Shown here: positions 1 through 64,000 of the stretch, in pieces
Numbering within the stretch: position 1 is the stretch's first letter
How the letters are laid out: the number at the start of each line of letters is the position of its first letter
NCBI RefSeq assembly: GCF_022458985.1
Contig: NC_061771.1
Span: 19,603,501-19,667,500, forward strand
Origin: Mugil cephalus
Taxonomy: Eukaryota; Chordata; Actinopteri; Mugiliformes; Mugilidae
Reading direction: 5' to 3'
Length of the DNA: 64,000 nt
Notes under the pieces: generated by a model
Seen by the model: only the letters and a program-made list of their open reading frames with translations
Database searches by the model: none
What the model was told of the DNA's origin: nothing
Position numbers and translations under genes: made by a program

Positions 1-1200
1 AGAGGCGCTCGCTCCATCAGACAGAGCCAGTCTGGCTGTTTCCCTGTCTCCTGTCTCTGTGCTAACTACAGCTGTCGGTCGTATAGCTTCAAATGAAGTG
101 TATGCTACGCATTGGAAACAACTTTTTAATGCAAAATAGAGAAAACAGCATGCAAACTCTCGCACAGGGGCAGGTGTGTGCAGTGACTCATACGGCGAGT
201 TAATCTGACGGTGCTCACTCACAAGGCGGCATCAGGACCACAAACATCTGCAAGTCAATCAGTTCTGGTAAATTTATTGCAGTTCTATTTTAGTAGTTCT
301 GTTGGGGAATTTGCACCACTTCCTCACCCGTTTCTTTGTCTTGTGAAATACTGGACACATCCAGCCCTCAATAGCCGAATGAAACCAAACTGAAACCATC
401 TGAGAAGGGAACAACAGCTCACAACTCATATGCATAGGCACAATGAAAACGACGATGAGTGGCCATGACTCATGAAAAAGATAACAACACCTGCTGTTAT
501 ATTAGTTTTGTGTTTGCTGCATATTCCTAAAGGGCTACTGCAGTGTGTATTGTGTTCACATAATCTGTACACGCATGTGAGAAAAGAAGGTTGCAGGACT
601 AAGAACTGTTTTAGGAACAGGAAAGTTCACATTCATGACATGACAGGCAACTGATCACAGGGAGTTAGAAAGGTGTCTTTCCATGTCCCATTATAATTAC
701 AATGTTTGCTCACATTGCTAACAAACTCTCTGTGACGTGACTAGGATTCATAAGAAAGGCCCTGAAGATCAGGGTGGTGGCTTCAGTTGCTGCCATCTTC
801 GCCGTGCCAGACCAATCATAAATTAGCCACAGGGGAGCTGTGGCAGGTGACAACAAGACAGACTGCTAGCAAGCGTTGGGAACTTTTACTCAAAATGATG
901 CAAAACATTAAGCTTGATTTAACTTCCACGTCTTCTGTCCTGGAGAATGTACCTTCATATAGCTAAATTTGAAGAGAAACGCCAAGTAACTGCTGACCAG
1001 AACCAAATGTTATGTGTTTTCTGGGTGGAAGCAAATCTCTGGAAGCTGTGTAATATGAGATTGTAAAGATGAAGTGAACCTAAGTTATATAACTTATATA
1101 ACTTCATGTAGAGGATAGAAGACTGACAATTTAATCATCCATGTCATCTGGCTGCTGTGGGGTTGAATTTCTTTACAGCGAAATGTCTCTGATTGGTTGT
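1..1200. other. No gene recognised at left edge
   Basis: I see no exon with convincing splice sites, no family match and no long open frame. The sequence is AT-rich and unremarkable. The first 80 bases are pyrimidine-rich and could belong to a transcript cut by the window edge, but nothing here proves it. Confidence 0.4.
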
Positions 1201-1204
1201 AGGA

Positions 1205-1722
1205 CTATCCAACAGGGGTATGCATTGACGTCGCTGCCGCCTGAGGCCACGCCCCCCTGAGTCTCAAAAACATGGTGAAGTGTATCAGTAAATACAGCGA
1301 GACAGGGAATACGAACTAGTATGGATTTTTAAAAGTGGATTAGCCTCGGTTTCAGGTACTTTAAGCTAGTTTTAGGTCAGTGATGATAAATGTAGCTAAA
1401 TAAAAGATGCTAACGCTAAGAGTTTTACTGAGAACTAACGTTAGCCATATAATACTGCAGCGTCTGACCAGATGACCAGATATTTACTGTCGGCCGTAAA
1501 TACGCCAAAACAACAACATCCAGAAACTTATCTGACAGCCCTCCGCACAACAGCTCTTCGCTTTTGTTTTATTAATTTAACAGTTTAGACGCTATTAAAG
1601 CCTGTGATTCAAGCTAATGCTGCTAATCTCCATGCTCAACTGTCACTTTTTGCCACTCAGTGGCTGTAACCATGGAGACTTCACTGCCTGTGACATCACG
1701 TACATACCCTCTATAATCTTCA
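1205..1722. repeat. Dispersed repeat, copy A
   Basis: This block matches a second copy at about 16170-16826. Both share the order: CCCCCCTGAGTCTCAA, then TCAGTAAATACAGCGAGAC, then AGATGCTAACGCTAAGAG, then a block ending GCCACTCAGTGGC and AACCATGGAGACTT. No coding capacity is evident, so it is probably a non-autonomous element. Edges are approximate. Confidence 0.75.
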
Positions 1723-2910
1723 GAAGTATTTTTACTTTCCATATGTTGAAACATGCCCCATCATGGAATCCATATAATGAGCCTCATTGAGTTCACGTCT
1801 GTTACTGCTGTAGCTGTGGTCTTAATAATCTTAACAATCATTTGTGGTTAAGGTTGTCTAGCGGTTGCAAATTATACAAAGCAGCAGTATTTCTTTGGAA
1901 CAGGTATTGTCACGTGATCATTTTGGTATTTGCCATTAATCTCATCTGTAACATCCTACACAATCCCTGTTTCATATTAATTTCTGTGAAACAATAATAG
2001 AGATTCAGCTCACCAGTGTCTTAAAAGATCCCTGGATTTGTTTTAAATATGGGGTGGCCGGGTGTCCCCTTTGAATTCATTTAGATGAAAGACTGTGCCT
2101 TTAATATCTGGAAGGATCACGGTATGTGTGGGAGGTTATGTGTGAATGACGGAAACCGCTGCCTCTCTCAAGTATTTGAACCTGTGATGTTACAGGTTTC
2201 ATGTGACAGAGGGGATCTGTCCCCTGCCCACAACTGCAAGTCGCCTCAGCAGCAACAATGCACCGAATGAAAATCTAAACTGATGATACACAGATGTTTG
2301 TGTAAAAAAGAAAAAAAAAGAAAAGAAAAACGTAAAGTGTATTAAGTGTTTGAGTCGGTCTTGTGTGTCTTGGTCTTGTTGGTCTTGTGTCTTCACTTTG
2401 TTGTATGTGGTCTTCACAGATGTAAAAGGGGAGTTTTTCCTTCCAACTGTGACCAAGTGTTTCCTCAGTGGTGGTTTAAGGTGATAAACACAGCCCCCAC
2501 TGTGTCCTGAGACGACTGACATTATGATTTTGCCTTATATAAGCGCAGTTGAAGCCAAATTCCAAACACCTTCCATTTATGTACAGAACTTGAAATGCAT
2601 GACCTTTTCACAATCTTTTACAAACATTTGTTGGATAATTTTAAAGATACCTTTAAAATGCTTCATCATTTACAGGATGCACATGCCCTTATACTGTTGA
2701 TATTGTCAGGTAGCAGGATGTTGTTAGACGGGGCGTTAGATGGGTTGAGGGGAGAGGCCTTAGATCAGGTTTGTTCCAGTTCATTCCACAGATACTTTAA
2801 CAGTTTGGGATCTAGTGAATTGGAGTTCTTGTCAACGTATTTGCGTGAGGCTGCATCCTACCGGGGTTGGCTGCTGCTGTATATTATTTTTCCAGCCTTT
2901 ATGCGCATAT
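1723..2910. other. No gene recognised
   Basis: An open frame of 105 codons (2595-2912, plus) lies here. It has no recognised domain and no flanking splice signals, and it runs up to a transposon remnant, so I treat it as chance. A purine-rich run sits near 2305-2330. Confidence 0.4.
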
Positions 2911-2914
2911 GAAC

Positions 2915-3900
2915 TTAAGCGACATCCCATTCTTAATCCATAGGGTTTAAAATGAGGTTCGGCCCACCCTTTGCAGCTATAACAGCTCGAACTCTTCTTG
3001 GAAGGCGTGTTTTTATGGGAATATTTGACCAATCTTCCAGAAGCGCATTTGTGAGGTCAGACACTGATGTTGGACAAGAAGGCCTCACTCACAGTCTTCG
3101 CTCTAATTCATCCCAAAGGTTTTCTACTGGGTTGAGGTCAGCTTCTTCCACATCAACTTCTGTGTGCTCCAGTGCACATTCATGTTGAAACAGGAAGGGG
3201 TCATCCCCAGACTGTTCCCACAAGGTTGGGAGCGTGGAATTATCCAGAGTCTCTTGGTATGCTGAAACATTCAGTTACTTTTACCAGAACTAAGGGGCTA
3301 AGACCATCTCTTGATAAACAACCCCACACCATAATCCCACCTCCACCAAACTTCACACTGGCACAATGCAGTGAGACAAGTACCGTTCCCCTGGTCACCA
3401 CCAGATTGGTCGATCAGTGGAGTGATCACCAGTCACTCCAGAGAACGTCTCCACTGCTCTAGAGTCCAGTGCATCCGACGCCTTTCATTGCATTTGGTGA
3501 CATTTGGTTTGGATGCAGCTGCTCAGTCATGTAAACCCATTCCATGAAGCTCTCTACGTACTGTTGTTGAACTAAGTTTGGAGGTCTGTAACGACTGATT
3601 ATGCAGAAAGTTCGTGACTGAGTTGCTGTCGTTCCCAACTTTCCACTTTGTTATAAAACCATTGACAGTTCACTGGAATATATTTATTATTTATTAGCGA
3701 GGAAATTTCATGACTGGACTTGTTACACAGGTGGCATCCTATCACAGTACGGCACTGTGCTTCACTGAGCTCCTGAGAGTGGCCCATTCTTTTCCAAATG
3801 TTTGTAGAAACAATCGGCCAAGATGATTGATTTTAGACACCTGTGTCGATGGAAGTGATTCAAACACCTGAATACTTTTGGCAATGTGGTCTATTAAGGA
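2915..3900 (-). mobile_element. Tc1/mariner-like transposon, inactivated
   Basis: The minus strand carries a decayed Tc1-like transposase. The amino-terminal end at 3787-3599 begins MGHSQELSEAQ and continues with GCHLCNKSS, the helix-turn-helix start typical of fish Tc1 transposases. Farther along the minus strand (3480 to 2950) the plus strand reads as the complement of the family's catalytic region, for example the stretches around GGGTTGAGGTCAG and CATAATCCCACCTCCACC. The 3900 side ends in a terminal-repeat-like AATACTTTTGGCAATGTGG. Frames are broken by stops and shifts, so it cannot encode an active enzyme. Family membership is recalled; the breaks are visible. Confidence 0.8.
2955..3787 (-). 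pseudogene. Tc1-like transposase pseudogene
   Basis: Coding remnant of the element above, read right to left. The amino-terminal DNA-binding part is open for 62 codons and then shifts frame. The catalytic DDE part is recognisable only in fragments. It shows no relation to the host genes around it. Confidence 0.7.
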
Positions 3901-5940
3901 TGCATCTAAGTTACAATCTTGTTTATCTTCTCAAAACAATTTGAAAGTGAAAATATCTAACTACTAACAATGAACTCTACAAGAACAAACTTGTTAAACA
4001 TGTGCTCTCTCTATAGACCTAAAGGGTGTTTCTGTAACACCTTGAGGTAAATTTGCAACTTTCGTTCTTGGGTAAATTAAACCGTCTTGACAAGTTGAGT
4101 GACCTATTTTTGTTGAGATACAAGTAATTATAATAAGTGTGCAATGCAAACGTACAGTAAAAGAGGGAACATCTGTGCAGACCTGTCCAGTTTGTTGCTC
4201 TGGACTTGATCCAAATTTCAGTCACTCCCTCCTCTTCTCTGAAAGAACTCATCATTGTTGCCAACACAGAGGTGACAGTGAAGTCAGTAGTTCAGCAGTG
4301 AACATGAACTGTGGATAGGGGGCAAATGGAAGATGAAAAAAATATATATATATTGGGAGATGCTTGGAGCTTTGCCATCAGATTAAATGATTCTGTGGAA
4401 AGTGGTTGCAGTTAGTTTAAAACAACAAACCTAAGTACCTCCACTGCAAACTTCACAGAAATGTTCTCAGTAATTAACATAGAGAGTTGACAGACAGCAC
4501 CTATAGAAGCTAGTTAGTTAAAACGTAGTTTTTGGATTTCATGCGACATGTCATAGATGAAAAAAGCAGTTAACGTATATAGTTATATGTTGACACTGCT
4601 TTATATATTTCTATATGTAAGTATAGAGGAGTAAAATTTCTTATGTATTTCTATGTGCTGCTTGTAAAAGTACCAACGTCACAGTGAGAAACTACAAAGT
4701 CACATGTAAAAGTACCTAACTCAGTGTAAATGCATCATCTTTTAAATTTAAAGCCACTTAAAACAGTCATTTCATTATCCGTTCATCTTCAAGTTATTGA
4801 TTTAGACTGATAATTCTCTCTGTTTGGTTTATGAAATGTAAATAATGTAACAGCCTTTTCTTACAGTCGAGCAGACTTCTTAAAATTGTCCTGAAACCTG
4901 AAAACACTCACAGCTAATTATCACTCATCGCTTGACGGCAAACCATCGGTACAATTACAAATGATTATTAAAATATTAATATTTAACTTTCCAGGCGCCG
5001 TTGCTGCCGTTGCTGCAGGTGGAGCCAGCTCTAAGTAAATCAGAGAGACGTGAGAAGGCTGAACTCCTAACGAGCCGGGTGTGACCTGTGAATACAAACC
5101 TTGTCCAGCTGCTCTCATTGTAATCAGCATTTAGATTTAGAGAAGCACTGGAACAAGCAACACTTTCAGTCAGGCAGGAATGAGATTCAAATGAAAGGGG
5201 AAGTGGTGGAAGAAAAGTGAAAAACTGCTGCATTTATTTATATTCACTTTGAGTGCTTTTGTCTGTTTCTCTCCTTTTCTTTTGGTGAAATGCTGCATAC
5301 TTTTACCTCAACAAGTCTTACAACGGTTATTTATCTTTAGTAAGAAATCATGTATTTTGTCATTTATTAGTGGAAATGATCGGCTGGAATAAAAATCAAC
5401 ATAAGGAAAACACAAATACAAGCTATTAAGTAGCATAAAATGGAAATACTGTACTTGGGTAACATGTACTATGTTAATACCACATACCACTCACAGGTGC
5501 AGCTTGTCTCCAGGCCCAGGCCCCCAAGGCCCACAAACTAATCCCCTTAAAGACAGTATATACATGACTCTTTTAAATGTCAGGTGTGACAATGGCCTCC
5601 AATTCTTCTCTAAGAAGAGAAAATAATAAGAGGAAACAAGACAGCTGCGAGTTAAGTAGGTAATGATGATTAATATTAATACTAAACGGCTAATGACTGA
5701 CATTCACAGGTCACAATTTTATAAAAATAGGACTGGTTATAAATATCCGTGGCCAAGATGAATGTGCGAGTTAATTAGACAGCAGTAAAATATTTAATTA
5801 GTTCGTTAAGTAAAGGTATTTTTAAATTAAAAAAAAAAAAAAAAAAAAGAAAGTTATTTTGCGTTGGTTTCTTCTCGTCAAAAGCTGTGATCTGGCGCCC
5901 TCTTGTGGTTCAATTAATTCAGGTCTGCGGCTTGTGTAAC
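3901..5940. other. No gene recognised
   Basis: AT-rich sequence with a short TA run near 4341-4351 and a poly-A run at 5829-5848. I see no exon, RNA gene or recognised repeat family. Short open frames on both strands lack splice context. Confidence 0.4.
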
Positions 5941-5950
5941 TGCGCGTTAA

Positions 5951-6060
5951 GCCCCGCCCACTACATCGCAGCCTATTGGCCAGCGCTTTAAAAAAGAGAC
6001 ACATGATTGGTCAGGCGTCAGGCAACCCGGAACACACTCACAGCATTATTATTGTGTAAT
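5951..6060 (+). promoter_or_regulatory. Probable promoter of DAPIT-like gene
   Basis: A GC box (CCCCGCCC, 5952-5959) is followed by two inverted CCAAT boxes, ATTGG at 5975-5979 and 6006-6010. They are 31 bases apart, close to three helical turns, as in NF-Y promoters. An AT-rich tract (TTTAAAAAA) lies between them. A likely untranslated exon follows and ends at 6090 with the strong donor GTAAGT. The factor assignment is inferred from motifs. Confidence 0.5.
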
Positions 6061-6186
6061 AAGTCCTAACCTTACCTCAAGCCTGCTGCAGTAAGTATCA
6101 GTGGACACGTTCACAATGTCAATTAAATGTTTGAAGAAGGAAACACGAGTCACAGACTAACACTTTCATTCAAACTGTGCCCAGTT

Positions 6187-9100
6187 ATGCCGACGTCTCC
6201 TGTTAAAACGCGGATCCCTATCACCAGTTTCGGTCATCTGGTCACAGAGGTGAAGGTAGGAGCATGATTTCATTACAGCATCTACCAGTCTGCATTATCT
6301 GTGTTCTCATAAACACGGGGAGAAAAAACATTGACATTTAATTAGGTTAAAAATGACCCGGTTTAAAAGACGTTATTTTTATTTATTATACTTATTATTT
6401 ACCAAACAAAGGAATTAATATTACTAAACTGATATTTACATGAATTATGTGCAGTGTCATTGTGCTCTTCCACTGGTGGAACAGAAATGATTTGCTTTTG
6501 GCGTCATCATGTAAGAAGTGCAGGCCGTTTACCATTTACCAAAATACAGTTTTCACTTGACAGCTGTGCAAACATCGCAGAAAATAGACCAAACGTCATT
6601 TATTGTCTGATATTAATTAGACATACATCAATCTTGCTTAACGTTCTTGCCACCTTCTTGATATTGTGTTGGTCCCACTTTTGCTGCCAGAACAGCCCTG
6701 ACCCCCTAGACCCCCTGAGACAGTGCTGTGGTGTTTAGAGGCCAAGTCTTAAACTCATCGTGTGGTACCGACCTATGACACACCAGGCCACCTCCGTCCA
6801 TTGTTCCGTGGTCCATTTTTCTCGTGCCCGTTATTGGCACTTTCGTCTGTGGACAGGTGTCGGCACAGGCACCCTGACTGGTCTGCAGCTATGCAGCCCC
6901 ACACACAACAAACTGTGATGCACTGTGTATTCTAACACATTTCTATCAGAACCAGCATTGCCTTCTACCGGAACACATGTCCACCAATGACGCTGTTACT
7001 GGTTCACCTGTCTGTCCCTTCCTTGGACCACTTTTGATCGATAATAACTGTAGACTGGGAACATCCCACAAGAGCCTGCAGTTCTGGAGATGCTCTGACG
7101 CAGTCGTCTAGCCATCACAATCAGGCCCTCGTCAGACTCACTCAGATCCTTACTCTTAAGCATTTATTGCTGCTTCTAACACGTCAAGTTTGAGCACAAA
7201 ATGTTCACTTACTGCTTATTAAATCACGCCCACCGACAGGTGCCACGATGAGGAGATAATCAGTGTTATTCACTTCACCTATCACCGGTCATAATGTGTG
7301 GTCATTATGCTTGATCGGTATATTTTTGACCTGTTTACACAAATTGTATTATTAAATTTGCAGTGTCCCTTTTCTGCCACTTGAGGGCAGCAGAAACAAA
7401 CTGTGTATCCACAGTTGGATATATTCTTAAAAATCCTTCATATACAGAAAGTGTGCACAAGTGGTAAACAGAAAGTAAATTCACACAGATGTGCTGCATT
7501 TTGTTGCGTCTTGTTCACCTCTTTCTGACGCCCCAAACTCGTTACTGCCCGCGGAGACAGAGGAGCAGAAAACATCCAACTGCATCTGCTCGTAGTGCCA
7601 ACATAAAAGCTCTGTGAACCTGGCTCATCAGGTCTTCATTCTCCCTATTATATGAATCCTTAATGATTAAATCTAAACTGTAAACAAAGATGATGTAGTT
7701 AAATGTAATTGCGTGACATAGAAAAAATATTTAATTGAACTTACCCAGATAAGACTCACTGACTGTATGTTAAGATGATCATAACGTCCCTGACGTCGCC
7801 CGTAACACAAGGGTTTTAAAGCTCAGTGTGGTGCCTCCATCTGTCGCCATCTTGTCAGAGTGCCTGACTCCTACTGACTCCTGCGTAAGTTAAAAATCAG
7901 GGGGGGTGGATGAGGTGGATGAGTGGAGCTGAGGCAGTTGATTGAGTGTAACTGTGCCCGTCCCCACCTCAAACTGGCCCTACCCTAAAAGTTCAAACCT
8001 TGATATGATATAAAAAGATGAGTTGTACATTAGAAAGAAAAAAAAAAATTGAAATCAAATCATTTTATCATCACAATTTTCCAGTGACACTACACTAAGA
8101 TCCTCCTCAGTGCATTTGAAATATAACTTTGTGTACATTATGCGTAAAACCAAAAACACTTATATATCTATTCAGATAACATGACCTTAATATAAGACGT
8201 ATTGCCATAGTCTGACTTTTTAGTTATTAGGATTAGATGTCAGAGGGACGTTGAATTAAAACAGATCTCTGCTTCTTGCTTATTTTGCCACAAGTTAACG
8301 AGGGGCCACAGAATTCAGCTCAGGCAAGTTTTCAAATGGAGGAGGAACTGACATTAGTAACAGCTTTAACCTTGTGTCATAGCAACAATCTATAAAAAAA
8401 CATCTATAGGGTTTTCTGCTGTGTTACCACTTTCACTTATGCTGTTGTTGTTGTTCCAGGGTCAGCCGAATCACCCAGTTTATCGTCTTTAATTGGACAC
8501 ACTTGTAATACTCACGTATAAATGAGTATTACGTGATAGATTCTTACAAAAACAAAGAAAAACAATAAACAGCTATTTCCGAATTGACTGTTTTCCAGGC
8601 AACTGAGTGGTTTCACATAACCGGATTTGATCGGGAATTAAGAAAAAAAGCACTTCCTTTGTTTTCTGCTAATAGTAGCCACATCTACCCTGTCAGCACT
8701 GTTCCTGCTCTCCCACTGGTACACGTAACGCAAGTCTAACATTCATAATGACAACTTATTTCCCTCTTCACAGAAATTTCTTGCGTTTCCCTTTTGTATA
8801 CTCTAAACCAGAAATTCTAGATAAACGCTTCACTTCCTGGAATTCGGTGCAGTTGAACTTAAAGAGATTAGACTGATGTTCATTTCAGAGTGGTTACTGT
8901 CATGCACCATGCAGGGTCCTTTCAGAGTGTAAGCTTGGCTCATCACAGAGAGTAGAGTAGCCTTGAACCACATGTGAAACCATAACTCTGTTGATGTTAC
9001 ACTTTGGTTTTTGTTTGCATGAAACAAGGCAGGTGTAACTAAGTGAGGTTTAAAAGAGCCGGTCGGTTGATTTGTTAGCTTTCGAGAGAGCGTCTTTGTG

Positions 9101-10771
9101 CGAACTTAACGATGGTTAGCTTCGCACAAAGACGCTCAAAGACGCTCTTACCGCTCAGACATAAGAGTGGTGTCCGTTTTGACATTTGACTCTCTGTTGG
9201 AACAAACCCGGAACTGTTCCTTAAAATATGAAGCTACAGAAAGGTTGCAGTTAGCTTAGCATAAAGACGTCTCATTTTGGAGGCCAAAGTCCAAGCTAGC
9301 TCTTTAACTGTTTGCAGTCTTTATGCTAAGCTAGCCATCTCCTAGCTTTATATTTGCAGCACGAACGCAAGAGTGGTGTAGTCTTCTCATTTAACTGCAC
9401 AAACAAACACATTTGTTAAAACGTGTTTATGTTCAGAGCACCACATAAATAACTGCATGCTGTGTGTGGTTGTACGTTAATGTTCTACGTGCCCTAATGT
9501 GTGTCCGTCACATAGCCTGGTTCTGTTATTTAACGCACTGTATTTGATGTTTCAGGTTGCATTTTGCAGTCCAGGAACAGCGATTGAAAACTAGCCTTGT
9601 GGCTCATTTATGAGTTATTGCACCTACAATTTATCATTTATTAATGTGCATTGTCCCGGACAAATAAACCAATAAAAATATATAATAAAATAAAAAATAA
9701 ACAAAAGATCTAGAACACTCCTTGTTTTTTAGTGACACATCTGCGATGACTATGCCGTGCTCAGCATCACACTTTGTCAGCAATTTTAAAAATGGCTTTA
9801 TTTTGCCACACGCCGTCCCAACGCATGGACAGAAACGGAAAGTTTTCACAATATTTAACAGCCCACAGCTAAGAGTCATGGTAGAACGGCTGCTGGCAGT
9901 TGAGTCTCTTCTGATGAATGATTCTGTTTTATTTTAGTCCAAATGGTGATCGGAATATGAGTCATGTCACAATGAACCAGTTTGTCACTCCTGAGATCAC
10001 TTGTCATACTAGTCAGTGTTACCTGTCTCGGCATGCAGAAGCGTTTAACTTTGTGCTCACTGCATCGAAAATTGCCCAATTTCTTATTTTTTGGTAAATT
10101 TAGCTTGGAATCTTGTGAGTTTTCCTCCACCTACGAAAAAGTACAAAGCAGAAATCCTGTTTCCAGTTGATTAGACGAGGAGACTAAAGTTTAATTATGT
10201 CGGATAAACAAGGTGAGGGTTCCCATCAATTCATATGTTGGTTTCACATTCATTTTGACATAACTCACGATATCTGATATGTGTGCAGGGTTCACAGATC
10301 ATGTTATTGTTGATACAATGGCTTGATTTTATTCACAGTATTTTACTGAATGTCTTTTATTTCAAGATGGGCTTACATGCAACAAAAGGTGCTTTATACT
10401 CTGTAAACTGGCTAAATGCAAAAAAAAAAAAAAAAAAAACTTTAAAGGTTAACTGCACTGCTTCCTCTGTTTCATGTTTCAGAGGCAGCTGTTTGGCATT
10501 GAGGCCCCGTCTGCTCTGGAACTTACTGGTTGGAGGAAACACTTCAACAGCTACACTGTGCAAGGCCGCCGAAATGTAGGCTACACTATGCATGCGCGTA
10601 TGCACTACTTTGCCTTTACGTATCGTGGTATCGTGTCATCACCATCAGAAATATGCCCTTCCGTTGCAGTGTGTCTTGGCAACTTATGGGATCTTGCTAG
10701 TGACGGCAGGTGCTTACATGATGCACAGACGAAAGAAAACGGAAGCGGAGACGTCCACCTCCACGGCCTGA
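6187..10771 (+). CDS. DAPIT (USMG5/ATP5MK)-like small membrane protein, spliced
   Basis: Reconstructed coding exons are 6187-6255, 10483-10575 and 10670-10771, giving 87 residues. All internal junctions are phase 0 with GT-AG sites: acceptor GTGCCCAG before 6185, donor GTAGGA, acceptor TGTTTCAG, donor GTAGGC, acceptor CCGTTGCAG. The last two exons read LTGWRKHFNSYTVQGRRN then CVLATYG, a hydrophobic segment and a basic end (HRRKK). That is the layout of DAPIT, a small inner-membrane subunit of F1Fo ATP synthase whose core reads FNSYT..GR.NCVLATYG. Residues about 55-72 form the single membrane span. The human protein is 58 residues, so this one has a longer amino end, MPTSPVKTRIPITSF onwards, that I do not recognise. 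Exons 3-4 are well supported; linking them across 4.2 kb to the 6187 exon rests on phase and promoter context only. Confidence 0.55.
6650..7330. mobile_element. Non-autonomous DNA transposon fragment
   Basis: The block starts near GATATTGTGTTGGTCCCAC, passes GCTGCCAGAACAGCCCTGAC and ends near CGGTCATAATGTGTGGTC. This is a recurrent fish repeat, and the GGTCATAATG end resembles the terminal repeat of the element at 42470-43312. No open frame of note. Edges are approximate. It lies in the first large intron of the DAPIT-like gene. Confidence 0.55.
9089..9136. repeat. Perfect 16-bp inverted repeat (hairpin)
   Basis: AGCGTCTTTGTGCGAA at 9089-9104 is the exact reverse complement of TTCGCACAAAGACGCT at 9121-9136. 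The 16-base spacer can pair further (CTTAAC with GTTAG). A direct echo of the arm (CAAAGACGCTC) follows at 9137. Confidence 0.8.
9253..9332. repeat. Second 16-bp inverted repeat, fish TTAGCTTAGC family
   Basis: AGCTTAGCATAAAGAC at 9253-9268 pairs exactly with GTCTTTATGCTAAGCT at 9317-9332, with a 48-base spacer. The arm is a motif I know from widespread fish repeats that begin TTAGCTTAGCATAAAGAC, so this is likely the folded-back remnant of such an element. Confidence 0.7.
10483..10575 (+). CDS. DAPIT-like gene, third exon
   Basis: This 31-codon exon runs from RQLFGIEAP to QGRRN. The motif KHFNSYTVQGRRN is the most conserved part of the DAPIT family. The donor falls between the Asn and Cys codons of the family's N-C-V-L-A-T-Y string. 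An alternative acceptor at 10488 would drop two codons and keep the frame. Confidence 0.75.
10670..10771 (+). CDS. DAPIT-like gene, last exon
   Basis: This exon has 33 codons plus TGA. It opens with CVLATYGILLVTAGAYMM, a membrane-spanning stretch, then HRRKK and a Glu/Thr/Ser tail. A canonical AATAAA lies 74 bases past the stop. The start of the span matches DAPIT; the rest has diverged. Confidence 0.75.
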   Translation, partial: CVLATYGILLVTAGAYMMHRRKKTEAETSTSTA

Positions 10772-10844
10772 AATGTCGACCTCATTGCAGCGATGTTTGC
10801 ACAGTAGAAAGCTGTCGTCTGAAAACTGTATTTTGTTGGCCGAT

Positions 10845-10850
10845 AATAAA
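10845..10850 (+). terminator. Poly-A signal of DAPIT-like gene
   Basis: AATAAA downstream of the stop codon at 10769-10771 on the same strand, followed by a TG/T-rich stretch. The spacing suits a short 3' untranslated region. Confidence 0.6.
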
Positions 10851-10871
10851 CGGATAGTAAATGGTAAATGA

Positions 10872-11750
10872 TCTGCACCTGTTGTAATAGTGCTTTTTTT
10901 TTTTTTTTTTTTTTTGGGCTTTGTGGTTCATGTGGTGGCATCTGAGCTTGACATCCCGAGCAGCTTCAGGTTCAGTGTCTCGCTGTAAGAATCACAGTTG
11001 GTTACGGAGGAGTGTGTGTCCACCTGTTGCTCAAGAAACCGCCACCGCACTGCAATTTTATAATATGCAGTTCAATACTGTCTGCACTGTCTTGTCCAAA
11101 TAGACTGTTAACTATTGTGACAGCCTGAGACCGACACACACAAAAATGGTTTAGGAGCAGCACAATTTAGCCTCTACATTTCCCAGACCCATTGGTCTGC
11201 CCAGTTTCAATTGTGAAACTGAACTGGAAGAAGCCTGACTCACAGAGGCCTCTCCCCGCAAGCCCAGACGACCCAAGGGCCCCCACCGACAACATACTTT
11301 TACGAGACACAACAGGGCATCCTCAGAAGACCCATTTCCGTTCTATGATGAGTCACAAATGTTTTGGATGAACCACACAATACCAGGACGGTGGGCATAA
11401 TGCACAAGCCTGGTCAATGTATACTTCTTACACAATTTTAAAGGAAGTCATTGACGTCATTTTGCAGATATTTGTTCCCTCTCACCCAGAGAGAGAATCA
11501 GAATCTTAATTGTCATTGTGTATTCAACAAAACAATACTTCAACAAAACTTCAAGTAGTGAAATCTTTCACATTAAAGTCAAAATTGCGATTGTGATGAT
11601 GGCAGGTACGCAAACATTTGCACATAAACGACATAAAATAAATCTAAGCTACTTTCTGCTTTTGGCATGTTTGAATCTTAAGGTGCTTTTAGTGTGCAGG
11701 CTTTGTGCATCTTAGTGACATATATATATGCGTGTGTGTGCAACCACACT
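10872..11750. other. Intergenic, no gene recognised
   Basis: A poly-T run at 10893-10916 is followed by unremarkable sequence. Around 11490-11530, AGAATCAGAATCTTAATTGT resembles the 3' end of a common fish retroelement. No exon or RNA gene is visible. Confidence 0.4.
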
Positions 11751-11760
11751 GTAGGATTAT

Positions 11761-11765
11761 ATACA

Positions 11766-11819
<54 letters not shown>

Positions 11820-11880
11820 CATATATAAGCTAAGACACTGAAATAGAACATTGTACTACACACACACACACGTACTGCGC
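11761..11880. repeat. AC/AT microsatellite
   Basis: A CA run (about 11765-11804) passes into TA (11805-11826), and a second CA run follows near 11858-11872. Purine-pyrimidine alternation of this kind can adopt Z-DNA; here it lies just upstream of the socs1 promoter. Confidence 0.9.
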
Positions 11881-11904
11881 ACATACACACAAAAATGCAC
11901 ACGC

Positions 11905-12118
11905 GCTGCTTGCAGATCACGTGATTTAAGGGAATTTGGTGGGTTGAAATGAAAGCGAAAGCAAAGTCGAACACCTGAGAACTCGACACTACTGGCCGCG
12001 CACGCAGACATGCGCGGCTCTCAATGTAAGCGAATGCAGGCGAGTGTCTCCGGCAGGTCTTAAGCTGATTTGTCACCGCAAAAAAAAAAAAAAAAAAAAA
12101 AAAAAAACACTATAGTGA
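11905..12118 (+). promoter_or_regulatory. socs1: Probable socs1 promoter with IRF element
   Basis: GAAAGCGAAA at 11951-11960 is an exact IRF element (GAAANNGAAA), and an extra GAAA upstream makes the block interferon-response-like. An E-box palindrome TCACGTGA lies near 11918. A CpG-rich stretch follows (11990-12020). Mammalian SOCS1 promoters are known to use IRF elements for interferon-gamma induction, which fits the gene call downstream. Binding is inferred from the motif. A 27-base poly-A run (12080-12106) separates it from the likely first exon. Confidence 0.5.
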
Positions 12119-12268
12119 ACATAGCATCAGGTGGCGACTCCGCCTTCCTCACAAAACCGAAAGTAAGGAGACTGTTCGTATCAATCCGAGGTACGACCAT
12201 CTGGAGAGAACACGCTGAGAGCCTCTCACTGCTGTTTGGACTGAAACGCGCTCTGGCTGCGACTGCAA
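12119..12268 (+). other. socs1: socs1 5' untranslated exon (probable)
   Basis: GC-richer sequence ending CGACTGCAA at 12268, followed by the strong donor GTAAGA. It contains no ATG. The next acceptor on this strand with a good tract is at 14218, which opens the exon holding the start codon. The 5' edge is not determined. Confidence 0.45.
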
Positions 12269-14253
12269 GTAAGAAATTTGGTGTTTAACGAGTGCACAAT
12301 TAACCAGTTGTTCCAAATGTTGCGATTTTCTTTTTTGCTGTTGTTTGCTCTACTGTGCTCCTCCATTTTAACTGGGACAAAATTGTTATCTAGACACTAT
12401 ACAAGGTAACCTGGGATGAGGATTTAAATTTAAATTAAAAAAAAAGTGTACAAATTAGATTGTCCCTTCAGTGTGGTGCAATTTTCATCACTTAACCCCA
12501 GAGTCATGAACATTTAACATCTAAACAACATCAGACTAATTCATTTGAATTTGTATTTTAACAGTTTTGTCTCCAATCTTTCTGATCTCTTTTCTGAACA
12601 CTTTTTTTTTGTTTAGCTCCTGAGCGTAACACGTTCTGAACTCCAACACTTGGTTCTACAATCAGACAATCCCGATACAAGGCAGCTTTACTTCTAATTT
12701 TAGACTTTAAACTCTCACTCTGGATCAGCAGCAGGCTTCAAGATACTGCCTTGTCATTGCCCTGCTACGCCGCTCCGAATAACTGTGATTGTGAAAAACT
12801 GAAAGCCAAACCCTGTCGTCATTGTTTCATTTCAAAACTTTCAGCAAAGGGGCACAAAGCAGAAATAATTGTACAATTGTGTGCAGTGCAACATGATACG
12901 GACATACTGTCCCACGTAGAGGTGGAGTTGACTGCAGGACAGGACACAGTCTGCTTCTGTAGAGAAAGAGAAAATAAAAAAAAAAAAAAATGGAGAAAAA
13001 AAAACGGTAATGGAACAAGTTTATGTGGTTTTGGAGACATTGTTTAAGCAGCTGGATTATTACTGAGTCCGTAAGAACATAACGAGATATTTATCTGCAC
13101 TCCTCGCATTTTAAGTAACATTAAACAGAATGAATAGCCAAGCAGAACAGTATACACTGTACTGCTTTTAAAATATTGTGCTTTGGTATTAATATTAAAT
13201 TGCTCAGAAGCGTATGCTTTTATGTACTGTCTGCAGATGCTCTCTCGTTCTCTTTTGTTCCACGAAAACACTTAACCTCAAATATTCTCACCACACGGCG
13301 TGGAGCAAATCCTCCAGTATATAATCTGCAAATCTACAATGTTTTTTGACTCGCTTGACTGAGAAAATGAAAGTGTTCTTCTGTCATCAACTGTGTTACA
13401 TCCGCCCCTCCCAGTGACTAATGACTGTAGTTTATGATCAGTCACATGACCTTTATTTCTGTCCTGGACTTGAACACAACACAACAACGGCAATATAACA
13501 ATATATGGTCAAGCTACACAAACTTTACTGTTCTGATTGTGTTGTTTTAGCAAGCTGTGGTGGATTAGCTTATGTGGACTCCGTTAGCGGACATGTCAGT
13601 AGCAAACGTATGGAAGCGTTTAGCGGGAACAAAACAAAAAAGACTAGTGGTTTTTTTCGTTTTCCAAACACGGAGCAAAAAAGGGAGCAAATATTTGCCC
13701 CTTGACAAATATGTTCGTCTAGTGGTGGGATATGCAGATTAATGACTTAAGCTCTCCGTTGCGATTGTGATGTGGCATGTAATTGTTTGTGTAAGACGGA
13801 GTTTATTGACAAGTTTGGCATACAAAAGAAAAGACCACTCTGATTCTGTTAAAAAAAGAAGAGAAAAACGACTTAGTGAGTCTGAACCACAACGCTGATG
13901 CTGGTTTCAATCATCTGTGCTAATGGTAGTTTGAACAGCTCGTCGATTTGCTTTCACAATGCTCCTAATGGAAACTACTCGTCATGCCAGCGTGAGGAAG
14001 GTTGATATATAATATTTTCCTGTTCATTTAAATAAAAAGCTTCTTTATTCAGAATGTTCTTTGTTCCAGCTGAGGGATGTTTACATGAGGCATTTTTGGC
14101 CAGTTTGGACCATTGTTCTGATTACTGCCTCCAAGTCCCCAAAATAAAGAGTTATCACAGATTTAAGGTTATATGTAATGGACTGTTTTGTCTGATGGTC
14201 TGTGTTTTTGTTTTTCAGCTCCTCGGTTTTCAGCTCTAGTCCTTCAAAGATAG

Positions 14254-14498
14254 ATGAGAGAGGACATCCAGGCTCATCTCCCCTGCCTGCACGCCATGAT
14301 TCCCGTACCGAGTTTTGCTGAAAATTTGAGCATCATGGCGCCTCAGAGAGGACCAAGGAGCAGATGATCGACCAGGAGGCAAACAGTGATGGAGGATCTG
14401 ACGGTGAAAAGAGGAGGAAGTGGTGCCACAGGTTATCAAGGAGAAGATTCCTCTATGTAGGATGGTCAGAGACAGTCTCGATAGAACAGTCGCATTGA
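14254..14498 (+). promoter_or_regulatory. socs1: Cluster of three upstream ORFs in socs1 leader
   Basis: uORF1 is 14254-14367 (37 codons plus stop). uORF2 is 14364-14498; its ATG overlaps the uORF1 stop as ATGA, and it runs past the socs1 start out of frame. uORF3 is 14389-14460 and stops one base before the socs1 ATG at 14462. Mammalian SOCS1 mRNA is also reported to carry upstream ORFs that limit translation, so this layout probably keeps basal protein low. The effect is inferred. Confidence 0.6.
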
Positions 14499-17431
14499 GC
14501 CAAACGCAGAGCTGCACAACGGAGACACAGGAGGCTGCAGGGTCTGAACGAGCACAGAGCCCAGAGCAAGTTGATCCGGAAAGCACAGAGCCAACTGAGA
14601 GACAGCTGGATTTACAGTTTTGGAGCAAACTCAAGCGTGAGAAGGGATCTGAATCCTGGGGACAGGTTAGTGCTCAAGTTTCACTCGCTCATTTGTTTCC
14701 ATTATATTTGGCGTTTACACTCAAAATCTGCAAATAAACCAGCTGCAGCAAGAGGAGTGAAAAGTAGAATATGCATGTATGAAGCTGAGCGAAGTGGTTA
14801 AAAATGGAAAGTTTGCAAACACAAAATTCGACATTCAAAATTCAATTTTATTTATATAGCGTCAAAAACAAGTTGCCTCAGGACGTTTGCATAACCTGGC
14901 CTGAAACCATATAAGATCATCAGTCACTGCACTTGATGTTATATTTGTAGTTGCGCTACCACAAATAACCCCCCGCACACAAAAACTTTAATGTAAACGT
15001 TTGTTGAGATTTGAGGTTTGTCACTGTTTGTGTTTAATCTGGTCCATGTGTTTTATTGTCAACCGTTAATGGTGCCTTCACTGTGTCAAATTCTGGAGGG
15101 AAAACAAAAAGACGTTCCCACATTAAAAACCCTTCCTGTTGATACAGTGTCAACTCCAGAGAGCAAATAAATGTTATCAGTGGACATTGAACCTCAGCTC
15201 TGGTTCACTGTTTCATAGAGCAACTACACTGGTGGTGTAAAAAAACAAAAAAACAAAAACAAAGAATAAAACGTGGAAAATAAAAATTTGTGTTGTTCAG
15301 TCAGTGAAGCTTTTTTTTTTCTCTCAGTTGTGATTTCATAAACATGACTTCAAATAATTTTTCCTTTGTCTCTCAACGGAGTTGGGTTTTTTTGTGTGTG
15401 TTTACCGGTGTGCTGTGCTGTTTTGTCCGTGACAGATGTTCAGATGCACCATCAGTCTTTAGAGGAACCGAAACTAATTGACACTTATTACATTTTTAGC
15501 CTTTTAAATTACAGCCTCGATGTCTGAGGGCGAAAAAAAAACAAGTCTGACATTCACTTGATTTTCTGGATTCCCAAGCAATGGAAACAAGTACGTCTGT
15601 AATTAAATGGAAAAAAAAAAAAAAAGCCCGCAGTCTCCTGAAAACTGTTTTATTCTAGTGTGTAACAAGATCATGTTCAGTTGAGTTCAGATCTAAAAAC
15701 ATCTTTGATACGAAGGAACAAGTTGAAATAGACACCATCAACAGGCACAAAAACCTGACGCACAACATACGATTCGCCCGAAAGGATTCACACATTTTTC
15801 CAATTATAATTATAGATCAGGTATATGGTGACTAATTATTTCTGTTTCTTTTTCGGCTGTAAGGCTGGGAATGGAGCCAACGCTGACAACTTCCCAACAC
15901 ACCTCCGTCCATTCAGTAGCCAAGCGGAGTATGAGCTAGTGAAGCACACGTACCAGCAGCTCCAACACAGCGGCTTCTACTGGGGGCCGATGGCCATGGA
16001 GGAGGCACATGACATACTCTCACGTGCACCGCTGGGAACCTTCCTCATCAGGTAATCTGCCTACTTATCTGCCCTGCGTGTATTCTATATTAAACGTAAC
16101 CTAGTGCTGTTTATAAATACACATTATTATTATTATTATTATTATTATCACTTTGGATTCAGTAGAGGGTTTGCATTGTTTTCACTGCCGCCCCCCCTGA
16201 GTCTCAACAACGTGGTGAAATGTGTCAGTAAATACAGCGAGACTGCGGAAAAATGTGGATTATCAGATCAAATTAAGGACAATTGGACTCAACGATGATC
16301 CACACGAACTAGTGTGAATTTGGAAACGTGGACTAGCTTCAGTTTCAGTTTGTTTCAGTTCGTTGATAAATGTAGCTAAATATAAGATGCTAACGCTAAG
16401 AGCTTTACTAAGAAGTAACATTAGCCAGGCGATACAGCCCTCCAGAACGTAACTTAAGAAGTAACTTAAGTTACGACTGCATCAAAAAAAAAAATACAGC
16501 GTAAATTAATATATAACCTGATGCTAAATGTGAACCACAACACCAGGTTTCAGTGCCTGGACTCCAATTGTTTCTTGGAAATGCAGTGACGCATTTACTT
16601 CTCTTTTGTAAAAATATATCTCTGACTGGTTTTCAAATCTCTTGGTTCAGTCAGTCGCACAACAGCTCGTCACCTGCTTTTTAAAATTAATTTTACAATT
16701 TAGACGCTACCAAAGCCTACGTTTCAAACTAATGCTGCTAATCTCCATGTTCAACTGTCACCTTTTGCCACTCAGTGGCCGTAACCATGGAGACTTTGCT
16801 AACTGTGACGTACCCTCTATATTAAGCCATCACTTATCCTTTTACTAAAATATGTTAGATTCGTGTTAATGTGTATTTGTTAAAGCCGTTAAAGCTCACC
16901 CAGTTCATTTTATTGAATTTACACCGCACATTCTTCTTCTTATTATTATTATTACTGATAATGTTTTATTATTAGTTTAACTTCCTCGTATCATATGTTG
17001 TCGTCCTGAACTGTGTCCTGCTGCACGGAGCAGGATGTCCGATTAAAAACATCACACAACTAGAATAAATGGCATGACGTGACGATATGTCGGTGTGCTG
17101 TTGCAGGGACAGCGGGCAGACAGATGTTTTCTTCACTCTGAGTTACCAAAGCGAAGACGGCCCCACGAGCGTTCGCATCCAGCTCAACAACCTGCACTTC
17201 AGTCTGTATGGAAGCAACAGAACTTTTGAGTCGCTCTTTGCTCTGCTCACTTACTACACCAGCTCAGCCTGCAAACTGACAGTGCCCTATCGCAGGCAGC
17301 GCCCGGAGCGGCTGAAGCAGATGTGCCGGAGGGCTTTTGTGCGCGCCTACGGAGCAGAGAATATAAGCACCGTACCTGAACACAGCCCTCAAATTAGAGT
17401 CTACATTAATGCGTACCCGTACTGTATATAG
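14462..17431 (+). CDS. socs1: Suppressor of cytokine signalling 1-type protein
   Basis: Coding exons 14462-14665, 15864-16051 and 17107-17431 give 238 residues with matching phases (0, then 2). The start ATG has A at -3 and G at +4 and opens MVRDSLDRTV. Residues about 79-94 form the kinase-inhibitory region: HLRPF keeps the His, Arg and second Phe of mammalian HFRTF, but Leu replaces the first Phe. The SH2 domain runs from SGFYWGP (about 104) through GTFLIRDS and GPTSVRI. A carboxy-terminal SOCS box follows, with a BC box LKQMCRRAFV and a Cul5-side VPEHSP stretch. It should bind and inhibit JAKs and recruit an Elongin/Cul5 ligase. The SOCS3-type insert is absent, which with GPTS favours SOCS1; it may be the fish paralogue socs1b. 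Mammalian SOCS1 coding sequence has no intron, whereas this has two. AU-rich 3' sequence follows. Confidence 0.88.
16121..16149. repeat. ATT microsatellite
   Basis: About nine ATT units in the second coding intron of socs1. Confidence 0.9.
16170..16826. repeat. Dispersed repeat, copy B
   Basis: Second copy of the repeat at 1205-1722, same orientation, inside the socs1 intron that splits the SH2 domain. It shares the blocks CCCCCCTGAGTCTCAA, AGATGCTAACGCTAAGAG and AACCATGGAGACTT. It holds extra sequence relative to copy A, including a poly-A run near 16485. Confidence 0.75.
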
Positions 17432-18532
17432 CGTATCAAGATGCTGCGGCATGTCATTTTGGGTTATTATAAGTTAAAAAAATGTTAATGTATTTGTGTT
17501 TTATAAATAACACACATCTTTTTTTTTTGTATTATAAACACAACACCTATGGCTTGTTAGTATTTAATTTGCAACATGTTCAACATCATTTGCACAGATT
17601 TTCAAAAATGTCTCGCAGATAAAAATCTGCATCTATATTTTTATATGAGGAGGATATTTTCTACCAGTCCCGTATGAACCACTCTTCTGACTTGTGTGAG
17701 CGTGACGGTCAGTGAGATCTATCAAAAATGTAAAAAACCTGCTACATGTTAAAACTGCATTACCTCATGTCTTGCCATGGGGGAGGCCAGATGAACATTA
17801 GATGTTAAAACAGCAACGCTGAAAAAACGGTTGTGGTAGCTCTGAAGTGATGTTCTCTACATCTTCTAGTGTCTCTGTTCTCACTCTGTTTTGTACGGAC
17901 TTCAAAAGTGACCATAAGTGCAATTATGTTTTCAGTCTGGGAGTTAATTATCTGTTTAACTCATGATAAAAATCTTGTTATAATTGGCTTAACTGTCTAG
18001 TAATGTTGGGGGAGAAAAAACAAAAAAAAAACATCCTTTTTGCAGAAAAATGGGGCGGATAGCCAATGTTTATTGTAAAACAAAAGCAACAGGAACTTGA
18101 CATGAGTTATAGATAAATGACACATTACATGTTATATATGTATATAGCTGATCTGTCCATCCCTCATGCAGTATTTTGTTAACGATGATACCAGGATTGC
18201 TCATGTATATGCCTTTCTGAATACGAGAAATGTGAGGGAGATCACTTAGGTTAAATGAAGGTATCAAAGCGCTGTCGTACTGGCAGGTATTTGGCCTGTT
18301 AATATGATAAATTGAAAGGGCAGTCGAGTTAGGGATTATTATATGATTTATGATTATGGGTGATTTTTATTAAAAGTAGTTATTTGATTCAAACACTTGA
18401 AATCCATTTACATGTGTAATCAGTCTGTTCAGTCCTGTGGTACTTCTGCTTCTACTTGAACGTGTGATGCTTTCTGATACGTTGTTTTTTCATGTTCATC
18501 GAAAGTTGAAAGTATTTTGCTTGCAAAATAAA
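17432..18532 (+). other. socs1: socs1 3' untranslated region (probable extent)
   Basis: AT-rich sequence with scattered ATTTA-type motifs, as in unstable cytokine-pathway mRNAs. The first canonical AATAAA in a convincing setting is at 18527-18532; another lies near 19030. The true end is not determined. Confidence 0.4.
18527..18532 (+). terminator. socs1: Candidate socs1 poly-A signal
   Basis: AATAAA about 1.1 kb past the socs1 stop, followed by TGTG-containing sequence. An alternative AATAAA occurs near 19030. Confidence 0.4.
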
Positions 18533-18544
18533 ATCCATGTGAAA

Positions 18545-20240
18545 CTAATGTTTAATTACTGACCAGACAATGTGAGGCCAGCACTTGGACTTTGAGGGAT
18601 CCCAGAAGCAGCTATAATACCTGTGTGGTTTTAGGGGTTGTTCTGTCCGCTGGCCTCTTTGGTTCAGACTCAGGTCCTGCTCACACCTGGAACCAACATC
18701 TGTCCTGAGTTTTCCCATCACGAGTATGATGTGTGACAGGTGTGAATACACCCTGGGCGCATCTAGGATACATTTAGGATCCGATTTGCTGTAAACACCC
18801 AATGCGTCCGGGGTCACATACAGGACCAGCTTTGCATCATTTATTGTGAAAAAACAAAAAAAAAAAAAAAAAACACAGACATAAATCATCAGGTGAAAAA
18901 CAAAAGGGCTGTGAGAAAAGTGTGTTCATTAGAAATGAAAGCTCCCTAAAAAGTATCGTTTCAAACTCAAAACCTTATTCAACTAATTAAAATGATGAAT
19001 ATGGGTTGATGTAAACTATTATTTTCTCAATAAAGATCAGTATTTCCATTTACCTGAAGGCTGTTACTGGAGATTTTTATTTCACTGCTGCAAACAGCAC
19101 TGCAGTCATCGGAGTTTGCTTTGTTGTCAATTCACACCACACGGAGAGGATTGAAATTGTGTTACTCGAACGCTATATATATAAAAATATATATATTATA
19201 AAAATATAAACATCTGAGTTTAAAAACGTGTCTATGAATATAAAAAGGAATAACAGATTGAAGTGACATAACAGATTACACAGATTAAAAAGTCATGTAC
19301 ATTGCTGTACTCTTGGAAGCTCCCAGGATTCGTTTTAATCTGATCTTTGCGTGGGTCACTAAAAACATCATGACGAGAAGCAGCAAATAAATAAAAACTT
19401 ATTCAACCTTTCAGTGAGTGAGCTTGTTCCAAAATTTGTCTCATATCCCCAAGTCTCCATGCCGTGATGCACGCACAAAAATCAACAATATTCTACTGCG
19501 CAACAAATGATGTTGGTGTTTATTTGCAATACAGAAACTGGAGACTGGATCCTTGGTGCTGGCTTGAGATGCATGTGGAGATTTACCTTAGACGAACTTT
19601 ATAATTGGTATCAGATCACAAAGTACGCATGTTAAGACCATATCTGAGCAAGGCGTGATACATCTCAACATTGTTGCATTGTGGGACACAGTAAACAATG
19701 ACCTTCTAAGCTCCAAACCGGTTTGTGCTGTATTGACGCTACTTACAGTTACCTTGGCTTTGTGGTATGGAGACACGCCTGTTTTAAGTGATTATTAATT
19801 GCATATACTCAAATACATCTATGGAAATCCCATCCTGTGTGTTTTGCAGACTCACCTCTCTTTAAATGGGATAAATGCGTTGTGTAGGTACACAAAGCAA
19901 GGACGGAGCATGCTCACACCCACAGTTTAGTATCTATTCCGTCATCTGTTCTAGTTCCCGTCCTAAATCTGACTGGCATTGGCCCCTTTTTAGTCTAAAT
20001 TAGCCCTGCACCAGGGACTCACACATACACACACTTTTTTTGTCCAGTCCTCAAATTATCTCTGTCTCATTAACCTTAAACTTGTTGATTTTAGAGCATC
20101 AATACTTACACACATAATGAGGCAAAGGAGGTTTGGTGGCGCAGCACATTTAAACACCCCTGCATGTCCCACTGCTTTTTATTAAAGGGTCATAGGGAAC
20201 GATACATAAGTGATATAAAGAGGCACATTAAGCCACATTA
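18545..20240. other. Intergenic between socs1 and caskin1
   Basis: No exon or RNA gene recognised. It contains a poly-A run near 18855 and TATA-rich sequence at 19177-19210. Confidence 0.4.
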
Positions 20241-20247
20241 AGCTACT

Positions 20248-20298
20248 AGTCAAAAGTTTGGACACACCTAATAAGACAGTGTGTCCAGACTTTTGACT
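20248..20298. repeat. Fold-back Tc1-type terminal repeat remnant
   Basis: AGTCAAAAGTTTGGACACAC at 20248-20267 pairs with GTGTCCAGACTTTTGACT at 20281-20298 with one mismatch and a 13-base spacer. The arm matches the TIR motif of fish Tc1-like elements as I recall it, so this is probably an element whose interior has been lost. Confidence 0.7.
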
Positions 20299-20449
20299 GA
20301 TAGGTTATGTCCTCGGGTTTTAAAAGAGACAGGGCCAAATTTAAATTCATAATAACTGGGTTTGAGTGGCCAGTGTTGTGCCTTTATCTTAATCTTTATT
20401 TAAACAACGACCGTGCTCGTCATTAAATGTGATTTAATTTGATGCGGTG

Positions 20450-21200
20450 TCTATTTACATCGAGAGTCTTGTGCGCCCGCGCAGTCCAGGACTCCCACTG
20501 TCCCGCGCTCATGGGTGCACCTCTTGCACGCGACAGAGAGCATTATTATTACGGCGTTAAACGACCTCCCGTGACCTCTCACGCTCTGACACGCGCGCAG
20601 ACCGGGGTTGCTACAACTGGAGTGGCGCGCGCGCAAGTAGTTCTTGTTTATGTAATGCCACAATTATGCGACTGAATGCTTGTGGCTATATGTGTGTTGC
20701 GCGCGCGCGCATCGGATCTGGTGCGAGCTGGTCCAGCGCCGCGGCGGCGACCACGCGGCCACACGTTCAACATCAGCGAGCGCTGCTCTGCAGATTGAGG
20801 GCTCCGGTGTCGCGGGCTTGACCCACCGTTGGGGAGGGCGCTCGAGCTCCACCATTTTCACGCACGGCACGCACGTAGACCCGGTGAAGTCGTCACGCGA
20901 TAGAATCCGTGTGGAATCTGTCGCGAGTTCCCTGCGCGGCTGGAGAGCTATCCCGACAGCGCGCGCGTGGTCCGGTCGGTGGTCGCTGTGGGTCGGCGGT
21001 GCTGCGTGGAGGGGAGGCGGAGAGGGACCTGCGCTGGACTCCTGGCCGAATCGGAGCATCCCAGTCCGGGCAGTGTCCATCCCTCCTCGCCTCAGCTCCA
21101 GCGGGAGGCCGGGAGCGGCGGCAGGATGTAGCAGCGGATTAACGGAGGAGAGAGGGGCGCTCAGAGGAAGAGAGCGGGGCCGAGGCGGGACGCAGGGGAC
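20450..21200 (+). promoter_or_regulatory. caskin1: caskin1 CpG-island promoter and 5' leader
   Basis: Sharp rise in CpG content in an otherwise AT-rich region, with GCGCGCGCGC at about 20699-20709 and many GC boxes, ending at the caskin1 start codon. No TATA box is obvious. Open frames here on both strands reflect base composition. The transcription start is not determined. Confidence 0.6.
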
Positions 21201-21695
21201 ATGGGGAAGGACCAGGAGCTGCTCCAGGCCGTGAAGACCGAGGACTTGCTGACAGCTCAGCGGCTTCTACAGAGACCACGGCCGGGAAAAGCCAGTCAGT
21301 ATTCGCCCTCATGTCTCTGACACACACGCGCGCGCGCACGCACACACACACACACACACATACACAAGCTGTCATCATCAGGTCAGGACAGTGCAGGCTA
21401 AATCTGATGTGATGCCATTTAGCCCAAATGGTGCACTATGTGGTTTGTTTTTTTGAGTGTGTGTGTGCGTGTGTGTGTGTGCACGCGCTCCCTCCCGCGT
21501 GCATGTGCGTGTGTGAGTGTGTGATTAGCCTACGTGTGTGTTTGTACTATGACGTTGAGTGTGTGATAGTGATGACGTTGCACATGTGTGAGCAGAAGCG
21601 TCAAAGGATGTTAGAAATTAGGAATGCTTGTCACCCCGTTTCCCACAATTTGTGTGCTTGTGTCTGCATGAATGCACAAAATGCACACCAGAGAC

Positions 21696-21746
<51 letters not shown>

Positions 21747-24700
21747 GAGGGAGGGATGTGATGGAAGTACAGAAAGGTCCTACACTGCTCTCGGGACAGG
21801 GGGGATTATTGGTGTGTGAAGACGCCAGATGTTAGGGGTAATAATGCGATGATTGTAAGTGTACACGTGCCGACGTGTGGACGCACGCACATATGGGGCG
21901 TTCGAAACGTGCACACGCGCAGGCACCTAACATGGAGTCAGCTGGGACTTGAGGTGATAATTAGATTTCAATTACAGCCTTGGAACTGCTCTCCTCCCCT
22001 CCCGTTTCTCCTCAAGACCCCCCCTCGATTCCTCTCCTCTGAATTTCACGTCTTCTTCGTCCTCCGTTTGCCCGCGTTCATCTTTTCTGGCTTCCTCCTC
22101 TCTCCGGTCTTCTCCTCTTCCCCTCACTCCTCTTCTCGTGCTCTTCTTTCCTCTTTTCCCACCCCCTTACGATTTCACCTTTCATCTTCCCTCCGCTGAC
22201 CATCTCTGATGTCCCCTCCCCTCCCGTCCTGCCCTCCACTCCACTCTCGTCTCCTCTGGTGTGTGCGTGTTTGTCTCTGAACATTCCAGCAGTGCCACGG
22301 AAAAGAAAAACGCTTCTCCTCAAACGCCAGAACGGATCAGCTCCCGAGTGCTCAGTCCACTGCGCACTGACAAAGAGAAAGGGGGGAGGCGGACGGACGG
22401 TGAGGGAGGTAAAAGGGTGAGGAGGAGGGCTAGCGTGGAGCGCTGGACAGAAGGAGTGACAAACTGAGATATGGCTGCAGCAGGGAGGTAAAGAGTCAGA
22501 GGAAGCCTCCGGGGCGGAGGTTAAATGTGGCAAAGCTTTGTGTGAATCCAGGTTTATGTTTGAATAATTAAACAGGAAGCCAGGTTTCTCTGCTGGAGGT
22601 TGTTGCATGCACAAACACACACACACACACACACACCGAAACACTTCTAACACACACAACTACAGGCAAGCATGCATGGGGAACACACACGACACGTAGG
22701 GTGTTAGTCATGTGCACAAGTGCTTTTGTATTATTAATAGTATGCTAATGGGGCCGAGAGCAGCAGTGTGGCAGGTTAGGAGGAGCTGCTGTGATGGTGG
22801 TTTGCTCTGTCAAAATGTCACAAAGCCATGAAGGAGATGAAAGAAGCTGACAGTGAGGACAGGCCACTTCACTACACATCCCTCATTGGACACTGTGAGA
22901 CAGCGGCGCTGTTGTTGGAACCAACGGAGGAGAGCGCACAAAACTCAAGTTTCATTTTTTACTCTAAAAACTAGAGACATGTTGATCATTTTTGTCAATG
23001 AAAGTGAGAAGCTGCTGAATACGTTGCACGTGGGACCAATAGGTGTCGTCTCTGATCAACAGAACCAGGGACGTCCCATTCAATGCCCCCTGATAAAATA
23101 ACAACTTTTCTACATTACGCTTCGTGGATCTAGGTCCTAATACGATCTCAAATAAACAAAATTTCCCCCCGCCCCCCGGGGATTCATGAAGGGTTTTCTT
23201 ATCGTCTTTGTATTCTCCTAGATCACATGCGCCCCAATACCGATCTCTTGATAAAGATGAACAAAACAGACCTTTATATTCCTCTATGTAAACGCACTTA
23301 TTTTCACTTCCTGGTTCACTGAAGAGGAAACATTCAAATGTGGGGGTCTCACCTGCGCAAAAATACACCTGCATCCGTTCTGATATCAATATCTGCTGAG
23401 AGAAACTCTAGTAAAAGCTCAAATTTATTAGTCAGGCCCTAAAACTTTGTGGAGTTTTGTGCTATGCTCAAGCTACAACACATCTTCAAAGGAAACTAGC
23501 AACATGAAGTGACAAGCTGATGTCTGACACTTGTTGCTACATGGCTGGATTCAACATTTTTGATGCTACAACCAAACATTTGTGCGTGTGTCACTCCCTG
23601 TGTCGTCCCTATCGGTGTCCGTATAAGGGCCGGTCGAGGTCCAGCCACGCCTGAGCTTTTGTAGTTATTATTTTAGGTCTGCCATAAACCTTAAACCAAA
23701 ACGTGTTAATGGCTGGCATCAAAGCTGCTAAAAATCCCAGAAGAAGAAAAATTTAATTGAAAATGAAGTTAGTCCGTAAATACAACTCAAGACAGAGTCA
23801 AGATGGAAAATGTTACAGAGATGGTTACAGAGCCTTATTTATTGAACTTAACACAGTCACGATCCAGGAGAATAAAATAAAAAAGCCAAAAAAAGCCCTC
23901 GTGAATCTCCAGGGAAGGACATTTTGTTGACATCTGAGGTCGGATCAGGACTCAAATTGGCCGATACTCAATATTAAAAGAGCGGCATTGGAATTGGGGG
24001 GCAAAAAAGCTTACCTCACTTAGCACCTGAGTGACACTCCAACGGAGACTCTGCGACAGCGGAATTCAAGCTTTTGACACATAGTGTGAAATCACCATTA
24101 CGGCCATTACACACCGAGCTGATGGCGGGTTGTTTACGGCGTCTGGTTGTCCGGCACGTCCTGTGCTGACCTCTCAGACCTCTGTTGGCAACTTCTTGGC
24201 CTATTCAGCATTTTAAACCAGCCGCAGAACCAGTACGTGAGAGAGATCGCCCTGATTATCTGATCAAATTAGAGAACCCGTACACAAAAAGACAAACAGA
24301 AGTAAACCAAACCACAAAGCACAAGCAACACACACAGAGTTCGCGCAGAAGGCTTTTCATGTTTTAAATCTTCATCTCAACATCTAAACATTCAAATGCA
24401 CAAGTCTTTTCACAAAAGCACCATCTTCTACGATAAATAAACTATGACAAGCTAATCAGCAGGATTTATTGGAGGCCAGATCCGTACAATGGTTTTTGGT
24501 GAAGTTGTTTGGTGCGTCCGTACCTTCAGGTTGTTGGTTTTTCCCAGCCTTCTTTACTTGGAGAGGGGAGCTGTATTCCTGTTAAGACTCATTAAATCAC
24601 ACGGGAATCCGGTGGTGGTTTAAACTGTGGTTTGAACAGTCGACATCCATTTAGAAACGCCTGTCAGCTATGTGTGTTTTGAGAAGCCACTGACTGACTG

Positions 24701-27700
24701 AAGTTAATTGCCTTATTAATATTTTTGGCAGTAGCTGCCCTTTCCCAAACACTTTACAAGGGCATCTTCCCAAATGGTTTTGTGTAACAAACCATCTGGC
24801 GCGTCAGGTTGCAGCAAGGTTACAAACTTCTCTCTGTCATGTTTCCATTTAACGCGTTAAGACCTGAACATCTACTCACAAAAAAAGGTTGGGGTATTTG
24901 ATTTACCGTAACTCACCAATGGACAAAATTCAACGTGTGGTTAAACACTGGGAAGCTGCACTTTCTGGGGGAAAAAAAAATGCCGCCATTACAGTAATGT
25001 TGACGTTAGTTACACCCTTGAGGTGTTACAAAGGTCTTCCCGGCAAAAGCACAACTTTCCAGTGTTCAACCACACACTTGTCAGTATTGCAAACCATTTC
25101 AGTTACAGTTATTCAAAAAACAGAAGATTTAACGTGCCACCGACAACAAAGTCGGTTCTAAAGGGTTATTAACGGTAAGAAAATCCCCAAAGGATTTTTC
25201 CTTTCCTTTCCCAGCAGGATCTCTAGACGAGAGAAAGTTTATCCTACCATAACAAACCCACATTCACACAAAACGAATCTGTAAAATCAAAGCTAAACTT
25301 GAAACAGCTTCAGCCCCCCTGGCAGAATATTTTTAGAAGGTGTAAGTTATGTAAAGGGTTTAAGGATAAGGCTGGTTTTATTCTTCTTTTTGTCGATAAG
25401 TACCACATAAGGCCAAATATTCGAGGGGCGGTTTTTATTCACACTGAAGACACATTAAAAATGGCCACAGATGTATACCTTCAGTACTTAAAAAACAAAT
25501 TTCCTAAAACAGCTGGTCACCGTAGTCTACGACAAGTCATTTTGGGACTATTTCCACTGGCGGATTAATACACATTTTTCAGGAACTACAACCTTGTAAG
25601 TGGAGTCGACTCAAAATAAACAACAGAGGTTATGTTAATCCGAACAAAGGGACACGTCATCCGGGGCGGCAGTCAAAGCTGCATTGATGTGTCGTGAATC
25701 AAATCGAGGTCTGTGGTGCAGAGAAACAAGCTTTTCAGATTTTCTGTGAGAAACTTAGAGATTATTTTTTACCGCCATTGCTGCCCTCTTGGTTTGTTGT
25801 TGCCTTTTTTTGAGTGGACGCCAAGTCTCATTTTAAAATAAATGCCACTAAAAATCTGGGCGTTCTCGTTAAAAGTTTGGCCTGTTTCTGCACTCTTAGG
25901 CAATGCTTCCTTATCTCGGGCTCAGTTGAAATAAAGCTCTTTATCTTAGAGAGATGAGAACATCCTTATCATAATGGCATCGCTGATTCACTGCAATGGC
26001 CTTTATCAGTGATCTTTTTTATTTTTTATTTGCACGGTTTATAGCTGTCTGTAAAAGACTGTATAAAGTATAAAGGTCTGGTAATCTTAGTTTCATTTAC
26101 CAACTACCTATAGGAGGATGTAATGAATGAGTAGCTAAGGATTCACTCCAGGAAACAGATCAACTTGAAACCTAACCACTAGAAAATAAGCTAAGCCAAA
26201 AATGGCAAAGAATTTGCACTGAACACTAACGACCACTATGTTTCCTGCGATTAGATAATATTTTACCTCTCTTAATAGAAAGGTATTGGTGATGATTTGA
26301 GAAGGTGATGGTCCCTCTCAAGATCCCTGCTACATATTCAGGTTTTAAAACACCACAAAACGACATTTGACATTAATCACTCTCGAGGCTCCGCTGATGG
26401 TTTACCTGCGAGGCTTCGCCGCCCGCAGCAACTCCAGCATTTACTCCGCGTGGCAGCACCTTCGTGGGGCTAAACTGGGTCATCAGCTGGGGAGCAGCAG
26501 TCATTGTTTCCCCCCTTTGACCCCAGTACAAAAGTCTAATAGATCTCATTTCAACATTTCAGTTCTTGTTACAGAATTTTAATAGTGCGGTCAAAGTAAT
26601 TAACCCATTTTAAGTGATATTGACCTAATGTGTGTTCAGGGGTTTTCTTAATATGTGAAGAACTACGCTACACGATAGGCACTGGTCAGATGATGTTCTT
26701 CTGCACTAAAAAGTGACTCTGTTGGCGATAATTTGGGGTGATCGGGCATCACATTCATTTCAGTTCTATCTGGTCCTTTATAAGTGGAACTCATTGAGAT
26801 ACTGAAGTAAGTTTGTTCAACCCTGATGTTATTTTAATTTCTATATTTATTTAAGTGGAAAAAGACATAAGAAATGAAGCACTGAATCCAAACTTTTCAA
26901 CTTTAGCGTAATATTGCATATAGAATGGTAGGCAGAGAACAGAAGTGATTAGACACTGTCCCATTGTAAAATTATAGGAAGGTAGCTTAGAAGTTTTCAG
27001 AGCCGCCTGAGAAAATTGAGAAATTTCATTTTCTGTGCCCAAAAGTTAAATTCCTATGGCCATCTCTTCCGTATGGTCCCAGGTAATAAAACTTTAGGGT
27101 TCATGCAAAGGTGGACCTTGAAGACCACATCTGCTCCTGATTTGACCTGAGAATGTTTCCTTGATCTTCGCTGATTGACTGGATGAAAACCACATGCTTC
27201 TAAACCTCACCGATGGACACGGGGGAAGCAATTTAAAACGTCTCCTCAGGTTACCAAATACGGTTCCTCGCCCCATGAAGTCCTTGTCTTGTCCCAGTCT
27301 GTCACAGGTCTTACGCACTCACATGTGCATCTTTAATTGAGAGTCGCCAATTAACCTAATGAGCATGCCTTGTCTGTGGGAGGAAGCCAAAAAAAAAAAC
27401 CCACAACACTCAAACTCCACACATTCATTATCTCCCACAGAACGTAGCTTTGAACCCCCCCGAGGGTTCGCCGTGACCCATCGGTGCTAACCGCTGCACC
27501 ACCGTGCCGCCCTCACTTCAGCATATGTGTGTGCAATGGTCTGAAAACGAAAAGAGAGAGAACGTCGGTGCCGGCATTTGTTTAAGGCCACGTTTTGAGC
27601 TGAAACTCTAAATGCGTGGTGACAGTCAGAGGTGAGGGAAAACGGGACACAGGACATCTCTGTAATGAGAACCCTGGAGAACCCCTCCGCTTCACCTCTC

Positions 27701-28597
27701 CTGAGGTTTTGGGAATCGCCGCTGATATATTCAATGTCGCCTTCTCCGGCCAGAAGTCACCGTTTTTAAAGCTATTCCCCCCTTAAGATGGAACAAGTGA
27801 AAGACTGGATCTCGTGTCCGTAGATGTAGTAAGTGTAGTTGCAATTTGGCGGGGAAAGGAGTTGCCGCGAAATAATATCATGGTAATCCCTGCCAAGTGA
27901 TTGACAGTCTGTGAGAACGGCACTGTGAGGAGTTACCACGGCAACCGAGGGGGGTGGGGGGAGAGGCGGTTGGGGAGGGGGTTTGGTTGGGTTGCAGCGT
28001 TATGCCTAAAATTATCATAAATAATGTGAACCGTGCTCCAAAGACACCATGAGAGAAACATTATGGTAATGCTCGCAAATGAGAAGTTCATGTCAGGGGA
28101 GGAAAGTACACAAAAAAAAAAAAATGCAACAAATTCAGATAATTGACTCAGACAGAAGGTTATAAGTGAGTCCGTGTACCGTACATCCGTATAACTTGAT
28201 AGAGTGAAACTTGATCAATAAAGAGAGTGTGAGCTGACCTATGCAGTCCTGGGGGGTGGGGGCTCAGTGATAGTCTGATGGTGACACAGATATCTGCGCT
28301 CATTGATTCATCATCTGGGTGGCGGGTTGGGGGGGGGCGGTTCTTATTTTTAATCCAAGATAGACGGGGGGAGGGGGGGGGGGCCTACACGTGCACGTAC
28401 ACAGCTGCAGAGTGTAAACACAAGCGGCAGAGCCACCAATCAGCTCGCGCTCTTTAGCAAATTACAGGGAAAATTAGAGTGTGAGAGCAGGATGAAGGGA
28501 TGAAGTGCAGATAGAGCCGCGGGGAGAGGGAGAAGCTTTTCCCCAGATTACAGAACAGCTACAGATTACGGCCTGTGGATTATGATGGTTTGACCGA

Positions 28598-28628
<31 letters not shown>

Positions 28629-31600
28629 AGAAAAAGTAGAGGCAGAGAGACAAACAAGCTGCTTTTTCTGTCTCCTTTTCAGAGAGTTTGTTGGTTTTTT
28701 GTGAGTGTTTGCTTCCTATTTCGTCCGCTGCCTCCATCCGTCCGATGCTGCTGTCAGAGATTAATGTTGCCTCTCATCCACGCGCATGATGCATTAATTA
28801 ACAGACAGGAAATTAATCAGCCGTTTCTAAAAACCATCTTCATTCTTAGCAAGTATTTTGTCATGTAATGAAATGGAATATCTTTAGGAATTGTGTTACT
28901 GTAACTTTCCTGCTGAAATGTTGATTCATGCAAATTCTAACATGAGATTAAATAAGATGTCTGCATGCACCGTGGTGGTGGGATATTTTTGGTAAAATCT
29001 TGCTCCACTCACATGCATCGGCAAACAGATAAAGAAGGTCTTTGGTATGAGAATAATTTTTTGGCAAACTCAACGTGTGATCCAAATTTAAACCAAAAGG
29101 AGAGGCCACATCTGAAGCTGCTATCAACCTCAAATTAATAACCTTTTTATACATGAGCAAAGATTAACAAGGAAAGTTAATTATCTAAATAATTGCCCAA
29201 GAGTCACATGTAATGACCCATATCCTGCATGTTATTTGTTTAATTTGTGGCTTTATTAGAGGCTGTGCGCTCTGCTCTTTTATAAATTCACGTTGAGTTT
29301 CCCAGAATTACTTTTCTCGTGTTCATTTCCGTGTCACTTCTCCTTAACCTTTTATTCAGGTAGCTTCAACTCCGCCGGTGGTGAATGAATCATCAGGACG
29401 AGCACGGGACAGGAGACAGGAGACATTCATAATTGAATTGAAGTTTAAATTTAGACTGTTTTTTAAATGAGTTTGCTCTTATTAGTTTTTTGTTTTGTTT
29501 TGTTTTTTTTTGTCAGAGCTCCTCGGAGCAGCAAAGCGGGTGAACGTCAACATCCAGGATGCAGATGGGTGAGGAAAAACCACTCAGATTTTTTAGCTTT
29601 TTTTTTTTTCTAAAGGCTTAAAATAAAAGCTTATTAATGACATCACATTGTTGCTACACAGTTGAATTAACATTAGATCTGACCTGCTCAGATTTTCTCA
29701 GATTTGTGTCCTGGATCCTGGAGTTTGTGTGTCTACAAGATATTTAAAAATATTAGAAAAACTGTAAACATGTAAAGTTGTATTTTTTTCCCCAGATAAA
29801 ATAATGAATGGGGAAAATAAAACAGGTAATATCAGGGAGAATATTTGTATGAAAGGTCGTTATTATAAGTAATAACTTATTCATTTGGAAGTAAAATCTG
29901 TGACCATGTCTTAACCTCCTGAGACCCTGCGTCCTCATATGAGGACGTTATGTCAACAAACGTTATTTGTTGCAGCTTGTTCTGCTTTATTTAGACCTGT
30001 TTACTCCATTTACTGGTAGCGAAGGGTCAATACACTTGCTTATTTATGCTTATTTAACTTTTCTAATTTAATATGACATGAAAATTTAACAAATTCACAG
30101 GTACTCGTTTGAGGACGTTGGGATTTCATCGTTTCCAAACCTGCTTTTGCATTAAAATAAGCAGTTTTATAGTTTGGTTACACATTAGTGACTTAAATTG
30201 TAATATGCAGTGAAATAATCCCTGTGTCCACATCCAGTTTAAAGATGATACTTATTTTTTTATACTTCCTACTGATCCCAAATACCTAAAGATCTTAATC
30301 TTAATTTAAAGAAATTAAGAAGCATCCCAAAAGAATGCTTGACCATTCGAAGACTTCTGGATTCACATGAAATAACGCTCAATTTATCTAAGAGGCTCTA
30401 AGATCCTTCTACTGCTACAACACGCGCGCATTATCTCCTGCTTTGAAAGATGCCGTCGCCTGAAGAGTCTGTAATCATCATCTCAAAGCCAAAGCCAACA
30501 TTTCATAGCTCTTAATTTGCTCGGAAATGTTCCGTTATCAACCCATGAACGTTTCAAATAGGAACGGCGGCTATATTTAGACTCGCGATTGGTTAAGCTT
30601 TTTTGTGCGCACATGCTTGGCTTCCTCACAACTCGGTTCCATTTGGTATCATCAGATAACAAATATCGTTGTATTATGTTGATTGGAATCAGATAATTGG
30701 ACTCAACTCCCTGCTGATGAGTCACTGCGTTGACTCCAGGGCTCGGCTCTTGTAGTCACCAGGGATCCATTAGACGCTCACACACACGGACGTCCTGTGT
30801 GCGCGCTCGACTCCGGGGTAGAGAGATTGCTTATTAATGGAAGTAGGTCATTTCCCCCCCTCCCGTGGCCCACACAGAGCTGAGGGGCGGAGCAGCTGTA
30901 CACTGAAGATTAATTCAGCAAAGTTATGCTCAGGTTTTACACTGTATACATATGAATATGTGTATTTTTATACATAATCTGTGTCTGTGTGAAGGCTGTC
31001 GCCGCTGCACCACGCCGCTCTGAGCGGCAACAAGGAGCTGATCTCTCTGCTCTTGGAGGCGCAGGCAGCAGTGGATATCAAAGACAATAAAGGTAAAATG
31101 TTTCCACAAAACACACACACACACACAACAAAACTAAAGACTGTCCAGAAAAATAAAGAAAAAAGAAAAACATTTTCCGGATTACCCTGTGCCACACATA
31201 GCACCAGTTCATCTAATAAAACATTTTCTCTGTGTCGTATATTCAAGGGAAGCGTCAGATTTGTTTGCACAGTAAACAATAGAAAATAGAGGAGGCTGCA
31301 GGACTGGGATCCAAGTGGGACCAGAGCTGTAAATATCTCCATCCCGCATTGGCAGAATCTAGCAGAAACGGAGGGAAAATCTCAGGGCAGATGGGAGTCG
31401 TAATCCCTCCAGGATGTAGGCCTACTGTCGCGGCTGCACTGCAAGTCAGTTGTGTCTAGTTTGTCTGTGAACGGAGGCAATCACCTGGCAGGCGTCTGTA
31501 CTAGGTGGTCCTCAGTGAGCGACGGGGAAACCTCAAATCACTGGCTGTGTCGTGAACGAAGGCTCACAATAAACACTGGAAACCTTGGCTTTATGCGCAA

Positions 31601-34600
31601 ACACAATGCACCGATCTGGGAGTCAAGTCTTAAACTTCCAGAACAAATATCTTTATTTCAACAGTGCATCAAATTACTGTTTGCACGTGAAAGTGGTAAA
31701 CAGACAGCGGCTCAACGGTTTCGCTGCAGACATTTAGTGTATTTGCATTCTCAGTAGGAATTTACCTACCCTGCGACAAAACAGCAGACGCACAACGTTA
31801 GCGACAATCTGGTGAAGAGACGTGTTTTTATCTCAGGAGGTGGTGCAGACCAAAAACAGAGATAAAAAATGGGAGAGGGGGACTTGAGGCCTGCTTTCAC
31901 CTGGAAACGAGAAGAATGAAAGTGGCGGTCATTGTTTTCTTAGTCATTTGTTATCATTTGAATATAATCACATTGGACCCCAGTAGGACATTCTGTTCAA
32001 TTTACTTCCAGTCCTAAAATAGTGAGACATTCAATCATCTGTCAACATAGTCCACTGCCCGTCCATTTTCTACGCATCCATTAATCAGTCAGCTGAACTA
32101 TTGAATCTTATTGTTGAAGGACACAGAGATAATTTCAAGTTTAATGTTTAATCCTCGGCCAGCAAGAAGTTTGGAAATGTGCTTGTGCACAGTGCCAGCT
32201 TCGGTTCACTGACCCAGACATCCTGTTAGTCCGCGCTTCTGGACTTAACGTCCCGTCCAAAGACATCACGAGGAAGTGAAGCAAGCGAGCTGCGTAGTCG
32301 TTTCTGCCAACACACACTCCCTGTTATTATTGAGGGTATTTCCCACATTTCTACAGAGACTTCATTTGTGATCCGCGGTGCTCGTACCGGTTAATATATT
32401 GTGTCAGCTTTGTCTAAACACCATTAACAGTTTAAACTGGGAAACTAGGAAAAGCACGACTGCCTCCCTGATAAGAACACTATTTATAAAATACACATGG
32501 GACGTGTCATTTCATTTCAATTTGCCTTCCCTTCCGGCGCCCTAACAAAACAACCACCCCTTTACAGAGGCCGTGTCCAACCCCGGAGTTGTTCTTTCTC
32601 TGGTACAGACGGGATAAAGTTCACACTTCTCACTAAAACGTCTTTGTGGTGGCGTGAAAGCAATTTGCCGTCACATCTCTTCCTATATCGAAGCTTTAGC
32701 TTCTCTGACTCCTGCAGCTGCTGTGGCTCTTTGTGCAGCCAGCACCTCCCCTCTGAGTCAGGACTCTCTCATGCCAGCAGAGCCCGGAGGGCCTCTTTAT
32801 TCAGCTGGACGACATGGCTCATCTCTGGTACCAAGACTGGGGGGGGGTGAGGGGGGGGTCTTGAACCGCTGCCACGAGAAACATGCTCATTGTTTCTTGC
32901 AGCAACTGCCTGAAAGTGGTGTTTAATGTCGCTGGGTTAGCGGCACTTAATAATAACTCAACCAGCATTTGTTTGTGCTCAGCTGAACTTGGCATCACCT
33001 CGTGTTTTCTGCGCGGCTCCCACAGTGGGCCGCGTTGTCCAGTTTCCTGCAACATCATCGCGTTAAGGAAACTGATTTTCGTAAAGGTTTTCGAGCCCTT
33101 TGTCTGGAAGCTGTTTGTCCCCCCGAATGTGCCGCCTGCACAAACACTACATTTAGCGTTACAAAGGGTCAAGGATGTCCGCCGCAGTAAGGCTGCATAT
33201 CTACAGGGGCTACGGAAGTGGGAACATAAAAACGCTGCGTTTTGTCCAACTAAGTAGTCCAAAAACACCTGACATGTTTGCTTTCATGCATCTTTAAGTT
33301 CATTATGTGTCTGTGTGCATGTGCTTGTGGGGTCTCGTGTGTGTTTTATTGTGCGATCATCTTAATCTGTGTGTGTGTTTTGTGTAGGAATGCGTCCTCT
33401 GCATTATGCTGCGTGGCAGGGGAAGACTGAACCAATGAAAATGCTGCTGAAGGCAGGCTCGTCAGTCAACGGACAGTCAGACGAAGGACAGATCCCTCTC
33501 CACCTGTCGGCCCAGCACGGACACTATGATGGGGTAACGCTGTTTGTGTGTGTGTGTGTGTGTGTGTAATATGGGCCTGATGACGCATGCACGATATTCA
33601 TGAGTTTGGGGGGAACCAGATGCAGCGGTAAAATGCGTCTCTGTGTGTTACAGTCGGAGATGCTGCTACAACACCAGTCCAATCCGTGCATCTCGGACGC
33701 GGCGGGGAAGACTCCGCTGGACCTCGCTTGCGAATTTGGACGCGTCGGAGTCAGTAGATTTGAATTCGTATTCAGTCTTTATCTGAGCAGAAATAAATCG
33801 GAGATTAATAAAACAAGAGGTTTCCGGTCGCGCTAGCAGCTCGATGAGGTTGTGTAATGTTGTTTAATGCCATCTCAGTTTAGAGAGAAAGTGGTGAGAT
33901 TTCAAAAACGGGACCTGACGGCGGCCCCCGAGAGGAAACGTTAGGGATGATCAGAGCTACTGCAGTTTATCCTGAGGGAACGATGACATCCTCCATGGCA
34001 GGCCACATAATAACTGTTAATATATTTAAGTTGCAACCCTCAATATGATGATGAGCAGTCTTAAGTTATTTAATAGCGGGAAGAGAGTTCACAGAGGCTG
34101 AAATGTGCAGTTTTAGATGTAATTTTGTAGGTTACACATCTAGTTTGCTGGAGACTTTTGGAACTGTTAGAATAGAACAGAATAGAATAGAATAGAATAG
34201 AATAGAATAGAATAGAATAGAATAGAATAGAATAGAATGTCCTTATTGTCATTAGACAGTGTATAATGAGATTAGAGAGCTTTTCAGTGCAGAAACACAA
34301 ATATATGCAAAATGGTCAAAAAAAAGTACTATTTACAAGAGACAGTTAAAGCACTAAATACTAAAAAATATTGGAAATATACAAAAATCATAAAAAATAT
34401 TAATAATTTTAGCAGCATGTGTTGTATTGTAGCTAGAAGTCTGTCACTGCACATCCTTTATTACCTTGCTGTGCTGTCTGTGTGTTCAGGTGGTGCAGCT
34501 CCTGCTCAGCAGTAACATGTGTGCAGCCATGCTGGAACCGAAGCCCTCGGACCCCAACGGAGTGTCACCTCTGCACCTCGCCGCTAAGAACGGACACATC

Positions 34601-37600
34601 GATGTCATACGGTCCGATCGAGTTCTTCTTTGAAGCTTCCTCACTATGTGACTTAAAAAAAAAAACAACTCCTCTCTTTCTGTCTGTCACTTTGTCCTTT
34701 TTGTGTCCGGCTGTCGGACGGACTGATCCAATTTAATTACAGTTCATTTTAACCTAGAATATTTCCCATTAATTTGGCTATTGTGGCTCTGTGGGTGCAT
34801 GTTAACCTTCCTCCATCTCCATTATAGAGAATAATGAATACCTGGCCAACAAAGACGATTTTAAATTAATACATATTTGTCTACATGTGTGGGGTTGCAG
34901 ATATCTTTTTTGTTTAATCTTGTTATGTTGAAATGAGATATCCAATTCGCAAATTATTTTCTACTCGTTTTAATAGATTTTACTTAACTGCAAGGACCAG
35001 TCATTGTTCAGTCTGGCCGTTCTCTGTCTTTTCTTCCAGTTCATTTTTGCGGTAGGTGAAACAGCACCTCCAGGGCCACAACTGTTTATGAAAGCTGCAA
35101 ATTTATTACTTGTAGTTACACAGCTGTAATTACACTTCACCAAAGGACACACCTGCATTTTCAGTCTGGGAGTCTGGCAACAAGTTGTACTCTTTTCAAC
35201 AAACGTGTTCTGCCTCATTCAGCAGCAGGAATTAGCTGAATCACTGTCCCCTGAGAGACGCCGTCTTAACAACAAAGACGGCGTCTCTCACACTGAAATT
35301 ACTCGCAACCGTGCCAATAATGGTCGACCAAGTAAACATCCAAACAAACCTGTCGATGGGTCAGATAGGCACATTGTCCCTGGTCCCCATGTCCCCAATG
35401 CAGTCATCAGAATGGTCATTCATTCAAAACATTTAAATTAATTCACGTAGAATGAAGTTCACTTGAAAGGCAGGGCCGGTTCCTTGGTCCTTAGTTCTTG
35501 GTTCAAATCTCAGCCACAGCCACACTATTGGGAAATATGCCAGCATTATTCTTTTAGCTGAAATTCCACATTTACTGTAAAGAGGGAGCCTGGCTTCTCC
35601 TAAGAGGGAAACAGTTTCTAAGAAAACAAACATTCACCAGGGGAAGCGTAAACTGATCAGATCAGTTTGCAGACGGGCGGCCTCGCGCGCTACATAGCAT
35701 GTGAGTGCGCTGGAAGAAGTCATTATAAGTCTGGTTAGAGGTTAGTGTGGTCACGACTTACGTGACTTGTAACTACAGCACGCGCTTGTCAGTTTTGCTT
35801 GCCGCTCTCTCTGGCGTACGCCGACATCTTGGCAGCGTGCCAGCAGCTGCCATTCAACCACAGCCGTGCCTCGTCCAGTGTACTGAAACCGAAAGGAGAT
35901 GTTTAGGCTAAAGTTAAAAAAAAACACGCTGACGGTTACTATTTAAGCCACAGCCAAAATCTAATACCAAGTGTAAAGCTCACACGCAGACACACTTTTA
36001 CTGACTTGCGTAAATGTAGACGCTTTTTGTCGTTTTACTTTATCGTTGCGTAACAGTCACGTTGCGTGAATGTAAATCAAGGCTAACATCGTCGTGATTT
36101 TTTGTGCTGCAGGTTGCTGATTCAGGCTGGCATCGATATCAACAGACAGTCCGAGTCTGGCACTGCGCTACATCAGGCTGCCCTCTGTGGGAAGACAGAA
36201 GTAGTACGCCTGCTGCTGGACGTAAGTCTGTCTGTCTGTTTAGTGTGTTTACATAAGAAGCCCCCCCCCGTTAATACCGCCTGCCTCTCCTCAGCTGAGC
36301 AAGTTTACATCTCCGCACTTGTCATTCATCCCACTGAGCTCTGAGAGGAAACCTGTGGGGCGTGTGAGCTTGTTACGTAATACTGTAGCAGACTGGCTTT
36401 CCCCCTGCCTCTCATGCTATCAAGTGTAATCAATCTGCTGCTGCTGTTGTTGTCGTTTTTTTGTTTTTTTTTCTGCTATGCTAATTCCTGACGCTTCTTT
36501 ATGCGTCCTCCTCGTTCTGCATTCCACATTTGTTGGTATTTCTGGCAGCAGGCCGGTCCGCGCGGCCGAATCCCCCCCCTCCATTATGAACTATGTGAGA
36601 CGCAATTTGACACGCGGCTCTGATCATTTCTGTCCTCTGCTTTCATCCAGAGTGGCATCAGTGCAGGCGTGAGAAACACTCTGAGTCAAACTGCCCTGGA
36701 CATCGTTAACCAGTTCACCACCACGCAGGCCAGCCGGGAGATCAAACAGTTGCTGAGAGGTGAGGCCATGAGGACAGACACGTTAATCCTTTGGTACAGG
36801 ATTAGAAAGTAGGGAATTTAGGTGAATCTGTTTTTTTTTTTTTTTTTCTGGAATGCAGATGTATTAAAATGCAGGAAATCTTCCAGTTTTAAATAACGAC
36901 AAATGAATGTGAACACTCTGGACGCACACTGGACCATAGTGTTCACGGCTTGTTTTGCTTTGTTTATGGTTTCTTTGTGTTGATCCCACTGGTACTACTG
37001 TTTACTGTTTATTGATAGCTCACGTACTAATCGGCCCACCCTTACGGCCCTTCCCCTCCATTCTCCTGTCTGCACTGTCTGTACTCTCGTCTTGTAGATG
37101 CTTCAGCTGCAATGCAGGTGCGAGCACTAAAGGATTACTGCAACAACTATGACCTTACCAGCCTCAACATCAAAGCGGGCGACATTATCACGGTATAATT
37201 ATTTAATAATTACGTAAAAAAATAAAATTTCTTACCTGTTCTCAAAAGTGCTGCTCTGAGCCACTGAATGAAGTGTGAAGTGTGGTGGATAAAGTATAAC
37301 ACTGATAATAACTCTTGCAAATTAGTAACACATTACTCAGTGAAAACTGGTTTTGTGCCACAAAACATGTTATTACGTTGAAATGAGTTTTAATTATTAC
37401 CAAATGTTTTAACTGTTTGGTCGCAAAGGTCACGTTAGCTTTAGTAAAGTCGTTAGCTTTAAAAATGTGCTAAAGCTAACGCCTTCAGCGCCTTTAGCTT
37501 TAGCTTGCAGATTTAATGAGCTAATGTCGATTAATGTGGACATTTTTGTCAAATTGTCTTTAGTAATGACAATAACAATGTCTTCACAAAAATAACTGAG

Positions 37601-40600
37601 CCAGTGAGCTAGCTCTGACAAATTTCTCGCTCATTCTTAACTGTGTGCTAACGCAAATTAATTCACGTCTAGAAAAAAATCATACAAACGCCCCTATTCA
37701 CAAAATGTTTGGTTTGCATGTAAGACTCATCCCTCTAAAATGAAAACCACGAGCGATAAATCTGTTTAGCGCTTGTGATGCTAATATGAAACTTTTGACT
37801 GGATGGGGCTCCTGAACTCGTGACATGGACGCAACAAACAAAGTCGTGTACACAGAACGCTTGCTGTTGAAGAGCTAACGCTAGCTGTTAGCCGCGAAAA
37901 CGTCGTTGCTAGGCGACAGCTGGCGTCTAGAAGCCACCGACGGCTAATAGCTCAGCAAGCTAGCGACGTAGTAGAGACGTGGTGAACAGATTTCACACCT
38001 CCTGTGTGAACTCTGTGAACCTTTCTGACAATTTGCTCCTACGAGGGCGTGAATACCACAAGAGTGCGGTGGATTCAGAAAAGTGTCTTCTTGTGGACAC
38101 AGCTAAGACGTATCTGAATCTTTAATAGCGCCGCTGCTAGTAAATCCTGAGTTTGAACCTAGAGGGTCCTGTGAAATATTGATGGCCTTTACTCATCGGT
38201 CCGGGGATGGATTAGAGCTCGGCTTGTGCGGTTGTCGAAGTGTAAACAGATTAGTGGTATCTTTCTGCGTGCACAGGTTTTGGAACAGCACTCTGATGGC
38301 CGGTGGAAAGGATGTATTCATGACAACCGCACAGGAAATGACCGCGTGGGCTACTTTCCCTCCAACATGGTGGAAGTCATCAAGAGGGCAGGTGACCACC
38401 CACATCACAGCTGTGCGTGCGTGTGTGTGTGTGTGTGTTTGTATATGTGGGTGGGTTGGTGGGTGGGGGTGTGAGCTTTTGCATGTGTGAGCGCAGCAGC
38501 TGTTCTCCAGCTACAGCCGATCATTAGTTGTAGATAGCTGCAGCATCATCTGCTCTTTTTTGGGGCAGCCCATCCGTTGTCCCCCAACCTGTCAATCATC
38601 TCCATCGATCAAACACTGTCCTCTATTGGTGGTCACCCCACCTCCCCCCGCCCTCTTATATCTCTGCTCCTTCTGTCACCCTCCCTGATTAACAATCCCT
38701 GTTCTGCTCGATAGTTATGCTTTCGTTCACATTGTTTGTTTGCTTTATCGCTACAGTGATATTATATTTTAATTTAACGGATATATTCCATGTGGATATA
38801 TGGATGTATTATTTTCTCATGTTTTGATTTTAATCAGTTATTATTTTGTGCATTTTTTAGATTCTTCTTGTTACACCTGTTTTGTTTCAAGTTTACTGAT
38901 CAGTTGTTGTTGTTGTTGTGTTGTTGTGTCGTTTTGCACCTCCCTGCTCCTGGCTCGTGTCCAGGCCACTCCCCCTCCCAGCAGTGCCACACCCTCCTTC
39001 TCCGCAGGCCCAACCCCTGTCCCATTGCCTCGGTCAACGGACATTCATACCCCCCCACCAAAGTCCTCCCCCTGCATCTGACTCCCCCTCCTCCCCTCCA
39101 CCCCAACACACAGTCCCTCCCTCGGTTCTCCTCATTTGGGTACGTTCCTCTTCCCATCTCTCCTCCGTCTCTGTCTACTCCTCCTCCTCTGTCCACTACT
39201 CCTCCTCCTCCTCCTCCTCCTCCTCCTCTCTCCACTTCTCAGGAGCAGCAGAGTCAGACAGGTACATACTGTAGTGTCACTTTAAATCACAGATAAGCAT
39301 CCTTTCCATGTTTTTCTTCACGTAAAGAACATGTCGTACATGCTCCTGTTGCTTCTTTAAAAGATCAGCTCAACGAGAACTTTAGATATTTAAGATAATA
39401 ATCATAATAATAATCTGATAATCCTACAGTATAGACTATCTAAAATGATCGGGATTGATCACATAACTCAGTTATTCTCAATTGGGGTGTAATTGAAAGG
39501 GGTCTGTGAAAAAAAAAAGAAATCCTTCAAAAAAAGATCATATGATAGAAATAGGATTATTTTAACCTTTGTCTAAACCGCAGTTTATTAAGAGATCTCG
39601 CTCCCGGGTTACTTTGTTCAAAGTTACTGCATGACATAGCCAATACAAACTTAACACAAACTGCATCCATTTCAAATGTTGAATACTGTTTCAGTGGGCA
39701 TGCACCATTCATTTTTTCTTTTAATAATGCTCTTATTGTGAAAGATCTTCAGGGAGCTGTTGTGAGAAACTCATTAACGTACATCTTCAGGTTAGCGCTT
39801 GAAATTAAGCGAAGCTCATTTTTGATGCAGAGGACCCCAAAAAGTTTTAGAACCACTGACGTAGCTGATGCAGTTTGTTTTAGGTGCAATTCTTCTTCAC
39901 GCCCTTTTGTACTTGGGCGTTTGTAATCTGAGCGAATTGACCTTTTAATTGAAACATTTGAATTCAAGGCGCCGCTTTAGAAACTTCACCTGCATATTAC
40001 AGAGCATTTAAGAAGCACTGCTCCAAATATTAAAACGATATGAAATGACTTGCACTTGTTTAACTTGTTTAGGCATGTGTAGGTGAGTGAGTGTCTGTGT
40101 GTTTGCTCATTTAATAGTTAAACACATTTATATATGAAAATTATATCACATATCGCACATATTGCTTGTGTTGCTGCTGATTATTTACTGCATTTGTGGT
40201 AAAAAAGAACTTTCTTTACAATGATAATGTGGAAGTAACAAACATATATGCTTTTGTGTGCATGCGTGTGTGTGTACAGGTTCACGAACTGCAGAGCTGA
40301 GTCCTCAGGGCTCTCCCACTTTAGGACAGCAGAGCAGCACCAGTGAGGACATCTGGGTGCTGCGCAAACCGCTGGCAGGTAAACTCAGTGGAAAAAGTGA
40401 AAATGTATATATATTTATTCCCCCCCTGCACGTCAGTGAACGCTCAACTGTGGCGCGTTTGCCTTTTGAGGTGGCGACCGGAGCGGCAGCGTGGGCAGCC
40501 TGGGCAGCGTCCGGTCATCGAGCAGTTTGCAGAGCTCTGGAAACACGCACGTTCTGACCACACCGGCGCCCAGCCCGCACCCAGCGCCCACACCAGGAGT

Positions 40601-43600
40601 CAACACGCACGGCCTCAATGCGCCGGGCCTGCACGCGCAAGCAGAAGGGGTTAAGGTAGGAGACATTTTAGCTTTGCTTGCTTTCGCTTGTTTTATAACT
40701 GTTACCACAGTGTCATGAAAAAAAAAACTAAAAAACAACAACAACAACAGACACATCGTTTCTGGGAAACAAAACATTTTCAGGAAACTAGCACTACTCT
40801 AGGCACCTTGTTAACCACAATTCTGTTTCCGGCTCAGTTTCCTCTTCCGTTGAAGGGATCAGCACTTTTTTTTTTTTTTTTCTTCTCAAGAGTACAACAG
40901 TTGCATTGTGATATGTTGTGTCAGTTGCAACACAGGTGTATGGAAAACTACTAGAACAATACAATGTGCAAGTGAAACTTTGCCAACACACATGTTTTGT
41001 CTTAACTGCAGATTGGTATGTGATTTGCTCGGCGTCAGATAGGCGGACTTTGTTGTGTTTGATTTAATTAAATTCATTTTTATTTGTATACAACAGTACT
41101 ACAAGACACTTGAAACCTCGAGCCCTGAAATCCAGCTCATCTGCTTGTGTCCGGCCAAACAGAGACAGAGAAAACAGATCAGAATGGAAAAATACTTTGT
41201 TCATCCCCTGGGGGAAATTCAAGTGTCCAGTAGCTTGTCCACAAACATACACAGACATCAACATAACACACCAACGAAATCACCAGAATCTAAAGTGCAA
41301 GAAAATATGTAGATATGTGTGGAAGTATATGTGTGTGTGTATGGGATGTACTAGTATGTTAATAGGAATTACTGTGTGAAAAATATGTACAGAATGAGAT
41401 AAACATACACCTGATTAAAGCGTACACATAGAATCTAAAATAGCTGATGCATGTTACATGAAAGACTGAAAATCAACATAAACAAAGGCATCAAATCAAA
41501 CTGTTAGATACTGTTATAAATATAAAAACTTATATTTAGGATTCATATGAGCCTTGTTTTAAGGTAATGTCCTGTGTATGTTTGAGTTAAGAAAAGCAGA
41601 AAACAAAGGATCATTATTATAAACATAAACAAGCCAAGTGACAGTCATAGTTGTGGGATTTTGTCTACAGTGCATTTCATTGTCTGCGTAATGTTGATTT
41701 TAGTGTCGCCTTCATTCCTCGTTGTTGCTCATTCTAGTGTTTGTGCCTCATCTGTGGTGATAAATTGCAGGAAATATGAGAGGAAAGTCTTTTTCCGTGT
41801 CCTGAGCTGAGTCACGAGACCCTCTGGGGTTTGAATGATTACGCGCGCTTAAATGTTACTTACTAGTGTGTGTTTATCTGTTCGTCTGTGTGTGTTTTTG
41901 TGTTTTTAGCTCCTGGCCACCGTGCTGTCTCAGTCTGTGAAAGCCAAGGAGCATCTCCTGGAGCAGTCGCAGTCTGTCGAGCAGTCAGCAAGTAAGGACA
42001 CAAACTCACCCGAGCGTCACACGTGGCAGTTTGCGCTGCTTTAAACAGATACTACAAAGCGCGGCTTCTCTCGTTTGTAATGAAAGTGATGTCACCGGTT
42101 GATTCACAAAGAGTTCTTTGTGCTAAAGTGATGACAATTAATGAGCGCGCAGTTACGAGAGCCTCTGGGCTTGCTTGAATCGCTATCATGCTTGTCATTT
42201 TTTTCCCCCTTTGTTTCACTTTACATCAACCTGGTCCTCTAAAGACAACCTGTCTGTTCGTATAAAACACGACCAGCATTTCCCGAGCCGGCCCTCGTGT
42301 AGCAGCGTTTTAAGACATGCTTTATTCATAAAAGCTGCTCTAATATGCTCCATGAAACCAAAAGGGACAGAGCTGCTTGCAACACATTCTGTTTGCTTCT
42401 CAGGAATCTGTTCGCTCTTGGTTTAACTTTACTATGTTAGACAACCGTTAGCGTCAGGAGTCACATACACTGATGTGGCATAACATTATGACCACTGACA
42501 AGTCAGACATCTAGCACCCACAGAGACCAGACCAGACATCTAGCACCCCATAGCAATCCTTGATGGCAGCAGCCGGCACAATCAAGTTTGGAGGCACAAG
42601 GCCTACACCATTGGTCTTCAACAGGGGGTCTGCAGCCCCTAGGGGGTCCGTGGAGGTACAGCTGGGGTCGGTCGCAAAATCTTTGGTTGATGAGACATTT
42701 TTTTATATATTTTTTTTAAACTTTTCCCCGACAAATTTAAATTTCTTTCAACACATATTAATATGAATCCAACATATTTTAGTAAAGGGATAAATGGAGG
42801 CAGAAGACGTTACTTTCAGTAGCACTTCACTCATTCAGTGATGCAGGAGCCAGCTTAGCAGCCACCGTTTCACACAAACGCCACACTAGATCTGTCAATC
42901 TGCCTCCTGTACACATAGGCCCCGCCCCTATCGCTGCTGAGCCAATCACGAGGCTGTATATCACACACTGACCCTGTCAGGTTCCCCGCAATTGGCTGAG
43001 AGCCTATTCAGTCCCCAGGTGAAACACAAGAATCAATAGGCAGTATTAGCAGAAGAGAAGCTAACAGTGCGTGGTACATGTAGGTATGTTTAGGTTTATG
43101 GCAGTTGAACCTGTGTATTATCTGAATAGCTTAATATGAATGCAAAATGATAATAGTGTATATTATAAGGACTAGGCCAATTTAATATAGAACACATATA
43201 GTAGGTAGGGGGTCCCTGCTTAATCTGTCCATCAGTTTGGGGTCCTTTGCCTGAAAAACACTGAAGCCCCCTGACCTACACAATATATGGTCATAATGTT
43301 ATGCCTGATTGTCCATGATCGACTCTCTATTTATGGTAGAGAGAGATTACATCTTCATGCAAATTCTTTATCTCCCAATTTGGATGTGTGAACTTTGCAT
43401 ATTGGCCGATATCAAATAACTGTGAACTATGAAAGCTAATCGTCTACACATCTACTAGCTTGTACCAGCTACTAGCTTGTGTTGCATCACTGTCTCATAT
43501 AGTTTTCACTTATCTTTTCGCGCTTTCTTTATAAAGCTTTAAGTGTGCTTTGAATTCATTTTCCAACATTTGCTGCTCCAGTTAGTCCTCTTTGCCTTGG

Positions 43601-46600
43601 TGGCTCATTCACTTGATGTGCCTTCAAATGATTTACACTAAAAATTAACACTTGTGCCACCCATTGAAGTTGCAGCTTTCTATATTGTGTACATTTCTCT
43701 TTTAGTGGTGCTATATTCCTGTGCAACAAATGCCAAATTGTGTATATTTTGCTTGCTGCGGTTCAAACCACTTTAACAGAAATCAATTTCTTAGCTGCTC
43801 TGAGAATGGTAACCTACACATCAAGTTTGGCAGTTACTTCACTTAATGAATTTGTGACAAGGCGCGTACAAGTTGAACACTGCATTACTGTCAGCAGCAC
43901 GTGTAGTTTACAGCGTGATTGATGTACAGTATCCTATGCCATGGTATCGACATCCAAATGGTGTCTCAGGCATTACACTTAATTGGGACAAGGTCTGTAG
44001 TGGATTTATTAATCCTGCTTTGGAAGAAGCACTCACATTAGCATATTTAATCTGCTGTCATTCTACAGGTTTAAGTGTTGTGTGGGAAGTGCAGTGTGAA
44101 AACAGCACCATAAAGACAGCCAAGCATGGAAGCTGTTACCAAAATTATAATGAAGGGCTGCAGTACGTAGGCAATAGAAAGCGGCTTCTCACCCTTATAG
44201 AATACTCTTTTTCACCACATAATACCAATACCAATGGCTTTTCAGCATTTTAAGAATAACACAAAAAGGGGACATTTTATCTCCTGCCTCAATTTTTTTT
44301 TAATGAGAATTGTTTTTCAGACTGGCTCGGCTATGTGTGCATAATTAAGTACAAAATTGAAATAACAAAATTGTCTTTTTCTGCATTGAAAGCAATTAAT
44401 GATTTCTCTCTTCTGTTTTTCCCTTGTCTCACTTTTCCACCTCAACCTCAAAGGTTCTTCCAGTTGCACGGTTCATGAACAGCGGTCGTTTGAGCGGAAG
44501 GCAGAAGAGGATGATGGGAAAGTGAGTTTTTGGATGCCGCTTTGGTTCACTTCTGTTTGCTTCCAACAAAGGCATCTAACATGAGTTAGGGCGAGGTGTC
44601 TGACAGGATGCCAGAGATGCCACCCTGAGGATGGACATAGTGAGTGTGTCACCATGGAGACAGGCAGAGTGCCCCCCCCCCCACCCCACTCCATGTGTTC
44701 TAGAGCCAAGCTGGTTGCTGGGCGACGGCACTGTTTCAGTCAGAGAGGCCAAAGTGAACCAAGGTTGTAGCGTGTCCTCATTGGTTGGTATCTGACAGAA
44801 AGTCATTCACAAAATAAGCATTTTTTTAGGTGATTAGCCCAAAAAGTGACTTTGAATTTACACTTCCAACGAGAGCCTCAGCCCTTCCCATTTCTAGAAA
44901 AACATATACCTTTTGAGGGTTTTTTTTTTTTTTTTTCATTTCCCTTTCTGCCTGGGTGCAGTGATCTGAAAATCTGGCTAATTATTAATAGAAGGAATTC
45001 TATTCTCTTGTAGGTCCTACTATTAACAAACCCTTTAGAACATAAAGCATTATTGCATATTTTAGTAGCTGTATGTTAAGTAATTCTGAGCATAAATGTT
45101 GGTGGTACATCTCTTCCACTTTGAGAAAGATAGCAGGGTTTGTATCTATATCACTAGATGGAATAGTAGGGCTGCTCATAGGTAGGTAGGTAGGTAGGTA
45201 GGTAGTAGGTAGTAGGTAGGTCATAGGTAGGTAGGTAGTAGGTAGTAGGTAGGTAGGTAGTAGGTAGGTAGGTAGGTAGTAGATAGTAGGTAGTAGGTAG
45301 GTCATAGGTAGGTAGGTAGTAGGTAGTAGGTAGGTCATAGGTAGGTAGGTAGGGCTGGACCACAGACCACATGAACCAACTCTATTACTTGTTCCAGAGC
45401 CGATTCCCTTTCCTGGTAAGCTCTCCCTGTTTGTTCCCTATTTGTAGTGCAGGGTTAAGTGTGGACATTAACCCAGTGGTTATGCTGTTTTCTGGAATGT
45501 TTTTTTTTTTGTTTGTTTTTTTTGTTTTGTCTCCTGTGTTCTAGAAACAGCCCGCGTTCCGTGCTTCTAGAAGAAGAATGCAGACTCTTCTAGAAGCAGG
45601 CACTAGTGTTCTGCGCTCTAGAAGTCGACAGTAGTGCTTGGTACTCTGTGTACTAGAAGCAGGAAGTAGTGTTCTATGCTCTGTGTTCTAGAAACAGGCA
45701 GCAGTGTTTTTGCAGCAAGAAGTAGTGTTCTGTGTTCTAGAAGCAGGCACTAGTGCTCTGTGTTCTAGAAGCAGCCAGTAGTGTTCTGTTCTTTGTGTTC
45801 TAGAAGTAGGTAGTAGTGTCTGTGTTCTAGAAGCAGACAGTAGTGTTCTGTGTTCTAGAAGCAGGCAGTAATGTTCTGTGTTCTAGAAGCAGACAGTAGT
45901 GTTGGGTGTTCTACAAGCAGACAGTAGTGTTCTGTGATCTAGAAGCAGGTGGTAGTTTTCTGTGTACTAGAAGCAGGCAGTAGTATTATGTGCTCTGTGG
46001 TCTAGAAGCAGGCTGTAGTGCTCTATGTTCTAGAAGCAGTCAGTAGTGTTCTGTACTCTGTGTTCTGGAAGTAGGTAGCAGTGTCTATGTTCTAGAGCAG
46101 GCAGTAATGTTCTGTGTTCTAGAAGCAGACAGTAGTGTTCAGTGTTCTAGAAGCAGACAGTAGTGTTCTGTGTTCTAGAAGCAGGTAATAGTGTTCTGTT
46201 CTTTGTGTTCTAGAAGTAGGCAGTAGTGTTCTGTGTCCTAGAAGCAGGCAGTAGTATTCTGTGCTCTGTGTTCTAGAAGCAGGCAGTAGTGTTCTGTGCT
46301 CTGTGTTCTAGAAGCAGACAGTAGTGTTCTGTGTTCTAGAAGCAGACAGTAGTGTTCTGTGCTCTGTATTCTATAAGCAGGCAGTAGTGTCCTGTGCTCT
46401 GTGTTCTAGAAGCAGGCAGTAGTTCTCTGTGTTCTAGAAACAGTCAGTAGTGTTCTGTGCTCTGTGGTCTGAAGTAGGCAGTATTGTCTGTGTTCTAGAA
46501 GCAGACAATAGTGTTCTGTGTTCTAGAAGCAGACAGTAGTGTTCTGTTCTTTGTGTTCTAGAAGTAGGCAGTAGTGTTCTGTGTTCTAGAAGTAGGCAGT

Positions 46601-47511
46601 AGTGTTCTGTGCTCTGTGTTCTAGAAGCAGACAGTAGTGTTCTGTGTTCTAGAAGCAGACAGTAGTGTTCTGTGCTCTAGAAACAGTCAGTAGTGTTCTG
46701 TGCTCTGTGGTCTGAAGTAGGCAGTAGTGTCTGTGTTCTAGAAGCAGACAATAGTGTTCTGTGTTCTAGAAGCAGACAGTAGTGTTCTGTTCTTTGTGTT
46801 CTAGAAGTAGGCAGTAGTGTTCTGTGTTCTAGAAGTAGGCAGTAGTGTTCTGTGCTCTGTGTTCTAGAAGCAGGCAGTAGTGCTCTGTGCTCTGTGTTCT
46901 AGAAGCAGACAGTAGTGTTCTGTGTTCTAGAAGCAGACAGTAGTGTTCTGTGCTCTAGAAGCAGACAGTAGTGTTCTGTGCTCTAGAAGCAGGCAGTAGT
47001 GTCCTGTGCTCTGTGTTCTAGAAGCAGACAGTAGTGTTCTGTGCTCTGTATTCTAGAAGCAGGCAGTAGTGTCCTGTGCTCTGTGTTCTAGAAGCAGGCA
47101 GTAGTGTTCTGTGCTCTGTGTTCTAGAAGCAGGCAGTAGTGACGTGGCTGGGTGAGTTTCAGCTGCAGTTCTACACCACCCACTTCCTCACCGCGGGATA
47201 TGATCTAGACACCATTAGCTGCATGACCCCTGAGGTAAGGTCATGACCCCTGACCCCCTCACGCCCCGCCCCTTGTCTGTCAAGGCTCCGCCCAGCACAG
47301 CTCTCAGTTCAGCTCCCCACTGACCTGGATGATGTCATCATGACCCTCCTGTCTCTGTCACCTGACCCCCCGGTGTGAGTCCTGAGCCTCAACCAGTCAC
47401 TTCTCATACTGTGTCTGCTTCATTGACATACCTGTGTTCACACATGGCCATGTGTCCCAGTCTGTGCCGTAAACACTACTCTGTGTTTGTCTTTCAGTTC
47501 AGTTTAGTGCC

Positions 47512-47564
<53 letters not shown>

Positions 47565-50500
47565 TTTTGTGTACTGAAGCAGACACTGTGGTATGACGTA
47601 AACCCTCCTGAGGCCAGGGGACTCTCATCAGAGATTATCCTAGGCAAAATATTTCTGAAGGCTTATCACAACACATGTATGAAAGTCAAACTTGCAAATG
47701 GAACTGTTTACCTTTCGAGCGGAAAAGAACACCTGCAGCAGCGATGGTGAGTTAGTGTTTTGTTACCGGTTGGTGTGACTAAGTGTGCTTTGCGTTGAAG
47801 GACCTGACGGCGATTGGAGTCATGAAGCCCGGACATCGAAAGAAGTTAACGTCAGAGATCAGCAAGCTGCCCTCCACAGACTGGCTGCCAGACCACAAGC
47901 CTGTAAGGCTCTCATCTTTCTGTACACACTGGGGAGAAAGGGGGAAGATGTTCAGTTTTCTTTTTCTGATTGTTTAAACACCAGGCAGACAAGTGTGTAC
48001 ACATTAAGACTTTTAAGAGGCACCGGTTAGTAAAGAATATTAAAATCTTTAAATCTTTGTGTGTCCCTTTGTGTATTTCAGGCCAATCTAGCAGACTGGC
48101 TGTCTCACCTGGGCCTTAGTCAGTACTACCAGGTTCTGGTGCAGAACGGGTATGAAAACATTGACTTTGTCTCGGACATCAGCCTGGAAGACCTGCAAGA
48201 GATTGGCATTACAAAGCTCGGTAAGACACAGCTAAATCGTTAGGATGGAAACCAGGATTACGTAATGATGTAATGATGCATGGTAATCATAACTTTTTGA
48301 CAGTAACAAATGTTCCAAGACCTCGTCAGCCTGGAAACCGTGAACCCGTGGGGTTGTTTTAATGAGCAGACTGGTGCAGAACAGGGTCACCACAAAAAAT
48401 TAGCAAATTTCCAGGAAATCTTACTGTGCATTCCTACTAATTGCTGGAATCCCTCTTACCTAACTCTAAATATGGCTTCTTTCTGCCTCCCCTCAGGCCA
48501 TCAGAAGAAGATGATGCTGGGGGTGAAGAGACTGAAGGAGTTACAAAGAAAAGAAAGTGGCTCTGAGCCTCCCCAAAGCCCCTCCACACCCCCGCCCAGC
48601 CCAGGAGGCGGCACCGCCTCAGAGCCACGGAGGGAGGCGAGGAAGCAGAGGGACGGTGCCCCCAGCCCGCTGGCCAAACCCCGCCCAGGTCTCACACATT
48701 CCCAGACCCCTCCCCAAACCCCACCACAAACCCCTCCGCACGCACGCACCCAGCAGGCCTCCCCCAGGGCCCGCCCGCGCCCCTCCACCCAGACGGCGGC
48801 CGACGCGTCCGTGCCGCTGCTGCGGCTGCCCGGTGGGGAGGAGGAGCGACGCAGGACTCACAGTCTGATCGGCTCGGAGTCCGACTCTAGATACGCCACC
48901 GTGTGCCGCAGCAGCTCCACACATACCGCCCCCCCTAACGATGTCACTGTTAACCGCAGCCAATCTTCTGTCACCCTCCGTCCCCGCCGAAAAGGTCGAC
49001 CCCCGACGCCGCCTAAGCGGTCCTGTTCTTCCATTACCGGAGGCGACGGCGAGGGGGAGAGGCAAGCGGACGGGCTGCTAGGGCTGCCAACCTATCGGGA
49101 GCGGAGGGCCAGCGACTGCGGCAGCCTGGGAGCGGCTCTGAGAGCCCAGGACTCAGCGGGCCTGCAGAGATCAGAGGGGGCCTCTGGGAGCGTTCGCAGC
49201 CTCGCAGCCATGCTGGAAACATCCATCGTGGTCGGAGCCAAACCCATGCAGAGGAACATGGGGAGCAGCACCAACTACCTACAGGTGTGTCTCTGTGAGA
49301 AGTGGATTTTTTCGTTTTTAAAATGTCAGCGATATGCATGCGTAACGACCATGTGACCCGCAGGTCAGCCCGCCGCTTCTCCGTCGGCAGGACGGCGCGG
49401 GAGGTATAGGATCTGAGGAGGACGACGTTTTGAGTCGGCGCAGGACCATCAGCGGGCTCGAAGGCCTCCCCGGCGACGCCGCCGACCAGCTGCCCCGGCA
49501 ACACGTCCAGCAGCGCCCCGAGCCCCGTCCCCGCTCCACCGTGGTCACCTCGGCGTCGGAGATCACGGACGGCACGGCGACACTCCGGAGGAGGCCGCGT
49601 GCCCCGGCAACGGAGCCCGAGCCGCCCGCACCGTCGCCCGCGGCCACCACCGTCGTCACCATGACGACCGGCACCGACACCATACGCAGGAGGCAGCGCG
49701 CGTCCGACCACGCGGAGCACGTCGTTCAAAGCAATAACCGGCCGGATTCGCCCGGCAGCCCGATGGACGGCGGCCGCAAAGGCGTCGGCGAGCCGCAGCA
49801 GAACGGCGGCGTGGTCCTGAGGCGGCGGCCCGTGTCCGAGGTCTCCGAGAGGACGGAGGGCAGCAGGGAGAGCTGCGAGTGGATGGAGGCCAGGAAGTCT
49901 CTGAAGCCGCCGGTCTCACCCAAACCATCCACAGTCAGCCTGAGGAAGACGCAGGCTGACCCCCCGACCCCGACTCGCAGGGTCCCCATACCCGGGCCCG
50001 ATAACGCCGACACGGCACAGAGTCCCGGTGAGATACACACAACACAATATGGAAATCAATTTTAATCACTATCACTATAAAAATGACCTCACATAGGGCT
50101 GTAAAAGGTTATAATCGTCTTTATGTGGTAGAAACAGTAGAAATATATGCAGCCATGTCTCATAATGGTTTAAGCTTGTTACATATATAAATATAATACA
50201 TATATATGAAAACTGTGGGTGGTACACAACAGAACACAAAGTTTATAACAGATGGCCATTATATAAAGCTATAGTGTTGTTATTTGTGAGACTGGATCGT
50301 TTAAAATAAATGTGTGATAGTTAAAGCTATTTGTTTGAGGAAGCTGCAACTGGAAAACTTAGCAACTTTATGCTTTTATATGATAAAAGAACAGTGATAT
50401 TAAGTCTGACGAACTGACGGTGCCGTTCTTTCTTCCCAGAGCTGAAGCGTGTGCCTCCTCCCGTATCCCCAAAACCCCGCGGGCCTCCGACAGCACCCAA

Positions 50501-52125
50501 ACCGGGAAAAGCAACCGTGGCTTCAGCTGCCGTGAGCCCGAGCCCTTCTGCTACCAGCCCGGCTGCATCCAGCCCGACTCCAGCCCCGAGACCCTCTTCC
50601 CCCACCTCCGCCGCCCCTCTACCGGCGCCCGACGCTCCCTCCGCTCCCTCCCTCTCCCCGGGCCTCCCTCTCGCTTCCCCTTCCCCGGCCCAGAGCCCCT
50701 CCACCCCTTCGCCGCACCCCGTCAAACCTCCCCGCTCCTCCATCGCGGGCCTCTCCATCGACCTGCTGGGGGGGGGGCGGGAGGCGGAGGAGGAGGAGGA
50801 GCGGAGGAGAGAGAGGGAGCACAAGGAGCAGGAGGAGGAGAGGAGGAGGGCTGAGGACAGGAACCTGAGGGAGCGGCGGCAGGAGGAGGAGGAGGAGGAG
50901 AGGAGGAGGGCTGAGGACAGGAACCTGAGGGAGCGGCGGCAGGAGGAGGAGGAGGAGAAGCCCTCGAGGAGGGAAGGGGAGAAGGAAGCGGAGGGTGGAG
51001 CGGGAGAAGAAGCAGAGCAGGGGGGGGAGGCTCAGCATCGTCTGGAGGAGACCAGCGCCTCATTGGCCGCGGCGCTGCAGGCTGTAGAGCACAAGATCCA
51101 CGAGGAGGACACAGTGAACGAGTGAGTATCCGCGAAGTTCATGTTGAGACGTGTGACAACAACAATATTCTGTCTAAAATAATTATGATGGAGAGATCAC
51201 AACACAAATTATATTAACTGTCTTTTACGAACTATAGACATCACAGATTACACAAATAGTTAATCACATTTTTATCCAAGAGGACGATGAGAACATCGGT
51301 TCCTCTTTCTCTGGAGTCGCACTGTAGTTAGCCTAGCTTAGCATAATGAGTGCAATGCGGGAAGAAAGAGCATGAAGGTCACCAGCATTGATGAAAATCA
51401 TAAATACATTCACAAAGCTGAGTCAGCGAGAGGTAGCAACTGGAGTCCTCACCCTGAATGGGGGTATTATGATTTATTTCTCTGAACGCATGTTTTGTAC
51501 CGTCTCGTCTGTCAGCGCGGCCTTTTGTGCGTACGCAGCAGAGCATTCGACGGCATGTTTTGCCAGTGTGACAATGAAAAGCTCTAATGCCTCAAAGCTC
51601 GAAGGTAAAAAAACAAGAATGTGTGGTTTCAACCATTTCTTGTGAAACCTCGGCTGGGTTCATCGGGCTGCGCTCACCAACCACGTCTGCAGAAAAAGCA
51701 GACGAAAGCAAGTAAAAAAGGGGGTTTCAAAAAAAAACATTTCTTTCAGGGGCGAAAGTCGGTTACGACTCCGCAGGAACATTTACGCCGCTAAAGTTAG
51801 GTATTTCGCACAGTAGTAAATAAATTGTAACATAATCTTGAAGTTGTATTCCTTAAAATCTCAAACTGAAGGCGGCATTAGCTTAGCATTAGCATCTGAG
51901 ATGAAGAGATAGATAGATTGACTCTGTGACTGTCAATAAAAGAAATGTTTAGCTCCTTCCACGTCTCAATTCCTCGACTGTGTCGGCCTCGTTACCAGCT
52001 AAACTCTTAACTTCTGCCCAACCTCCAGCTCCCTCCCCGGCAACAAGGCGACCGTCTCCATCTTGGACGACATCGGCAGCATGTTTGACGACTTGGCGGA
52101 CCAGCTGGACGCGATGCTCGACTGA
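21201..52125 (+). CDS. caskin1: Caskin1, CASK-interacting synaptic scaffold
   Basis: The 21 coding exons are 21201-21294, 29517-29568, 30995-31092, 33388-33533, 33654-33749, 34490-34611, 36113-36221, 36651-36759, 37098-37192, 38277-38391, 40280-40378, 40471-40655, 41910-41991, 44454-44521, 47127-47234, 47801-47902, 48082-48220, 48497-49284, 49364-50027, 50440-51121 and 52029-52125. They total 4050 bases (1349 residues plus stop) with every junction in phase. Human CASKIN1 is about 1431. Domains: ankyrin repeats (about 30-275), SH3 (about 280-345), CASK-binding motif EDIWVLRKP (368-376), tandem SAM domains (about 491-620), a long Pro/Ser/Arg-rich region, and the conserved end [19 protein letters not shown]. 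The protein binds CASK through its CaMK domain, and the SAM domains polymerise in neuronal scaffolds. Three donors are unusual: GTCAGT after exons 1 and 5, GTCCGA after exon 6. Confidence 0.95.
21315..21362. repeat. AC/GC alternating tract
   Basis: Alternating CACA and CGCG right after caskin1 exon 1. It is potentially Z-DNA forming and, with the GCGC tract near 20700, brackets the first exon. Confidence 0.85.
21698..21743. repeat. GT microsatellite
   Basis: About 22 GT units in caskin1 intron 1. Confidence 0.9.
21744..27325. other. caskin1: caskin1 intron 1, no exon seen
   Basis: The 8.2 kb first intron (21295-29516) has a pyrimidine-rich block at 21990-22260. The remainder has open frames of 60-190 codons on either strand without splice context or family match. 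Around 26380-26490 there is a GC-richer island whose plus frame reads [20 protein letters not shown] do not recognise it. Confidence 0.4.
22613..22637. repeat. AC microsatellite
   Basis: About 11 CA units in caskin1 intron 1, with CA-rich flanks. Confidence 0.8.
27330..27515. repeat. Common teleost dispersed repeat
   Basis: Contains the landmarks GCCAATTAACCTAATGAGCA, GTGGGAGGAAGCC, AAACTCCACACATTC and finally CTAACCGCTGCACCACCGTG CCGCC. This is a very frequent fish repeat module. Only this truncated copy is seen here. Confidence 0.65.
27830..28110. promoter_or_regulatory. caskin1: Candidate noncoding regulatory stretch in intron 1
   Basis: Non-repetitive AT-rich motifs such as AAATTATCATAAATAATGTG and ACATTATGGTAATGCTCGC lie between G-rich runs. 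This resembles conserved neural enhancers with homeodomain-type sites. It is a suggestion only; conservation was not tested. Confidence 0.2.
28599..28625. repeat. AC microsatellite
   Basis: About 13 CA units in caskin1 intron 1, followed by a short A-rich stretch. Confidence 0.9.
29517..36759 (+). CDS. caskin1: caskin1 exons 2-8, ankyrin-repeat block
   Basis: Seven exons encode about six ankyrin repeats. Signature strings are [85 protein letters not shown] and [19 protein letters not shown]. Exon 4 ends with Gly where the human protein has Val (GHYDG versus GHYDV). A short segment of the human protein after the fifth repeat (GDAT) is missing. The exon 6 donor is the weak GTCCGA. Confidence 0.93.
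29905..30330 (+). repeat. CCTCATATGAGGACG dispersed repeat, copy 1
   Basis: Starts CCTCCTGAGACCCTGCG with the palindrome CCTCATATGAGG, then GCTTGTTCTGCTTTATTTAG, CGAAGGGTCAATACACTTGC and CTTATTTAACTTTTCTA. Two more copies are at 58420-58760 (same strand) and 62860-63145 (opposite strand). No coding capacity is seen. Confidence 0.75.
33544..33568. repeat. GT microsatellite
   Basis: Follows the donor of caskin1 exon 4 by ten bases, in a short 120-base intron. Confidence 0.85.
34171..34238. repeat. AGAAT pentanucleotide repeat
   Basis: About 13 units of AGAAT, followed by GTCCTTATTGTCATTAGACA, a sequence common at fish retroelement 3' ends. It lies in a caskin1 intron. Confidence 0.9.
37098..38391 (+). 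CDS. caskin1: caskin1 exons 9-10, SH3 domain
   Basis: Two exons joined in phase 0 encode the SH3 fold from [20 protein letters not shown] to [15 protein letters not shown]. The usual ALYDY appears as ALKDY, in line with the atypical ligand surface known for caskin SH3 domains. Exon 10 ends in phase 1, which allows either direct joining to 40280 or inclusion of the candidate cassette exon at 38965. Confidence 0.93.
38965..39261 (+). CDS. caskin1: Candidate caskin1 proline-rich cassette exon
   Basis: The segment has acceptor GTGTCCAG, donor GTACAT, a length of 297 bases (99 codons), and phase 1 at both ends. That is exactly what is needed to sit between exons 10 and 11 without shifting frame. 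It is open throughout and reads [12 protein letters not shown], then [19 protein letters not shown], then [12 protein letters not shown], then a run of nine prolines before [11 protein letters not shown]. The run comes from a CCT microsatellite (39179-39231). Such a segment next to an SH3 domain could be an internal ligand or an SH3-partner site. I cannot tell from sequence whether it is constitutive, alternative or unused. Confidence 0.5.
40280..40655 (+). CDS. caskin1: caskin1 exons 11-12, CASK-interaction region
   Basis: Exon 11 contains [13 protein letters not shown]. The acidic-hydrophobic-WVxR pattern (E368, I370, W371, V372, R374) is the known docking motif for the CASK CaMK domain, shared with Mint1. 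Exon 12 continues [18 protein letters not shown] and ends QAEGVK, matching the human order GGDRSGS ... EGVK, before LLATVLSQ in exon 13. Confidence 0.92.
41045..41275. repeat. Retroelement 3'-end-like fragment
   Basis: Includes GGAAAAATACTTTGTTCATC and CCCCTGGGGGAAATTCAA, a motif I know as the 3' end of widespread fish LINE-type repeats. The rest of the element is not recognisable. Confidence 0.5.
41910..44521 (+). CDS. caskin1: caskin1 exons 13-14, linker
   Basis: Exon 13 reads [27 protein letters not shown] is conserved with mammals. Exon 14 (44454-44521) reads [20 protein letters not shown] and ends GK in phase 0. The intron between them hosts a DNA transposon at 42470-43312. Confidence 0.85.
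42470..43312. mobile_element. Non-autonomous DNA transposon with terminal inverted repeats
   Basis: GGCATAACATTATGACC at about 42478-42494 is exactly mirrored by GGTCATAATGTTATGCC near 43290-43306, framing about 840 bases without a transposase. It lies in caskin1 intron 13. The GGTCATAATG end links it to the fragment at 6650-7330. Confidence 0.75.
45179..45353. repeat. TAGG/TAGTAGG microsatellite
   Basis: An imperfect array of GTAGGTAG-type units with periodic TCATAGG interruptions, forming a higher-order pattern. It lies in the caskin1 intron just before the candidate microexon and the minisatellite. Confidence 0.9.
45398..45415 (+). CDS. caskin1: Possible caskin1 microexon (18 nt)
   Basis: A pyrimidine-rich stretch ending TTACTTGTTCCAG precedes AGCCGATTCCCTTTCCTG, followed by the good donor GTAAGC. 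It encodes SRFPFL, phase 0 on both sides, and would fit between exons 14 and 15. Neuronal genes often use such microexons, but nothing here proves use. Confidence 0.25.
45541..47140 (+). repeat. caskin1: Splice-acceptor-derived minisatellite in caskin1 intron 14
   Basis: Roughly fifty units of 28 or 35 bases. The core is TTCTAGAAGCAGGCAGTAGTG, given here in two parts as TTCTAG plus AAGCAGGCAGTAGTG, preceded by GTTCTGTG with an optional CTCTGTG. The final unit is the real acceptor and the first 15 coding bases of exon 15 (47127-47141, KQAVV). The first unit follows a long T-rich tract ending CTCCTGTGTTCTAG at 45544. Every unit therefore carries a potential 3' splice site. The array has no unique spacers. 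Confidence 0.9.
47127..48220 (+). CDS. caskin1: caskin1 exons 15-17, tandem SAM domains
   Basis: Exon 15 (47127-47234) opens [18 protein letters not shown] and continues [10 protein letters not shown]. Exon 16 reads [20 protein letters not shown] and ends SAM1 at WLPDHKP. Exon 17 begins SAM2 with [18 protein letters not shown] and reaches [12 protein letters not shown]. The match to human CASKIN1 is close. The exon 15 acceptor is the last unit of the minisatellite at 45541-47140; a second in-frame acceptor six bases on (47132) would drop KQ. Confidence 0.92.
47512..47563. repeat. GT microsatellite
   Basis: About 24 GT units in the intron between the two exons that encode caskin1 SAM1. Confidence 0.9.
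48497..52125 (+). CDS. caskin1: caskin1 exons 18-21, proline-rich and C-terminal part
   Basis: Exon 18 completes SAM2 ([16 protein letters not shown]) and starts a Pro/Ser/Arg-rich disordered region with conserved islands such as [18 protein letters not shown] and KSI/LAAMLE-type strings. Exon 19 carries [17 protein letters not shown] and KPPVSPKP motifs. Exon 20 has more PPVSPKP repeats, a Glu/Arg-rich duplicated helix and [16 protein letters not shown]. Exon 21 encodes [20 protein letters not shown] and ends with Asp before TGA. The local GC content is far above that of the introns. Confidence 0.92.
50831..50950 (+). repeat. caskin1: In-frame 60-bp tandem duplication in caskin1 exon 20
   Basis: Bases 50831-50890 and 50891-50950 are near identical. 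Each encodes 20 residues containing [18 protein letters not shown]. The surrounding 200 bases are almost entirely GAG/AGG-type codons, giving a long charged helix. Confidence 0.9.
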
Positions 52126-54090
52126 GCCCCTGCCCACGTCTCATTTCCAGCGAGCCCGTGTTCCCTCTCCCCACCCCACCCCACCCCACCCGCCCCCATC
52201 ACGTGTAGGTGTATCAAGAAAAGCTCGGAGCTGGCGCTCAGAGAGAGAGAGCGCGTGTCCGAGTGTGTCCCTCTCCCGCGTGAGCGCTTCTCATGTAGCC
52301 TTGTACAGTACTGAGGAGGGAGTCCTCTCTGTCCAGTGCAGTAGCTCTAGTAACTTCCTCCCGACGCGAGGAGGCCGCTCCCACACAACCTCCGACCTCT
52401 GCAGCCCGGGCCTCAAGACGACTGTGTGGACTGAGAAGCACAATTATTTTTCCTCCTCCTTTTAACTCTGAAAAACTCTGGCCAGGACAGACGTAGTAAG
52501 TCTCAGTCAGACAGGGAGGCAGACAGACAGATAAGCATATTGCTTTCAAAATAATAAGCACACTTGACCGACTGTCTGACAGGCAGTATAGGCAGCCAGA
52601 TACAGACAGGACACATGCTGATGAGACACACCGCAGAGAACTTTTAAAGCACACTGAAGGACGGGCCGCTTTCTGGGTCTGTCTCACTCCTGCAGCGTCA
52701 AAAGGATGCTTTTTTTTTTTGTTTCGTTTTTTCTTTTTTTTTCCAGATGAACCGTAGCCTCTATTTCTCTTCTGTATGAGTGAAGGATTGTGGTTAGCTG
52801 GACTCCCTGACCCGTGTGTGTCGTCTCCGTTCACGTCGTCGTTGCCGTTATTGTTGCCGTTGTTGTTGTTGTTGTTACGGGTGCGTGCGTGTAGTCCCCC
52901 GCTGAAGCTCACGTCAGTGTCCTCCCACTCGTACAGTAGTTATTCTAATGATCAGAAAGACGATGTAGATGTGTGTCCATGATTCTTGAGACACAAAACG
53001 CACAGACACACACACACATACAAACACACACACACACTACATTGGTTTTAATCTTGCTGGTGTTCTGCTTTGTTGGTGTTTAACTCCATTTATGGAGATT
53101 CTGCTTGGAAGTGAGTCTGCACACATGCCTGATGGACAAACCAACACATTTCCGTGCATATATACAAGCACACTCATGCGGTATATCCCTTTGTCCTGCT
53201 GCAGTGAACAGTGTTTTTAAAAAGATAATCCTATATTTCAATGCTTTATATAGTACATCCAGTATACACACATCACACTCATCATGCATACATACCTACA
53301 CACATACATAGAGTTTATAATATACCTGGATATTTGAGCTGCTAGAGCTCCCTCTAGTGTTGGTTAGTGAAACTGCCCCTAAGCTGCCCTCCCTCCATGT
53401 TCACCTCCCCCCGTCCCATTTTTATCTCCCTCTGTGTCTGTTTTGTTTACTCTGCATCTCTCTGTGCCTTCGTATCTCGTCTTTTCATATATTCACTTTT
53501 TATTTTCTTGTTCTCCTCCCCCGAAACGTGTTTTTCTGGGTCCTCCCCTCCGTGTCTGTGACGTCAAAAAAAGTAGCCTCTAGGTTGTGATCCTTAAAAA
53601 AATCAGTCACCCTGCCTGCGACCTCCTGTACCTGTCACCATTGAGAAGCTTTGTACGAGCCCATATAAGCTGTAATAAGTTGGCATCGCTCCTCCTACGG
53701 TCCCTCAGTTTTCAGTGCCCCCCCCTCCCTCCCTCCCTCCTCTCCCCCTCCTCCCCTGTGTAAACCAGACAGTGGATCAACCACCAGTGTTCATCCCAAT
53801 GAAGAGTCCACTTGTATTTTTATGCTCTTTGAAAAAAAAAACAAAAAAAAACAAAGATATATTTGAGAAACAGATGGTTCTATGTGAGTAATAAAAAAAT
53901 AATACGACGACGATAACTATATAAGACGATGAACTGAGGTGCGCTGATCGAGCCTGTGCATTCATGGTTGAGTTCTGGACGTGTTGTGACGGCTGTTGTG
54001 CCATGGTTGGGTTTAGGTTGTGTTTTCTGCTGTGACGATGCATTCCTGTACAGCTGTGATCAGAATAAACGTATAAATCAAACCTTACGC
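52126..54090 (+). other. caskin1: caskin1 3' untranslated region
   Basis: The stop at 52123-52125 is followed by nearly 2 kb without a gene, with CA-rich and T-rich tracts, up to the first well-placed AATAAA at 54064. GAATAAACGTATAAATC and T-rich sequence follow. The extent is inferred from the signal. Confidence 0.55.
54064..54069 (+). terminator. caskin1: Candidate caskin1 poly-A signal
   Basis: AATAAA 1.94 kb past the stop codon. GU-rich and U-rich sequence lies on both sides (TGTGTTTTCTGCTGTG upstream, TGTGGTTCTTTT downstream). Confidence 0.55.
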
Positions 54091-54880
54091 GACTCTTTAA
54101 ATGTGGTTCTTTTACAAGGAATCGATCCAAAACAAAGCAAAAACTATTAAAAAACTAAACCTCAACTGCTTCTACATCATTTCACCAGTATGTGATTGTT
54201 GAACTTCTCCTTCCAAATCCACAGGCACTAATCTGCTGCTCAAACAACCTCAGCTCTTCTGGGAAGCCTTTTTTTCCCCCCACATGTAAGTGAAACCAGG
54301 ACGGGGATTTCCTATTCAGAGACCAGAGCTTTAGTTATGTGATCTTTAGACGAAAAACTAAAAGGGAAAAATTTGACACTGTGATTACAAGCCCGGTGGT
54401 GTGGAGAAGGCTTTGAAACACTGTGTATTTTGTGTCCATCAGACCGGAGAGAGTCCAGACACACACAGACTGGTAAAATACATACTTCTAGAGGTTATTC
54501 GAGACATGTTTAACTTCAAATATGCTTTTCCCTCAAATAAATACTTTGTATACATTATGTTTTATACTTACAAGCGTACTGTTTTATTATTGTGGTTCTT
54601 CTTGGAAATGTGTGTTTATTGATTTGGCTTTCAGCAAATGGGAGACAATTCAATTTCCCGGGGCCTAGCTGAACCATGGGGGTGATTTGGTTGAAATGAA
54701 ACCGAGGCTGGATTTAATTGAGCTTATAGCTTTCTCCTGATAGGCTGTTGAGACCTTTTCATTGTAGTTATGCAAGAAATGATACTCGAATATTCTGTTG
54801 ACTTTTCTAAAACCGCGTTGTTGTTGCGGCTTAGACATTCCAACTCTTTTAACACGGCGGTTTTTTTTACCTACATTCCG
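54091..54880. other. Intergenic, no gene recognised
   Basis: AT-rich sequence with no exon, repeat family or RNA gene that I recognise. Confidence 0.4.
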
Positions 54881-54882
54881 AA

Positions 54883-54901
54883 ACTACAACTCCCGTGATG
54901 C
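54883..54901. promoter_or_regulatory. ZNF143/THAP11 (SBS-type) site
   Basis: ACTACAACTCCCGTGATGC closely fits the known SBS motif ACTACAANTCCCAGNATGC. Such sites sit at housekeeping and small-RNA promoters. A CpG-richer stretch follows. It is about 300 bases upstream of the snoRNA host gene start, so it probably belongs to that promoter. Confidence 0.7.
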
Positions 54902-55139
54902 TTTGATGGCGCTCGAGTATGACGCATGGGAGGCGACGTTCGGTGCTAGCAAACCTCGCCTTCATCTTATCTGCGTTAAAGTGACGTGCTGTGCAGGTGA
55001 TATTGGTTTACCTTTTATTACCAGAGATGAGAACCAACGGGAAACGATAGAAATGTCTATAAAACGACAGAAGAGCGCATTTGTTTTACAGAAAGTCCGA
55101 AGAACTGCGTTAGCTCTGTAGCTAAGTAGTTAGCCCGGG

Positions 55140-55215
55140 AAAGGGAGGGGAGGGGCGATGGGCGGGGCCATGTCGTATATAACAACCGCTTCTCGTGCGT
55201 AACGTCCTTTGCTCT
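55140..55215 (+). promoter_or_regulatory. TATA and 5'TOP promoter of snoRNA host gene
   Basis: GC boxes (GGGAGGGGAGGGGCG and GGGCGGGG, 55143-55166) precede TATATAA at 55176-55182. Thirty bases past the TATA is a C-initiated pyrimidine tract, CCTTT, at 55206. This spacing and start type are those of 5'TOP genes, the usual promoters of snoRNA host genes and ribosomal protein genes. Confidence 0.65.
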
Positions 55216-56497
55216 GTATCCCCTTAGAAGAAGTCCAGCTGTGTCACACTTAACAAATAGTTCTTCATATATTACGATATGGAAGCAGAAACTAAAGGTC
55301 GAAACTCATCGGCTTTCCGTCGCCAAGTGTTATCAAGACACCTCATCGGCCACGAGTGGAACAAGTGAGTATATTGTTGAGTTCCGCATGTTGAACTCCC
55401 CACGCTGCTGAGACACGTGGGAATCCTGCACAAAGCCAAGACTCCCATCGTGGATTTGGTGATGAAGAAACATACAGGCAATGATTTAAACATGGTTTAA
55501 GCTCATAAAATGTGTTTGTTAATTTCAAAGGAAGCGCTAAAAGATTATATAGGCGCCATATTATATATGTTCATTCTTCCACGTGGCGGCCCTTCTAAAC
55601 TACTTGTAATCGTAGGTTTTTCCAAGTCCCTTTTTAAAAAAAATTATAATAAAGTATTATATTTCTTTAAACATGATCTCTTTAAATGTCTTTATGTAGC
55701 CGTCCACATACGTCAGAGCCCAAAATACTGTTCCCATTATCTAAGGGTTCACTCACACCAAGACATTTGAGAAGCTGGATTGGGTGTTTACAGCTCAGCG
55801 ATCTGTCTTTATGAAAAGTTTTCAGTGGATGGAAATATACTTTAATGAGATTAGGTTTCTGATGCCAATATGTGTGTGCCTTCACTGTCTCTAAATTGAA
55901 GCAGATTTTAGTAACTGGTTTTGTGTCTTGTAGACTGATTAATAGCAGCATTATCTCCTTTGAACTCATCATGCTTTTAGATTTGTTGATGCCCGTCCAA
56001 ATCTGTTGAAATCCCTTTAAAACATTAAACCATTTCCTGGTATAAAATTATCAGCTGACTCAGATAATTATCAGATGATCAGCTGATTCAGTGTTTTATT
56101 TTTAGCCACAGAGGGGAAAAACCCTAAAAAATTAGTTTCAATCTGAAGCATTTATCTTTAATCTTGGGATCTGCACGTCAACTTCATGACGACATGCTGT
56201 TTCGGGGTAATACAGCTGGAAAGTTTTAGTATCATAACCTTCAGAGAAAGGACACAAGATTTTAATATTAATTCCATTTGTGGTTGCGTTTGTATGATCA
56301 CTCTAAATCATTAGCAAATCTCTAATCATGTTTTCCTTTTCTTTAGAGGCTGATTGTGATGGTGGCTGCTGTTTATCAGACTGAAGACTGTTGAATAAAG
56401 TCTTGGGACGATGTGGTGATCTTGATCTTGTCCATGGAGACTTTGGATCAGCTGGTGAGTCGATGCATGTTACACACACGGACACATGAGCCGCTTC

Positions 56498-56586
56498 AGC
56501 CAGTGATGACAAAACTAAATAAACTTTTCTGACACCTACTATGAGAGCTGCACTGCGGCTCCTGATTCTAACTTTATTCTGAGGCT
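56498..56586 (+). ncRNA. Box C/D snoRNA, copy 1 (SNORD60-like)
   Basis: Box C GTGATGA at 56503-56509, D' CTGA at 56529-56532, box D CTGA at 56579-56582, and a terminal stem AGCC/GGCT (56498-56501 with 56583-56586). After D' the sequence CACCTACTATGAGAGCTGCA resembles human SNORD60 as I remember it (ACACCTCGTATGAAAACTGC). An internal stem pairs GAGCTG (56545-56550) with CGGCTC (56556-56561). It lies in intron 2 of the host gene, ending about 80 bases before the next exon, a normal spacing for intronic C/D snoRNAs. SNORD60 directs 2'-O-methylation of 28S rRNA; its guide was not checked against rRNA. Confidence 0.78.
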
Positions 56587-56789
56587 CCGATATTAAGTAT
56601 AAATACAGTCTTCACAAACCTGCTGCTTTCCCCTGAATTTAAGAAACCGTCTGCTCTGCCTGCAGGAATAAGAGCCTGAAAAGCTTGGAGCTCGTTGGAT
56701 GAAGATCTGCAGGCTGAAATGATCCTGTGGTGGAACGTGACCAGCTGAGCAGGTGGGTCTGGTTAATGTGTTGGTGCCTGAATAATTCC

Positions 56790-56877
56790 AGCCGGTGATG
56801 ACAAATTAAATAAACTTTTCTGACACCTACTATGAGAGCTGAACTCCAGCTCCTGATTCTAGCTTTAATCTGAGGCC
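56790..56877 (+). ncRNA. Box C/D snoRNA, copy 2 (SNORD60-like)
   Basis: Box C GTGATGA at 56795-56801, D' CTGA at 56820-56823, box D CTGA at 56870-56873, short terminal stem GCC/GGC. It is nearly identical to copy 1, including the stretch AATAAACTTTTCTGACACCT. The internal stem is GAGCTG (56836-56841) with CAGCTC (56847-56852). Where copy 1 has a U-G pair this copy has U-A, so the stem is maintained. It lies in intron 3, about 68 bases before exon 4. Confidence 0.78.
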
Positions 56878-57051
56878 GCCAAGTTTTGTTTGCTCCTAAT
56901 TCACAAATGGTTTAGACTAATCTGCTGTTTTTCTTTTCTATTCAGTGTCACAGGGTGGGAGCTGCTGGTCACGAGCTGACGCAGTAAAACATGAGGCCAC
57001 TTGACAGGACCACTGGCAGTCTGGTTAATGGACAATGTGTTGAATTTGCTG

Positions 57052-57057
57052 AATAAA
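57052..57057 (+). terminator. Poly-A signal of snoRNA host gene
   Basis: AATAAA in exon 4, followed by GTGTGGTGTGACATTTGTGG, a GU-rich downstream element. Confidence 0.65.
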
Positions 57058-57339
57058 TTGTGCTTTATAAATGGTTGGTGTGGTGTGACATTTGTGGATC
57101 ATTAACAGTAAAGTGCAAACATCATGTTTGAACATAAAGACGAATATTTAAAGGTAGTTTCTGTCATACATCTGTATCTGTACTAATTTTAGACGCGATT
57201 ACATTTTTCTCTTCAACTGGTCAGTTTTCTGGCAACATCACTTCGTAAAACGGCTTCAACTCTGAAACTGTTTAGATTAAACCTATAAATTGAGGTTTGG
57301 AGGCAGAAAGATCATTGTGTCCTGCATGTGTGACAGATT

Positions 57340-57700
57340 TATGGTTCTAAAAAAAGATATGGATGTAAATTGCTCCTTCTCTGAAGGACACCCTGAGGAC
57401 ATTTCATTTATTTTGGTCTTGTCCTTTCTCTGCCAAACTATGGGAATAAGATCTCTGCAGCTTGATTTCTACTTGTACCGAACCACATTTTCCCTTTGTT
57501 CTGATATTGTTTGGCTTCAATCATCCATCTGGGAAAATGTAATTCTATATCATCATACATTTAGCCAAATGGCTTATCCACAAATATCTGTACACTAATC
57601 AAAAACACTCCATCTTTGAAAATGAGATCAAGCAGAAATATATTAAAACATATTAGACATGTAGCTAATATGAACATCACTAAGACTTTGGATTTCTGTG
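57340..57700 (+). mobile_element. LINE (L1/Tx1-like) 3' fragment
   Basis: Frame-broken reading of a reverse-transcriptase carboxy end: NCSF/CSF, then GHPEDISF, then a shift to a reading like LFWSCPFSAKLW. This is the Cys/His/Trp pattern (CxxC...HPEDxxHLFWxC) typical of L1-type ORF2 tails. Stops and shifts make it inactive. The family is assigned by eye. Confidence 0.55.
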
Positions 57701-58129
57701 ATCATGACAAATATTGTCTGAAATGGTTGTAGCTCCATGGTGACTGTGCTGTATTTCTTAGTTTAAAAAGTTTAATGCAAAAGAATGAAATCGTGGCTCA
57801 CTATCGCCCTCCTCTGTGAGGCAGAGGTTCGTACAGCTCAGTACCCAAATAAACTGAACAGTAAATGTGGCTCCAAGGCAAAGAGTACGTTTACTACAGC
57901 ACTGTATATAATTCCCTAAATATTTCAGATGTCTATGTGTATTTTGGCAAGATTTGGTATCAGAGCATTTAATTTTCCCTTTCTCAACAATAATTTGACA
58001 ATTTTTCAGATTGATCAACGATTCATGAAGCTGTCTCCATCTGCAGCGGCCATAAGAGTAATGTGGTGCGTCCACGCGTGACTTCCATGTTGTCTGTGAC
58101 ACAGTATTTAACTATTAAGCTCTAAATCA
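57701..58129. other. No gene recognised
   Basis: AT-rich sequence between repeats. A 114-codon open frame on the minus strand (58102-57758) has no recognised domain or splice context. Confidence 0.35.
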
Positions 58130-58420
58130 CAGGTGTCAAACGTACGTCCCGCGGGGCCGAAAGCGGCCCGCCAGAGGATCTAATCCGGCCACAGTGCGGA
58201 AATTACCCTGAAGACATTGACTGCAGTTGTTTCAATTCTGTTATTCCAGGGCTTCACACAGTTTTAGTGAGATTTGTGGACATAACACAACACTGAGACC
58301 TAGAACTAAACAGAAATCGCACTTCTTCTCTGAATTTATTGACCTTTTTGTTGCTCGGTTGCACTTTGAGATTGTTAAAATGTAAAGTGCAATACAAATA
58401 AAATGTATTATTATCATTCA
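58130..58420. repeat. Dispersed repeat with GGTGTCAAAC...GGCCCGCCAGAGGATC core
   Basis: CACAGGTGTCAAACGTACG and GGCCCGCCAGAGGATC are landmarks of a widespread fish repeat. It directly abuts copy 2 of the CCTCATATGAGG-type repeat. Confidence 0.6.
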
Positions 58421-58760
58421 CCCTCTGAGACCCTACGACCATTGCGCATTTTTCGCAGACAATCTGCAAAACTTCATCAAATTTATTTATGCTTATTAAC
58501 ATTTCTAGTTTGATATGACGCGCAGATTTAACACACAAACAGTAACGAGCTACAACATCGTTAATTAGCAAATACTCGTTTGAGGACATTGGACTTTCAA
58601 TGTTTGCAATTCTGTGTTTGCACAGCCATGTTCATGTATTAAAATAAACAGTTTTACATTTTGTTACACACTGGCGACTTTATTGTTTCAGACACGGAAA
58701 TAATCCCCGTGTCCACATATGAGGATATTGTGTATTTTTCAAAAACGACATCCAAAAACG
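58420..58760 (+). repeat. CCTCATATGAGGACG dispersed repeat, copy 2
   Basis: Shares CTCTGAGACCCTACG, TTATTTATGCTTATTAAC and ACTCGTTTGAGGAC with the copy at 29905. The palindromic core is degraded here but a second one (ACATATGAGGATATTG) is present. Confidence 0.65.
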
Positions 58761-59155
58761 CTGGTTATTATTAATTATTATTATTATTATTATTTTACGT
58801 CTTAGGTCCTCGAAAATACCTTGGGAGAAATTAAAAATACATCGCAAACATTGTTGCGTTGTTCACTACATGGTTTCTAATAGTGCGGTTCGCTGAATGT
58901 AAATATTTTCATGACGTACTTATTCGCACTAAAACAAAGGTAAACATAATATTTATAGGCTAATACGGTATATTGTGCTACTGGTCCTTTGAGATCAAAC
59001 TAGGCTGGATGAGACTCCTTCTCTAAATCTTTGCTGCAGTATTATCTGAACAACATCGTTTCAAGTGCCTGAGAAGACGACGTGTAAACCCAGTGTGCAT
59101 TGTTGAACATTGTGCTAGTTCTTATCGTCCTAAATCTCCTTATTGTCGTCGCCCC
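58761..59155. other. No gene recognised
   Basis: ATT microsatellite at about 58768-58793, then unremarkable sequence leading into the GC-rich gng13 promoter. Confidence 0.4.
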
Positions 59156-59159
59156 GGGG

Positions 59160-59651
59160 CCTCAGAGAGAGAGAGAGAGAGTGACAGAGAGAGGCACCAG
59201 CCGAGTACTAACATCATCTCCGCTCATCTGAATAGAAAATGAGCTCCTTGCTTGAGTTTCCCCTCTGGAGCACGTCCTCATTTGCATGACTTCCTGCCTC
59301 GGCTCGGCTCCGGTGCTCGTCAGGATTTCCATACAGGTGCGCTCTCGGCTCCAGCCCTCAGCCCTCGTTTGCCTGTCAAACCAGGCGGCTCGGCTCCTTT
59401 TCTCCGCCCTGCGCATCCCTCCTCCTCCTCCTCCTCCTCCTCCTCCAGTCTCTACGGGAGAGGAGCGCAGGGGAGTGCCTCTGCGCCGCGCACAGCCTCC
59501 TCCCCCCACTGACGCCGGTCTCCTGTCAGGGAAACAACACCGAGCTCCACTCTCAGCGCTCATTCCCTTCCGTCAAAGCCCGGTCCTGCATCCTCCGTCC
59601 GCCGGCTGCGCACCAAATCGACCAGCGGTCCTCTCCGGTACAGGCCTGACG
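59160..59651 (+). promoter_or_regulatory. gng13: gng13 promoter and noncoding first exon (probable)
   Basis: CpG-rich block starting with a GAGAGA tract (59165-59182), including a CCT microsatellite at 59420-59446, and ending CAGGCCTGACG at 59651 with the strong donor GTAAGA. The next good acceptor on this strand opens the gng13 coding exon at about 61764, so this is probably its untranslated exon 1. No TATA box is visible. Confidence 0.45.
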
Positions 59652-61763
59652 GTAAGAGCCGCCGCTTTGGCGTGTTGCTTTTTACGCGTTTCCATCCGCC
59701 GATCGTCACGACACGCATCTGCGCCCGAGCTGGTGTCTTCGCGTTTGAGGTAAACAGTGGCCACCTCTGCTCAATTTATTCAACTATACCGCAGTGTTTA
59801 CGCCGAAAGGCGACTCCGCCTGAGCGGTGGAGATGACAGATCGATGAGAGAAATGTACCAGACGGCTGAGTGATGGAGACTGGTGTCAGGGTAACGCGTT
59901 TTTGGAGGGATATTTATAATTAAATGATGAAGGCCTTCTCGTGGACCAGCTGGCAGCAGGATGGATGCTGGTGGAGGAGGCAGGCACCGGGCAGCCGACC
60001 TACTTAGAGCCATTAAAAAGATGAAGAGGATGAGGGGTGATGGTGATGATGATGATGGTGGTGATGATGATGATGAGGGTGGCCAGGAGGAGGAGAGGGG
60101 GGGAAGGAAGGACATTGAGGGCTGAACTGGTCGAGGGCTGGCCTGAACTCTCATCTGGGCCCTTTCTCTTCCTGCTGTAATGTGGCTTGTGGCTGGGTGG
60201 GGCAGAATTCCCAATAAGTACAAATACAAGACAGCAAACACAGCAGCCAGCATGTCGGAATACCACAGGTTATCGTTTCAAGAGCCAGGCGTGTAAAAGC
60301 AAAGTGTATTTGCGCAAATTAAACAGCCCCAAAACTGTACTGCAGTGTTCAAATATGGGGCTTTACCTCCATGTAAGACATGTAAGTGTATTTGCTTAAA
60401 TAATGTACTTTACGGTTGTTGAAATTAAAGAGTAGTGGTACTTTTATTCAATCTGGCAGTTACCTCCCAAAGAACTATGCACATAAATATATATAGATAA
60501 ATTTAACAAGTTAAACACACTATATACTTTCTATTTATGTTTAAATTGTTATGGATATATTTATTTAATGTATATCAAAGTAATTAGTGGTTAACACCAA
60601 AGGGAGACGTTATGATCTTTCAATAGAAATCTGATTTTGACCGCTCCATTATTTACTGGTTCTTAAAGCTTGTGTTTTTATTATGCTTTTAATACTTAAC
60701 AGAGTTTGTTCTTGTTCAGTAAAATGTTAAATCCTTTAGTGGTAAAAAAAAAAAGCTGTGTCAACAAACGCCACAAAACTTGACACTAAATAACAAATAT
60801 CGTCTGTGTATCTGACGTCCGATCGAGCTTGTTCAAGTGCACTTCCAGTGATGTTCAGAGACCATTAATGAGTCTTGTTTGTTTATTGTTTAGTTTACTC
60901 TGAGTCACAGTCCTGCTGCTGTCAAAACTCGAACGTTCGTCACAGATAAGATGTGTATTTATCCGCAGCTGAAAACAGTCGCCACTGTTAAGTAGCTAGC
61001 AGCTAGTAAGGCCAACTGTCTGAGAAAATTAGTTAGCTAGCCAAGAAAAATTTAAAAACAATTTATTGTGACAGGAAGATATGGTGTGTTACAGAACATT
61101 TAAAGAAAAGAAAAAGAAATAAATGAAAAATGCTGCTACGTTGCCTTGAGTATTTCTGCATTTTCTTCTTAAATGTAAGATTTTGCACGCGTCCAGAACG
61201 AACAAACGACGGACCGACTCTAGACTCTAGTCTTTGCTTTACTAGCGGTATCTCAGCACTCTCTGGATTTGCCTTCCTGATCCGATTAAATATACATATA
61301 CATATATACCAGGATGAACTCTTACACCGATTACGAGATCTCTACTTGCCACTGTAGACTTGAAAAGGGAGCGGCACTCAGGTGGCTGAAATCTGCAAAC
61401 TCACCACTAGATGTCACTAAATCCCACACGTTGGTCCTTTAAAAAGTTTGGCAGCCTGACAGAGGAATACGGTACAATCCTCATGTGTTATTATTTGAAA
61501 GGTCACAAGATGACGTGAGTAACTTATTAGGGACTTTAAAAATGATTCACATGCAGTAAGATGTGAATCACACTTGATGTGTTGCTATTCTCGTCTTTCC
61601 AAAAATGAAACTTATATCAGAAATTGCCCAGAGAAACAGGAGAATTAGTTTTCCATTGATATAGTAGAATAATATAATGCTTTAATATGGCCTGTGCTTC
61701 TGTTTAAGCTGTGATTTCTCATCAGTTACGTTTATTTTTTCTGTTTTCTACGCGTGTGAACAG
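59652..61763. other. gng13: gng13 intron 1
   Basis: No exon or RNA gene recognised. It contains a GATGATGGT-type microsatellite (60038-60078) and short T/A-rich tracts. Confidence 0.4.
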
Positions 61764-61773
61764 CAGAAGCATC

Positions 61774-62096
61774 ATGGAGGAGTTAGACGTCCCACAGATG
61801 AGGAGAGAAGTGGAAAGCCTTCAGTATCAGCTGGCTATCAACAGAGAGAAATCCTCCATCACTGTTACCGAGTGAGTGTCTGCCGTCCACACACGCACAC
61901 AAACAGAAACCAAACAAACAGAAACCACACACACACACGCACACAGACAGAGTATTGTTTCGCTGCTGACCGTGTGTGTTTTATTTGCAGGCTGGTAAAG
62001 TGGATCGAGGGTTGCGTTTGTGAAGATCCGTTTCTGAACCCTGAGCTGATGCGAGCCAACCCCTGGGTGGAGAAGGGCAAGTGTGTGATCCTCTAA
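61774..62096 (+). CDS. gng13: G protein gamma-13 subunit
   Basis: Two coding exons, 61774-61871 and 61991-62096 (donor GTGAGT, acceptor TTATTTGCAG), encode 67 residues, the same length as human GNG13. The protein starts MEELDVPQMRREVESLQYQL, a coiled-coil helix that pairs with a G-beta subunit. It continues TVTELVKWIEGC, then DPFLNPELM and NPWVEKGKCVIL. The last four residues, CVIL, form a CaaX box ending in Leu, predicting geranylgeranylation and membrane anchoring. GNG13 works with gustducin-type and retinal G proteins in taste, smell and ON-bipolar cells. The start codon has A at -3 and G at +4. The downstream neighbour chtf18 is convergent, the same adjacency as in human. Confidence 0.96.
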
Positions 62097-62374
62097 TGGT
62101 CACACACTTGCACAAACACACACAAACACACACACAGACACAATCACGGATGCATATAAGCTAAAGAATCATGCACTCCCACACGGCCACGCTGCACTAA
62201 CTCACACACCGTCTCTCACACGACCACACATTATTGCTACTTTCATGTTTATTTATTTGGAGACTCTTGAATGCTGTTACTTTATGTGAAGACCAATGTG
62301 TGTGTGAGTGTACAGCAATTAGTAGCTTTCTAGAGGTTTGTTTTCATGGACTGCTGAGCAATGTTCAACACCTT

Positions 62375-62380
62375 TTTATT
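62375..62380 (-). terminator. chtf18: chtf18 poly-A signal (minus strand)
   Basis: TTTATT on the plus strand is AATAAA on the minus strand, 150 bases past the chtf18 stop. Cleavage would fall near 62355, inside the gng13 3' untranslated region. Confidence 0.5.
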
Positions 62381-62402
62381 GGCTCTTTACACCGTCAATC
62401 CA

Positions 62403-62408
62403 AATAAA
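62403..62408 (+). terminator. gng13: gng13 poly-A signal
   Basis: AATAAA 307 bases after the stop codon, followed by GACTGTTTTGAATTT. It lies 28 bases beyond the opposite-strand signal of chtf18, so the two 3' ends probably overlap. Confidence 0.65.
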
Positions 62409-62529
62409 GACTGTTTTGAATTTAACAGGGATGTGTCTCGACGTGGATGCTTTCACACAGCACGGGAGGAACAAGTACAGCAGCGGGGGCTGAGGCAGTC
62501 ACGTGCGTGCGTGTGTGTGTGTCTGCGTG

Positions 62530-62651
62530 TTACAGTAGTTCTCTGATGTAGACGTTGCGCCTGACAGCGTTGGACATGCCCTCGTTAAACCGGAACCACA
62601 CGTCACTGTTGCCCACTGCGGTTCCCATAGAAAGAACGGCACATTTCTCAC
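62530..62651 (-). CDS. chtf18: CTF18 clamp-loader subunit, last exon (partial gene)
   Basis: On the minus strand the acceptor TTTCTCTCTGCAG is followed by 122 bases that read, in phase 2, EKCAVLSMGTAVGNSDVWFR, FNEGMSNAVRR and NVYIRELL, then TAA. The ending FNEG.SNAVRR..YIR.LL matches my memory of the CHTF18 carboxy-terminus. CTF18 is the large subunit of the alternative RFC complex that loads PCNA and supports sister-chromatid cohesion; its tail forms the module with DCC1 and CTF8 that contacts DNA polymerase epsilon. The rest of the gene lies beyond 64000. GNG13 and CHTF18 are also neighbours in human. Confidence 0.85.
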
Positions 62652-64000
62652 CTGCAGAGAGAAAGAGGTTCAGTAAAAACTTTATTCAAATGCCGTCACC
62701 ACAATTTTCCAAAGCCCTAACGATGTTGTCCATAATATTATGGCATCACGGTGAAGTCAATGATGGACACATCTGGATTTAAAATCAATATAATTATCAA
62801 TATTAACCTCCCTTTTCTAATGCATCTTAATTTCTGTAAGATAAGATTAAGATGTTTAAGTATTTGGGATCAGTAGGACCTAAGAAGTACAAAAAATAAG
62901 CATCATCTTTGAACAATAGGTAGTTTTGACACAGGGGATGTGTACCAAACCATAAACCTGTTTATTTTATTGCATGCATCCGGTGTACCTGTGAATTTGT
63001 TCAATTTTAAAGTCATATTAAACTAGAAAAGTAAATAAGCGTAAATAAACAGGTGTATTGACCCTTCGCTAAATGAAGCAGAATAAGCTGCAACAAATCT
63101 AAAACCTAATGTCCACATATGAGGACGCCAGGTCTCAGGAGGTTAGATGTACACGTGGAATTTTGACGATTATAATTTCACCTTTGAGTGAATTTTATCA
63201 AAAAATTAAGAAATTTAGAGTTTTCCAAAGATGTCACGTTCACAAAACTAGTAAGAACCTGAAAACACATGATGCAGTCGAAGTCTTCATTCAAATCTTC
63301 ATTTGAAAAATCTGACATCGATTCATAAAATATTCAATTCCGTTGTTTTTGTTGTTGTTTTTGTTTTTTAAATACCTGATATTTCTTCCATCCTTAAGTT
63401 TTCAGGGCAAGATTAGCTTAACACGCAATGTAAAGGAGAAATTAAATGGACCAGCTGAATAGCAGTATCCTCCTCAAATGTATTATAAAAGAACAAAGAA
63501 CTATGTCAGACTGAATTACAGTATATTTATTAGCTGGTGATATAACTGTGGGTGTGACCACTCGTCTTTGTATCTTGTCTGACCTGTGATGGACTTATCC
63601 ACAATATCTTCCACACAAGCCTGATTACAGAGAGATATATCTATAAAGATCCACCTCTTTAGCAAACATGTCCCAACCCTTGAACTTGGACCTTACTGAA
63701 CATTTACACTAAACAACGCTGTGAACAAGAAGTGGTTGCTCATGAATGTGGTCAACACAACTTAATGTGACGGCCTTCACCACTTATAGAAGCATAAAAA
63801 CAAAATGTAGCATCATTCAGATAAAATAGTCAAATGTAGGGCATCAGATTGGAAACTTTCATTGATAATCCAAAAATGTTAGTTTAGCATCTGACCAGCT
63901 GATAAATTTACACGAAGAACAAACTTTTACCTTTTTTGAATTAGGTGAAATATCTGGCCACTAACTCAGAGTTCACCAGACGGTCACTAACTCTAACTAG
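62652..64000 (-). other. chtf18: chtf18 last intron, no further exon seen
   Basis: No second minus-strand exon with a CHTF18-like reading is visible before the window ends. It contains copy 3 of the CCTCATATGAGG-type repeat. Confidence 0.45.
62860..63145 (-). repeat. CCTCATATGAGGACG dispersed repeat, copy 3
   Basis: Inverted relative to copies 1 and 2. On the plus strand it ends CACATATGAGGACGCCAGG then TCTCAGGAGGTTA, and it carries GTGTATTGACCCTTCGCTAA, the complement of the matching block in copy 1. Confidence 0.75.

Follow-up and report, generated by a model that had tools for sequence, protein, structure and literature searches.

A minisatellite of tandem splice acceptors in front of the SAM1 exon of a predicted caskin1 gene of Mugil cephalus

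Boundary minisatellites as the closest described systems

Tandem repeats of intron-exon boundaries, called mirages, have been described in amphioxus (PMC3087553, available in part). For the Adh3 and globin mirages, RT-PCR suggested that regular splicing was undisturbed, according to the accessible text of that paper, and the portion available of PMC3902484 reports the same of the Adh and troponin C mirages. As described in the available parts of both sources (PMC3087553, PMC3902484), their unit spans the junction and carries a splice signal, with the real junction at one edge, as in the array presented here. The inner units of the mirages are homogenised while the edges are left out, and the unit of the Adh3 mirage measures 10-72 bp, a range that covers the 28 nt of the caskin1 unit (same parts of PMC3087553 and PMC3902484). 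Structures of this kind were already known from the boundary minisatellites of amphioxus. The caskin1 array differs from them in that it occurs in a vertebrate, another phylum-level group, and has no canonical branch point. It comprises about 50 units, compared to 3 and 6 in two BflGb6 haplotypes of amphioxus, as far as the accessible text gives them. The same text lists similar imperfect repeats in PGBD5 beside the amphioxus mirages.

A minisatellite at an exon edge reportedly yields several splice donors in an interferon-induced transcript (6-16 type), as a 1995 paper, available in part, is said to describe. As far as that part goes, this minisatellite likewise multiplies one splice signal, but the signal is a donor, whereas the caskin1 array multiplies acceptors. 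In duplicated human genes, internal tandem repeats at exon-intron boundaries can also alter gene structure as boundary repeats; they have on average 4 units of 30 bp and are said to form novel introns, and the accessible part of this account describes no acceptor array (PMC2812944). Exons with a distant branch point share with the present case a branch point far upstream, but, in the available text of PMC1431707, they have an AG-free stretch, whereas the caskin1 array contains 242 AGs in 45540-47140. The open-licence literature searched yielded no vertebrate acceptor array, let alone one of about 50 units in which a single site is productive and canonical branch points are lacking, which does not imply its absence from print.

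The host gene and the anatomy of the array

The window, meaning the whole stretch of 64,000 nucleotides that was analysed, carries the array in a gene which its predicted protein domains identify as caskin1, the assignment made in the original prediction. The CASK-interaction domain (Pfam Caskin1-CID) was found in two joined window pieces (6.8e-25); this domain of Caskin1 is missing from CASKIN2, according to the accessible part of PMC4994250. Exons 15 and 16, once joined, match Pfam SAM_1 (2.1e-15), and a second SAM lies downstream (2.4e-16). In the PDB, four distinct sequences matched at E <= 1e-20, all of them SAM domains of Caskin-1 and Caskin-2, with Caskin-1 narrowly ahead (122 vs 118.6 bits). 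The score of the Caskin proline-rich model (36.8 bits) exceeds its cut-off, and that of the Caskin tail model falls just short of its own (34 vs 35 bits). The predicted exon piece expected to encode the SH3 of caskin1 gave no Pfam match. The exons that frame the array are the following:

44454-44521, + strand: exon 14 (predicted, as is its 5' end), whose translation ends in ...EEDDGK, followed by gtgagt, phase 0
47127-47234, + strand: exon 15, 36 residues, first part of SAM1, with the donor GAG then gtaagg
47801-47902, + strand: exon 16, 34 residues, remainder of SAM1

Exon 15 is 108 nt long with phase 0 at both ends, so its skipping would stay in frame and drop only half of SAM1.

One relative, P0001 (79 residues, from a 980-base contig), was obtained as the one match among two candidates. 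It begins M-A-W-L-G-E-F and then reads through the donor into the intron. Compared by eye, it shows a single change in 30 residues from W to E (R for C) and shares 42 of 43 residues with the window intron frame 47247-47378. The initial M could stem from an alternative start codon translated as M, so that P0001 gives no firm information on the codons before A-W, and it does not cover the array. P0001 had no relative in viral_contigs or genome_contigs. The C of SAM1 at 47220-47222 stands where the Caskin-1 and Caskin-2 chains and P0001 have R (TISRMTPE), and the M at 47822-47824 where the Caskin-1 and Caskin-2 chains have T (GVTKPGH). Relaxed constraint or polymorphism are possible reasons for both.

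Two other observations were made in the window. At 50824-50957, a 60-nt unit is repeated 2.2 times at 98% in an E- and R-rich open stretch upstream of the Caskin-tail match. At 15816-17428, two open stretches resemble a SOCS1-type gene by eye, and the two pieces tested from them gave no Pfam match.

The organization of the array itself is as expected from the original prediction of a minisatellite of about fifty units before the SAM1 exon, each made of the acceptor and the first 15 coding bases of exon 15, with the last unit running on into coding sequence.

45536-47141, + strand: minisatellite array, about 50 units, mostly 28 or 35 nt
46485-46873, + strand: recent block duplication, 146 nt identical at a 243-nt shift (46485-46630 = 46728-46873)

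Each unit consists of an acceptor, typically CTGTGTTCTAG, or a degenerate one, and of exon-derived sequence (15 nt in the consensus). The array is a minisatellite-like tandem repeat with a splice signal and part of an exon in its unit (TCTAG plus AAGCAGGCAGTAGTG), as in the mirages, and its last unit joins exon 15. TRF describes it as a 28-nt unit in 45.9 copies at 45726-47141. A 24-nt core, GTGTTCTAGAAGCAGGCAGTAGTG, has 44 matches with at most 3 mismatches, all on the + strand and all within 45585-47141, none of the 44 lying elsewhere in the window; 100 shuffles gave a mean of 0.00. A looser fit (at most 9 mismatches) gave 49 unit starts, with 41 of the 49 rows measuring 28 or 35 nt. Four rows run longer, to 49, 54, 61 and 58 nt, and each includes a further, often degenerate copy; the final unit is the extra copy inside the last of these four, which brings the total to about 50. 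This last unit (47118-47141) is a perfect core, directly continuous with ACG TGG CTG GGT GAG of the SAM1 exon.

Divergence from the core drops towards the right (Spearman -0.46, p 0.001), with mean mismatches by thirds of 2.6, 1.5 and 1.6; a single out-of-register unit with 9 mismatches counts towards the last of these values. The intron-side copies are the most diverged, which fits the leftward expansion originally proposed, with old copies pushed to the left. The longest identical blocks measure 146 nt (shift 243), 85 nt (shift 313) and 77 nt (shift 278), and all start at or beyond 46281. Older-looking copies thus lie on the intron side, and recent block growth lies in the middle and on the exon side. 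The 146-nt block and the fall in divergence fit internal homogenisation, yet the unit at the exon-side edge is a perfect core and not a diverged one.

On present evidence, the array is a tandem expansion of the caskin1 intron-exon junction. The last-unit codons AAG CAG GCA GTA GTG encode K-Q-A-V-V, and in the alignment to solved structures the Q-A-V of the unit aligns with QAI of Caskin-2 and EAV of Caskin-1. The DGK that closes exon 14 likewise falls opposite EGK in the Caskin-1 chains. Because of these two alignments, the second half of the unit looks like ancestral coding sequence rather than a foreign repeat landed beside the exon, the main limit of the argument being that the match spans three codons. 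To look for the repeat in further species, the antisense ORF of the array (80 aa) served as a query and gave 837 candidates, none at E <= 0.001, and the 26-nt unit (R at one base) had no match in viral_contigs. The junction DNA matched no phage record, and Rfam gave no match up to E 0.1 over 44400-48000.

Splice signals and motifs along the array

Forty-four exact TCTAG acceptors are present in the array, and 43 of them reach a stop at codon 2-37 (phase 0). When all AGs of the array are considered, only three of the 242 (47126, 47129 and 47132) give an open in-frame exon; they are spaced 3 nt apart and all lie within the last unit. That the last unit alone opens the exon, as first proposed, is thus found for one of 44 TCTAG sites and three of 242 AGs. 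The stop anticipated about 30 codons after unit 1 is also there: used as an acceptor, unit 1 meets its first stop at codon 30 (zero-based codon 29), in an exon which would be 1690 nt long. The two ends of the array are:

45498-45544, + strand: T-rich tract and leftmost acceptor (unit 1), TCTCCTGTGTTCTAG, with an AG exclusion zone of 68 nt
47118-47126, + strand: end of the last acceptor, GTGTTCTAG, the sole TCTAG acceptor opening SAM1 in frame

The splice matrices used are approximations, and their bit scores are only rough. On this scale the last acceptor scores 7.97 bits, compared to 5.78 for the exon 14 acceptor and 3.25 for that of exon 16. It ranks 7th of 242 AGs with ties, and 11 of the 44 TCTAG sites (itself counted) score at least as much, four TCTAG sites reaching 10.38 bits. 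A better sequence as the mark of the last acceptor was therefore rejected, and nothing at the site itself marks it out, since 10 other TCTAG sites score as high or higher. Unit 1 had been credited with the best polypyrimidine tract; it ranks 5th of the 242 AGs on the rough matrix, under four units ending TTCTGTTCTTTGTGTTCTAG, and not first. Its AG exclusion zone of 68 nt is the largest among the 44 TCTAG sites (median 16 nt).

Among donors, that of exon 15 scores highest in 45540-47240 (10.63 bits), followed by one of 8.24 within exon 15; the exon 14 donor reaches 8.76 on the same rough matrix. Those donors inside the array that are among the eight best in the region score 7.3 (one unit), 6.17 (two units) and then 4.62. 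The array thus does not carry a donor in every unit in the manner of the 6-16 type, its best being 7.3 vs 10.63 for exon 15. The unit at 46178-46190 reads CAG then GTAATA, a fair donor of 7.3 bits at 46184. Use of this 46184 donor could conceivably create a small cryptic exon, or serve a recursive splice step, within the array.

The array contains 72 TGTTCT, 32 TGTGTT, 42 GTAGT and 103 TAG motifs. CELF sites are UGU-rich, and TDP-43 sites are UG repeats. No TGTGTG occurs in the array, so a TDP-43 platform inside it is unsupported; of the CELF/TDP-43-type platform suggested earlier, the CELF-type reading stays possible on motif content. A (TG)24 tract lies in the next intron (47514-47561), 280 nt past the exon 15 donor. 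One more tandem repeat lies upstream:

45179-45353, + strand: TAGG-rich tandem repeat (33 TAGG), about 180 nt upstream of the array

Its motif is presumably of the hnRNP A1 type. The motif TTCTAGAA occurs in 36 copies in 45545-47140 (22.6 per kb), compared to 0.03 per kb elsewhere in the window. This motif forms part of the heat-shock element; a reading of the copies as heat-shock elements was rejected, since inspection by eye did not find the three-part spacing of a full element.

Selection of the productive acceptor

The locus is best described, at a probability of roughly 0.6, as a mirage-type array in which exon definition and a non-consensus branch point select the last unit, with some use of decoys or skipping. 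The 3' junction of exon 15 (the intron end and the first five codons) would have been duplicated in tandem, and duplication of units and of blocks would have brought it to about 50 copies, leaving behind at the far left the branch point and the T-rich tract that are presumed to be ancestral. The real exon now lies 1.6 kb further right, preceded by 43 similar TCTAG acceptors that all lead to early stops. Together with the nearest acceptor or acceptors, the donor at 47234 would define a short exon of 108 nt, and the branch point would be a non-consensus A in gcAGtAGtg of the preceding unit, about 23-26 nt upstream. The last unit would mostly be used, and some transcripts would take decoys and decay, or skip exon 15 in frame. 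Exon definition is favoured because the amphioxus mirages are reported to splice normally and no donor in 45540-47240 outscores that of exon 15. That the SAM1 exon is kept open in the close relative P0001 also counts in favour of this reading. The changed R and T in SAM1 stand against it, as they could mean less constraint, with SAM1 often not made, and so do the 10 other TCTAG sites that equal or outscore the last acceptor and the lack of a TNA over the 411 nt before it. The original prediction of transcripts losing the SAM domains stands in part: decoy use would lead to an early stop, but both SAMs need not go, in-frame skipping of exon 15 removing half of SAM1.

The distribution of branch-point motifs suggests a different outcome.

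45471, + strand: sole YTNAY branch-point-like A (ATTAACC) of 45401-47126, before unit 1

From this A, the AG of unit 1 is 73 nt downstream and the last AG 1655 nt downstream. Within 15-60 nt, YTNAY precedes none of the 44 TCTAG sites, compared to 0.579 of the 1898 YAG sites in the rest of the window; within 15-100 nt it precedes only two (base rate 0.797), by position unit 1 (73 nt) and 45570 (99 nt). TNA is present within 15-45 nt of 10 of the 44 sites (base rate 0.889) and within 100 nt of 20 of them (0.989), these low counts being partly one fact repeated many times over, since the units are copies. No TNA occurs between 46715 and the last acceptor, which leaves 411 nt upstream of that acceptor without one. 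The last acceptor also lacks an AG-free stretch from branch point to acceptor, its zone being 22 nt in an array of 242 AGs. In comparison, the exon 16 acceptor has no YTNAY within 60 nt, just TNA, and an AG exclusion zone of 17 nt, while both motifs are present at exon 14. A weak branch motif is thus not unusual for caskin1 here.

With its branch motif at 73 nt, its T-rich tract and its 68-nt AG exclusion zone, unit 1 appears laid out like a distant-branch-point acceptor. Since the sole YTNAY lies before it, unit 1 is where a linear scan for AGs would be predicted to end, with poison splicing as the result: the 45471 branch point and the T-rich tract would direct splicing to its AG (45544), most transcripts would carry the stop at codon 30 and decay, SAM1-bearing caskin1 would be minor, and array length may set the dose. 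The exon so formed would measure 1690 nt, which is long for vertebrate exon definition, and caskin1 output would fall strongly. We regard this course as rather unlikely: it has on its side the linear-search rule for the choice of AG from the branch point, in the available part of PMC1431707, and against it the exon still open in P0001 and the normal splicing of the amphioxus mirages, as given in the accessible text of PMC3087553.

Exon 15 might instead be mostly skipped, exon 14 joining exon 16 in frame with loss of the first half of SAM1 and retention of SAM2. The length of 108 nt in phase 0-0, the absence of a canonical branch point near the exon and the alteration of two SAM1 residues common to Caskin-1 and -2 agree with this. 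Against it, the exon is open, no donor of the region scores higher than its own, and the exon 15-16 join matches Pfam SAM_1; predominant skipping is quite improbable.

Hairpins of neighbouring units, in which TTCTAGAA self-pairs, might hide the decoys and bring the far branch point near the last acceptor. The region 46300-47130 does have a much better fold than 20 whole-stretch shuffles (z -6.98), but it is unexceptional beside tandem arrays built from shuffled units: 21 of 200 such arrays with the 28-nt unit and 51 of 200 with the 35-nt unit fold equally well or better. The last acceptor is also about as closed as the decoys under two settings, with a value of 0.042 in the first (44-site median 0.025, mean 0.057) and 0.010 in the second (median 0.006, mean 0.023). 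The hiding of decoys as a selected structure was rejected, as the z of -6.98 fades against shuffled-unit arrays, and hairpins are a very improbable means of choosing the site. That the repeats were invented or multiplied by the assembler is just as improbable: tandem arrays are error-prone and one draft-genome mirage is reported as aberrantly assembled (PMC3087553, available in part), but the differences between units are ordered, the left being more diverged, several identical blocks stand at different shifts, and the window is without N, although the copy number could still be wrong.

A further consequence would concern dosage. It is distinctly unlikely, though a little less so than predominant skipping, that the 43 poison acceptors without canonical branch points, placed between the sole consensus branch point and the one productive acceptor, make the unit number, which probably varies between individuals, set the amount of SAM1-bearing caskin1. 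If true, array length would tune a switch to unproductive splicing in a gene for a synaptic scaffold. The locus bears on the old question of how one acceptor is chosen among many alike, by scanning from the branch point or by exon definition. It would offer a natural test, with 44 TCTAG acceptors in a single intron, a reading-frame readout, the last alone productive and no canonical branch point between. Boundary minisatellites, described in amphioxus in the literature consulted, would also extend to a vertebrate-type synaptic gene.
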